Assembly (NCBI GenBank): GCA_030688025.1
Contig: JAUYJL010000018.1
Span: 1-42,179 of the forward strand
Direction of reading: 5' to 3'
Source of the DNA: Candidatus Peregrinibacteria bacterium
GTDB taxonomy: Bacteria > Patescibacteriota > Gracilibacteria > UBA1369 > LOWO2-01-FULL-3
Length of the DNA stretch: 42,179 nucleotides
In this document: one piece after another, positions 1 to 42,179 of the stretch
Layout: every line of letters starts with the position of its first letter
Numbering within the stretch: the first letter of the stretch is position 1
The notes under the pieces: model-generated
Seen by the model: only the letters and a program-made list of their open reading frames with translations
Database searches by the model: none
Told to the model about the DNA's origin: nothing
Position numbers and translations under genes: made by a program

Positions 1-377
1 GCGGCTGGGGCGTCGGCGGGTGCGTCTTTGTCGCCAGCTGGTGCAGCTTTGTCGTCGGCGCTTATGTCTCCTAGTAGCGACTCACTTGATAAATTTGGCG
101 CAGGCTCTCCATATGGATCGTCTGCTGGTGGTGCGACTTCGGCTTTTTTTGCCGCTAGGCCTGCAGATGGGTCTGCGCCTGCCTCTGCGGTTTTCTTTGT
201 GGCGGCTCCTGGGACTGCTTTGTCCGGCGTTGCGCCTTCTGGCAAGTCTGCGGCGGTATCCGGGGTTGCCTTCAATGGAAGGGGAGTTGCTTCTGGCCCC
301 GAAGCTTGTTGAAAACAAAGGCGATTTTCTTTGCCTAGGGAATTTATTACATTCTCAAATAGATTGAATTTGTGCAT
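1..377 (-). CDS. Ala/Pro-rich hypothetical protein, 3' end beyond window
   Basis: An open frame runs from ATG at 377 leftward to the window edge without a stop, so the gene is cut at its 3' end. The visible 125 residues begin with MHKFNLFENVINSLGKENRL, then become rich in Ala, Pro, Asp and Lys, with many PADAP- and EAGAD-like segments, as expected for a disordered linker or a low-complexity surface region. No signal peptide or catalytic motif is visible. The plus-strand frames over the same bases have atypical composition and are mirror images of this frame. The leader is A-rich with no Shine-Dalgarno motif, as for most genes here. The function is unknown. The codon pattern and the start near the end of the GC-richer stretch support this frame. 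Confidence 0.6.
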   Translation of the reverse strand, partial: MHKFNLFENVINSLGKENRLCFQQASGPEATPLPLKATPDTAADLPEGATPDKAVPGAATKKTAEAGADPSAGLAAKKAEVAPPADDPYGEPAPNLSSESLLGDISADDKAAPAGDKDAPADAPA

Positions 378-415
378 AGTTTTTGTTTTTTATTTTTGTT
401 TTAATTTATATTATG

Positions 416-1507
416 TTATTTTACCATACTTTTGAGTCTGTACGCAAGGTAAAGAAGTTTCTTGAATGCGTGCTCTTGTGGGGTTATGTATGAGAGACGC
501 TTTCCGCCGAATTTGTTTTTGAAGTCGGTGACGCCCGAAAGCTTGTGTTTTTCGTCGTTTTCAGGGGAAATTCCCATAAAATCATACCACTTGAATCCTT
601 CTTTTTTTGCCTCTGTTATGGCGTGCCATTGAAGTAAATATGGGGCCATCGTATTTCTGTATTCGTTTGAAGATGCGCCATAATAATATGTCGCTGTGTC
701 TTTGTAGGTCACGGCGATCATGCCGGCGACGGGGGTGTTTTCGAATTTTGCTAAATATAAAATTGCTTGTTGCGGGAGATTCTCGACCATCGCGGTGTAA
801 ACTTCTTTTGGATGACGAGTGAATCCGTCGCGCTGTGTCGTGTCGCCGAGAAGTTCGTAAAAATCGTCGATGGCTTTTTCTAGTTCTTTTTTGCTTTTAG
901 GCGTGTCGTCGTTTGCTGTGTATTTTTCGATTTTTACGCCTTTTTTCTCCGCAAGTTTTATATTGTATCTGCCTTTTGGTTTCATTTCGGAAAGTAATTC
1001 TTCTTCGGATTTTTCAAGGTCTAAAACAAGTGTATCTTGGGGATAAAATCCTTCTTTGATTTTTCGGAAATTTTTGAAGAGTAGGGAAGCGTGTTTACTT
1101 GTTTTTGCAATAATCGGTGGATCAAAACGGACAAAAATCGAATGTTCCAATTTTGAAAGTTTTGAGATTTCTTCTAAAAGTAGTGAAACTTGTGTGTTTA
1201 TTTCTTTTTCGGTCAGATTTTCGTAATCCAAAAGTGGCCCACGAGAGCCGTAAAACCAAGAATAACCTTTTGGCATTTTGTGACGGATTACGACTGTGCC
1301 ACCAAGGATTTTTAATGCTGGTGCGTTTTTCTTTGGACCGCCTGTTTTCTCATCTGTGAGCGCTACAATCCAATATTGTCCACGACCTTTCATCACTCCT
1401 TGGAAACGTGCCCAAGCTGAAGATTGTTGGATTCCTCCAAGTGGATGATTATTCACAAATTCATCCCAAATGACTTCCTCTGATTTTGCTAAGATTTTGG
1501 CTTTCAT
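416..1507 (-). CDS. FemAB-family peptidoglycan bridge aminoacyltransferase
   Basis: The 363-residue product resembles FemA/FemB/FmhB-type ligases, GNAT-fold enzymes that use aminoacyl-tRNA to add residues to the lipid II stem peptide at the inner face of the membrane. Supporting features are the N-terminal SSAWARF motif (about residues 29-35), a central Lys/Glu-rich region consistent with the helical segment of the family, and a C-terminal stretch with YYYGASSNEYRN followed by WYDFMGI, typical of the second GNAT domain. The length fits the family. The amino acid added and the target cannot be read from sequence. It lies upstream of the edge gene on the same strand, with about 40 bp between them. 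An alternative is a related GNAT ligase with a non-peptidoglycan substrate. Confidence 0.85.
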   Translation of the reverse strand: MKAKILAKSEEVIWDEFVNNHPLGGIQQSSAWARFQGVMKGRGQYWIVALTDEKTGGPKKNAPALKILGGTVVIRHKMPKGYSWFYGSRGPLLDYENLTEKEINTQVSLLLEEISKLSKLEHSIFVRFDPPIIAKTSKHASLLFKNFRKIKEGFYPQDTLVLDLEKSEEELLSEMKPKGRYNIKLAEKKGVKIEKYTANDDTPKSKKELEKAIDDFYELLGDTTQRDGFTRHPKEVYTAMVENLPQQAILYLAKFENTPVAGMIAVTYKDTATYYYGASSNEYRNTMAPYLLQWHAITEAKKEGFKWYDFMGISPENDEKHKLSGVTDFKNKFGGKRLSYITPQEHAFKKLLYLAYRLKSMVK

Positions 1508-1522
1508 CAGGGGAATTTTACG

Positions 1523-1909
1523 CTACTTTTTAAGTTTTTTCCACGCTTTTTGGAGGTTTTTGTCGAAAGTGAGAAGGTCGGCATTGAAAATTTTTGCTGT
1601 TGCCATGTGCATACAATCCGAAAATGATAAATCTTTCAAGTCTTCGAAAAACATTTCATTCGTTAATGCAATTTGATGGCTACTGCTAATTAGAATATTT
1701 GCGTTCATTCTGTGCAATAACTCCAAAAAGTTTTCACATATTGTTATTGAAGCTTTTCTTTTTAATACATTCATAACTTCGATGTACGTGAAATCAAAGA
1801 TTGACACTTTGCTTATGTCTATTGAATCGAATGTATCAATAGCCTTTTCATGCTGTGAATCGCTTTCGTGCAGTGCCGCCACCCAAATTGAGCTATCTAG
1901 GGTTATCAT
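1523..1909 (-). CDS. vapC: VapC-like PIN-domain toxin ribonuclease
   Basis: The 128-residue product is a PIN-domain protein. The expected acidic metal-binding quartet is visible: D5 in MITLDSS, E44 in FTYIEVMNVL, D98 in LSFSDCMHMA and D116 in LLTFDKNL. In VapC toxins these residues bind magnesium and cut RNA, often initiator tRNA or 23S rRNA; the target here is unknown. Its ATG overlaps the stop of the upstream small gene as ATGA, the translational coupling usual for toxin-antitoxin pairs. It is most likely a toxin neutralised by the Phd/YefM-like protein encoded just upstream. Confidence 0.85.
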   Translation of the reverse strand: MITLDSSIWVAALHESDSQHEKAIDTFDSIDISKVSIFDFTYIEVMNVLKRKASITICENFLELLHRMNANILISSSHQIALTNEMFFEDLKDLSFSDCMHMATAKIFNADLLTFDKNLQKAWKKLKK

Positions 1910-2160
1910 TTTTTGAAGTTTTTATACAAAATGTCGTCTATTTCCAAACTTAAATTCTTATTTTTACTCTTGAACGTAAGGCCTTTCAATAAATCTTTTG
2001 CAGAAATTTTATCTGTTGGACCTTTCTCTTCCCATTCACTGTATGGCATAAAAACCCCTTCCGCTTTTCCGTGTCTTTCTATTATCAGAATTTGACTTTT
2101 GGAAGCCAAATTTTTGTAATTCCTTAGAAAATTTCGTACCGTAGTAGTTGTTGTTTTCAT
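1906..2160 (-). CDS. Phd/YefM-like antitoxin of the VapC partner
   Basis: An 84-residue protein starting MKTTTTTVRNF at 2160. The pattern of an N-terminal strand-forming TTVRNFLRNYKNL, then ILIIERHGKAEGVFMPYSEWEE, matches Phd/YefM-type antitoxins, whose N-terminal half dimerises and binds the operator while the C-terminal tail wraps the toxin. The frame is open further upstream to 2229, but the promoter at 2196-2225 lies inside that extension, so the 2160 start is preferred. It is coupled to vapC by a 4-bp overlap. Autoregulation is likely through the palindrome at 2209-2228. Confidence 0.82.
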   Translation of the reverse strand: MKTTTTTVRNFLRNYKNLASKSQILIIERHGKAEGVFMPYSEWEEKGPTDKISAKDLLKGLTFKSKNKNLSLEIDDILYKNFKK

Positions 2161-2195
2161 AATTGCATTGGTTAGTTTTTGCCTACCTGCAATCA

Positions 2196-2225
2196 ATTTT
2201 ACTATGCGTGTCAGACAATTGTCAA
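2196..2225 (-). promoter_or_regulatory. Promoter of the vapB-type/vapC operon
   Basis: On the minus strand TTGACA (2225-2220) is followed after 18 bp by TAAAAT (2201-2196). The predicted transcript starts near 2189 and gives a leader of about 29 nt before the ATG at 2160. Confidence 0.6.
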
Positions 2226-2228
2226 ACA
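2209..2228. promoter_or_regulatory. Candidate autoregulatory operator overlapping the -35 box
   Basis: A perfect 10-bp palindrome GACAATTGTC (2214-2223) is flanked by TGT and ACA at symmetric positions, giving a 20-bp site that covers the -35 hexamer. This is the usual place for a Phd/VapB-type autorepressor site. Binding is inferred. Confidence 0.5.
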
Positions 2229-2269
2229 TTTTATGGTCAAGTTATTTTGTAAAAACGTTGGCATGATAA

Positions 2270-2305
2270 CAGGTCGACATTAAATTTTCGTTAAATAATT
2301 ATAAA
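2270..2305. repeat. 36-bp direct repeat, copy 1
   Basis: The bases 2270-2305 are identical to 2938-2973. The repeat contains the core ATTAAATTTTCGTTAAA, which also occurs at 23624-23640. Copies 1 and 2 bracket the NYN-domain gene in the same orientation. Confidence 0.95.
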
Positions 2306-2406
2306 AAGATTTTGGTTGAAGTTTTTTTGGGAAGGTGTATCATGACGGTAATCACGATGAGAGGCTACCCAAAAGGTTTTGTCCCAAGGTAATGCCTCTT
2401 TTTTTA
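2281..2406 (+). ncRNA. Possible small RNA ending at an intrinsic terminator
   Basis: No plus-strand gene lies here, yet a good plus-strand terminator sits at 2360-2406. Upstream, TTGGCA (2258-2263), a 17-bp spacer and TAAATT (2281-2286) could form a promoter that uses repeat copy 1. A transcript of roughly 110-120 nt would result. This is inferred only from promoter-like and terminator-like signals. Confidence 0.25.
2360..2406 (+). terminator. Intrinsic terminator hairpin with T-run
   Basis: AGAGGC (2360-2365) pairs with GCCTCT (2394-2399), and TACC (2366-2369) pairs with GGTA (2388-2391) with a two-base bulge. A run of T residues follows directly. The hairpin overlaps the 3' end of the NYN gene, which is on the opposite strand. 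Confidence 0.6.
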
Positions 2407-2901
2407 TTGTTCCAGCATTTCTCTCTTCTTATTCAGGAATGTTATGTGTTCGCCAAATTCTCTAAGCAATGAAGAATGTTTGTATTTATTAGGTATTATC
2501 AACCTGCATAATTTATTTTTTTGTTTTAGATGTTTTATCAGACAATGAAAATCCCCGTCGCCCGTCACTATTATAGATTTATCGTAGTTCGCATATTCTA
2601 TCATTGAATGTAAAACTAATTCGGCATCGATATTCCCTTTTATCGTTTCGTTTTTTGCACTTTGTAGTGTTGGCTTAAATATAAGGGAATAACCGGATTG
2701 TCGAAGAAAATTGTAAAGTTTCTGATTGGCTTTCACTAAACCGATGAAGAGATATGCTTTCTTTACCTTAAATTTATCAGACAGATACTTTTTGAACTTT
2801 TTAAAGTCCAGTTTCCAACCCTGATCGCGGATTGAGAGATTCAGATTTTGGCTGTCTATAAAGACATAGATTGTTTCTTTTTGTGGTTGCGTTTCGCTCA
2901 T
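2404..2901 (-). CDS. NYN-domain (PIN-like, LabA/DUF88-type) nuclease
   Basis: The 165-residue product from ATG 2901 has the hallmarks of NYN-domain proteins: an N-terminal strand ending in an Asp (IYVFIDSQNL, D16), a middle KGNIDAELVLHSM helix with acidic residues, and SIIVTGDGDFHCL with the conserved TGDGDF acidic cluster. NYN proteins are PIN-like RNases. A longer frame begins at a TTG at 2928 but lacks conserved features. The gene lies alone between two identical 36-bp direct repeats, with a terminator on each side, so it looks like an independent cassette. Whether it acts in RNA turnover or defence cannot be told from sequence. Confidence 0.85.
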   Translation of the reverse strand: MSETQPQKETIYVFIDSQNLNLSIRDQGWKLDFKKFKKYLSDKFKVKKAYLFIGLVKANQKLYNFLRQSGYSLIFKPTLQSAKNETIKGNIDAELVLHSMIEYANYDKSIIVTGDGDFHCLIKHLKQKNKLCRLIIPNKYKHSSLLREFGEHITFLNKKREMLEQ

Positions 2902-2937
2902 TTGTAAAATGTTAAGAATTATTTTCAATGAGCGTAG

Positions 2938-2973
2938 CAGGTCGACATTAAATTTTCGTTAAATAATTATAAA
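2938..2973. repeat. 36-bp direct repeat, copy 2
   Basis: Identical to 2270-2305 over 36 bp, same orientation. It lies 37 bp upstream of the NYN gene start and next to the terminator of the ftsAZ operon. Confidence 0.95.
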
Positions 2974-2981
2974 GTTTTTCT

Positions 2982-3013
2982 AAAAAACTCTCCTTTTTAG
3001 GGGAGAGCTTTTT
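2982..3013 (-). terminator. Bidirectional intrinsic terminator after ftsZ
   Basis: CTCTCC (2988-2993) pairs with GGAGAG (3002-3007). T-rich tracts flank both sides: six T on the minus strand (2987-2982) and five on the plus strand from 3009. It ends the ftsA-ftsZ transcript and could also stop plus-strand transcription. Confidence 0.8.
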
Positions 3014-3070
3014 CATATCTATTTATTTGGCCTGTGTAGAGAATGAATACCGGTGCGACTTCGTCGCATT

Positions 3071-4234
3071 TTAGTTCATTTTTTGTCTGATGAATGCAGG
3101 GATGTCGAGTTCGTTTTCGGCTTGTTTAAGCGGTGTATTGTCTGAACCTGAGAATGCCGAACGGCTACGAGCTTTCAAAATTGAAGTGTCGTTTTGCTTG
3201 TAATCAAAGCCTGTAGCGACAACTGTGATTTTGATTTCTCCTGTGTATGAATCGTTGATTACTGCACCGAAGATGATATTTGCTTCTGGATCTGCGGCTT
3301 CAGTAATAACTCTAGCGGCTTCATCAACCTCGAACATACTCAAGTCGTTTCCACCGGTAATATTGAATAGAATTCCTTTTGCTCCGTCGATAGAAAGTTC
3401 CAAAAGTGGGCTTTCGATAGCGGCTTTTGCGGCTTCTTCGGCTCTGTTTTCTCCTGTTCCGTAACCAATTCCCATAAGCGCTGAACCTGCGTTTTCCATA
3501 ACGGCTTTTACGTCCGCGAAATCCACATTGATCATTCCATGAACCGTGATCAAGTCAGCAATACCTTGAACGCCTTGTCTTAGAACATCATCAACTACCG
3601 CAAATGCGTCATTTAGCGGAGTTTTCTTGTCTATTATTGAAAGAATCTTGTCGTTTGGAATTGTAATAAGTGTATCAACTTTGTTTTTTAGGTTTTCTAA
3701 TCCTTCTTCCGCCTGGCTCTTTCTCTTGTGTCCTTCGAATGAGAATGGCTTTGTGACAACTGCGACCGTTAGAATGCCCATTTCTCTCGCTATATTAGCG
3801 ATTGCAGGGGCGGCTCCTGTTCCAGTTCCTCCTCCAAGACCACAAGTTACGAAAATCATGTCGCTTCCTTCAAGTGCATCTCTTATTTCATCTATGCTTT
3901 CTTCGGCGGCTTGCCTTCCGATATCAGGGTTTGAACCGGCTCCAAGTCCACGTGTTGTAGCTTTTCCGATATTGATCTTTGTTGGAGCGTCTGAGTGATA
4001 CAAAGCTTGCGCATCCGTATTCACGGAAATGAACTCAACGCCCTTTAATCCTGACTTAATCATGCGATTAATCGCGTTTCCTCCGCCTCCTCCAACTCCG
4101 ATTACCTTTATATTGGCTACCGGTGTGATTTCAGGAGTAACTTCCATTGTTCTTGGTTTTGGTTTTAGAACTACTGATTCTCTGTGTGAAGAGAATAAGT
4201 TTTTAAGGTCTTGTTTGTCATCACGTGTTGCCAT
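3071..4234 (-). CDS. ftsZ: Cell division GTPase FtsZ
   Basis: The 387-residue protein is the tubulin-like GTPase that polymerises into the Z ring at midcell. It carries [17 protein letters not shown] near residue 42, the tubulin signature GGGTGTG at about 134-140, and the T7-loop region around [11 protein letters not shown]. The C-terminal domain is followed by a short linker and the conserved C-terminal peptide [11 protein letters not shown], which binds FtsA and other partners. The linker is short (about 40 residues). It is preceded by ftsA on the same strand, with a 103-bp gap that holds a nested palindrome. The leader has no Shine-Dalgarno motif. A small hairpin at 3054-3068 and a terminator at 2982-3013 follow. 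Confidence 0.98.
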
Positions 4235-4263
4235 GGCATTTTTTTATTAAATGGAAAAGAATT

Positions 4264-4318
4264 ATTACCCATTGCTTGACAATTTGTCAAGGTGAAACTT
4301 AATTTAATAATGGGTAAT
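4264..4318. repeat. Nested palindrome between ftsA and ftsZ
   Basis: The 10-bp arms ATTACCCATT (4264-4273) and AATGGGTAAT (4309-4318) are exact reverse complements. Inside them CTTGAC (4275-4280) pairs with GTCAAG (4286-4291). In the ftsAZ mRNA this would form a two-storey hairpin just upstream of the ftsZ start. It has no T-run, so processing or translation control is more likely than termination. Confidence 0.75.
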
Positions 4319-4337
4319 TTATATCTTTTGGGTGCCT

Positions 4338-5579
4338 TTATGGGAGCAAGTTTTTAAACCAGCTCTTCATATTGTTCAGCCCTTTCTTTAAATTTAGGCC
4401 CTTTAACCCCATTCCTCCATGTGGTCTGCCTTCAAATCTTGATCCCCAAATCAAAAGTCCTATTGCTGTTGCATAGGCAGGGTCGTCAATTTTGTCCACA
4501 ACTCCGTCGTAATTTTGAGGGAATCCAATTTGGGCAGGAAGATTTAGTATTTCGCGTGCAAGGTCTATTATTCCTGGCATTTTTGCGCCAGCTCCCGTAA
4601 GAATTGCTCCGGCAGGAAGCATTCCGTCTCTGTGAATTTTTGTAAGTTCGTCTTTTACTAATAGTAAAATTTCGTGATATCTGGCCTGAATAATTTCTAC
4701 AACTTGTCTCTTTGATACGACATGAACGTCGATTTTGCTCAATAGTGAGAGGTCGATCACTTCTCTGTCATTTACGTCTTCAGGAATTACGCTTCCGTAT
4801 TCGATTTTTAGTTTTTCTGCTGTGTCTATAGACGTGCGAAGACCGATTGCTATGTCATTTGTGACGTTTTCTCCTCCGACTGGAACCATTGATGTGTGAA
4901 GAAGTGCTCCGTCTTCAAAAACGGTGACAGATGTTCCGCCGCATCCAATGTCTATAACCACGACGCCAAGCTCTTTTTGACGCTTTGAAAGAACAGCTTC
5001 GGATGGCGCGAGTGAATTTGGGATGATGTCGTCAATGTCCACTCCGGATTGAAGTACGCATTTTTCAAGATTTTTGATAGTTGGATCGAATCCTGTAATA
5101 ATATGTGTTTCAACTTCGAGGCGAATTCCGGTCATTCCGACAGGATATTTGATGCCCTTTTGTTCGTCTACCGTGAATGTCTTTGGAATAATTCTTAGGA
5201 TTCTTCTGTTGCTTGGAATTGTTACCGCTTGCGCTGCTTCTATCACTCTGTCCACGTCGTCTTCGGAAATCTCATTTTCGGCTTGTGAAACAGCGATAAC
5301 CCCTCTCGAATTTAGAGATTCTATGTGATTTCCGCCAATTCCTAAAAAGATATGGTTTATTGGTTCTCCCGCCATTCTTTCGGCGTCTTCAAGTGATGCC
5401 GAGATACTGTTTATTGTTTCTTCAACGTCTATGACCGCTCCTTTTCTTAGCCCCGTTGATGGAGCTATTCCCACGCCTATAACATTTGTAACCGGAGACT
5501 CATCGTCTTTTACACCAACAACCGTTCTTATTTTTGAGCTACCGATGTCCAGGCTGGCAATAATTTTTGACCTTGCCAT
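4338..5579 (-). CDS. ftsA: Cell division protein FtsA
   Basis: The 413-residue actin-like ATPase tethers FtsZ to the membrane and recruits the divisome. The N-terminal phosphate-1 motif IIASLDIGSSKIRTVVG, the SHS2-type 1C region with GVIAVSQAENEISEDDV, the phosphate-2 motif VVIDIGCGGTSV and the adenosine motif GAILTGAGAKMPGI are all visible. The C-terminus LKKGLNNMKSWFKNLLP is an amphipathic helix that fits the membrane-targeting sequence of the family. ftsZ follows on the same strand. Its own promoter at 5620-5648 lies just after the palindromic element at 5657-5835, which separates it from the exonuclease gene. Confidence 0.97.
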   Translation of the reverse strand: MARSKIIASLDIGSSKIRTVVGVKDDESPVTNVIGVGIAPSTGLRKGAVIDVEETINSISASLEDAERMAGEPINHIFLGIGGNHIESLNSRGVIAVSQAENEISEDDVDRVIEAAQAVTIPSNRRILRIIPKTFTVDEQKGIKYPVGMTGIRLEVETHIITGFDPTIKNLEKCVLQSGVDIDDIIPNSLAPSEAVLSKRQKELGVVVIDIGCGGTSVTVFEDGALLHTSMVPVGGENVTNDIAIGLRTSIDTAEKLKIEYGSVIPEDVNDREVIDLSLLSKIDVHVVSKRQVVEIIQARYHEILLLVKDELTKIHRDGMLPAGAILTGAGAKMPGIIDLAREILNLPAQIGFPQNYDGVVDKIDDPAYATAIGLLIWGSRFEGRPHGGMGLKGLNLKKGLNNMKSWFKNLLP

Positions 5580-5619
5580 ATGCTTGATTTGTAAATTTTA
5601 ATGCCCTTTGCTTTGCTTG

Positions 5620-5648
5620 ATAGTACTAGAAATCCATTTGCGTGACAA
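5620..5648 (-). promoter_or_regulatory. Promoter of ftsA-ftsZ
   Basis: On the minus strand TTGTCA (5648-5643), a 17-bp spacer and TACTAT (5625-5620) precede the ftsA start by about 40 bp. Confidence 0.55.
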
Positions 5649-5656
5649 ATCAAAAA

Positions 5657-5835
5657 AAATTGTTCGGGCCAGTATGCGGGCGGGGGAAATATTTATTTGA
5701 AATTGATGTTATCATTTGTCAGTCCTAACATGTACGGACTGACAAATATTGACTGATCATGATCAGTCAATAAATAACATAAGTAATTTCAAATAAATAT
5801 TTCCCCCACCCGCCATAGATCGGCTCGAACAATTT
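5657..5835. repeat. T-shaped nested palindromic element A
   Basis: Outer arms: AAATTGTTCG (5657-5666) with CGAACAATTT (5826-5835), then 27-nt arms at 5678-5704 and 5785-5811 with one mismatch. Inside are two side hairpins. Hairpin 1 has 11-bp arms (5715-5725 and 5736-5746) closed by the loop TAACATGTAC. Hairpin 2 is a perfect 26-nt palindrome (5747-5772) that begins TATTG and ends CAATA. On the minus strand a T8 run (5659-5652) overlaps and follows the outer stem, so it may also end the exonuclease transcript. The same plan recurs at 7366-7512. Confidence 0.93.
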
Positions 5836-6754
5836 AAAATAATGATTGTTGTTCAACAGAGTTTTCTGCGCGGGCGCGATCTGAATGATTATTGAAGTTT
5901 GTTAATTTTGCGATTAAGCTTTTGAATTCGAATTCTTGAAATAGTGAAATGATTTTTTCTTTGTCATATGCGTGAGAAATACAGGCGTCGATGTCGAGTG
6001 TGACCGGCACACCTCTGACTATTGTTGCGAGATGTAGACTTTGGAATGCGGAGTCTTTGTCTATAGACAATTTTTCCTTTAATTTGCCTTCGATTTCGTC
6101 GATGTGTCTATATATGTTGTCTATTGTTCCATACTTTTGTAATAGCACTAATGCAGTTTTGTCGCCGACGCCATTTACCCCTTTTATATTGTCAGAGCTG
6201 TCGCCTTTTAGGCCTTTTAGCTCAGGGATTTGTTCAGGAGTAAGTCCGTATTTTGCGAATACTTTTGGGATATCGTAAGTGATTGTTTCCGCGATTCCTC
6301 TGACTGGCGTGTAGACAAAGGTTTTTTCGCTGACAAGCTGGATCGCGTCCATGTCGCCGGTGACTATATAGGTGTAGACATCGTCAGATTTTTCGGCTTG
6401 TGTCGCTAGAGTTCCCAAAACATCGTCAGCCTCAAATCCTTCTTTTTCGTAAATCGGAATGCCGAATGCTTCAACTACTCGACGAATCATCGGGATTTGC
6501 TCGTAGAAATCGTCAGGCGCTTTTACTCGCGTTGCTTTGTATTCTTTGTACTCTTCGTGACGAAAAGTCGGGCCTTTCAAGTCGAAAGAAACTGCGATGA
6601 AGTCCGGATGTTCTTTATTTAAAATATTTAAAAGCATTGATGAAAAGCCATAGACTGCGTTTACCAAAGTTCCTTTTGAAGTTTTGAATGGTGGGATTGC
6701 GTGATATGCGCGGTGCATGATTGCGTTGCCGTCGATGAGTATTAATTTCGTCAT
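5834..6754 (-). CDS. 5'-3' exonuclease / flap endonuclease (PolA N-domain type, stand-alone)
   Basis: The 306-residue protein matches the N-terminal 5' nuclease domain of DNA polymerase I, which removes RNA primers and 5' flaps. Visible acidic metal-site segments are D8 in LILIDGN, GFEADDVLGT, TGDMDAIQLV and the helix-hairpin-helix region GDSSDNIKGVNGVGDKTA. No polymerase domain follows, so this is a free-standing enzyme of the YpcP/ExoIX kind in length. The last residues EQQSLF resemble a beta-clamp-binding motif (consensus QLSLF), which suggests recruitment to the replication clamp. The stop codon sits at the right end of palindromic element A. Its promoter overlaps the divergent promoter of the next gene. 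Confidence 0.93.
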   Translation of the reverse strand: MTKLILIDGNAIMHRAYHAIPPFKTSKGTLVNAVYGFSSMLLNILNKEHPDFIAVSFDLKGPTFRHEEYKEYKATRVKAPDDFYEQIPMIRRVVEAFGIPIYEKEGFEADDVLGTLATQAEKSDDVYTYIVTGDMDAIQLVSEKTFVYTPVRGIAETITYDIPKVFAKYGLTPEQIPELKGLKGDSSDNIKGVNGVGDKTALVLLQKYGTIDNIYRHIDEIEGKLKEKLSIDKDSAFQSLHLATIVRGVPVTLDIDACISHAYDKEKIISLFQEFEFKSLIAKLTNFNNHSDRARAENSVEQQSLF

Positions 6755-6784
6755 TATTTCAGGGTTTTGTCAAGAAGTAGTATG

Positions 6785-6813
6785 TCGACATTTGCCCTAT
6801 TATAGGGTATAAT
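6785..6813 (+). promoter_or_regulatory. Promoter of the 6841 gene with internal palindromes
   Basis: TCGACA (6785-6790), a 17-bp spacer and TATAAT (6808-6813). The spacer contains CCCTATTATAGGG (6795-6807), an inverted repeat that could be an operator. Confidence 0.55.
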
Positions 6814-6827
6814 TTCCTAATTAACAA
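6799..6827 (-). promoter_or_regulatory. Divergent promoter of the exonuclease gene
   Basis: On the minus strand TTGTTA (6827-6822), a 17-bp spacer and TATAAT (6804-6799). It overlaps the plus-strand promoter, so the two genes probably compete for polymerase. Confidence 0.5.
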
Positions 6828-6840
6828 AAATAAAAACAAA

Positions 6841-7359
6841 ATGAAAACCAAACCTGTAGACCTACTTATCAAAGACAAATCAGAGGCGAAGAACAAACTT
6901 TCTTCAATGCTGAAATTCCACATAAAGAAGCCACTTATTGCGCTTTTTGTAGACAAGGAGTTGAGTGAGATGGAAGAAAGAAATTTGACGATTATTTTGG
7001 ATGGAATAAAAGATTTGGAGGCGACTGTCATCGCGATTGCGGACACGAATTCTGAAATTTTTGCTGACGTAAAAACGATGGAATATAACAGAATGAACAG
7101 ACATTATCTTCTTGAGGCGGCGGACATTGCGCTCGTATTTTCTTTTACTGACGTAGAAGAAATTCTTGCTAATGGAATTATCCCCGTAAGTTACGAAAGG
7201 CCGGAAGTGAAAAATTATGATCCAAATCATGAAAGCGGAAATGCTTTCATTTATAAAACAGCTTCGCCTTGGAGTGTTTTCGCGGCATTAGTGAGGGCAG
7301 TAGAAACTTTCAAATTTCCATACGACTGGAAACACATTATCAGACAGGGGTTGATATAG
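6841..7359 (+). CDS. Conserved hypothetical, resembling a glycosyltransferase C-terminal half
   Basis: The 172-residue protein has no clear family by eye. An N-terminal charged helix (LLIKDKSEAKNKL) is followed by alternating strands (PLIALFVDKE, LTIILDGIKDL, ATVIAIADTN, ADIALVFSFTDVEEIL), as in a Rossmann-like fold. The C-terminal segment GNAFIYKTASPWSVFAALVR resembles the end of GT5 glycogen/starch synthases, where a GFVF-type strand is followed by a helix and a Trp. It is far too short to be a full GT-B enzyme. It may be a relic or a small nucleotide-sugar-binding protein. It is divergent from the exonuclease gene and followed by palindromic element B. The leader lacks a Shine-Dalgarno motif. 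Confidence 0.7.
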   Translation: MKTKPVDLLIKDKSEAKNKLSSMLKFHIKKPLIALFVDKELSEMEERNLTIILDGIKDLEATVIAIADTNSEIFADVKTMEYNRMNRHYLLEAADIALVFSFTDVEEILANGIIPVSYERPEVKNYDPNHESGNAFIYKTASPWSVFAALVRAVETFKFPYDWKHIIRQGLI

Positions 7360-7365
7360 TTGCAC

Positions 7366-7512
7366 TTATTTTCGCACAGGTATATTTGATTTTTTACTCC
7401 GTTAAACAATTTGCTCAAGCTAACGTGTACGCCCGAGCAAATATTGGATGCACGTGTGCATCCAATAAGTTTAACAAGTCATAAAAAATCAAACATACCT
7501 GTGCGAAAATAA
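7366..7512. repeat. T-shaped nested palindromic element B
   Basis: Outer 31-nt arms 7366-7396 and 7482-7512 match with one mismatch; GTTAAAC (7401-7407) pairs with GTTTAAC (7469-7475). Hairpin 1: ATTTGCTC (7409-7416) with GAGCAAAT (7435-7442), an inner GC/GC step, and the loop TAACGTGTAC. Hairpin 2: 26 nt at 7442-7467 with 12-bp arms, beginning TATTG and ending CAATA. Compared with element A at 5657, the stems differ in sequence, but the joints CAAATATTG and CAATAA and the 10-nt loop are kept. It lies between two convergent genes. Confidence 0.93.
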
Positions 7513-7540
7513 ACTTTATTCTATCAACCTATGTCGTCTA

Positions 7541-7924
7541 TTAGTTTAAGCTTTCCGGAGAGGAATTAGTGCTACCTTCCGTCGTGATGCTTTTTATTGT
7601 CTCGATTATGTCTCCCAGATTGATGTATTTGATGATATCAAGTCCCATCGCTTTACCGACTGTTCCGACAATTACTGTCGAAAGGATTGTGATGATAAGG
7701 CCGATAATAGCGTATCGAATTGTGGAAACGGCTGATTTGATTTTGTCTTCGGCTCCTCCTGAAAGGATGAAAGATATTCCTCCCATAAATATAAAAACCA
7801 CGGATAAGAATCCCGCAACAATGATTGCGTAAGCAAGGCCTCTGTTTATTATTTCGAGTACTTGATAATTTTGTGCCGCTTCAATAATACTTTGAGACTC
7901 AGCGTATGCGGTTGGGAAAAACAT
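7541..7924 (-). CDS. Small T4SS-type pilin / two-helix membrane protein
   Basis: The 127-residue product begins with a short hydrophobic leader (MFFPTAYAES), followed by an amphipathic stretch and two hydrophobic segments: YAIIVAGFLSVVFIFMGGIS at about residues 31-50 and YAIIGLIITILSTVIVGTVG at about 71-90. The short loop SGGAEDKIKSA lies between them. This layout matches the small pilin family linked with type IV secretion (VirB2/TrbC-like) that is common in CPR genomes. No other secretion genes are adjacent. The C-terminal 30 residues are polar. It could serve as a pilus subunit or simply as a membrane protein. Confidence 0.75.
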   Translation of the reverse strand: MFFPTAYAESQSIIEAAQNYQVLEIINRGLAYAIIVAGFLSVVFIFMGGISFILSGGAEDKIKSAVSTIRYAIIGLIITILSTVIVGTVGKAMGLDIIKYINLGDIIETIKSITTEGSTNSSPESLN

Positions 7925-7968
7925 AGTGAAAGAGTTTAATTTCTATTCCTTACAAAAAGAATATACTC

Positions 7969-8241
7969 TTAAGCTTCGATTGGTTCAACTATTTTTAAAT
8001 TTACGCGTGCATTATTTTGAGAACCGATGATTCTTAGTAGTGTTCGTAGCGCTTTTGCCGTTTGTCCGCTTTTACCAATAATCTTCCCCATGTCGTCTTT
8101 TCCCACTTCAAGAGTAATCAAAACTCCCATTTCGTCTACTTTTCTTTCGATTTTTATTTCGTCAGGGTTTCCGACGATTTGTGAAACTACAAATCTAACA
8201 AATTCTACATCTTTATTGCTGTCTATTGTTGGATCGGTCAT
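7969..8241 (-). CDS. khpA: KH-domain RNA-binding protein KhpA
   Basis: The 90-residue protein matches the KhpA/YlqC (UPF0109) family: a single KH domain with the RNA-binding loop GKIIGKSGQTAKALRTLLRI. KhpA often pairs with KhpB and affects cell division and small-RNA function. It lies 55 bp downstream of rpsP on the same strand, an arrangement conserved in many bacteria. No khpB is visible in the window. Confidence 0.92.
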   Translation of the reverse strand: MTDPTIDSNKDVEFVRFVVSQIVGNPDEIKIERKVDEMGVLITLEVGKDDMGKIIGKSGQTAKALRTLLRIIGSQNNARVNLKIVEPIEA

Positions 8242-8296
8242 TGCAGTAAAAGTTATAAAATATGAATTAAGGTATGTTTAAACTTGAATTTTATTT

Positions 8297-8725
8297 TTAT
8301 GCTGCTGCTGGAGCTTCCGGCTCTGGGGTTACTTCTGGAGCTGCTGCTGGAACTTCTGGAGTTGGCTCTGGAGTTACTTCTGCTTTTACTTCCGGTTTTG
8401 GTGCTGGAGCGACTGCTGCCGGCGCGACCTTTTCTTCTTTCTTTTTCTTCCTCTTCTTGTTTCTTGGTTCAATGTATTTATCCATTCCTTCAAAACCTTC
8501 TTTTTTTAGAAGAACTGCGACCGTGTCTGAAGGCTTAGCTCCGACTGAAATCCAATGTTTCACGCGTTCACCGTCAACTTTCAAGACCTTTGGGTTGTCC
8601 GCAGGTTTGTAATATCCAAGAGCTTCGATAAACTTACCTTTTACGGCAGATGCGTGCTCCTGAAGGACGACTCTAAAGCTTGGTTGTGCGTGTTTTCCGA
8701 CTCTGGTTAATCTGATTTTTAACAA
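8297..8725 (-). CDS. rpsP: 30S ribosomal protein S16 with Ala/Pro/Glu-rich tail
   Basis: The first 80 residues (MLKIRLTRVGKHAQPSFRVV onward, with GYYKPADNP and WISVGAKPSDTVAVLLKKEG) are a complete S16, which binds the 5' domain of 16S rRNA. The start codon is TTG at 8725. After a Lys-rich segment the protein continues with about 45 residues of Ala, Pro, Glu and Val, making 142 residues against about 80-90 for most S16 proteins. The tail is probably disordered. khpA follows. The promoter is seen at 8770-8797. Confidence 0.97.
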   Translation of the reverse strand: MLKIRLTRVGKHAQPSFRVVLQEHASAVKGKFIEALGYYKPADNPKVLKVDGERVKHWISVGAKPSDTVAVLLKKEGFEGMDKYIEPRNKKRKKKKEEKVAPAAVAPAPKPEVKAEVTPEPTPEVPAAAPEVTPEPEAPAAA

Positions 8726-8769
8726 GTTTTTAGCGTTAAATTCTGAAAATTGCTTGGATAGCGGGCTTT

Positions 8770-8797
8770 ATTTTAGAGATTGATAGCAGGAAGTCAA
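8770..8797 (-). promoter_or_regulatory. Promoter of rpsP-khpA
   Basis: On the minus strand TTGACT (8797-8792), a 16-bp spacer and TAAAAT (8775-8770), about 45 bp before the rpsP start. Confidence 0.6.
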
Positions 8798-8917
8798 GCT
8801 AAAATTGTAAATAGTGTCGTTGCATTTTCAACAACAGAAAATTTTCAGTTTGGCTTGTAAAAAATTTCCGCCGAGGATTATAATTAGAATCCACATTTGG
8901 ATGATAGTTTTGAATTT

Positions 8918-9313
8918 ATGAAAAAAAGAAAAATACAATCGGGTCGCAGCCTAAGCGAAAAGCTTGATAAACTCGGGAGCAAGATTGATGGAATCATGAA
9001 TGCTATGGCCAAGATGGCTAGCAAGGATGATTTGAAGAGTGCTATGGCCAAGATGGTGACAAGGGATCATTTCGACCGTGCTATTGATATGCTAGTGACC
9101 AAAGTTGAGTTTTATGATTTTAAGGAATATATAGCCGAAAATATGTACACGAAAGCCGATCAAGATACTCTTTTAAAGATTTTGGACCCGATGTCTTTGG
9201 AATTTAAGAATGCTGAGCGAGTCGGGATACTAACCGGCAAACAGCTCTGCGATATGGATGACAAAATCAACAGCCATGACCGAAGGATTAGGGTTTTAGA
9301 GCAAAAGATTTAG
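8918..9313 (+). CDS. Coiled-coil hypothetical protein
   Basis: From ATG 8918 the product is 131 residues, beginning MKKRKIQSGRSLSEKLDKLG. An in-frame TTG at 8897 would add seven residues, but the -10 box TATAAT at 8879-8884 favours the ATG with a leader of about 27 nt. Heptad-like spacing runs through the whole chain, with two copies of a MAKM-xx-xDDLK/DHFD segment (SAMAKMASKDDLK-like) and a final helix DDKINSHDRRIRVLEQKI. No membrane segment or catalytic motif is visible. It is likely a homo-oligomeric coiled coil of unknown role. It is convergent with the cysteine-rich gene, with only 10 bp between stops. Confidence 0.65.
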   Translation: MKKRKIQSGRSLSEKLDKLGSKIDGIMNAMAKMASKDDLKSAMAKMVTRDHFDRAIDMLVTKVEFYDFKEYIAENMYTKADQDTLLKILDPMSLEFKNAERVGILTGKQLCDMDDKINSHDRRIRVLEQKI

Positions 9314-9323
9314 CTTATTTTTT

Positions 9324-11087
9324 TTATTCGGTAACTTCCATGTAACATTTTTCGCAATAGACTACTATGTCAGAATCTTCCTTGAAGGTTGTTTCGATTC
9401 CGATGTTACATTTTTGGCAATTTCGTTTGTATAGGTGGCGTTGGTTTCTTAAATTAAACCGGTTTTTGTGGCGACAATCGTGGCAGTCGTTAGGGATTGG
9501 TAGAAGTTGTTTTTTGTAAAAATTTAATTCTTCTTCTGTGATTTTGTAATTTTTTTTGCAAATTTCGCAGGCAAGAATTTGAGCCGTGATGTCCGGTTTT
9601 ACTTCATCTATATATTCCGGAACGACATAGGTTTGCGGTAAATAATCGCGTTTGGCTGGATCTCTCCAAGTGTATCCTTTTTTTATCGCGTCTTCTTTTG
9701 AGAGTGGATAATAATCTTGCGCGACGGTTTCATTGTAGCTATATGGGGTAAGTTCTTTTGGGAAAAATTCGCCAAATTCACCATTTTCTATCTTAGGCTC
9801 GGTTTCGCTCGAACTGGCAGAGCCAGATTCTCGCTCCACCTGCGCGCTCGCGCCGTGCGCTCGCTCATTCTTTTCCATGTGTGCAATAATTTTTGGCACG
9901 AGTTCGTTGTATTCTTTCTCTGAATATTGTTTATTTAGAATGCAGTAACTTTTGTGTTTTAGGCCTATGCATCCAAATAAATCGTGACTATTACTTAAGC
10001 AGGCTTTTGAATAATTTATATTGTAGCAACTTATTATTTGATCTGAAAAAATCACGTTTTTTGTGCCTGCGCCTATTTCGTGGCAGTAATAACACACTTC
10101 CGCGCCTTCAAGCGACCCGAAAACCGTGATGTCATGACAATTTTTCATAAATCTGCTGTTTGTCACATTTTTGCAATCCCAACAATTATTTATGTCGTAG
10201 CAATCGTGACAATTTTTCGAACTTGAGATGTAATTCCCCGAAACATCTTCGTTTTGATGCCCTTCCATGAATTTTTGCGGGAATTTTTTTGCAAAATTTA
10301 AAAAGCTTGCATGTGCTTGTTTTAGGCTTTTTATCGACATTTTTTTAAATGCTGCGACTTTTTTCTCGTAAGATTCTTTGTCTAATTTTTCATTTAAGAA
10401 AAAATATTCTTTGTTTCTTAAATTCACGCATCCATAACAATTTTTACACCCAATACAGTTTTTCAAAAACCACGAATCAGAGCTATTTTTGCAGTTTTGT
10501 GAAAATTTTAAATTGTAGCAATTTTCGCAATCGATTGATTCGTAACAAAGTTGGCATTTGCTCGCCATCGTCATGTCCATGCAGAATTTCGAATCATATA
10601 TATAGCTCGAATAAAGACAATTTTCATTGTGATCCGCTTCGAAAATCAAATAACAATTCCTGCACCATCCTGCTTGATTTACGTAGTCACTGTTTTCGTT
10701 TGAAAGTGCAGAGCGTGCAATCTGTGGAACGATATTTGTAAGTTCTTTAAATTGCTCAAAAAATGGGCGAGTGAAATCAAAATCACGACCATAGCTCAAT
10801 GCATCCCATTTATCCGAATGCCAATAATCATTTTCGTAGACTGGAAACGGCTTGTCTTCCGAATAAACTGAAATGATTGGTTTGCCTGTGGCTGAGCATT
10901 TTCTCTTATATAGGACTCTTTCGTTTCTCCATGCCTGCCTGTCCTGATGGCGGCAGTCCACGCATAGAGTAGGCGTTGGAATCGAGTATTTTTTTTCGTT
11001 AAAGATTGGAGAAACTCTTCCCAAGAAGTCCAAATCTTCTTGCGTGACTTCAAAACTTGATTGACATTGTGTACATGTTTTTTCCAT
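9324..11087 (-). CDS. Large cysteine-rich double zinc-ribbon protein
   Basis: The 587-residue protein carries CTQC and CVDCRHQDRQAWRNERVLYKR at the N-terminus, and near the C-terminus a second copy with CEICKK, CHDCRHKNRFNLRNQRHLYK, CQKC and CEKC. These look like treble-clef or zinc-ribbon sites with the same CxDCRHxxR-xxRNxRxLYKR motif. Between them lie about 300 residues with dozens of Cys in short spaced pairs (CENCYNLKFSQNC, CIGCKNCYGC, CHDCYDINNCWDC), suggesting a repeated fold where each turn offers a metal or disulfide site. There is no signal peptide. I know similar proteins as conserved hypotheticals in CPR genomes, but no function. It ends the minus-strand envelope cluster, 43 bp after the transglycosylase gene. 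Confidence 0.85.
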   Translation of the reverse strand: MEKTCTQCQSSFEVTQEDLDFLGRVSPIFNEKKYSIPTPTLCVDCRHQDRQAWRNERVLYKRKCSATGKPIISVYSEDKPFPVYENDYWHSDKWDALSYGRDFDFTRPFFEQFKELTNIVPQIARSALSNENSDYVNQAGWCRNCYLIFEADHNENCLYSSYIYDSKFCMDMTMASKCQLCYESIDCENCYNLKFSQNCKNSSDSWFLKNCIGCKNCYGCVNLRNKEYFFLNEKLDKESYEKKVAAFKKMSIKSLKQAHASFLNFAKKFPQKFMEGHQNEDVSGNYISSSKNCHDCYDINNCWDCKNVTNSRFMKNCHDITVFGSLEGAEVCYYCHEIGAGTKNVIFSDQIISCYNINYSKACLSNSHDLFGCIGLKHKSYCILNKQYSEKEYNELVPKIIAHMEKNERAHGASAQVERESGSASSSETEPKIENGEFGEFFPKELTPYSYNETVAQDYYPLSKEDAIKKGYTWRDPAKRDYLPQTYVVPEYIDEVKPDITAQILACEICKKNYKITEEELNFYKKQLLPIPNDCHDCRHKNRFNLRNQRHLYKRNCQKCNIGIETTFKEDSDIVVYCEKCYMEVTE

Positions 11088-11130
11088 GTTGCTATTTTAG
11101 CACAAAAAAAAATTATGAAAAAGTCGTTGC

Positions 11131-12036
11131 TCAAACTGAATATTTTTTGGAATTGCGAATGGATTCGACGATTCGCGTGTAGTGAAGGGCTTGGACTATT
11201 CTTATCGCCGAGTAAGACTTTCCGTCTATCAATATGTGTTTGCCTTTTATTTTTCCGGTTATTTCGAAATCGGAATGATAATAGACTCGATAGCCATTGC
11301 TGTACTCTTTGTCTGTCTTTGCTTTAAATAAACTTGGTAGTTGCGAAATTAACTCCGATGCCAAATATTTTTCTATTTCCCTGTATGATTTCTGCCCTTT
11401 AAGTGCACGATAAATACTCCTATAAATTGTTGGCCCAGCGTTATACATAAGCGCGGCCATAAGCTCTTTTTGGTCGCATTCCACTTTCCATCTTTTGGAG
11501 TAAAAATCACGACAGTAATGAAAATATAAAATTCCCGCGATGGCGTTTTTTATCGGATCTTTTAGGGCTTGCGGAGATAGGTTAATGTCAAATGCCTCTT
11601 TTATTCCTGCCGTAGCGAATGGAGTTATCTGGAAATATCCTACTGCTCCAGCACTTGATTTTGCTGAAGCACTTGCGCGACTTTCTTTGATTGCGAATGA
11701 AAGATAATACGATGCTGACTTTAAATTAATTCCGTGTTTTTTTAGTGCGGTTTTATAAGGATCTTTTTGCTGAAGTGTGTTTTTGGCCTGTTCGATGTAT
11801 TTTTTTGCGATCTTTATTTTTTCTTTTGTGATGTCTGTCGGAAGTTCTTTCTTGGGATCTTTTTTTTCTGCAGGTTTCGTTTTTAATCTTTTTTTGAGTA
11901 ATTTTTTGGACGGGGCGAGCGATTGCCTTGCTCTGGCTTCCGGAGAAATCTTTTGTTTCGGAGCTTGCTTTAGTGGCTTTGGAGCTTGCTTAGGCGCTTT
12001 TCGCGGAGACGGGGCCGGAGTTTTTTCAGTTGTCAT
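11131..12036 (-). CDS. SLT-type lytic transglycosylase
   Basis: The 301-residue protein has a Lys/Pro/Ala-rich N-terminal 80 residues and a C-terminal lysozyme-like domain. The catalytic Glu is in FAIKESRAS, followed by GAVGYFQITP and later AALMYNAGPTIYRSIYRALKG, the order seen in soluble lytic transglycosylases. These cut the MurNAc-GlcNAc bond of peptidoglycan and release 1,6-anhydro products. No signal peptide is visible, so export is unclear. The start overlaps the end of the O-antigen ligase gene by 11 bp, suggesting coupled translation. Remodelling of the wall for surface-polymer export is a reasonable but unproven role. Confidence 0.88.
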   Translation of the reverse strand: MTTEKTPAPSPRKAPKQAPKPLKQAPKQKISPEARARQSLAPSKKLLKKRLKTKPAEKKDPKKELPTDITKEKIKIAKKYIEQAKNTLQQKDPYKTALKKHGINLKSASYYLSFAIKESRASASAKSSAGAVGYFQITPFATAGIKEAFDINLSPQALKDPIKNAIAGILYFHYCRDFYSKRWKVECDQKELMAALMYNAGPTIYRSIYRALKGQKSYREIEKYLASELISQLPSLFKAKTDKEYSNGYRVYYHSDFEITGKIKGKHILIDGKSYSAIRIVQALHYTRIVESIRNSKKYSV

Positions 12037-14020
12037 TTCGTTCTAAATTTATTTTATATAGAGTGTCTTTTGTCCGTTTCACCATGTCTTTATAGTAGTT
12101 GTATTTTACAGAGTCTCCAAGTTTATTTGCAACTTCGGCTGCGCCTTCCATTGCGGTCAGGAAATGTGGAGCGTTTTTAAAGAATGTGCGGAATTGTTTT
12201 TTTGCCTCTGGGGTTGAGGCGTCTGCTGATTGCCATACAGTGGAAAGGTTTAAATATTTTTCGTACATCCCTAAGCTTTCTTTGTGTTTTTGCGCATCTG
12301 CAAGCGCTCTGGAGTATTCCAAAATTATGGCGGGATTGTTTGGGGCTTTCTGTAATACTTTCTCGAAATTTGCAAAAGACAAGTCGTAGTTTTCTTTTAT
12401 CGCGTCTATTTCCGCTTTGACGAGAAGCGTGTCGATTTGATTTTCTCCTATGTTTTTTACGGCTTGCTGTAGGAAAAATTCGGCCGTGTCTGTAAAATAT
12501 TTTTTATCATTTCCGTTTGTTAATTTTGCAGAAATGACTGCATATTTTGCGGATTTTATTGAATAGTATGTTTGGTTTGGATTTTGCAAAACCGCTTTTT
12601 TGAAATAATCCAAAGTTGTTTTTTTGTCGGCGGTGAATGAATTTGAGTAACCCTTGTCAAAATAGTAATCGGCGATGAGAGGCTTGATTGTGAGCTTGTA
12701 GATGCCGAAAATCGCAATGGCCACAAGAAGAATTGCGATGATTATTTTTGTGGAAAATTTTAGTGAGATTTTTTTTGTGATTGTTTTTTTTGGAGTTGCC
12801 GCAAAAATTATTCCCATTAAAATAAATTGTTGGAGTCGAATTTCCGTGTTTGAAAAACTAAACATGTTATTTGCGAAAAGCATTATAAGTGAAATTGCAG
12901 AGGCGAAAGAAACGGCTTTCACAAATGGATTTTTTATTTTGTTTTTTATCCCGAGATAGATTGAGTAAAAAAGAATTAATAAATATGCAATAAGCCCGAG
13001 GATGCCAATTGCCGCGGCCGTTCCGAGAATTTCGTTGTGAGCACGGTCGGTTGTATCTGTAAAACGTTCGAGCGTAAGTAATTCTTTTGGTGAAACTTTT
13101 GAGAATGCTTCTCTAAAATTCCCCAGCCCGTAGCCAAAAATCGGGCGTTCTTTTATTATTCCGAGTGTTGCCGGCCAAATATATAAACGGGATTTTAGTG
13201 ACCGCAGAGAGTCCTGTGAAAAAGTAAGACGATTTAAAAATTCGTGATTTTTTATAAAATTTGTTTCGGAAAATAGATTTATTGTGGCAAAAGTTATGAT
13301 AAGAATTAGCGGAAGAATTAGCAGTTTTTTATTTTTTATAATTGCGTAAAAAATAAATCCTACGAAAAGTGCGACCAGTGCGGAGCGCGTAGCGGTGAGG
13401 AAAATTGCCGTTAATGATGTTGCAATTGCGATAATCCAAAAAGTTTTTGTTAGTTTTTTTTCTGCATATTTTTGGAAAACAAAAAATAGTGGAATTGTTG
13501 TGATCAAATATGCCGCGAGGAAATTTGGATTGCCGATTGTGCCTACTATTGCGCGTCCATCAAGGATGGAAGTGGAATAATTTGCGAGAAGTTCCGGAAT
13601 AAAATATTGTAAAATTCCGAGTGCGGCTACGAGGAATGAGGCGAAACAAATCCATTCAATAAATGAAAATATTTTTTTAGCAGAGATTATTAATAAAAAA
13701 ATCGTGAGGCAACTTACGAATGTTATCAATCCTTGCTGTCTTTCGTAAGAGCCAAAAATGGCTGTGTGTGGCTGAATCGCGAATACTGTACTAATTCCCA
13801 GAGCGAGCAAATATAGGCCTAGGAAAATGTAGAATTTTTTTGAAAGAACCGGCCATGAAATTTTTTTATTTTTTATTGCATATACAAAAAATGCGAGTAC
13901 GCACAAAATCGTAAACGCATAAAGCGCCGCCGTTTTGGGTAGCGCAAATGTGAGATGCACTTGCGGAATCACTATCAGTGGCACCGCAAGCGCAGTAATT
14001 GTGAGGATTTTTTTATCCAC
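12026..14020 (-). CDS. O-antigen ligase / Wzy-like membrane protein with C-terminal TPR region
   Basis: The 664-residue product starts at GTG 14020. The first 430 residues hold about eleven to twelve hydrophobic segments. The conserved Wzy_C-type region GYGLGNFREAFSKVSPKE, followed by RAHNEILGTAAAIGILGL, gives the Arg and His residues typical of O-antigen ligases and polymerases. After the last membrane segment (IIIAILLVAIAIFGIYKLTI) come about 190 residues of helical repeats with TPR spacing (LDYFKKAVLQNPNQ, FANFEKVLQKAPNNPAI). Such proteins join or polymerise glycans on the outer side of the membrane, or glycosylate pilins. It overlaps the SLH gene by 8 bp and the transglycosylase gene by 11 bp. 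Confidence 0.9.
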   Translation of the reverse strand: MDKKILTITALAVPLIVIPQVHLTFALPKTAALYAFTILCVLAFFVYAIKNKKISWPVLSKKFYIFLGLYLLALGISTVFAIQPHTAIFGSYERQQGLITFVSCLTIFLLIISAKKIFSFIEWICFASFLVAALGILQYFIPELLANYSTSILDGRAIVGTIGNPNFLAAYLITTIPLFFVFQKYAEKKLTKTFWIIAIATSLTAIFLTATRSALVALFVGFIFYAIIKNKKLLILPLILIITFATINLFSETNFIKNHEFLNRLTFSQDSLRSLKSRLYIWPATLGIIKERPIFGYGLGNFREAFSKVSPKELLTLERFTDTTDRAHNEILGTAAAIGILGLIAYLLILFYSIYLGIKNKIKNPFVKAVSFASAISLIMLFANNMFSFSNTEIRLQQFILMGIIFAATPKKTITKKISLKFSTKIIIAILLVAIAIFGIYKLTIKPLIADYYFDKGYSNSFTADKKTTLDYFKKAVLQNPNQTYYSIKSAKYAVISAKLTNGNDKKYFTDTAEFFLQQAVKNIGENQIDTLLVKAEIDAIKENYDLSFANFEKVLQKAPNNPAIILEYSRALADAQKHKESLGMYEKYLNLSTVWQSADASTPEAKKQFRTFFKNAPHFLTAMEGAAEVANKLGDSVKYNYYKDMVKRTKDTLYKINLERNDN

Positions 14021-15095
14021 AATATATGCAATCGTTGGAACTTACTTCGGCAGAATACGGCTTTAACTTCAGCAATTCGTCTACTAGAGCTTCTTCGTCT
14101 GCGAGTTCCCATTCCTCACATTTGCTGTCGGCGACTCCACTTTCTGAACACTCATAACCTATGTCTGTTAGTGTCTCTAGCAATTTTTCACTCGGAGCTT
14201 TTTCCAAAGAAAGACTTGAGCCAAGAGTGAAGATTGCTTCGTCGTTATCGTTTAATGAAACCCCAAATATACCGTTCATACGCGTTTTATCTCTACAATC
14301 TCCAGCCGTGAGAAGTTGTCCCAAATACCCTCCAAAGTTTTCATATTCGGGAGCTTTTGGGTATTCCGCGCTCCCTATGTCGGTGATAATAGGCTTTTGT
14401 GTGCAATATGACTTATCGCCAAGGCCTCCCTGCGTCTGCAATGTTTCGTATGTCACTTTGTAATTTGCTTTATTTCCGAGTGATAATGCAAGGTAGTCTT
14501 GCAACTCATCTGTTTCATATTTTTTCATTCTTGTTGCCATGTCCGCCATTTCACCACGAGTCACTTTTTCGTCGAATCCGGTGAAACTTATTGGAATAAT
14601 ATTTAAATCAGCGGCTTCTTCCACGACGCTTTTGTACCATGGAGTGCTTTCTCCGTATTCATAAAAAAATGTTTTTAATGTGATTTTAAGCGCTTCAACC
14701 AATGTGACTTCTTGGTCGGGTCGGAACGTTCCGTCTGAGTAACCTTGGATTATTTCATTTGCTTTGGCGTAACAAATATATTCCGTATACCACTGATTTG
14801 CCTCTACGTCCGTGAAACATTTTTGTTTGCCGTACTTTGGATCGATGCCTTCTTCCAAATTTGATTTTTGTACAATTTTCAAAAATTCCGCACGATTTAA
14901 TGTTTTATATGGTCGGTATGTTCCGTCAGAATAGCCATTTAGGACTCCTGCTTCTTTTAGAAAATCCACTGCGTGATAATACGTGTCTCCGTAGGTTACG
15001 TCTGAAAATGCCGGAGGGAATGTCTCTCCGATTGTCGTGTTCGCCAAAAATGCGAACGAAATTATTGCTGTGATAATGGATAAAATTTTCTTCAT
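14013..15095 (-). CDS. S-layer homology (SLH) domain surface protein
   Basis: The 360-residue protein has a signal peptide (MKKILSIITAIISFAFLANT) and three SLH-type repeats. The first two are clear: FSDVTYGDTYYHAVDFLKEA with GVLNGYSDGTYRPYKTLNRA, then CFTDVEANQWYTEYICYAKA with GYSDGTFRPDQEVTLVEALK. The third is weaker and ends near TRGEMADMATRM. SLH domains bind pyruvylated wall polymers. The C-terminal 170 residues are Cys-containing, end in NDCIYCG, and are unrecognised. It shares an overlapping junction with the O-antigen ligase gene, so its cell-wall ligand and that enzyme may be functionally linked. The role of the C-terminal domain is unknown. Confidence 0.9.
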   Translation of the reverse strand: MKKILSIITAIISFAFLANTTIGETFPPAFSDVTYGDTYYHAVDFLKEAGVLNGYSDGTYRPYKTLNRAEFLKIVQKSNLEEGIDPKYGKQKCFTDVEANQWYTEYICYAKANEIIQGYSDGTFRPDQEVTLVEALKITLKTFFYEYGESTPWYKSVVEEAADLNIIPISFTGFDEKVTRGEMADMATRMKKYETDELQDYLALSLGNKANYKVTYETLQTQGGLGDKSYCTQKPIITDIGSAEYPKAPEYENFGGYLGQLLTAGDCRDKTRMNGIFGVSLNDNDEAIFTLGSSLSLEKAPSEKLLETLTDIGYECSESGVADSKCEEWELADEEALVDELLKLKPYSAEVSSNDCIYCG

Positions 15096-15156
15096 AGTTT
15101 TAAAGGAGGTTATGAATTTTTTCTTTTATTGATTGTAACAGAAATTTTTATTTTTT

Positions 15157-15462
15157 TCATCTTTTTAGTTCCGCGCGAATGTTTGCAATAATTTTTTTGC
15201 CGGCTTTTGTATTCATTTCCTCGATGATTTGCTCTTTGCGCATAATTACTTCTTGGCTCCATGCAGGGGACTGCGTGTTTATGACCAACACATTGTTTTT
15301 ATAATAGCCCGCTTCGATGTATTTTTCCGGTTCAGGTTTCGTTGCGAAAATTTCAGGGATGAGTTTTTTGAAAATATGGCAAACTTCTGCGGCCTCAATT
15401 TCTTTTTTTATGCCGTATCTTGTTGCGGCTCCCGGAAGGAATTTTTGAAAGTTTTCGAACAT
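15157..15462 (-). CDS. DciA-like (DUF721) protein
   Basis: The 101-residue protein fits the DUF721/DciA family. It has the KH-like core with the signature W near AWSQEVIMRKEQIIEEMN, followed by AGKKIIANIRAEL. DciA is the ancestral loader of the replicative helicase DnaB. It is only 4 bp downstream of the glycosyltransferase gene, so they are cotranscribed. Assignment rests on the conserved SPAWSQE pattern and length. Confidence 0.72.
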   Translation of the reverse strand: MFENFQKFLPGAATRYGIKKEIEAAEVCHIFKKLIPEIFATKPEPEKYIEAGYYKNNVLVINTQSPAWSQEVIMRKEQIIEEMNTKAGKKIIANIRAELKR

Positions 15463-15466
15463 GATT

Positions 15467-16609
15467 TTAATTTAAAGTCGCTCGCATTATAGCATCGTAT
15501 GTTTTTTCACCGGTAATTTGCCATGAAAATAGTGATGCGTGCGCTATTCCATTTTCTATTAATTTGGCTTGCAGATCGACATCTTTGTAGACTTTTTCTA
15601 TTTTTTCCGCGATGTCTTCCACATTGTATGGATCAAAAAATATTGCATTTTCTTCTCCGCAAATTTCCGGAATTGAGGAAGTGTTTGATGCGACGACCGG
15701 TGTGCCACATTTCATGGATTCGAGTGGCGGCAAGCCAAAACCTTCGTATAGAGAAGGAAATACGTAAATATTTGCGGCGTTATATAAATGTATGAGTTCT
15801 TCTTCGTCTACAAGTCCGGTAAAAATTACGTCATTTTCGAGGCCTAATTCTTTTACTTTGTCTTTTGTTTCAGGATAATCCAAGTCCGGTTTTCCTGTTA
15901 TTACAAGGGACATATCGAGATTCTTTTTTTGTCTTAAAATTGCGAAAGCCTCTATGAGTCGTGGCAGATTTTTGTGATAACGCCAAACGCCTGTGTAGAG
16001 CAAAAATTCTTTTTTAATTTTGTATTTGTTAAGAGTTTTTTGGAATGTTTTCGGATCGTCGATAAGTGTGAAATTGTCGCTTACTCCATTGTAAATCACT
16101 TCTATTTTTTCTTCTGGAACATTTAGGCGTTCGATTAAATCTTTTTTTGTGTTTTTAGAAATTGTAACAACTGTTTTTGCCGTTACTGTCGCGTTTTTTA
16201 TGATTACGTCGTACACCATGCGCTGAAAAAATTTCCAAATTTTGTTGCCTTTGCCGGGGAAAAGAGAAATCGTGAGATCATGAATTGTGACGGTATATGG
16301 CCGGCTGTAAAAATAGGGGACATTGAAGTGAGGAAAATGCATGAAGTCTAACTTTTCTTTATTTAGTTTTATTAGGAATTTTACTTGTTCCGCAAAAGAG
16401 TAATGGCGCGCATTCACAAGCACTTTTTTGACCGCCGGATTTGGCGGAGTGTAATCGTGGAATTCCGGTGCATTGAAAAAAAGTACGATTTCGTGCGGAC
16501 GTTTTTTTTCGTCGTTTATTCTGATAATATTTTGGACGAGTTCGTGAGTGTAGCGTCCGATTCCTGTGAATTTTGAACTGTATATACGACAGTCGATTCC
16601 TATTTTCAT
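15467..16609 (-). CDS. GT4-family glycosyltransferase
   Basis: The 380-residue product shows the two-domain GT-B layout. The N-terminal domain begins MKIGIDCRIYSSKFTGIGRY and contains HDLTISLFPGKG. The C-terminal domain has FLLYTGVWRYHKNLPRLIEA and the nucleotide-sugar motif EGFGLPPLESMKCGTPVVAS, with the E-x7-E glutamates. This is typical of retaining GT4 enzymes that build surface polysaccharides from NDP-sugars. The donor sugar is not readable. It heads the minus-strand run that continues through the DciA-like gene to the SLH, ligase and transglycosylase genes. Confidence 0.94.
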   Translation of the reverse strand: MKIGIDCRIYSSKFTGIGRYTHELVQNIIRINDEKKRPHEIVLFFNAPEFHDYTPPNPAVKKVLVNARHYSFAEQVKFLIKLNKEKLDFMHFPHFNVPYFYSRPYTVTIHDLTISLFPGKGNKIWKFFQRMVYDVIIKNATVTAKTVVTISKNTKKDLIERLNVPEEKIEVIYNGVSDNFTLIDDPKTFQKTLNKYKIKKEFLLYTGVWRYHKNLPRLIEAFAILRQKKNLDMSLVITGKPDLDYPETKDKVKELGLENDVIFTGLVDEEELIHLYNAANIYVFPSLYEGFGLPPLESMKCGTPVVASNTSSIPEICGEENAIFFDPYNVEDIAEKIEKVYKDVDLQAKLIENGIAHASLFSWQITGEKTYDAIMRATLN

Positions 16610-16671
16610 GATTCAATATTGATTTGTGCGTATTGTAAGCTATCTTTAGGAAAGATGGAACTGCGTGGCGA

Positions 16672-16700
16672 TTGACTGACTCACTTGAATATGTTATCTT
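16672..16700 (+). promoter_or_regulatory. Promoter of the 16730 gene
   Basis: TTGACT (16672-16677), a 17-bp spacer and TATCTT (16695-16700). The 11-mer CCTTTTTAAAT follows at 16706, exactly as far from the -10 box as in the 17420 gene. Confidence 0.65.
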
Positions 16701-16729
16701 TCGCGCCTTTTTAAATTAATTACTTTGCG

Positions 16730-17344
16730 ATGGTAGAAATTGTTGGACATAGAGATTCATATGTTGACAACGAGGGTGCTGACTTGTCCATGTTTACAGA
16801 TGTTCACTCGATGGCGGGGAAAAATGCGACTCTTCTCGAACTAGGTGTTGCCAATCTGGAAAGACAACACGCTTTTCTTTGCAGGATGAAGCCAGATTGT
16901 AATCCTTGGATGGAGGAGAGAAAAATTGCGGAAACTTGTAGACTGGCTGAGATTCGAGAAGCTGAGGCGGTTAGGGCAATCGAAGGAAGAAGACAAAAAG
17001 TCCGAGATCGAATATGGGCCGGATTTGTACCTTTGAGGGAGAGAATTGATTTTGAAAAAGAGCGTTTAATTGCTGAAAAAAATTCTAAAAAAGTTAGATA
17101 TGCAGACTGGAATGTTAAAAGAATTCCTGGACTAGAATATACAGGAAAAACAAAAGTCAAAGATTCTATGCCTGACGAAGATGATGAAGATTACGATCAC
17201 CCCTTGCGTGATGGTGCCCTCGGAACTGGATTAGTTCAAAGAATTATTTCTAGAAAGGGACGCCGCCCCCAAAAAATTCGACACCAAGCGTTTGAAGCTG
17301 CGGTTTTGAAAAAAGTGGATCAGGCTATTCGTTGGTTTAAATAA
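16730..17344 (+). CDS. Charged hypothetical protein
   Basis: The 204-residue protein is not recognised. The first 60 residues are mixed. From about 60 to 115 it is a long charged helix (ERKIAETCRLAEIREAEAVR and the EKERLIAEKN stretch), and an acidic turn (DEDDEDYDHP) is followed by a basic C-terminus (RIISRKGRRPQKIRHQAFE). There is no membrane segment or signal peptide. It has its own promoter. Its leader shares the start-site 11-mer CCTTTTTAAAT with the next gene, suggesting common control. The basic tail could bind nucleic acid, but this is a guess. Confidence 0.7.
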   Translation: MVEIVGHRDSYVDNEGADLSMFTDVHSMAGKNATLLELGVANLERQHAFLCRMKPDCNPWMEERKIAETCRLAEIREAEAVRAIEGRRQKVRDRIWAGFVPLRERIDFEKERLIAEKNSKKVRYADWNVKRIPGLEYTGKTKVKDSMPDEDDEDYDHPLRDGALGTGLVQRIISRKGRRPQKIRHQAFEAAVLKKVDQAIRWFK

Positions 17345-17357
17345 ATAGTCCGAGAAA

Positions 17358-17387
17358 TTGACTTTTTTGATTTCGTATTGTTATACT
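17358..17387 (+). promoter_or_regulatory. Promoter of the 17420 gene
   Basis: TTGACT (17358-17363), an 18-bp spacer and TATACT (17382-17387), followed by CCTTTTTAAAT at 17393-17403 around the expected start of transcription. Confidence 0.65.
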
Positions 17388-17419
17388 GGGCTCCTTTTTA
17401 AATATATTAATTTTATCAT

Positions 17420-17773
17420 ATGGCTACTGAAGCACTTAATGATGGAGAAGTCGGAGATGCTGGAGATGTTGGAGAAGTTGGAGATGTTGGAGATGTTGAA
17501 ACTGTTAGAGGTGTTGAAACCACCGCTAAAGTTAATCCTGTTGTTAAGGAGCTTCGTGCTCTCATAAAAAGAGAATTGGCTAATCCTGGTGCTAGGAGAA
17601 AAGCAGGCCCTGTTCGCGTCGGGGGGGTAGAGGTGAAAGGATATCGAGCGCCGATAGTAGGTCGAACAGATCGAGGTGGTGATATTAAAATAGGCGGAAT
17701 TAATAGGTCAGCGTTAATGATGGCAAAACTTCGGAAAGCGCTTAGAGAGGCCTCAAGAACTGATAATCAATAA
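17420..17773 (+). CDS. Small hypothetical protein with GDVGEVGD repeats
   Basis: The 117-residue product begins with an acidic repeat region (residues about 8-27, units of GDVG, GEVG and GDAG) encoded by near-identical 9-bp DNA units. This is followed by a basic region containing VVKELRALIKRELANPGARR, a Gly-rich turn and a basic C-terminal helix LMMAKLRKALREASRT. No known domain is seen. The short tandem DNA repeat is prone to slippage, so length may vary between strains. It has a strong promoter of the same form as the gene before it and lies upstream of tRNA-Asp. Confidence 0.65.
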   Translation: MATEALNDGEVGDAGDVGEVGDVGDVETVRGVETTAKVNPVVKELRALIKRELANPGARRKAGPVRVGGVEVKGYRAPIVGRTDRGGDIKIGGINRSALMMAKLRKALREASRTDNQ

Positions 17774-17775
17774 AT

Positions 17776-17805
17776 TTGCTTGTTTTTGTCTTTCAAATAT
17801 ATTAT
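17776..17805 (+). promoter_or_regulatory. Promoter of tRNA-Asp
   Basis: TTGCTT (17776-17781), an 18-bp spacer and TATTAT (17800-17805), 16 bp before the tRNA 5' end. Confidence 0.5.
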
Positions 17806-17821
17806 CTTTCATTGGCAATTT

Positions 17822-17898
17822 GGAGCGGTAGTTCAGCTGGTTAGAACGCCACACTGTCACTGTGGAGGTCACGGGTTCGAACCCCGTCCGTTCCGCCA
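17822..17898 (+). tRNA. tRNA-Asp (GTC)
   Basis: Acceptor arms GGAGCGG (17822-17828) and CCGTTCC (17888-17894) pair. The anticodon stem CCACA/TGTGG encloses CTGTCAC with anticodon GTC. The T loop region GGGTTCGAACCCC is intact, the discriminator is G and CCA is encoded. Confidence 0.97.
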
Positions 17899-17988
17899 TT
17901 TTGCATTTCAATCATCGGTTAGAACGCCACGCTGTCACTGTGGACGCCTAAGGGTTCTGACCCCCTTCGTTGCGCCATTTTGCATTTC
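17896..17988. repeat. 14-bp direct repeats marking tandem tRNA-Asp duplication
   Basis: CCATTTTGCATTTC occurs at 17896-17909 and again at 17975-17988, a period of 79 bp. Each copy covers the 3' CCA of a tRNA-Asp unit and the bases after it, showing a tandem duplication of the tRNA with its flank. Confidence 0.85.
17911..17977 (+). pseudogene. Decayed tRNA-Asp copy
   Basis: CGGTTAGAACGCCAC-CTGTCAC-TGTGGA matches the functional gene, but the 5' acceptor arm is missing and the T arm is altered (GGGTTCTGACCCCC). The 3' CCA remains. It cannot fold as a full tRNA. Confidence 0.85.
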
Positions 17989-17993
17989 TATAG

Positions 17994-18014
17994 TCGATTA
18001 GAACGCCACACTGC
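17994..18014 (+). pseudogene. Third, truncated tRNA-Asp fragment
   Basis: Only GATTAGAACGCCACACTG and the adjoining bases of the D arm to anticodon loop remain, 79-84 bp after the second copy. Confidence 0.7.
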
Positions 18015-18023
18015 CTGCTAAGC

Positions 18024-18052
18024 TTGGGTTTTTCCGTAAAATAAGGTATAAT
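18024..18052 (+). promoter_or_regulatory. Promoter of the 18073 gene
   Basis: TTGGGT (18024-18029), a 17-bp spacer and TATAAT (18047-18052), 20 bp before the ATG, so the leader is about 13-14 nt and has no Shine-Dalgarno motif. Confidence 0.6.
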
Positions 18053-18072
18053 TTGTTGATCAAACAATAAAA

Positions 18073-19935
18073 ATGAGCCTAGAAGCAAACCCAACCCCGG
18101 AAATGGATCCAGCTCTTGTAGAAAGATTCAAACATGATTCCTATTTATTTGAATCTATTCAGAGCGGATATAACTTTCAATATCAACAGCTTAAAAATAT
18201 TGAGCCCAGATATCATCAAATGATTGCAGATTACCTAATTGCTAAAGGGTTTGGCATGCAAGTACTCCATCATATAAATGAGTTTCAAGACATTGATTCT
18301 GAAGCAATAATTGGTCAATTTGTAGAACACTACGAAGAACTTAAAAAAATACTTACGCCGGAAATGCTAGAAAGTATTCGAAGAAATGGAGGGATATCTT
18401 TCCCCTCCCACAAGCTTGCCGAAGTGGCGCCTGAACACCATCAACTTATTGCGGATCAACTTATTGCTCTGGGGCAAGGGAGTTATGTGCTTAGATATAT
18501 AGCATATTTTCATGGAGTAGATCCCAATAAAGTAATAGATGCACTCATAAACCGTGGCGAAATATGGATGGTCTCTCCGGTTGTCGGAACCGTACAAAAA
18601 GATGTTGCAAGAAAAGTTAGAGCCGCAACCCCAGTTAATTATGTGAAACAATTAAGTAGGCGAGAGAGGCCCCGACCGCCGGCGCAGACAGAAGCATTAA
18701 AAGACCGAATTTTAAGAAAACTTAAAGGACCAAAACCTCCAGAAGAAACAAGCACGGAAGATATTGTGAAAATGCTCGCAAATGATGGTTTTCCCGAATC
18801 ACGGACAGGCAGTGACAAGCGATTGATTCAATTTATACAAAAAACATTTGGACAAAAAATAAATTGGCCAAGCTTTCTTTCTTCTGAATTATACGAAGAA
18901 GGTAGTGCCTTGCATCACTACGAAATGTATCAAATATCGTGTATGTATGAACGCCTGAAAGAATACTACTCAGAAGAAGAAATAATGGTAATTATGCAAG
19001 AATGTCCGATTACAAATATCGTGGATTTTGCTGAAGCGTTTGAAGAAAAAGGCCGACAAAAAATAATTTCGGCACTTACAGAACAACAAGCACAATTATT
19101 TGAAGTCTCCCCCGAATCAACCGTATGGAGATATGGAAATCTTAGCACACTATCAATGCAAGAATATCTAGAACAATGTGGAGATAGAACACAATCCTCT
19201 GGCAGATTATTGGTTCATGTTACAAAAGACCACCTATTTGAAAAATTAGTAAAAAACCCCAAACTAACATCTTCAGCATTGCTACACGTCAAAGACGACA
19301 GTGAAGAAGCAAGTAAACTACTGGATGACAAAAGGAACGCATATACATGGGATGAATCACCAGTAAACACGCATGGTATATCAGTAGGAACCCATTTTTC
19401 ATTTGACAACAAAATTGCATATCCAAAAGGCAAGTTTGCATGCGTATTTGCGGCCGAAGCACTGTTTAATAATTATGCATATTTAGAGACGAATGAGTAC
19501 TCAGAAAACGACATTGTGATAGGAGGAATGAGCAATGATTATATTGATGACCCAACTCATCAAATAGACATTCAAAAATATGGATTTTTCCTTGCACCAA
19601 AAGCCTACGAAGGCCGTATACAAGATATCCCTGAAGGAACAAGAATATTTTATTACACAGGAAAGCTTGGCGATGGACTAAATCAACTAAGAGAACAGAT
19701 AGGAGAACAGGAGAAAAAAGTGAAACTTGCACGTAAAATTAAGTTTAATAGACGTATTGGAGTTGAACACCAAATCGATATTAATAACTCTTTTTATGCG
19801 CAGGTATATATACAACATCAACTTGAAGCGGCCGGCGAAGATGCAAAAAAAGGCAACAACATCTTCCCTTCTGTCGATTTTTTACTGACGCACATGGGAA
19901 AAGGCGGCGGGAAAGGAAACTACTTTTCGGTGTAA
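18073..19935 (+). CDS. 620-residue unknown protein with N-terminal helical repeats
   Basis: Not recognised. Residues about 45-160 hold two related helical units. The first contains YHQMIADYLIAKGFGMQVLH, the second HHQLIADQLIALGQGSYVLR, each followed by HxNEFQDID- or YFHGVDPNK-like turns. A basic linker rich in Arg and Pro follows (around 195-225), then a helical middle region with EEEIMVIMQECPITNIVDFA. The C-terminal 250 residues look like an alpha/beta domain with HGISVGTHFSF and DIPEGTRIFYYTGKLGDG; the chain ends in a Gly-rich tail (GKGGGKGNYFSV). There is no signal peptide or membrane segment. It lies between tRNA-Asp relics and an IS30-bearing island, so it may be accessory. An enzyme or toxin role is possible but not supported by a known motif. 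Confidence 0.8.
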   Translation: MSLEANPTPEMDPALVERFKHDSYLFESIQSGYNFQYQQLKNIEPRYHQMIADYLIAKGFGMQVLHHINEFQDIDSEAIIGQFVEHYEELKKILTPEMLESIRRNGGISFPSHKLAEVAPEHHQLIADQLIALGQGSYVLRYIAYFHGVDPNKVIDALINRGEIWMVSPVVGTVQKDVARKVRAATPVNYVKQLSRRERPRPPAQTEALKDRILRKLKGPKPPEETSTEDIVKMLANDGFPESRTGSDKRLIQFIQKTFGQKINWPSFLSSELYEEGSALHHYEMYQISCMYERLKEYYSEEEIMVIMQECPITNIVDFAEAFEEKGRQKIISALTEQQAQLFEVSPESTVWRYGNLSTLSMQEYLEQCGDRTQSSGRLLVHVTKDHLFEKLVKNPKLTSSALLHVKDDSEEASKLLDDKRNAYTWDESPVNTHGISVGTHFSFDNKIAYPKGKFACVFAAEALFNNYAYLETNEYSENDIVIGGMSNDYIDDPTHQIDIQKYGFFLAPKAYEGRIQDIPEGTRIFYYTGKLGDGLNQLREQIGEQEKKVKLARKIKFNRRIGVEHQIDINNSFYAQVYIQHQLEAAGEDAKKGNNIFPSVDFLLTHMGKGGGKGNYFSV

Positions 19936-19967
19936 GGGAACAATTATTATGTTTTTGACTTTGGCGA

Positions 19968-20456
19968 TTACTCTGCGGTAACAGAGCAATTTATATCTTT
20001 TTCGCCGTCACTTCCGTCGTAGTGCATGTTTGCACCGGTATTCCCACCGTTTCCATTAAGATTTTTTACAAAGGCTACTCCATCTGTGGTGCATTTAAGT
20101 GTTGCCTCTTTTGTCCCATTTGCCAAGTCTGCACAAACTGAAAAATCCTTTGCTCCGCTTGTACCGTATGAGTAAGATTTTCCGTCTCTTGGAATACATG
20201 CGTTAACTCCGGCATCTGATACTTGCCATGGCGTTTTTACGGGCTTGTCGGACACGACTATGAGCTGTACGCCTTGATAACCTTGGCAGAGATCCTCCTT
20301 TTTATCCAATACATGACAAATGCTACCATTTGTTGAGGATTGTGATGTCAAAATTCCTTCTTGGGCTTCTGTCCCTATAACCGGAACGTCACAATCTGAA
20401 GAGCATCCTATGTTTAGGGCGCTTGCTAGTGCGACTGTTGCGATTGTTCTTAGCAT
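19968..20456 (-). CDS. Small Cys-containing lipoprotein
   Basis: The 162-residue product begins MLRTIATVALASALNIGCSS, a lipoprotein signal with the lipid-modified Cys at 18. The mature chain has several further Cys residues (DCDVP, SICHVLD, DLCQGYQG, VNACIPRD, SVCADL, LKCTTDG, DINCSV), suggesting disulfides outside the cell. It ends with a Gly/Asn-rich segment. No family is recognised. Its -35 box lies immediately beside the left end of the IS30 element. It is convergent with the 620-residue gene, with 32 bp between stops. Confidence 0.75.
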   Translation of the reverse strand: MLRTIATVALASALNIGCSSDCDVPVIGTEAQEGILTSQSSTNGSICHVLDKKEDLCQGYQGVQLIVVSDKPVKTPWQVSDAGVNACIPRDGKSYSYGTSGAKDFSVCADLANGTKEATLKCTTDGVAFVKNLNGNGGNTGANMHYDGSDGEKDINCSVTAE

Positions 20457-20476
20457 ATTTTTTATGGTTAGGTGTC

Positions 20477-20505
20477 TTTATACGTCTGCTTGGCAGAATA
20501 GTCAA
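20477..20505 (-). promoter_or_regulatory. Promoter of the lipoprotein gene beside IS30
   Basis: On the minus strand TTGACT (20505-20500), a 17-bp spacer and TATAAA (20482-20477). IS30 begins about 12 bp upstream of the -35 box, so any upstream control region has been displaced. Confidence 0.6.
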
Positions 20506-20515
20506 GTTGGGAGCC

Positions 20516-21493
20516 TTAGATTCTAGATCGAATCGCAACTTTTCCTGAGAAGACTTCTTGTGGAGTGTGATAATTAAGCCGTTTTCTAGGTCTATTATTT
20601 ATCAACTTCACTACTTTTTGCAAATCAAAATCTGTAATTTTTGTGAAGTCTGTGCCTTTTGGAAAGAATTGTCGAAGCAATCCGTTCGTATTTTCGTTTG
20701 TTCCACGTTCCCATGAATGATATGGATATGCAAAATATATGGCTGTTTTTAGCCATATTCCAGTTGTTTCATGTTCAGAAAATTCAGAGCCATTATCGTA
20801 AGTAATCGTGCATAATTTCTTTTTTGAAAGTTTTGAAAATTCAGCTATTGTTGTTGTTCTAACTTTTTCTGCGAGAGCTCTTTCAAGCCTATTGGCAAGC
20901 AAATATCCACTTTTTCGATCAACATGGGTCAAAAGGGCAGATTTTTTGTCTCCGCCTCTGACTGTATCACCTTCCCAGTCACCAATTCTTGCTCGTTTTT
21001 CGACTATTTTTGGTCTGGTATCTATGCGCCGTTTCTTGGCTTCTTCTCTGTATTTTTCACGATCTACAGTTCCGTGTCGTCTGCGATATTTACCTTTTTT
21101 ACCTCTGAGATATTTTTTCAAATCAGATCTTTCATTGTACACAAATTGATAGATGGTTTCGTGACACAGTTTGAGCCCTTTTTGGCTTAATTTAGCGGCT
21201 ATTTGCTGAGGCGACCAATATTTTTTTAGTTTTCTGATGACATATTGTTTTAGCGAAGATTTTGAGCACAATTTCTTGAATTTTTGATTCGCTTTCGTTC
21301 TCCGTTTTTTCAGTTTTTTCTTTGCTATTTTTACTGAATATTTACCGTTTTTTCCTTTGTTTCTGGCTAGTTCTTTTGAGATCGTTGATTCAGGTCTATT
21401 CAATATTTCTGCAATCTCTTTTTGCCTTAATTTAGAGCTAAATAGCTTCTCTAGAACTATCCGCTCCTTTGAGCTAAGCTGTTTGTGGGACAT
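20516..21493 (-). CDS. IS30-family transposase
   Basis: The 325-residue DDE transposase has an N-terminal helix-turn-helix region (QKEIAEILNRPESTISKELA), a second basic region with WSPQQIAAKL and CHETIYQFVY, and a C-terminal catalytic core. The acidic triad is visible in ARIGDWEGDTVRG, TYDNGSEFSEH and WERGTNENTNGLLRQFFPKG. The frame is intact with no stop or shift, so the element may be active. The last codons overlap the left inverted repeat, as is usual for IS30 elements. Confidence 0.97.
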   Translation of the reverse strand: MSHKQLSSKERIVLEKLFSSKLRQKEIAEILNRPESTISKELARNKGKNGKYSVKIAKKKLKKRRTKANQKFKKLCSKSSLKQYVIRKLKKYWSPQQIAAKLSQKGLKLCHETIYQFVYNERSDLKKYLRGKKGKYRRRHGTVDREKYREEAKKRRIDTRPKIVEKRARIGDWEGDTVRGGDKKSALLTHVDRKSGYLLANRLERALAEKVRTTTIAEFSKLSKKKLCTITYDNGSEFSEHETTGIWLKTAIYFAYPYHSWERGTNENTNGLLRQFFPKGTDFTKITDFDLQKVVKLINNRPRKRLNYHTPQEVFSGKVAIRSRI

Positions 21494-21580
21494 CTTTTTT
21501 GGGTTAATGATTATGATTCAGCATCACTATCATATCCCAACTAGATGTCCTCTTTTAGTTGCGATTCGAATTAGAATTCA
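20517..21580 (-). mobile_element. IS30-family insertion sequence
   Basis: Imperfect terminal inverted repeats: 20519-20540 on the left and 21557-21579 on the right, sharing TCGAATCGCAACT and ATTCTA with two mismatches between them. They enclose one intact transposase gene. The exact outer ends and any target duplication could not be fixed by eye. Confidence 0.85.
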
Positions 21581-21637
21581 CCTTTCACCAATTTTGATTC
21601 TTTGAAGCTCATTATGGAATGAAGTGCGGACTGGGGT

Positions 21638-22513
21638 TTAATCAATTCCGATTTTCCAAACATTCTTTTCTAAAAAGGCTTCGATGGTTTGTCGACCGGC
21701 TTTGTTTATAAGGTTCGAATGTGAGAGTTTATTGTTTTTTGCGTAGTCACCAAGTGTGATTATTTTTTTACCTTCCAAATACGCCAGTCGTTTGTGATAG
21801 CTATTGGTAAGCGCTTTCCCGACGATTTCTTCCATAATTACAGTTATCCCCTTTGCATCAAATTCTCTGAAGGCTTCATAGTATTTTTTTCTATCAATAA
21901 ATTTTATATTTATCGGGACAAATCCTTCCCGTATCAGAATGTAATTGTTGATAACACGACCAATCCGGCCATTCCCGTCAACAAACGGATGCGTATATTC
22001 AAAAGTAAGATGTAATTTTGCTATACGTTTTATGATATTTTCATGGCTCGTTGCGTTGTATTGTGCCAACATTTTTTCAAGACGATCAATCACTTCTTTT
22101 GGATTGGGAGCAATGTGATTTCCAACACGAACAAATTCATTTTCTTTTCTAAATCTTCCGGCAACATCGTCACGAATATTTGAAATCAACATTTTGTGAA
22201 GAGACAGAATCACATCAAGATTAAGCTCTTGTTCCTTGGCTTTTTTGTCTATGTACGAGACCACTCTTGCAAGATTCTTTGCCTCAAAAATTTCTCTTTC
22301 AGTGATAAATCTATCCAAATCAATTTGGAGAAGTATTTTTTCAGTTTCTTCCAGCGTTAGCGTACTGTTTTCTATGGCATTTGAGTTGTACACTTGTTCG
22401 GCAATTTCGGTTTCGGCAATAAGTTTTAGAAGAGAATCCTTGCCTGTGGACGCTTTGTAATATCGCTCACGAAGAGAATTTATTTTACTGAAGACGTTTA
22501 ATATCTTTGTCAT
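21638..22513 (-). CDS. Fic-domain AMP-transferase with N-terminal inhibitory motif
   Basis: The 291-residue protein has the full Fic motif HPFVDGNGRIGR around residue 180, where the His is the catalytic base and the Asp binds magnesium. These enzymes usually attach AMP to a Ser, Thr or Tyr of a target protein. The N-terminal SNAIENSTL around residue 44 fits the inhibitory helix motif (S/T-x3-E-G/N) whose Glu blocks ATP binding, as in class II Fic proteins. A C-terminal helix-turn-helix-like segment (KKIITLGDYAKNNKLSHSNL) could bind DNA, so autoregulation is plausible. The promoter at 22522-22550 puts the start of transcription almost at the ATG. It lies next to a second Fic-type gene. Confidence 0.92.
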   Translation of the reverse strand: MTKILNVFSKINSLRERYYKASTGKDSLLKLIAETEIAEQVYNSNAIENSTLTLEETEKILLQIDLDRFITEREIFEAKNLARVVSYIDKKAKEQELNLDVILSLHKMLISNIRDDVAGRFRKENEFVRVGNHIAPNPKEVIDRLEKMLAQYNATSHENIIKRIAKLHLTFEYTHPFVDGNGRIGRVINNYILIREGFVPINIKFIDRKKYYEAFREFDAKGITVIMEEIVGKALTNSYHKRLAYLEGKKIITLGDYAKNNKLSHSNLINKAGRQTIEAFLEKNVWKIGID

Positions 22514-22521
22514 ATGCTTGC

Positions 22522-22550
22522 ATTATATTCTTTTTTCACGGTTTTGTCCA
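22522..22550 (-). promoter_or_regulatory. Near-leaderless promoter of the Fic gene
   Basis: On the minus strand TGGACA (22550-22545), a 17-bp spacer and TATAAT (22527-22522). Only 8 bp separate the -10 box from the ATG, so the mRNA would start about 2 nt before the start codon. A copy of the 14-bp repeat described at 22533 lies in the spacer. Confidence 0.6.
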
Positions 22551-22596
22551 TATAATCGTGAAAATTGGTTAAATTTGCTGTATTTTCACGGTTTTG
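22533..22596. promoter_or_regulatory. Candidate operator: TTTTCACGGTTTTG twice plus an inverted half
   Basis: TTTTCACGGTTTTG occurs at 22533-22546 and 22583-22596, 50 bp apart, about five helical turns. CGTGAAAA (22557-22564) is an inverted partial copy between them. The first copy overlaps the spacer of the Fic promoter. Binding by the Fic protein's C-terminal helix-turn-helix or by the neighbouring RhuM protein is an inference. Confidence 0.55.
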
Positions 22597-22610
22597 ATAA
22601 TGATTTGGAT

Positions 22611-23573
22611 TCAGTTCAGGATTAATAAGATCAATCCAATCATGCGCCCTTTATCTTTCGGGTTACTTTCGGCAATTAAAAGTGTCAATGCGGTGAGAGC
22701 TTCTGGGGTCATGCGGATTGGATTTAGTAAACCTGTTCGTTTCAAGAACCAAACGAAAGTGAAAGCTCCAGAGCGCTTATTGCCATCAATAAACGGATGA
22801 TTCTTTACCGTGAAATACAATAAATGCGCGGCTTTTTCTTCTATTGTCGAATATAAATCTTTTCCTCCGAATGATTGCAATACATTACCCAATATTCCCT
22901 CTATGCTTTGTTCTTTTCTTGAAATCCCGAAAAATTCGCCAGCCTGTCCGCTTTTGGTTAATCCGATCTTTAAATCTGAAATTGCATCCGTTAACTCTTT
23001 TGCTGTGAGTTTAAATTCTTTTTTTGTTACTCCTGTTTTCGGAAAATTTTCTTTGTCATATGCGTCGAGTGAAAACCAAGTATTCGCAAACATTTTTATC
23101 AATTCAAGGGCATCGGTTGCTCCTACAGTTCCGCCCGATGGCAATAATGTTCTTACTTGTTCAACAGCTTTTAGGAATAAATCATAATTCCTTGCGAGTC
23201 GTTTTTTGTTGATTGTGTAGCCATCGACGATGTGTTGGTGCAAGATTTTGGTTGCCCACTTGCGGAATTGGATAGCCCTAGCTGAATTTGTTCTATAACC
23301 TACAGCTAAAATAATATCCAAATTATAATATTGTACTTTATATGTTTTGCCATCTTTGGCAGTATGTGCAATATTTGCACATACTGAGTCCTCACTAAGC
23401 TCTTTGTCTTTTAGAATATTGTTAATATGTTTTGTAGCAACGGATCTCTCAACTTCAAATAAATCCGCTATTTCCGCCTGTGTCGCCCAAATTGTTTCCG
23501 CCGAAACATCTTCTTTAAGCTCGATTGCTCCTGTTTTTGCTTGATAAATTATTATCCCGTTTTCTTTTTTCAT
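22611..23573 (-). CDS. RhuM-Doc/Fic fusion protein
   Basis: The 320-residue protein combines an N-terminal RhuM-type region (IIIYQAKTGAIELKEDVSAE, WATQAEIADLFEVERSVATK, YYNLDIILAVGYRTNSARAI, FRKWATKILHQHIVDGYTIN) with a C-terminal Doc/Fic domain. Its active site HPFIDGNKRSGAF has GNKR, as in Doc, which phosphorylates EF-Tu, rather than the GNGR of AMP-adding Fic proteins. The RhuM part resembles a DNA-binding phage antirepressor-like module. No separate small antitoxin gene is seen. It is 97 bp upstream of the Fic gene on the same strand, and copy 3 of the 24-bp repeat lies 44 bp before its start. Confidence 0.9.
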   Translation of the reverse strand: MKKENGIIIYQAKTGAIELKEDVSAETIWATQAEIADLFEVERSVATKHINNILKDKELSEDSVCANIAHTAKDGKTYKVQYYNLDIILAVGYRTNSARAIQFRKWATKILHQHIVDGYTINKKRLARNYDLFLKAVEQVRTLLPSGGTVGATDALELIKMFANTWFSLDAYDKENFPKTGVTKKEFKLTAKELTDAISDLKIGLTKSGQAGEFFGISRKEQSIEGILGNVLQSFGGKDLYSTIEEKAAHLLYFTVKNHPFIDGNKRSGAFTFVWFLKRTGLLNPIRMTPEALTALTLLIAESNPKDKGRMIGLILLILN

Positions 23574-23616
23574 ATATTTTGTATTAAAAAAATAAATATA
23601 TGAAAAAATGTTAGCT

Positions 23617-23640
23617 GGTGAAGATTAAATTTTCGTTAAA
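23617..23640. repeat. Diverged copy 3 of the 36-bp repeat
   Basis: GGT-x-x-A-x-ATTAAATTTTCGTTAAA is shared with 2272-2295 and 2940-2963; 21 of 24 positions match. Like copies 1 and 2 it lies upstream of a minus-strand toxin-type gene, in the same orientation. Confidence 0.7.
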
Positions 23641-23680
23641 AATTCCTAAAATTTTTATAAAAAAAACTATGAAGCGTCTT

Positions 23681-23755
23681 TGGAGCGAGTAACGAGAATC
23701 GAACTCGTGTTTCGACCTTGGCAAGGTCGCGTAATAGCCATTATACCATACTCGC
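23681..23755 (-). tRNA. tRNA-Gly (GCC)
   Basis: On the minus strand GCGAGTA (23755-23749) pairs with TACTCGC (23691-23685). The anticodon stem CGACC/GGTCG encloses TTGCCAA with anticodon GCC. The discriminator is T and CCA is encoded at 23683-23681. Confidence 0.97.
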
Positions 23756-23871
23756 TTGTTGTGAATGTGCTTCTGTGGTGCTTTTTTGCCGCTATAAATT
23801 CAATGTTTTGCATGCGAAATTGTAATTCTTAAAGTATTTTAAATCAATCTATTTTGTGGTAAATTTCTGGC

Positions 23872-25137
23872 ATGGGAGAAAATTTCGTTGAAAAACTTGA
23901 AGAATCCTCAAAATCTTTGAAGACAAGAGCTGGCTATACCAGACGTTTTTTGGAAAAACAAAAAATTTCCGATGATGATTTTATAAAAAAATCCGGAGAT
24001 ATTGGAGTCACTGTTTCAGCAGAAGATGTGAAAGATGACAAAAAGTTGGTCACTAAAATTTATGAAATACAAAAGGCTGTCGGACTTACAGAAGCAGATT
24101 CAAAAGAAGGGACTGATGGAATGTTTGGGCCTTATACTCTTGGGAAAGTTGAAGAATTTATTGTAGGAAGAGCTGAAAGAAAAGATACGTCTGCCCGTGT
24201 TGCCGACGATGCAAAAACTGAGGGTTCAGTTGCTGCTGCTGCCGCGAATGATGATGCCAAAGAACCTGATTCTGTAGCGCAAAATCCTTCGGCGCCTATA
24301 CAACAAGAACCGGTCGAAGCTCCCCCTGCAAAACTTGATCCAAATTCCAATAAAAACGAAACTCCGAAAGCGAATCTTGATAAAATCCTTAAAACATTTC
24401 CCGGAAAAAGTGAAGTTGTGAGACTTGCTGGAAATGGCGGACGACAAGTTGTGATTTATATTCCGGAGGGATTTAATGCTAGTAAACCTGTCGAAATTGA
24501 TTATCATTTTCATGGAACTTATAGCAACTGGGTTGATGTCCCAATTCCAAAACTTAATGGGACTTCCCCATATTACAATACTCATGTCGGTAAATTTGGG
24601 GTAGGTTCAAATCGCATTAATCAAGCACTTGCTGCTGCCCAAAAACATAAGAATATGATCATGGTTTATCCTTTGAGCGCAGGAAGACGTGGGAGAGTCG
24701 GATCCACGGGTTACAAACAGGGATACGACAATGATTGGATGGAAAAAGGAAATAGCACAAATGACGACATGGCCAGTTTACATACAGAAACTCTTGCTCA
24801 ATTAAGTACAATGCTTGGCCAAGAAGTGAATTCTCCATCTGTTACTCTATCCGGACATAGTGCCGGAGGAGTCGCCGTGCGGAATGCAATTGTTTCCGGG
24901 TTTGCGCCTGACAAAGCTAAATTTTTGGATGCGAGTTATGGCGGATGGGCATCATTTGCCAAAGCAAAAGCTGACAAGAAAACTAAATTTGAAATATATG
25001 TAAGGGCCGGCGAAAACAATATGGCGAGAAATAATACTGACAACACTCAAACCCGTTCATTGGAAGGGAAGCGAATGGTCGCTTATGTCAGGACAAGAGA
25101 TATCATTCACGACAATTTTATTGCTGCGTATTTGTAA
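23872..25137 (+). CDS. Alpha/beta-hydrolase-like protein with peptidoglycan-binding-like N-region
   Basis: The 421-residue protein starts at ATG 23872. Residues about 60-100 (TKIYEIQKAVGLTEADSKEG then DGMFGPYTLGKVEEF) resemble a PG_binding_1 repeat, which ends in DGxFGPxT. A Lys/Asn/Ala/Pro-rich linker follows. The C-terminal 260 residues look like an alpha/beta hydrolase: an oxyanion-type IDYHFHGTYSNW, the nucleophile elbow SGHSAGG, an Asp in FLDASYGGW and a His in DIIHDNF near the end. Esterase or deacylase activity is possible. No signal peptide is visible, so its target is unknown. It lies between tRNA-Gly and the AbiE pair and may belong to the same accessory block. Confidence 0.75.
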   Translation: MGENFVEKLEESSKSLKTRAGYTRRFLEKQKISDDDFIKKSGDIGVTVSAEDVKDDKKLVTKIYEIQKAVGLTEADSKEGTDGMFGPYTLGKVEEFIVGRAERKDTSARVADDAKTEGSVAAAAANDDAKEPDSVAQNPSAPIQQEPVEAPPAKLDPNSNKNETPKANLDKILKTFPGKSEVVRLAGNGGRQVVIYIPEGFNASKPVEIDYHFHGTYSNWVDVPIPKLNGTSPYYNTHVGKFGVGSNRINQALAAAQKHKNMIMVYPLSAGRRGRVGSTGYKQGYDNDWMEKGNSTNDDMASLHTETLAQLSTMLGQEVNSPSVTLSGHSAGGVAVRNAIVSGFAPDKAKFLDASYGGWASFAKAKADKKTKFEIYVRAGENNMARNNTDNTQTRSLEGKRMVAYVRTRDIIHDNFIAAYL

Positions 25138-25150
25138 AGTTGCGTAGCAT

Positions 25151-25179
25151 TTGACTTCGAAGCTTCTTTGCTGTATCAT
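25151..25179 (+). promoter_or_regulatory. Promoter of the abiE operon
   Basis: TTGACT (25151-25156), a 17-bp spacer and TATCAT (25174-25179). The palindrome GAAGCTTC (25159-25166) in the spacer is a candidate AbiEi operator. Confidence 0.6.
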
Positions 25180-25208
25180 TTCAGTAGATTATATAAAAGT
25201 ATAATTAT

Positions 25209-25817
25209 ATGAAATTAAAGGATTTCCGTAAAAAGATGGAAAAGAATGTTTTTTCCGTGGCGGAGGCACGGGTGCTTTGCTTCGCCGATAAACCTGACGT
25301 TTTAAATCTGCAACTGCATTTATGGAAAAATAAAGGTGAGCTGATTGCTTTGAAGCGGGGACTTTATATGTTTGCCGATGCGAAAGATGAGACTCGTGAA
25401 ATTGCGCGTGGTTTATATTATCCCTGTTATTTCAGCTTGGAATACGCTTTGAATTTTTATGGCGTCATGCCGGAGGCTGTATTCCAATATACACTTGTCA
25501 GTACGAAAGCTACGCGCCATTTCAAAACGCCTGTTGGGATTTTTACCTATCAGCAGATCAAGAAAGAGGCATTTTGTGGTTTTGATCCGGAAACGCTTAT
25601 GGCGGACAAGGAAAAAGCATTAGTGGATTATTTTTATCTTCATTCCGCAGAGCTTGAGCCTAATGATAAGTTTTGGGAACACTCAAGACTGGAGGCCGGT
25701 GCAACAAAAATTAATTTCAAAAAAGCTTTGAGCTATGCGGGGCTTTTCAAATCCAAAAAAGTAAATTTACTACTTAACAGCTTTCACACTTATGCAAAAT
25801 CTCACCAAAATTATTAA
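25209..25817 (+). CDS. abiEi: AbiEi-like antitoxin / transcriptional regulator
   Basis: The 202-residue protein has the winged-helix-like N-terminus of AbiEi antitoxins, with NVFSVAEARVL and LWKNKGELIALKRGLYMFA, followed by the conserved PCYFSLEYALNFYGVMPEA and a C-terminal domain with ADKEKALVDYFYLH. AbiEi represses its own operon and is not thought to bind the toxin directly (type IV pair). It overlaps the following AbiEii gene by 26 bp. The promoter and a spacer palindrome suggest autoregulation. Confidence 0.86.
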   Translation: MKLKDFRKKMEKNVFSVAEARVLCFADKPDVLNLQLHLWKNKGELIALKRGLYMFADAKDETREIARGLYYPCYFSLEYALNFYGVMPEAVFQYTLVSTKATRHFKTPVGIFTYQQIKKEAFCGFDPETLMADKEKALVDYFYLHSAELEPNDKFWEHSRLEAGATKINFKKALSYAGLFKSKKVNLLLNSFHTYAKSHQNY

Positions 25818-26628
25818 GGAGGCTAAAAAGAATGGTATTGATGACAATGGCGTTCTCAATTTGGTTCGCGAGTATCTTCAGGTGCTTATTCTGAAAGCGA
25901 TTTATCAGTCAAAATACGGCAGTGGCTTGAGTTTTATGGGAGGAACATGTTTACGGATCTGCCATGATTTGAAAAGATATTCCGAAGATTTGGATTTTGC
26001 TTTTGACAAAAAGATTCAGGGATATTCATTCCAAGAACTCAATGAAATAATTGTTTCCTTCCTTAAAAATACGGATTTTGAAGTTGATCTGAAGGTTAGT
26101 GAGGATAAGGTGGTTCAAAAATCCTTCATTCGTGTTGGCAAGGTGTTACATCTATTTGGATTGAGCCCTCTTGAAAGCCAAAAAATTCATGTAAAGCTGG
26201 AGATCGATACAAATCCGGTCAAAGTCGGCGATAATGAATTGGAAACATTTTTTGTTAATAAATTTAATGAGATGTTCCCCATTTTAAAGCATAGCGATGG
26301 AACTTTGTTTGCCGGAAAAGTGTGTGCTGTTTTTAATCGTGAATATATTAAGGGGAGGGATTTTTACGATTTACTCTGGTACTTGAATCGCAAGGAAAAA
26401 ATTAATCTTGGATATCTAAACCGTGCAATGAAGCAGGCCGGGGTTAACATGCAGTTTAAGGACGATAAGAGTGTTATCGAACGGCTTGGAGAGAGAGTTC
26501 AGGATGTAAAAGTTCAGGAGATTATGAAAGACCTTGGCAGATTTTTGGAAGACGCCGGAGAGGAAAAGATTTTTCGGAATTACCATGCCGCATATGCGCA
26601 GGCAGTTAATCGCTATCTTAAGGCTTAG
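25792..26628 (+). CDS. abiEii: AbiEii nucleotidyltransferase toxin
   Basis: The 278-residue product has the AbiEii/COG2253 nucleotidyltransferase features: FMGGTCLRICHDLKRYSEDLDF, with the GGT motif and the metal-binding D-x-D, VGDNELETFFVNKFNEM and KGRDFYDLLWYLNRKEK, which carries the conserved RDxxDL. Proteins of this family add nucleotides to tRNA acceptor ends and block growth or phage spread. With the upstream AbiEi it forms a complete defence-type pair. It ends 72 bp before the pnp stop, on the opposite strand. Confidence 0.9.
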   Translation: MQNLTKIIKEAKKNGIDDNGVLNLVREYLQVLILKAIYQSKYGSGLSFMGGTCLRICHDLKRYSEDLDFAFDKKIQGYSFQELNEIIVSFLKNTDFEVDLKVSEDKVVQKSFIRVGKVLHLFGLSPLESQKIHVKLEIDTNPVKVGDNELETFFVNKFNEMFPILKHSDGTLFAGKVCAVFNREYIKGRDFYDLLWYLNRKEKINLGYLNRAMKQAGVNMQFKDDKSVIERLGERVQDVKVQEIMKDLGRFLEDAGEEKIFRNYHAAYAQAVNRYLKA

Positions 26629-26639
26629 TAGTCAATATG

Positions 26640-26702
26640 AAAAAAGAGGAACAACTTTCGTCATTCCCCTTTTTGGGTCAACCTTGTTTATGTTCCACTC
26701 TT
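26640..26702 (-). terminator. Terminator of rpsO-pnp
   Basis: On the minus strand a stem of AAGAG-GAACA type (26702-26691) pairs with TGTTCCTCTT (26653-26644) and is followed by six T residues (26645-26640). The loop is about 37 nt. Confidence 0.55.
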
Positions 26703-28905
26703 AGTTCTTGTGGACTCTGCGAACTGAAGATGTTCCGTCTACAATCTCGTCATCGGCCTTGCCTAGGTTTGATTGTGTGACTGTTTTATTTGCTTGAGGA
26801 GCAGTTCCTTCTGTCAAAAGGGCTTTTCTTGAGAAATTGTATCTTCCTTGATCATCAACTTGCATCAATTTTACCTTTACGATATCCCCTAATTTCACGA
26901 CATCTTCAACTTTGTTTACTCTCTTTGTATCAAGTTCTGAAATATGAACTAATCCTTCTTTTCCTGGAACGAATTCCACGAATGCACCAAATTCCATGAT
27001 TCTTGTGACTTTTCCTTCGAATGTGTCTCCAACTTTTGGAATATAGGTAAGTTTTGCGATCCAATCCAAAGCTTTGTTTCCTTTTTCTTGGTCCGGAGCC
27101 GTGATTGTCACAATTCCTTCATCGCTGATATCCATTTCAACTTCACATTCTGCAGTAATTCTTTGAATTGTTTCACCACCTTTTCCGATGATAATTCTGA
27201 TCATATCCGGATCAACTTTTACCGTCATGATAAGTGGAGCATATTTTGAAAGATTCTTTCTTGGTTCTGGTAATGCCTCAATCATTTTTGCCATGATAAA
27301 ATCACGACCTTCTTTGGCTTGTGCAAGCGCATTTGTCAATAAATCGATTGAAAGTCCTTTGATCTTGATGTCCATTTGAAGTGCTGTGATCCCATCACGT
27401 GTTCCAGTGACTTTGAAATCCATATCTCCAGCGAAATCTTCCATGCCTTGAATGTCTGATAAAATTTTGTAAGCACCTGTTTCTTTGTCGGAAACAAGTC
27501 CCATAGCAATTCCGGCGACAGGTTTTTTGATAGGCACACCCGCGCACATCAATGAAAGCGTAGATCCGCAGACAGAAGCCATAGAGCTTGATCCATTACA
27601 TTTGATAATTTCAGAAACCAACCACATTGTGTATGGGAAAACTTCTTTATCAGGAAGCACAGGAAGTAGCGCTCTTTCAGCTAAATCTCCGTGTCCGATT
27701 TCACGTCTGTTTGGCCCCATTAAACGTTTGATATCTCCCGTTGCATATGGAGGAAAATGATAATGATGCATGTATCTCTTCACTTTATCTTTGTCCATCG
27801 TGTCGATGATTTGTGCATCTGTAGGCCCTCCAAGTGTTGTGATTGTCAAAGCGGTCGTCTCTCCTCTTTGGAAAATTGCAGATCCGTGAGTTCTTGGCAA
27901 AACGTCCAAAACTATACTGATAGGACGAACGTCCGTAAGCTTTCTGCCGTCTAAACGAATTTCTTTTTCAAGAATATTTTTTCTCATATTCTTTTCCATC
28001 ATTTTGTTTAGAATTTCTGCGATTTCTTTTTTTGAGTAAGTTCCTTCTTCAATTTCTTTTGCAAAATGCGTGGAAAGTTTGTCTTCAAGTGCGTGAATTT
28101 TTACTTTTACATCTTTTTTAGTTTTTCCTTCGATTGTATTCAATTCATCAACTGAAATTTGTTCAGCAATTTTCGTGACTAATTCTTCGTTTATTAAATG
28201 TAAAACCGGTTCAATTTTTGTAACCTCGAATCCTTTTACATAATCCAATTGGAATTGGCAGATTTCTTTGATGTGTTTGTGTGCTTCTACAAGCGCCTCC
28301 AAGACTACTTCTTCGGTAACCTCTTTCATTCCCGCTTCAACCATCGTGATGGCATCAAGCGTTCCTGCAACGATCAAATTCATCTGACCTTCTTCACATT
28401 CTGTATATGTAGGATTGATAATTATTTTTCCGTCTTTATATCCAACTCGGACAGCTCCAAGAGGTCCTTCAAATGGCGCACCGCTCAATAAAAGAGCCAC
28501 TGAAGCGGCATTCATAGCTGTTGTAGCGGGATCTATTTCTAAATCCGCTGAAAGAGTACTGCATATAAGCTGTACTTCATTTGTTGTCCCCTTTGGGAAA
28601 AGTGGACGAACCGGTCTGTCGATCATTCTTGAGATCAAAGTCGCGTTTTCTGAAGGTCTTCCTTCACGTTTAATAAAACGGCTTCCTTTGATTTTTCCTG
28701 CCGCATACATATTTTCTTCGTAATCGACTGTCATAGGGAAAAAATCTGCCCCCTCAAGACCTTTTTCTGTCATCGAAGCATTGGCCATTATCACCGTGTC
28801 TCCAAGAGAAACAACGGCACAGCCATTTGCATACGACATAATCGGGGAATTCGTAATCTTAAATTCTCTCCCCGCGAGAGTCATAATACTTGTTTTTGGT
28901 TCCAT
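26701..28905 (-). CDS. pnp: Polyribonucleotide nucleotidyltransferase (PNPase)
   Basis: The 734-residue phosphorolytic 3'-5' exoribonuclease degrades RNA in the trimeric degradosome-like ring. The domains are visible in order: first RNase PH domain (FFPMTVDYEENMYAAGKIKG), helical linker, second RNase PH domain (IRLDGRKLTDVRPIS, with DIQGMEDFAGDMDFKVTGT), KH domain with IRIIIGKGGETIQRI, and S1 domain with GKVTRIMEFGAFVEFVPGKE. The length fits the family. It follows rpsO on the same strand, the classical arrangement, and its leader has an elaborate fold (28935-29032). Confidence 0.98.
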   Translation of the reverse strand: MEPKTSIMTLAGREFKITNSPIMSYANGCAVVSLGDTVIMANASMTEKGLEGADFFPMTVDYEENMYAAGKIKGSRFIKREGRPSENATLISRMIDRPVRPLFPKGTTNEVQLICSTLSADLEIDPATTAMNAASVALLLSGAPFEGPLGAVRVGYKDGKIIINPTYTECEEGQMNLIVAGTLDAITMVEAGMKEVTEEVVLEALVEAHKHIKEICQFQLDYVKGFEVTKIEPVLHLINEELVTKIAEQISVDELNTIEGKTKKDVKVKIHALEDKLSTHFAKEIEEGTYSKKEIAEILNKMMEKNMRKNILEKEIRLDGRKLTDVRPISIVLDVLPRTHGSAIFQRGETTALTITTLGGPTDAQIIDTMDKDKVKRYMHHYHFPPYATGDIKRLMGPNRREIGHGDLAERALLPVLPDKEVFPYTMWLVSEIIKCNGSSSMASVCGSTLSLMCAGVPIKKPVAGIAMGLVSDKETGAYKILSDIQGMEDFAGDMDFKVTGTRDGITALQMDIKIKGLSIDLLTNALAQAKEGRDFIMAKMIEALPEPRKNLSKYAPLIMTVKVDPDMIRIIIGKGGETIQRITAECEVEMDISDEGIVTITAPDQEKGNKALDWIAKLTYIPKVGDTFEGKVTRIMEFGAFVEFVPGKEGLVHISELDTKRVNKVEDVVKLGDIVKVKLMQVDDQGRYNFSRKALLTEGTAPQANKTVTQSNLGKADDEIVDGTSSVRRVHKN

Positions 28906-28934
28906 GTTTTTTTGGGTTATGGAGTTATATAATC

Positions 28935-29032
28935 CCCAAACGGAACCTTCCTTAAGTTACAAGGTTTAAGGAAACGAATGTTCGTTTACTTGAATCTTGC
29001 TACTTAACCGAAGACTTTCCGACTTGGGTTTG
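28935..29032 (-). promoter_or_regulatory. Structured rpsO-pnp intercistronic leader
   Basis: CCCAAAC-GGAA (28935-28945) can pair with TTCCG and GGGTTTG (29017-29021 and 29026-29032). Inside are hairpin TTCCTTAA/TTAAGGAA (28948-28955 and 28966-28973, 10-nt loop) and the hairpin AAACGAA-TG-TTCGTTT (28972-28987). A double hairpin here would fit RNase III-type processing or PNPase autocontrol, as in other bacteria. Confidence 0.6.
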
Positions 29033-29072
29033 ACTAAAGTTTTAAAGAACGTTTTTGCCACGAAATGGCGAA

Positions 29073-29336
29073 TTACTTTCTTAGCTTCAATTCTTTCAGG
29101 ATTTTCTCATAAGCGTCTTTATCATGGAGTCTCATGTAGTTTAGGTGTTTTCTCCTTTTTCCTACAAGTCCGATAAGACCTCTTCTTGAATGATCATCCT
29201 TTGCATGTGATTCAAGATGACCTGAAAGCTCAGTGATTCTTTCTGTCAAAACAGCGATTTGTACGCGTGAAGAACCTGTGTCTTTCTGGTGTACTCCATA
29301 TTTTCCGATGAGGACTTTTTTCTTTGCTCTATCCAT
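29073..29336 (-). CDS. rpsO: 30S ribosomal protein S15
   Basis: The 87-residue protein is a full-length S15, the primary binder of the central domain of 16S rRNA, with TGSSRVQIAVLTERITELSG, HAKDDHSRRGLIGLVGKRRK and LNYMRLHDKDAYEKILKELK all in place. pnp follows after 167 bp. The promoter is seen at 29379-29407. Confidence 0.98.
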   Translation of the reverse strand: MDRAKKKVLIGKYGVHQKDTGSSRVQIAVLTERITELSGHLESHAKDDHSRRGLIGLVGKRRKHLNYMRLHDKDAYEKILKELKLRK

Positions 29337-29378
29337 GATTTTCGAGTAAAAATGTATATAAAATTGATAGCGGGTGGT

Positions 29379-29407
29379 AGTTTACACAAAAAAATTGATT
29401 TTGGCAA
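29379..29407 (-). promoter_or_regulatory. Promoter of rpsO-pnp
   Basis: On the minus strand TTGCCA (29407-29402), a 17-bp spacer and TAAACT (29384-29379). Confidence 0.6.
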
Positions 29408-29422
29408 GAGTTAATGTAAAAT
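29395..29422 (+). promoter_or_regulatory. Candidate leaderless promoter of the 29430 gene
   Basis: TTGATT (29395-29400), a 16-bp spacer and TAAAAT (29417-29422). Transcription would start at about 29429-29430, on the ATG chosen for the gene. It overlaps the divergent rpsO promoter. Confidence 0.4.
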
Positions 29423-29429
29423 GATGGCC

Positions 29430-30368
29430 ATGGACTATAAAAAAGTCATCGTAGATTCGTGGATTTATACGCAGAGCAATAAAAAGCTGATTTTCTGGTT
29501 TGGCTTTATTCCTTCAATATTGACGACTACTGTGGGCGTGGGATATATCGCTTATCAGATTTTGGCTTTCAAAAAATCTTATATTTTTGGGGATGAACAA
29601 GGCAGTGCTCTTAAGGATGTAGTCACTTTTATATGGGATTTTATAAATATTCATCTTACTTTGACGGTACCTTTGGTTGTTACCGCCGTGGTTTTTGGCG
29701 TTTTTTACTTTCTTTTTCCTACGCTTGCAAGAGCGGCGTCGATACAAATCATAGCCAGACATCGAAATAAGCAAGAGGCCTCTATCGGAACCGGACTAAA
29801 GTATGGAATAATGTCTTTCCTCCAGCTTTTTGAGTACCATATGATTATTAAAACTTTTTCTTTTTTCTCTTTATTGATAGAGATGTCGTTTGTCGTAAGA
29901 AATCTTGGACCCGTGCTTTTCAAGCTACTACTCCCCGTTTTCTTCCTTTTGATAATCGTGAGTTTTGCAATGATGCTTCTTTTTACTTACACAGATTTTT
30001 TCATTGTTATAGATGGAAAAGGAGTTTTTGATTCGATGAAATCAAGCGCTAAGTTGGTCGTTTTGAGCTGGAAGCACACGGTTTTGATAACAATTCTTAT
30101 GATTCTTATCGGTGTCAGAATTTTCATCCAAGCCGTGATGGTTTTTGCGATTCCGGCGCTTATTATAGGCATTACCGGATATGTGGCAACGGTTACGCTT
30201 GCCGTAACCGGACTTCTTATCGGAGCGATTGTCGGGCTTATCTGCCTGTTTTTGGCCTCTTACCTCAACGGGGTTATCGATATTTTTTCATATACGGTTT
30301 GGACTTATACTTTCCTCGATTTGACCTCTGAGAAACATCTTTCTGCGAGAGAAGTGGCGACAGAGTAG
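29430..30368 (+). CDS. Polytopic membrane protein of unknown function
   Basis: From ATG 29430 the product is 312 residues with about six hydrophobic segments, including LIFWFGFIPSILTTTVGVGY, LTVPLVVTAVVFGVFYFLF, LLLPVFFLLIIVSFAMMLLF, VLITILMILIGVRIFI and VTGLLIGAIVGLICLFLASY. In-frame ATGs at 29421 and 29424 are possible starts, but they overlap the likely -10 box. The fold is similar to hypothetical six-helix membrane proteins often found in CPR genomes. No catalytic motif is visible. It diverges from rpsO. Confidence 0.8.
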   Translation: MDYKKVIVDSWIYTQSNKKLIFWFGFIPSILTTTVGVGYIAYQILAFKKSYIFGDEQGSALKDVVTFIWDFINIHLTLTVPLVVTAVVFGVFYFLFPTLARAASIQIIARHRNKQEASIGTGLKYGIMSFLQLFEYHMIIKTFSFFSLLIEMSFVVRNLGPVLFKLLLPVFFLLIIVSFAMMLLFTYTDFFIVIDGKGVFDSMKSSAKLVVLSWKHTVLITILMILIGVRIFIQAVMVFAIPALIIGITGYVATVTLAVTGLLIGAIVGLICLFLASYLNGVIDIFSYTVWTYTFLDLTSEKHLSAREVATE

Positions 30369-30374
30369 AAATTC

Positions 30375-30402
30375 GCTTTCCTTATATAATTAGCTTTCCT
30401 TA
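30375..30402. repeat. GCTTTCCTTA direct repeat upstream of the PAS gene promoter
   Basis: GCTTTCCTTA occurs at 30375-30384 and 30393-30402, 18 bp apart, ending 4 bp before the -35 box at 30407. It could be an activator site. Confidence 0.4.
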
Positions 30403-30406
30403 GCAG

Positions 30407-30435
30407 TTGACGCCTTACTGTTTTTGTTGTATAAT
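30407..30435 (+). promoter_or_regulatory. Promoter of the PAS protein gene
   Basis: TTGACG (30407-30412), a 17-bp spacer and TATAAT (30430-30435), 30 bp before the ATG. Confidence 0.7.
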
Positions 30436-30465
30436 GGTAGTGTAGAAATAAATATAAACATATAA

Positions 30466-31155
30466 ATGATACATTTGTCACAGAATAAAAAAATAGCGTT
30501 TTCGGCTTTTGGGCTGTTTCTTGTGTCATTTGTGATGATGGCTTTGTTCTTGAGGAATAGTGGCGAATTGGGCAAAAACGGAGAAGCTAATATTCTTGAA
30601 GCTCATGAAGCCGGTGCTGAGACTGAAACTGCGATTGATGACACAGAAAAAATAGATTTTATAAAAATTGTTGGAAAGACTTTAGATCCCGTTATTGTTA
30701 TTAATGCAGAGGGAAAAGTCGAATACGCAAATGCAAAATTTTGCGATATGATTTCTGTAAAATGTGCGAAATTTAATGACATTTTGTTTTTCGATTTTAT
30801 AAATGCAAAAGATCTTTCCGGATTCGTTTCGACATATGGAAAACTTTTTCAAACCGGACAAAAAATTGATGGGATGGGGCCATATAGATTGCTTAAAGGA
30901 AAAGGTGAAATTATCGTTTTGCTTGATGCCAAGCCACTTCTTGAAGATGAGAAAGTTTTTGCCGTTGCTTTGCATGTAAAAGATATCACTGAGAAAGTTA
31001 ACGAACTTAACAAAGGAAAAGAAGTCGCTCCGGAGAATTCTCCGGAAAATTCTCCGAAAAATACAGACTCAAATTGGATTGAGAATATTTATCCAAATTT
31101 CAAAGAAATAAAAGATCAGTTGGAGCTTAAATTTATGGTGAACAAGTTGAGTTAG
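30466..31155 (+). CDS. Membrane-anchored PAS-domain protein
   Basis: The 229-residue product has one N-terminal membrane segment (KIAFSAFGLFLVSFVMMALF) and an acidic linker. A PAS domain at about residues 60-180 begins FIKIVGKTLDPVIVINAEGK and VEYANAKFCDM, continues with a FFDFINAKDLSGF segment, and ends AVALHVKDITEKVNELNK, a typical PAS/PAC close. No kinase, GGDEF or other output domain follows; the C-terminal 45 residues contain two ENSP repeats and a short helix. It may sense a ligand or redox state and act through a partner. A -35/-10 pair with a 17-bp spacer precedes it. Confidence 0.85.
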   Translation: MIHLSQNKKIAFSAFGLFLVSFVMMALFLRNSGELGKNGEANILEAHEAGAETETAIDDTEKIDFIKIVGKTLDPVIVINAEGKVEYANAKFCDMISVKCAKFNDILFFDFINAKDLSGFVSTYGKLFQTGQKIDGMGPYRLLKGKGEIIVLLDAKPLLEDEKVFAVALHVKDITEKVNELNKGKEVAPENSPENSPKNTDSNWIENIYPNFKEIKDQLELKFMVNKLS

Positions 31156-31164
31156 GGCTTTTTC

Positions 31165-31193
31165 TTGATTGAATGATTATATTCGAGTAGAAT
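31165..31193 (+). promoter_or_regulatory. Promoter of leuS
   Basis: TTGATT (31165-31170), a 17-bp spacer and TAGAAT (31188-31193). The following TCGAG...CTCGA pair with a T-run (to about 31207) overlaps the leader and could also weakly end the PAS transcript. Confidence 0.55.
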
Positions 31194-31222
31194 TTTGCTC
31201 GAGTTTTTAAATATAAAATTTT

Positions 31223-33625
31223 ATGTACCAAGCTCGAGAAATTGAACAGAAATGGCAGAAAAAATGGAAAGACAGCGAACTCTTTAATACAAATCTGAAA
31301 TCTAAGAAACCGAAGTTTTATAATCTCACGATGTTTCCATATCCGTCCGGAGACAAACTTCACATCGGACATTGGTATAATTTTGCACCTGTGGATAGCT
31401 ATGGAAGATATATGAGAATGAAAGGTTTCAATGTTCTACAACCTATGGGTTTTGATAGTTTTGGGCTTCCTGCTGAGAATTATGCAATCAAGACCGGAGT
31501 GCATCCTAAGATAAGTATTGCAAAAAATATTGACCACATGATCACGCAACTTACTGAAATGGGGGCAATGTGGGACTTTGCTAAAAAAGTTGTAACTTCT
31601 TCTCCAGAATATTATAAATGGACGCAGTGGATTTTTTGTAAACTTTACGAGAACGGCTTGGCATACAAAAAAAATGCACCTGTGAATTGGTGTCCTTCAT
31701 GCCAAACAGTACTTGCAAATGAACAAGTAAAAGATGGGGCTTGTGATAGATGCAAGAGCGAAGTTACGAAGAAAGATTTGAGCCAATGGTTTTTCAAAAT
31801 AAGTGATTATGGAGATAAACTTTTGGATTATGAAGGCTTGGATTGGCCAGAAAAAACGATTTTGATGCAAAAAGATTGGATTGGAAAAAGTTCCGGATGC
31901 AATATAAATTTTCCGCTGGAGGACGGAAGTGATGTTTTGACTTGTTATACGACACGCGCGGATACGATTCATAGTGTGACTTTTGTCGTTGTTGCGCCTG
32001 AGCATCCACTTGTAGATGATTTGGTTAAAGGCACAAAATATGAAAAAGAGGTTCGGGCTATGAGGGAAGAGATCAAGAAACAAACTCTTATAGAAAGGGC
32101 TTCTGTGAGCGGAAAAGACAAGCTTGGATGTTTTCTTGGGAAATACACCATCAATCCTGTGAATGGAGAAAAAATTCCCGTTTATATGGCGAGTTTTGTT
32201 TTGATGTATGGGACTGGTGTTGTTATGGCTGATGCACATGATCAGCGAGATTTTGAATTTGCGAGAAAGCATAATATTCCACTTAAGTTTGTGATCTCTG
32301 AGGATGGGAATGAGATAAATCCTGACGATTTTGAGGGGGCTTACACAGAAGATGGGATTTTATTTGATTCCGGAGATTTCAGCGGAATGAATAATCGCGA
32401 GGCTCTGCCAAAAATGATGGATTACATCGAAGGGAAAAATTTCGGAAATAAAACTATAAATTTCAGACTTCGGGATTGGTTGATTTCACGACAAAGATAT
32501 TGGGGAGCGCCGATTCCGGTTGTTTACTGTGATAAATGCGGAGAGGTTTTGGTTCCTGAAAAAGATTTGCCTGTGGTTTTGCCTGACGATGCAGATTTTG
32601 CTCCAAGTGGAGATGGTAAATCCCCTCTTGAAAAAAATGCGGGATTCAAAAATTGTAAATGTCCGAAATGTGGGGGGAAAGCGACTCGCGAAGTCGATAC
32701 AATGGATACTTTTGTTTGTAGCAGTTGGTATTATTTGAGATATCCTTGCAATGATTTGGATGACAAGGCGTTTGATAAGGCGACCATCAAAAATTGGCTT
32801 CCTGTAGACATGTATGTGGGTGGGCCTGAACATGCGTGTATGCATTTATTGTATGCGAGATTTATAAATATTGTGCTTCACGATCTTGGGCTTGTTCCGA
32901 ACAAAGAGCCTTTCAAAAAACTTATTCACCAAGGAATGATTACGAAAGATGGCGCAAAAATGAGTAAATCAAAAGGGAATGTTGTCGGGCCGGATGCGTT
33001 TGTTGAAAAATATGGAAGTGATGTTTTTAGGATGTACTTGATGTTTATGGGACCTTTTACTGATGGTGGGGATTGGAATGATAAGGGGATCACCGGTATC
33101 GCTAGGTTTGTTGATAGGTTTTGGAATTTGATAAATGAGGGCAGTGAGAAAGTTTTGGATAAAGATTTATTAAAGAAAAATTTACATAAATTGATTAAAA
33201 AAGTTGGAAATGATGTCGAGATTTTTCATTTTAATACAGCCGTTTCTGCGTTTATGGAATTTTTGAATTTTGTTTTGAAAAATGGAATCGATGCTGGAGC
33301 AAAAAAAGTTTTGGTGCAATTGGTTGCGCCTCTTGCCCCACATCTTGCCGAGGAATGCTGGGAAGTTTTGGGCGGAAAATTTAGCGTGGTCGATAGCAAA
33401 TGGCCTGAATATGACGAAAAATTAACTATCGATGATACTGTTACAATCGGGGTTCAAGTAAACGGAAAAGTTCGCGGAGAAGTCGAGATTTCAAAAGATG
33501 CGAGCAAAGAGGAAGCGCTTGCCTCTGCACGTTCGCAAGAAAATGTTTTGAAATATCTCGCCGAGGGCAAAGTCGTAAAAGAAATTTATGTCCCCGGCAA
33601 GATTATCGGATTTGTTGTGGGCTAA
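31223..33625 (+). CDS. leuS: Leucyl-tRNA synthetase
   Basis: The 800-residue class Ia enzyme charges tRNA-Leu. The HIGH motif is in FPYPSGDKLHIGHWYNF, and the KMSKS loop is KMSKSKGNVVGPDAF. A CP1 editing domain with CYTTRADTIHSVTFVVVAPE removes misactivated amino acids. Two zinc-type knuckles are visible (CPSCQTVL...CDRC and CDKCGEVL...CKCPKCGGK). The C-terminus carries VNGKVRGEVEISKDASKEEA. The length is slightly short for the family. It is convergent with the lipoprotein gene, with 3 bp between stops. Confidence 0.98.
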   Translation: MYQAREIEQKWQKKWKDSELFNTNLKSKKPKFYNLTMFPYPSGDKLHIGHWYNFAPVDSYGRYMRMKGFNVLQPMGFDSFGLPAENYAIKTGVHPKISIAKNIDHMITQLTEMGAMWDFAKKVVTSSPEYYKWTQWIFCKLYENGLAYKKNAPVNWCPSCQTVLANEQVKDGACDRCKSEVTKKDLSQWFFKISDYGDKLLDYEGLDWPEKTILMQKDWIGKSSGCNINFPLEDGSDVLTCYTTRADTIHSVTFVVVAPEHPLVDDLVKGTKYEKEVRAMREEIKKQTLIERASVSGKDKLGCFLGKYTINPVNGEKIPVYMASFVLMYGTGVVMADAHDQRDFEFARKHNIPLKFVISEDGNEINPDDFEGAYTEDGILFDSGDFSGMNNREALPKMMDYIEGKNFGNKTINFRLRDWLISRQRYWGAPIPVVYCDKCGEVLVPEKDLPVVLPDDADFAPSGDGKSPLEKNAGFKNCKCPKCGGKATREVDTMDTFVCSSWYYLRYPCNDLDDKAFDKATIKNWLPVDMYVGGPEHACMHLLYARFINIVLHDLGLVPNKEPFKKLIHQGMITKDGAKMSKSKGNVVGPDAFVEKYGSDVFRMYLMFMGPFTDGGDWNDKGITGIARFVDRFWNLINEGSEKVLDKDLLKKNLHKLIKKVGNDVEIFHFNTAVSAFMEFLNFVLKNGIDAGAKKVLVQLVAPLAPHLAEECWEVLGGKFSVVDSKWPEYDEKLTIDDTVTIGVQVNGKVRGEVEISKDASKEEALASARSQENVLKYLAEGKVVKEIYVPGKIIGFVVG

Positions 33626-33628
33626 GGA

Positions 33629-34462
33629 TTATTGCGGAAATTTTTCCACTGTTAATTCTGCTGCTCCTTCACTTGGTGTGTATAGTTCTGTAACATCGAT
33701 TGTTAATGGATTTTTTTCTGTATATTTTGTCATTTTAGATTCTGAATCTTTTGACATTTGCTCTCTACTTTCATCGACTAAGATAAATTGTTCTCTTTTG
33801 GTTGACTGCATTGCCGGAGGTAATTTTATTTTATCTTCCGGTGAAATATGGAAAAATAATTGTTGGTTTTCTTCGTTATAGTATTCGTCAAATTCCATCC
33901 AGCCCTTTAAAGTTGCTTTTCCTGCATAAGAAAACCCATAATCACCGTACAGAGGAGTTCCTGTTGCCAATTCCCATTCTGTTTTCCCGTACTTGTAACT
34001 TATCGTGTTTTTGCAATTTTCGGCGTTTGCGGCCATACTCTCTTTTTCGGCTGTATATGGCATTATTTTGTTACAAATAGACGTGTCTTTTAATTCCATT
34101 GCAAGTGTCCAATAACAAGAGGCTTGGTCTTTTGAACCTTTTGTTATTTCATCACATACTACGCTATCTTCTTTTGTTGGTGTTTCAAGCAGATATAGAT
34201 AATTCCGTAGAAATTCATTTTTTGTTTCTATGACCTCCATTTTTTTTGCTATTTCAATAGTACATTTTCTTTCATCTTTTTTATCGCATTCTGTTTGTTC
34301 CCCTCTTGCATCTTGTAATTGCTGTTGATTTACAGAAAGTGGTATTTCTTTTTGAATTTCTTGTGTTGAGGTTGATCCTTCTTGTTGTGTCGATGGTGTT
34401 TCTACCCTTGCACAAGCCGTTAAAAGTAAAATCGATATGGGTATTATGAGAATTTTTTTCAT
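33629..34462 (-). CDS. Hypothetical lipoprotein
   Basis: The 277-residue product begins MKKILIIPISILLLTACARV, a clear lipoprotein signal with the Cys at 17. A Gln/Ser/Thr-rich linker follows. The mature part contains repeated Cys residues (TECDKKDERKCTIEI, VVCDEI, ASCYWTL, SICNKIM, ENCKNTI), likely in disulfides. A C-terminal domain with WELATGTPLYGDYGFSYAGK is unrecognised. It is tail to tail with leuS. Confidence 0.8.
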   Translation of the reverse strand: MKKILIIPISILLLTACARVETPSTQQEGSTSTQEIQKEIPLSVNQQQLQDARGEQTECDKKDERKCTIEIAKKMEVIETKNEFLRNYLYLLETPTKEDSVVCDEITKGSKDQASCYWTLAMELKDTSICNKIMPYTAEKESMAANAENCKNTISYKYGKTEWELATGTPLYGDYGFSYAGKATLKGWMEFDEYYNEENQQLFFHISPEDKIKLPPAMQSTKREQFILVDESREQMSKDSESKMTKYTEKNPLTIDVTELYTPSEGAAELTVEKFPQ

Positions 34463-34846
34463 AATTTTTTGGGTTAAGTATTAATTAATCCATATTACAC
34501 TTCTGTAGGATTTTGCAAGCATTTTCTGTTGTTGAATCCTCAACAACACTTTTTATGTCAGATTTTTGTTTTAAGAAAGCCAATGCAATTTTTATAAAAT
34601 TTTATTTCTTTGACTTTTTTGTTTTGGGTTTATTTTGTAAATGTTAGATTTGGCTGGTAGATGCGCGGATCTCCTCTGATTCCCCGCGTTTCGCTGAATC
34701 GATTTCATTCCTGTGAATGTTCTGAAAAATGAACTGTTCACGAGATGTTCTTTGACATCTTGGTTTAGTTTGATTTGGTTGATTTGAAAGGATTTCCGTG
34801 GACGGTCCATGGAAACGAAGAAGTGCAAAGAGAGAAGGAGACGGTC
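34463..34846. other. Intergenic region between two divergent lipoprotein genes
   Basis: About 380 bp without a gene. It holds the hairpin GTTGTTGA/TCAACAAC (34528-34535 and 34540-34547) followed by ACTTTTTA, a possible plus-strand terminator, and TTGACA at 34752, for which no convincing -10 box is seen. From about 34650 rightward the base composition becomes GC-richer, which may mark the left end of acquired DNA. Confidence 0.6.
34835..34840 (+). promoter_or_regulatory. Shine-Dalgarno site deciding the start of the GC-rich gene
   Basis: AAGGAG lies 6 bp before the ATG at 34847. It favours this start over the TTG at 34775. It is the one clear, well-spaced Shine-Dalgarno site noticed in the window. 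Confidence 0.75.
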
Positions 34847-37375
34847 ATGCGTTACGGTCTTTTCGGCATCATGTTTGCGGTCATCGCGTTCGCTTCGGCG
34901 TGCGAGACCTCGGAAGTCAACAACAACTACTACGGCGCTTACGGTGCCAACAACGAAGAGGTGAAGAACTCCGACACCATCGACAGCATCGACAACACCC
35001 TCGCCTCGACCGACGAATTCATGGATGAAGAATCCGTGGACTACGGCGGTGGCGGCGTCGCGACCAGCTTCAAGGTTCCGCTCGACCCCGAGTACGAGTG
35101 GCAGGTGACCCAGTCGTGGGCAAGCCACTGCAAGGTCTGCAACAACAAGGGCTACGGCAAGAACGATGGCACGGACAACGACATCTGCATGTGGAGTCAT
35201 ACCACCTGCGAATACTGCAAGTACGGCTGGGATTTCAGCTTGCCCGGCAACAAGGATGAGGGCAAGTCCGTCCTCGCTACTGCTGAAGGTACCGTGAAGA
35301 AGGCCGGATCGAGCAATGCGTGGGGCAACTACGTGGTCATCAATCACGGAAACAACGTCTGCTCGCGCTACGCCCACATGCAGGACAATTCCGTCACCGT
35401 CAAGAATGGCGACGGAATCTGCCAAGGGCTCATCATCGGGAAGATCGGAAATACCGGAACCGGTTCCACTGGTCCACATCTCCACTTCCAATTCGAGAAC
35501 TGCAAGGACAGCAAGCCGATTTTCAAGTTCTTCACCGACGGAAACGGCGTTCCCATGTGCGTCATCGGCAAGGACATCTACGATTCCAAAGGCAAGTACA
35601 ATGCTCTCAAGCTGACGAACAAGCCCAAGGAAGCGTGCGATTCGCTTGGCGAATTTGCCAAGAAGAAGTTCAACAACGGAGCGACTCTTCCGGTTCCCGG
35701 CCTCAAGTCGGTTTCCTGTGGATCGCTCCCGAACTGTCCGCTCATCACGAGTTGCAATGCAACCAAGAGCCATGTCTTCTCCGACGACAAGTACCTCACG
35801 TCTTCTGTCCGCAACGCCGCGCAGTATCTCTATGGAGAATGCGCAATCAATGGCAAAAACGACGGAGGTCTTCATCAGAGCGACATCATCACGAACGCCG
35901 AGGGACTCAAGATTGCAATGTACCTCTTCGGCCAAGTGAGCAATTGCGGAAGCAATAGTGCATACGTGCCATTTCCCGACGTGAAGACGACGGACTGGTA
36001 CTACCCGCTCGTGCTCTGTGGACTTCAGAATGGAATCGTCGACAACGGCGCACTCCTCTTCTGGGCGAACAGTTCACTCAGCTTCGAGACGGCGGCGAAG
36101 TATCTCGTGAAGTCGGCTGAAAAGGCCGGAGTCATCAAGTTGAAGAATCCCTCGACGGGAAGCTTCTCCAAGATTCCGTACGATCATTCGGCTTACAAGT
36201 ACGTGGAGACGCTCTATGCGTATGGAGCCATCGACACAAACCTCACGTCCTACTACGCTGAAACTTCCATCACACGTGGACAATTCGTACGTATGGCGGC
36301 GAACCTTTCGCCGTGCTACTGCGACAACATCTCGTGTGATGGCGGTTGCAAGTGCAATCAAGAGAATTTCGCCTGCGCCTCTTCCGGCTCCGGCAGTGAT
36401 GTCGGTGGCGGTGGTGGTTCCGGCTCTGCGAAGTTGAAGATCGAATGCGAGATCAATACTTCAGGAGCTCCAAACAAGTGCCTGCAGACGAAAATGTCCA
36501 TCAAGCCTCTGTGTACGGTCACGAACATCGGAACTGCATCTGTTGGATTCAAGTCCATCAAGATGCATCTCTCCGACGCGAATGATTTTGTTCAGTGCAA
36601 GGCTTGGTCGGACTGGTTCTCGTTCTGGCCGAAAACCCTTCAGCAAGGGGAAAAGTGGACGTTGCCGGATTCCTTCGGTATCGACTGCTACGGCCCTCCT
36701 GCCGATGGAAAGGTGGACATGTCCTTCGACTACATGTCTTCGAAAGACGACAGCAATGGTCAAAAGGTCTGGGTGTACAATGCCGCAACTACGTCGATTG
36801 CGCTCATGCAAAAGGACTTCGACAAGTGCGGAAAATGCACTCCATGGTGCTCCATCATCAAGGCCGCCTGTGGACCTGATGGTTGTGGCGGAACGTGTGG
36901 CTCCTGTCCCTTCGGCTACTCGTGCAATACGAGTGGCCAGTGCTTGCAGTCCTACAATCCCTGCAATGGCAAGACCTGCGGACTCAATGAATTCGGGGCA
37001 AGCTGTGGAACCTGTAACTCCGGTTCCTATTGCACCGAGGGCCAGTGCAAGTGCCTTCCCAACTGCAACGGCAAGTCCTGCGGGCCTGACGGATGTGGCG
37101 GGATGTGTGGTAGTTATTCCCTCTCGTGCAATGCGAGTGGCAAGTGCTACAAGACCTACAAGCCCTGTCCCTTCGGCCTCTCGTGCAATGCGAGTGGCCA
37201 GTGCAGTGCCCCTTCTTCGACGTGCAAGCCTAGAGACTGCACCGGAATTTTGTGCGGCCCCGATGGCTGTGGTGGAACCTGCAACAACTGCAAGAACGGA
37301 TTGCAGTGCAAGACCACTACCATGCCCAACAATCCCGCGAAGTACTTCTTCTTCTGCGGCCTTCCCTCCAAGTAA
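34847..37375 (+). CDS. Acquired lipoprotein with M23-like, SLH-like and Cys-rich repeat domains
   Basis: From ATG 34847 the product is 842 residues. MRYGLFGIMFAVIAFASACE is a lipoprotein-type signal with Cys at 19. Residues about 120-220 form an M23 peptidase-like domain: D129 in KYGWDFS, H177 in SRYAHM and GPHLHF (H211, H213). The expected first zinc His of H-x-G-x-D is replaced by Lys 125, so activity is doubtful. SLH-like repeats follow at about 373-490 (VPFPDVKTTDWYYPLVLCG, SITRGQFVRMAANLS). Then come a beta-rich region and, from about 660, Cys-rich units of the form CGPDGCGGTCGSC, a motif I associate with myxobacterial secreted proteins. Codons nearly all end in C or G, unlike the AT-rich neighbours. 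Horizontal transfer is the simplest explanation. Confidence 0.9.
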   Translation: MRYGLFGIMFAVIAFASACETSEVNNNYYGAYGANNEEVKNSDTIDSIDNTLASTDEFMDEESVDYGGGGVATSFKVPLDPEYEWQVTQSWASHCKVCNNKGYGKNDGTDNDICMWSHTTCEYCKYGWDFSLPGNKDEGKSVLATAEGTVKKAGSSNAWGNYVVINHGNNVCSRYAHMQDNSVTVKNGDGICQGLIIGKIGNTGTGSTGPHLHFQFENCKDSKPIFKFFTDGNGVPMCVIGKDIYDSKGKYNALKLTNKPKEACDSLGEFAKKKFNNGATLPVPGLKSVSCGSLPNCPLITSCNATKSHVFSDDKYLTSSVRNAAQYLYGECAINGKNDGGLHQSDIITNAEGLKIAMYLFGQVSNCGSNSAYVPFPDVKTTDWYYPLVLCGLQNGIVDNGALLFWANSSLSFETAAKYLVKSAEKAGVIKLKNPSTGSFSKIPYDHSAYKYVETLYAYGAIDTNLTSYYAETSITRGQFVRMAANLSPCYCDNISCDGGCKCNQENFACASSGSGSDVGGGGGSGSAKLKIECEINTSGAPNKCLQTKMSIKPLCTVTNIGTASVGFKSIKMHLSDANDFVQCKAWSDWFSFWPKTLQQGEKWTLPDSFGIDCYGPPADGKVDMSFDYMSSKDDSNGQKVWVYNAATTSIALMQKDFDKCGKCTPWCSIIKAACGPDGCGGTCGSCPFGYSCNTSGQCLQSYNPCNGKTCGLNEFGASCGTCNSGSYCTEGQCKCLPNCNGKSCGPDGCGGMCGSYSLSCNASGKCYKTYKPCPFGLSCNASGQCSAPSSTCKPRDCTGILCGPDGCGGTCNNCKNGLQCKTTTMPNNPAKYFFFCGLPSK

Positions 37376-37403
37376 AAACCCAAAACAATCCCCAAGATGT
37401 GAA

Positions 37404-37434
37404 GGGGGCGTTGCAATATACGCCCTCTTTGCTT
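37404..37434 (+). terminator. Hairpin after the acquired lipoprotein gene
   Basis: GGGGGCGT (37404-37411) pairs with ACGCCCTC (37420-37427), with one G-T pair, followed by TTTGCTTT. The T-run is weak. The -35 box of the next gene begins at the end of its left arm and lies mostly in its loop. Confidence 0.5.
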
Positions 37435-37440
37435 TATAAT
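37411..37440 (+). promoter_or_regulatory. Leaderless promoter of the prepilin genes
   Basis: TTGCAA (37411-37416), an 18-bp spacer and TATAAT (37435-37440). Only 6 bp separate the -10 box from the ATG at 37447, so transcription would start at the start codon. Confidence 0.55.
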
Positions 37441-37446
37441 TAGGCT

Positions 37447-38061
37447 ATGCGAAAAGCTTTAGGATTTACCCTCATTGAAATTCTACTTGTGATAGCCTTG
37501 ATTGGAATTCTTTCAGTTGCGGCGCTTTCGTCTTATCTAAATTCTACAAGAACTTTTGCTTTTGTTTCCGCGTATAAAGATGTCATTGCGATTTTGCGTG
37601 AACCGCGAGCTTATGCGGTTGCAGGGCAGACTGTTAATGGAGTCCCTGTCCAAAGATTTGGAGTGAAAATTTTGCCGGGAGCAGGAAATGATTTAACGGT
37701 TTTTGCTGATAATGGAACCATTCCTTTTGAAATGGATGCTGGAGATACTATTTATTCAAAAAAAGATCTCGATGCTCTTTCCGGTGATCCTTCCAAGCCT
37801 TATGTCTTACAAAAAGATGGAACTGTTGCGGCTATGAGTGACGAAAATATTCTTTTTCCGATTTATCTTTTTTACGAAACAGGCACCGGAAATCTTGCGA
37901 TTTATGGAAAGAAAGGCAGTGTGTTGACTCTTATCTCCGCCGCCGAAATGAGATACTTGGCTTTTAATTTTTTACAGGACAAGACTGATTTTTTGAAATA
38001 TATAACAGTTTTTCAGACATCCGGAATTGCTGAGGGATTTGATATACAACCAACTTTATGA
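37447..38061 (+). CDS. Type IV prepilin-like protein with GFTLIE motif
   Basis: The 204-residue protein has a short basic leader MRKALG followed by FTLIEILLVIALIGILSVAALSSYL-type hydrophobic residues. This is the class III signal cut by prepilin peptidase after Gly, with Glu at +5. The mature C-terminal part is rich in Asp and Gly and includes ADNGTIPFEMDAGDTIYSKK. It fits a type II pseudopilin or minor pilin (GspH/FimT-like). The next gene overlaps it by 4 bp, so the two are probably made together. No PilB/PilC/PilD genes lie in the window. Confidence 0.9.
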   Translation: MRKALGFTLIEILLVIALIGILSVAALSSYLNSTRTFAFVSAYKDVIAILREPRAYAVAGQTVNGVPVQRFGVKILPGAGNDLTVFADNGTIPFEMDAGDTIYSKKDLDALSGDPSKPYVLQKDGTVAAMSDENILFPIYLFYETGTGNLAIYGKKGSVLTLISAAEMRYLAFNFLQDKTDFLKYITVFQTSGIAEGFDIQPTL

Positions 38062-38651
38062 TGAAATTTTTTGTAGAAAAAAAAGGATTGGTTCTCACGG
38101 AAGCGCTTATGACAATTTCGATTTTGGTGACATGTGCTGTGATTGCCGGAGGGATGTTTACAAATGCTGTAAATACGACTGCTGTTTCAAAAGATTTCTT
38201 GATTGCGAATGGACTTGCGATCGAGGGAGCTGAGGCTGTGAAAAATATTGTTTATACGAATAAATTGCTAAGCCCGAATGAGCCGGAGTGCTGGCTTAGG
38301 CTGAATCCTGATGACGAAAATTGTGTTGCAATTGCAGATTCAACAAATTACCTTCCTGAGCAGAAAGACGGTGATCAGAAAAGAGGAAAATGGAAGCTTT
38401 CCGGTCAAATAGCAACCGATTTGGATTTGTCAGAAGGGATTGAGAAAAATGCCAGTTATTTGCTTTATCTAAATAATGAGACAGGTCTTTATCAAACTTC
38501 TTCAAATGGTGCCGTTGCCTCAAAATTTTATAGAAGTGTGAAATTTTCTCATGTGGATAATGTTTATGCCACTTTCGAAGTTCAAGTCGCGTGGTTCGAA
38601 GGCGCAAAAGCGTGGAACACGAAAAGCGTTGTGGATATCATCAATCAGTAG
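38058..38651 (+). CDS. Second prepilin-like protein (PilV-like)
   Basis: The 197-residue protein starts MMKFFVEKKGLVLTEALMTI. The KKG followed by LVLTEALM resembles a prepilin peptidase site in the position used by PilV/GspI-type minor pilins, and the hydrophobic segment ISILVTCAVIAGGMFTNAVN follows. The C-terminal 130 residues contain Cys pairs near PECWLRLNPDDENCVAI. It is translationally coupled to the preceding prepilin (ATGA overlap). Its stop lies 11 bp inside the convergent repeat-protein gene. Confidence 0.85.
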   Translation: MMKFFVEKKGLVLTEALMTISILVTCAVIAGGMFTNAVNTTAVSKDFLIANGLAIEGAEAVKNIVYTNKLLSPNEPECWLRLNPDDENCVAIADSTNYLPEQKDGDQKRGKWKLSGQIATDLDLSEGIEKNASYLLYLNNETGLYQTSSNGAVASKFYRSVKFSHVDNVYATFEVQVAWFEGAKAWNTKSVVDIINQ

Positions 38652-40656
38652 GATTTGTTTCTTTTCTTTTTCGGAGAACTGTCGCTACCATCGTTGCGAA
38701 AAGTAATGTTAACGCTCCGGTTCCTTTTGGTGAATGTCTTTGGCTTGGGTTGGAAGAACATCCGTCGTCAACTTTGGGTGGCTTTGAAATCACATCTCCT
38801 GGTTGATTTGCATCTATTTGTTGCAATGAATCTGCTTGCATGGAATCTGCAGATGGTAGACCTGAGTCTGGGGTTTGTGCGTTGTCAGGTTGTCCGCTTG
38901 TGTCTGCGCCTGTTGATGTTTCAGGTGGTTTGGATGTGTCTGGTTGTGTTTGGTTGTCTGGGGTTTGAGTGATGTCTTGTTTTACTTCTTGTGACATGTC
39001 TGGTGGTGCGTCAGCCGTTCCGTCTTGTTGGGAAGTGTCGTCTTGTATTTCCGCTTTGACTTCAGCAATTATGGCATCGGGGTCTTGTGACATGTCGAGC
39101 GTTTCGGCTATGCCATCTGGGGTCGAGGTGTCTCCTGCCACTTCTGCGGCTGCATCGTCTGCTACTTCTACTCCTGCATCAGGGGTGTCCGTGGTGTCGG
39201 CTGGTGCTGGTGCGTCTTCTGGAACTGGAACATCTTCTGGAGGTGGAATATCTGCTCCTGCGTCGACTGGTGGTACTGGTACATCTTCTGCTGGCGGAAT
39301 GTCTGCTCCTGCGTCCACTGGGGGTACTGGAACATCGTCTGCTGGCGGAATGTCTGCTCCTGCGTCAACCGGTGGCACGGGAACATCGTCTGCTGGCGGA
39401 ATGTCTGCTCCTGCGTCCACTGGGGGTACGGGAACATCTTCGGCTACTTCTGCTGCGTCTTCCGCGTCAACTGGCACCGGAACATCTTCTGGAGGTGGTA
39501 CGTCTACTCCTGTGTCAACTGGCGGTACTGGTACATCATCTGCTACTTCCGCTCCTGCGTCGACTGGTGGTACGGGCACATCTTCCGGAGGTGGTACATC
39601 GGAACCTGCATCGACAGGATCCGGTTCTGGGTCAGGTTTTTGGGGTTTGAGGAATTCGGAATATTTTATACTTGTTGGGAAACCTGTGTTCCATTTTGAC
39701 ATCACTACAACTACTCTTTCGTTGTCTTCCGCAATCGCGAAATCTCCTGTATTTGCTTGAATTCCAACATTTAGTTTGGAAACTGCCGTACTGCTTTTTG
39801 CTACTCCTTCGAATGTTGGAGACCAATATGCTTTTTGTACATCTTGACCTCCCGCTTTTACAAACCTATTTCCTATCCACATTCCGTTGTGGTAGGCCGG
39901 GAGACCGTCGTTGTAATTCATAGGCCCGGGTATGTCTTCTACTACTCCTGTGATTAAGTTTTTTCTAGAATTAAATCCCCATGTTCCTCCGTAGAGGTAT
40001 GGGACTCCATCTATTTCTATAACTTTAATATCACTTGCCGCCATGTCATTTGGTTCTTTAAAATTTGATACTTCTAATTCATTTTGTGCATTAAATTTTA
40101 TGTCTGCTTCAAAAATATCTCCTTTTGTACTACGGATATACGCTTTATTTTTATAAATTGTTATTCTGGATGCCATATTTATTCCATCTAGACTTTTTAA
40201 TAATGAAAAAGCTCCCTGTGTCATTAATTCATTCAGAGTATTTCCTGCCTTAAAATAAGCCGATATTACTCCTTGCGCATTTTTGTTAGTTATAAACATC
40301 ACTTTCTTACCGTCTATCTCTCCAAATTCGGGAAAGGCATCTCCTACTTTTGTTCCTGCTACTGCTTGTGGTGTACTTAGTAATTTCATTTCATCTGCTG
40401 TGAGGGCGAAGGCGGTCATTTCATATTGCGGAGATACTTCTGAGCCGGCTTGGGGATATTCTCTCTCAGGCATACATCCTTCCGTTGCCACGGCTCCTCC
40501 TCCTAAAATCCCAAGCATTGCTCCTGTTTTTATCGCATTGCTTACTGCAGGGATTCGTCCCAATCTTTCCCCGATTGTACTCAAAATTCCACGACCGGAT
40601 GTTTGCTCCGGAGTGTTTTCGGCTACTACTGTGTCGTTGTTTCTTAGTGCTCTCAT
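38641..40656 (-). CDS. Repeat-rich surface protein with MYXO-CTERM-like tail
   Basis: The 671-residue protein has an N-terminal region with a hydrophobic stretch and Cys near residue 60 (MLGILGGGAVATEGCMPE). A globular part of about 270 residues follows, with propeller-like segments (VMFITNKNAQGVISAYF, VPYLYGGTWGFNSRK). Next come about 140 residues of 17-residue repeats of the type PPVDAGADIPPADDVPV (DNA 39205-39620), then further Asp/Pro/Thr-rich repeats. The C-terminus has KVDDGCSSNPSQ, a short hydrophobic segment GALTLLFATMVATVL and the basic end RKRKE, like a MYXO-CTERM sorting tail. Unlike the neighbour at 34847, its codon use fits the genome. It lies between prepilin-like genes and the PilX-like gene. 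Its function is unknown. Confidence 0.85.
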   Translation of the reverse strand: MRALRNNDTVVAENTPEQTSGRGILSTIGERLGRIPAVSNAIKTGAMLGILGGGAVATEGCMPEREYPQAGSEVSPQYEMTAFALTADEMKLLSTPQAVAGTKVGDAFPEFGEIDGKKVMFITNKNAQGVISAYFKAGNTLNELMTQGAFSLLKSLDGINMASRITIYKNKAYIRSTKGDIFEADIKFNAQNELEVSNFKEPNDMAASDIKVIEIDGVPYLYGGTWGFNSRKNLITGVVEDIPGPMNYNDGLPAYHNGMWIGNRFVKAGGQDVQKAYWSPTFEGVAKSSTAVSKLNVGIQANTGDFAIAEDNERVVVVMSKWNTGFPTSIKYSEFLKPQKPDPEPDPVDAGSDVPPPEDVPVPPVDAGAEVADDVPVPPVDTGVDVPPPEDVPVPVDAEDAAEVAEDVPVPPVDAGADIPPADDVPVPPVDAGADIPPADDVPVPPVDAGADIPPAEDVPVPPVDAGADIPPPEDVPVPEDAPAPADTTDTPDAGVEVADDAAAEVAGDTSTPDGIAETLDMSQDPDAIIAEVKAEIQDDTSQQDGTADAPPDMSQEVKQDITQTPDNQTQPDTSKPPETSTGADTSGQPDNAQTPDSGLPSADSMQADSLQQIDANQPGDVISKPPKVDDGCSSNPSQRHSPKGTGALTLLFATMVATVLRKRKETNPTD
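39205..39620. repeat. 51-bp coding repeats (17-residue Pro/Asp/Val units)
   Basis: Tandem units of about 51 bp encode PPVDAGADIPP-A/E/P-D/E-DVPV. Four near-identical units and several degenerate ones are visible. Copy number may vary. Confidence 0.8.
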
Positions 40657-40681
40657 GTTCTTAATTGTTACTTGGCTTGTT

Positions 40682-40709
40682 ACAATACTACTTTTCGGCT
40701 AATTGTCAA
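40682..40709 (-). promoter_or_regulatory. Promoter of the repeat-protein gene
   Basis: On the minus strand TTGACA (40709-40704), a 16-bp spacer and TATTGT (40687-40682), about 26 bp before the ATG. Confidence 0.55.
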
Positions 40710-40720
40710 TTTTTTTAAGA

Positions 40721-41530
40721 CTAATTCTGTATTGCAAAGTCGATAAGTGGGCGTTTTTCCGCTTTCTCCAGCTTTTTTGTGTAAAATATGTCATTTATTA
40801 TTACAGTTATTTCGCTTTCTATCTGAGCTTGGCCCGTCGGCGTGTCTGTGAGAAATTGATATTCCAAATATGGAACAAATTGGCCTTTGGTTGTGCCGAT
40901 GAGTTTTCCGCTGAGGAACATGCTGAAGACGGGTTTGGTCATGGTTTTGAGGTTGTCGAGGATGAGTTTTGGAGTTTCGGCATAGTTTGAGGTGTCTTTG
41001 GCTCTTGGTTTTTTGGCAGGATCATTGATTTTTGTGTCTATTATTCTGTGTTTGTCATGATCTATATCTATATTTATGGGATCACTATTTATGAAACTTT
41101 CTATTATGGCGGAAAAGCCTGGGTCTTGAGTACCTAAACTATCTTTACCCTTCACCGGTATCATCCCACACTCATTATCGTATGTTCCATCTTTGTTGTC
41201 ATCGCATTGGCCGGTGATTTGCCATGAGACCACCATGTCGTCGTGCGTTGTGGCATCTTTTTCTGTTGTGTCGGAGGTGTCCAAAACGTATCTGTCTTTG
41301 ACGTCAGTACAGTAGTATGGGCTTTTTGGCTTGTTGGAGCTGTCCACGCCGACACATGATCTTTTTCCGGGGACTCCTTGTATTTCTTCACCCGTTTTTG
41401 GGTCTTTGGCGAAGCATGGTAGACATGGCGCACGTACCCTCAAAATGAAGTTTTTGTCCCCATTCCCAAATGGTTTTTTTATATCTGAATCATTACTTGA
41501 ATATCCTTCAATTCCGATAGTTTTGTCGTG
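40721..41530 (-). CDS. Downstream half of a frameshifted PilX-like gene
   Basis: The frame is open from 41530 to 40721, just after a TAA at 41533-41531. Translation in this frame begins HDKTIGIEGYSSNDSDIKK and continues with KNFILRVRAPCLPCFAKD, which reads as a normal inner part of a protein with Cys pairs. An ATG-less ORF from TTG 41443 is unlikely to be a true start. The upstream frame ends at 41479 after an ordinary-looking stretch, so one indel in 41479-41530 would join the two. It ends with IESEITVIINDIFYTKKLEK. The function is unknown, probably a pilus-associated surface protein. Confidence 0.6.
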   Translation of the reverse strand, partial: HDKTIGIEGYSSNDSDIKKPFGNGDKNFILRVRAPCLPCFAKDPKTGEEIQGVPGKRSCVGVDSSNKPKSPYYCTDVKDRYVLDTSDTTEKDATTHDDMVVSWQITGQCDDNKDGTYDNECGMIPVKGKDSLGTQDPGFSAIIESFINSDPINIDIDHDKHRIIDTKINDPAKKPRAKDTSNYAETPKLILDNLKTMTKPVFSMFLSGKLIGTTKGQFVPYLEYQFLTDTPTGQAQIESEITVIINDIFYTKKLEKAEKRPLIDFAIQN

Positions 41531-42179
41531 TTAAATAAAGAACTGTCATAATACAACGGTATCGCCACTCTATCTGTCAAATTACTTCCAAATGTCAATT
41601 TGTTCCAATTACATGGGTTTTCTATGTCTGCCATCGGTTGGCTTTGTGCCGAGCTTATTGCACTATTGGCGTTTGTTACCGCCGTAGCATCAAGCGATTC
41701 TTTGTATGCTTTGCATAGAGTTTCGTTCCCCGCGTCGCCCGTCGCAGGCGCAGGTACTCCGTAGCAACCGGATGAAAATCCCCCCACGCATGCTCCATAT
41801 TTTGAACTCGCTTTTGATTCATCCTGATGCCCTTTTACGCTAATTTTTATCGACATATTATTTCCTTTTTCCCATTGTCTTGTGGCTATACTTGTAAAAT
41901 AACTGTCCGAGCTACATAACGGATCTAAACTGCTGTTTGCCAATTTTCCTCCCGCATATTTACATTCAACTGGTTCCAATGAAAATCCGGCGTCATGTTT
42001 ATCAACCACATAACTCACAAAATTCGCCACCGATTCGGCAACGGATTTTGCTTGAAATAATTCGTTATTTTTTCGCACTTCCTGCACAGTACTTATCATC
42101 TGCGTTTGCACTATGATGCTGTAATATGTCGTCAGCGCCACGATGCTAAGCCCTATAATAAGGATAAAACCCCTTTTGT
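41479..42179 (-). CDS. PilX-like prepilin, 5' end beyond window, apparently frameshifted
   Basis: The frame runs off the right edge. The visible N-terminus KRGFILIIGLSIVALTTYYS is the RGF-type class III signal followed by a hydrophobic segment, as in PilX-like minor pilins. The chain continues with Cys-containing loops (PVECKYAGG, DPLCSSD, GACVGGFSSGCYGVP, NPCNWNKL) and stops at 41479 after LKDIQVMIQI. A GTG at 42141 is a false start inside the hydrophobic segment. The downstream frame (40721-41530) looks like its continuation, so the gene appears split by a one-base shift. Assembly error is not excluded. Confidence 0.8.
   Translation of the reverse strand, partial: KRGFILIIGLSIVALTTYYSIIVQTQMISTVQEVRKNNELFQAKSVAESVANFVSYVVDKHDAGFSLEPVECKYAGGKLANSSLDPLCSSDSYFTSIATRQWEKGNNMSIKISVKGHQDESKASSKYGACVGGFSSGCYGVPAPATGDAGNETLCKAYKESLDATAVTNANSAISSAQSQPMADIENPCNWNKLTFGSNLTDRVAIPLYYDSSLFNTTKLSELKDIQVMIQI

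What the first reader, a model, noticed from the sequence alone, without database searches (positions are those of the whole stretch)
5657..7512. A family of T-shaped nested palindromes with compensatory stem changes
Elements at 5657-5835 and 7366-7512 share one plan: a long outer stem, a first side hairpin with a 10-nt loop, and a second 26-nt palindrome. Unpaired joints and the loop are kept (TAACATGTAC and TAACGTGTAC; CAAATATTG; CAATAA), while every stem has a different sequence yet still pairs. Independent repeats with paired changes mean selection for the fold. The layout recalls the AAV terminal repeat in plan only. The elements may be targets of a replication, recombination or nuclease protein that reads folded DNA, or large RNA terminators. 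They are not integron attC sites: the GTTRRRY and RYYYAAC boxes in element B are in the reverse order.
Basis: partly seen in the sequence, partly recalled or inferred. Interest (0 to 1): 0.88.

Follow-up and report, generated by a model that had tools for sequence, protein, structure and literature searches.

The report
T-shaped single-strand-folding repeat of Peregrinibacteria
Two odd double-palindromes in this window belong to a previously unlisted family of dispersed T-shaped DNA repeats in a group of uncultured, tiny-genome bacteria, and the way their sequences change points to a DNA strand that folds during replication rather than to an RNA.

Summary
Elements A (5657-5835) and B (7366-7512) are two of at least 12 copies in this genome and of about 70 copies in 20 of 353 genomes of its class, all Ca. 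Peregrinibacteria and near relatives. The loop TARCDTGTAC and the CRTG tip of the second hairpin are almost fixed; all 27 cap base pairs covary (588 double against 27 single changes). Copies sit at gene 3' ends and the stem usually starts at the stop codon. Evidence favours DNA over RNA: G.T wobble pairs are nearly absent; the strand carrying GTACRTGTTA folds better in 47 of 53 copies, whichever way the neighbouring gene is transcribed; cap orientation follows GC skew (46:8; 7 of 7 in one single-contig genome). Filled and empty sites show insertion; one clean case carries a 19-nt inverted copy of the target flank. The hairpin nuclease SbcD was not found in any of the family's 30 genomes. Best reading: a mobile or formerly mobile repeat whose bottom strand folds into a T during replication, related in principle to REP/IS200 and attC hairpins but a member of no known family. 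No mobilising protein was found; that is the main gap.

The parts
5657..5835 (+). Element A: T-shaped foldback repeat between ftsA (4338-5579, -) and the 3' end of a 5'-3' exonuclease gene (5834-6754, -); outer arms 5657-5670/5822-5835 and 5676-5705/5781-5813
5706..5712 (+). A inner 7-bp stem, 5' arm (pairs with 5774-5780)
5714..5747 (+). A hairpin 1, 12 bp, with conserved loop TAACATGTAC at 5726-5735
5747..5772 (.). A hairpin 2, 26-nt exact palindrome with CATG tip (5758-5761)
7366..7512 (+). Element B: T-shaped foldback repeat between convergent genes 6841-7359 (+) and 7541-7924 (-); arms 7366-7396/7482-7512
7343..7535 (+). Wider decayed palindrome around B; the right copy (7521-7535) matches in inverted form the coding end of the left gene (RQGLI-stop)
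7401..7407 (+). B inner 7-bp stem, 5' arm GTTAAAC (pairs with GTTTAAC 7469-7475)
7409..7442 (+). B hairpin 1, 12 positions with two mismatches, loop TAACGTGTAC at 7421-7430
7442..7467 (.). B hairpin 2, 26 nt, arms of 12 nt exactly complementary, CGTG tip
5649..5661 (-). A-run on + (U-tract for the exonuclease transcript) directly outside A's stem; A could also terminate that transcript, but such tracts are not general in the family

Best explanation
A and B are copies of a short, non-coding, dispersed foldback repeat (unit about 130 nt, extended by locus-specific arms) of Ca. Peregrinibacteria. Shown here: a conserved T-shaped cap with near-fixed loop sequences; covariation in every cap stem; copies in orthologous, different and empty sites; insertion at gene 3' ends; cap orientation tied to GC skew; better folding of one strand (bottom, loop GTACRTGTTA) whatever the transcription. 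Inferred: during replication the bottom strand is exposed or enters as single-stranded DNA and folds into the T; an unidentified protein reads the GTACRTGTTA loop and/or the CAYG tip and moves or joins the folded strand; 3'-end snap-back synthesis at the hairpin copies one flank in inverted form, building and renewing the long complementary arms. Lack of SbcCD probably lets such hairpins persist. Effects on neighbouring mRNA ends would be secondary.
For: Family and spread. Covariation in 27 of 27 pairs, 588 double vs 27 single changes, 93.4 % paired vs 33-37 % when slid. Wobble test: cap helices G.T 1.0 %, A.C 1.4 %, against 7.9 % G.U and 0 A.C in 36 tRNAs of a relative. Outer arms: 58 A.C vs 20 G.T on the cap-defined top strand, i.e. 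wobbles lie on the bottom strand. Bottom strand more stable in 47 of 53 (RNA parameters) and 42 of 50 (DNA parameters) copies, p < 2e-6; 18/20 in same-strand, 18/20 in convergent and 6/8 in antisense contexts. Orientation vs GC skew 46:8 (p = 1.4e-7), also 17:4 among convergent sites; G007: 7 of 7, with the sampled chromosome uniformly skewed. C-to-T bias on the G-rich strand would give the opposite mismatch excess. Filled vs empty sites: e.g. groES-groEL spacer 31 bp in G001 but filled in G000 and G002; the C14 site carries a 19-nt exact inverted copy of the right flank (permutation p < 5e-5 over 18 sites). G006: near-identical caps on different arms. SbcD not found in 30 of 30 genomes, control rings in 13 of 14.
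Against: No transposase, HUH protein or other mobiliser is linked, and no autonomous copy was seen. The inverted target copy is unequivocal at one T site; at most sites it is absent, decayed or not separable from chance. GC skew also reflects gene direction, so the tie to replication is indirect. Related copies are not fully independent in the sign tests. Active mobility was not observed; dispersal could be old.
Confidence: 0.6

Rival explanations
1. A structured 3'-UTR RNA: a large terminator or mRNA-end protector whose loop is read by a protein.
For: The stem starts within -12..+15 nt of the upstream stop codon in 31 of 40 same-strand or convergent cases; divergent sites are rare; A has a U8 tract on the exonuclease strand; very stable as RNA.
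Against: Folding bias follows the cap and not the transcript: in 18 of 20 same-strand contexts the non-transcribed strand folds better. Wobble pairs are nearly absent on the sense strand. T-tracts after the stem are near background (4/20 vs 10 %). Orientation flips at the same gene between species. No Rfam family matches at a meaningful level.
Confidence: 0.15
2. A selfish palindrome maintained without a dedicated protein: replication template switching creates and perfects the arms, and copies spread by rare ectopic snap-back synthesis in cells without SbcCD.
For: Arms are locus-specific and perfected with few single-sided changes; several other cap families share the same arm style; one outer stem carries a T cap in G000 and a different cap in G001; quasipalindrome template-switch mutation is known (PMC7202029 abstract); SbcD not found.
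Against: Loop 1 is invariant at 8 of 10 positions in 65 copies whose stems are saturated with change, and hairpin 2 keeps a CRTG tip; a sequence-blind process does not explain this.
Confidence: 0.15
3. A host-used chromosomal site (for example for segregation, recombination or replication control) that reads folded DNA and is oriented by replication strand, like Chi or KOPS in logic.
For: Orientation follows GC skew; fixed loops.
Against: Only about 8-14 copies per Mb, often clustered; patchy in the family (16 of 30 genomes), absent from near-complete relatives; sites not conserved between sister species.
Confidence: 0.07

Closest known systems
REP/BIME sequences and their RAYT (TnpA-REP) Y1 HUH nucleases
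   Same: Dispersed extragenic palindromes at gene ends, multi-subfamily, read as folded single strands (PMC6006769).
   Different: T shape with two hairpins and long locus-specific arms; no 5' GT[AG]G foot identified; no Y1 transposase in the own genome or in most carriers.
IS200/IS605 single-strand transposition
   Same: Single-strand hairpins and orientation tied to replication strand (PMC6006769).
   Different: No TnpA, no left/right end pair, and an inverted copy of the target flank at one site.
Integron attC sites
   Same: Function through a folded bottom strand, with loops and joints conserved while stems vary (established knowledge; papers listed).
   Different: No conserved R/L boxes, T shape, dispersed among housekeeping genes, only generic tyrosine recombinases seen.
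Repetitive/double hairpin elements of mitochondria (RHE, DHE)
   Same: Short mobile-looking double hairpins in intergenic DNA with complementary stem substitutions (PMC2800124).
   Different: Different organisms, no shared sequence known; loop conservation and strand bias not reported there in the passages read.
MITE-like foldback elements
   Same: Small, non-coding, terminal inverted repeats; in G007 the T cap sits in a ~300-bp repeat with ~20-bp inverted ends.
   Different: Outer arms are locus-specific in most copies and no direct target duplication was seen at T sites.
AAV terminal repeat
   Same: T-shaped plan with two side hairpins on a stem.
   Different: Not a genome end; no Rep-binding repeats or Rep protein; likeness of shape only.

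Membership tests
REP/RAYT | Dispersed extragenic palindromes in many copies | tested here: met
   11-12 in own genome, 7-14 in genus members
REP/RAYT | Cognate Y1 (PF01797) protein in the genome | tested here: not met
   0 matches in G000, G001, G003, G007; present in only 4 of 30
REP/RAYT | GT[AG]G tetranucleotide at the hairpin foot | tested here: not met
   No such conserved foot in the printed alignments, by inspection
Integron attC | RYYYAAC ... GTTRRRY boxes in order, conserved | tested here: not met
   Inner stem varies freely in all 7 pairs
Integron attC | One strand (bottom) is the folding strand | tested here: met
   47 of 53 copies fold better as one and the same strand; strand naming here is by loop sequence
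Integron attC | Dedicated IntI integrase linked | tested here: inconclusive
   PF00589 proteins in 29 of 30 genomes with or without elements; IntI not told apart from Xer
Known structured RNA (Rfam 15) | Match above a gathering score | tested here: not met
   Best matches far below gathering scores, long-hairpin models only
Intrinsic terminator | U-tract directly after the stem | tested here: not met
   4/20 same-strand sites vs 10 % background; A itself has one on the minus strand
MITE / DNA transposon derivative | Inverted ends with direct target-site duplication | tested here: not met
   No direct duplication at T sites; an unrelated cap family shows a 4-bp one
AAV-type ITR | Located at a linear genome end with a Rep protein | tested here: not met
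   Internal to contigs, between housekeeping genes; Rep itself not searched

The most novel reading that the evidence does not exclude
A new mode of DNA mobility: a folded single-stranded T hairpin, read by an unknown loop-specific protein, is joined to the replicating chromosome with fixed strand polarity, and its 3' end copies the adjacent flank by snap-back synthesis, leaving an inverted target duplication. Several unrelated cap families in the same SbcCD-lacking bacteria use the same route.
Probability: 0.25. Interest if true: 0.9.

Novelty: new variant of a known kind. Interest (0 to 1): 0.72.

Why it matters
Mobile or repeated elements that act as folded single strands are known from few systems (IS200/IS605 and REP, integrons, some phages). 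This would add one from the candidate phyla radiation, built on a T-shaped cap with near-invariant loops and with arms that can be copied from the host site. It gives a concrete handle (a 10-nt loop, about 70 copies, filled/empty sister genomes) for finding the protein and testing strand-specific folding at forks, and it suggests how lack of a hairpin nuclease lets palindromes flourish.

Tried and rejected
Rfam: only weak matches to long-hairpin models. Viral contigs: no exact match of the loop pattern. Y1 transposase, tyrosine recombinase and reverse transcriptase: none tracks the elements. Kissing between the CRTG of loop 1 and the CRTG tip of hairpin 2: the R letters looked perfectly correlated in 7 copies, but this broke down in the larger set, so it is kept only as an idea. 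Inverted flank copy as a universal rule: rejected; clear at one T site and one site of another cap family. attC boxes in element B: coincidence of a variable stem. Literature search for such repeats in Peregrinibacteria: nothing relevant.

Full report
Check of the observation. The window is the whole of contig C31 (42,179 bp) of a 1.18-Mb, 98 %-complete genome. Both elements are present as described and fold far better than shuffles. The plan from outside in is: outer arms; asymmetric joint; 7-bp inner stem; hairpin 1 (12 bp, 10-nt loop closed by C-G); directly abutting hairpin 2 (26 nt in A and B). A lies between ftsA and the end of a 5'-3' exonuclease gene, B between convergent genes for a protein without Pfam match and a pilin-like protein.

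Family. Pattern searches of the own genome gave 7 copies. A covariance model from them found 11 strong copies in this genome and matches in 16 of 60 relatives; a model from 58 sequences gave 12 here, up to 14 in genus members, 16 of 30 genomes of the family, 20 of 353 of the class, all within one order, and nothing outside the family among 380 genomes drawn over the phylum. A scan of 84,980 species for an exact loop-1/loop-2 pattern hit only records named Peregrinibacteria, Peribacteria, one Gracilibacteria, one Patescibacteria and one unnamed bacterium; viral contigs gave none. The models miss at least one subfamily: a plain inverted-repeat scan found two more T caps in G001 (C6:32994, C3:37695), so counts are lower bounds.

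Conserved and variable parts. In 65 copies the loop is T-A-A/G-C-A/G/T-T-G-T-A-C, 8 of 10 positions invariant, and hairpin 2 ends in CATG or NCATG in most (the motif helped detection, so this is partly by construction). Every one of the 27 cap pairs shows changes on both sides: 588 double-changed cells against 27 with one side changed, 93.4 % paired against 33-37 % when partners are slid (the alignment was fitted to the model, so these numbers lean towards it). Orthologous A in G000 and G002 shows paired changes in the outer arm (GGGGGAAAT/ATTTCCCCC to GGGGAAGAT/ATCTTCCCC); B in G000 and G001 has different but pairing stems throughout.

DNA, not RNA. If a transcript were selected, G.U should be common and A.C rare, as in the 36 tRNAs of G001 (62 G.U, 0 A.C of 783 pairs; ARAGORN may itself disfavour A.C). 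In the cap helices G.T and A.C are equally rare (13 and 18 of 1326, three poorly pairing columns left out). In the outer arms A.C outnumbers G.T 58 to 20 on the strand that carries TAACRTGTAC, meaning the wobbles lie on the complementary strand. Folding energies agree: the bottom strand is more stable in 47 of 53 copies (RNA parameters) or 42 of 50 (DNA parameters), and this holds whether the upstream gene is on the same strand (18/20), convergent (18/20) or opposite (6/8). The strand preference is thus a property of the cap and not of the transcript. Cap orientation follows local GC skew in 46 of 54 copies and in 17 of 21 convergent sites; in G007, one contig of 998 kb with negative skew in all 20 sampled windows, all seven copies lie on the minus strand. 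The mutational bias that makes a strand G-rich (C to T) would create G.T on the top strand, opposite to what is seen, so the bias is not mutational in that simple sense. That skew marks the replication strand is established knowledge; that it does so here is inference.

Placement and insertion. In 31 of 40 same-strand or convergent contexts the strict stem starts within -12 to +15 nt of the left stop codon; divergent spacers are almost unused. Sister genomes lack the element at many sites: A (73-bp spacer in G001), C14 (overlapping stop codons), groES-groEL (31 bp), G002:C3:5504 (convergent genes about 6 bp apart). The groES-groEL spacer is filled in G000 and G002 by the same subfamily in opposite orientation with unrelated arms. 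At the C6 site G000 and G002 carry different subfamilies and G003 keeps the left half of one next to the other. In G006 near-identical caps sit on different, well paired arms. Alignment of subfamilies shows a shared unit of about 130 nt with arms outside it being locus-specific.

Origin of the arms. At C14 the empty site reads GTGTAA|TTACTTCTTCTCCTCTTCC and the filled site GTGTAA-GAGGAGAAGAAGTAATT...AATTACTTCTTCTCCTCTTCC: a 19-nt exact inverted copy of the right flank, which is the coding end of the right gene. At B the right arm holds an inverted, decayed copy of the coding end of the left gene (GGCAGGGGCTTATCTAAGAGGGCTAG is best kept in G002). One site of another cap family (G000:C15:79860) shows 13 nt. 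Over 18 filled/empty sites the match of arm to inverted flank exceeds that to flanks of other sites (mean 8.0 vs 6.2, none of 20,000 permutations), but only two sites are individually clear. A snap-back extension of a folded 3' end, or off-centre opening of a hairpin-capped end, would both give this; I cannot tell them apart. Why stems stop at stop codons may be that re-templating of arms is free in spacers and purged in codons (inference).

Permissive setting. SbcD (TIGR00619) was not detected in any of 30 family genomes, while 13 of 14 control genomes ring. SbcCD cleaves hairpins formed by long palindromes in E. coli (PMC4245961 and PMC3315005, seen as abstracts). Long palindromes in G000 and G001 fall almost entirely into a handful of cap families, so this is a broader habit of these genomes.

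What is not shown. No mobiliser was found: Y1 transposases are absent from the own genome and most carriers, tyrosine recombinases are universal, reverse transcriptases do not track. Activity, protein binding and single-strand folding in cells are inferred. The sign tests use related copies. Interest is set at 0.72: a real, unlisted family with unusual DNA-level signatures, with an unproven mechanism.

Noticed in passing
G001 (L165 4153-4258, L144 9136-9242, L138 6264-6364 and 16955-17061, L171 7011-7113); G000 (L208 7682-7788, L209 919-1023, L212 19860-19965, L223 10732-10841): A second foldback family with a ~50-nt cap (bottom-strand consensus GAACGCATTGCGTTC...GAAGCTTAAGTTC) on locus-specific arms; faintly attC-like and also more stable on one strand.
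   Followed up: partly
G000 C6:37928-38050, C32:46152-46245, C30:76586-76707, C7:37864-37987; G001 C2:118401-118522, C1:157854-157948: What look like further cap families on long arms; C7:37864 is a clean insertion with a 4-bp direct duplication TTCA.
   Followed up: partly
G000 C15:55630-55781 and G001 C2:127011-127113: Orthologous outer stems carry a T cap in one species and a second-family cap in the other, so caps can be exchanged within a stem.
   Followed up: partly
G007 (PGYE01000001, 998,424 bp), L180-L199: GC skew is negative in all 20 windows sampled around a single-contig genome, with no origin/terminus switch; suggests unusual replication or gene strand bias. A Microgenomates genome with odd strand disparity is reported in PMC7143001.
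   Followed up: partly
Family of the window's genome, 30 genomes: SbcD not detected in any of them.
   Followed up: yes
G001 C5:5319-5376 (L138): Looks like a T element that lost its cap: stem and unit ends kept, centre missing.
   Followed up: no
L039, L051, L073-L077 (G007): Seven similar ~300-bp repeats with ~20-bp inverted ends that contain the T cap plus further side hairpins.
   Followed up: partly
window 6841-7359 (+): Conserved 172-aa protein between exonuclease and pilin genes with no Pfam match.
   Followed up: no
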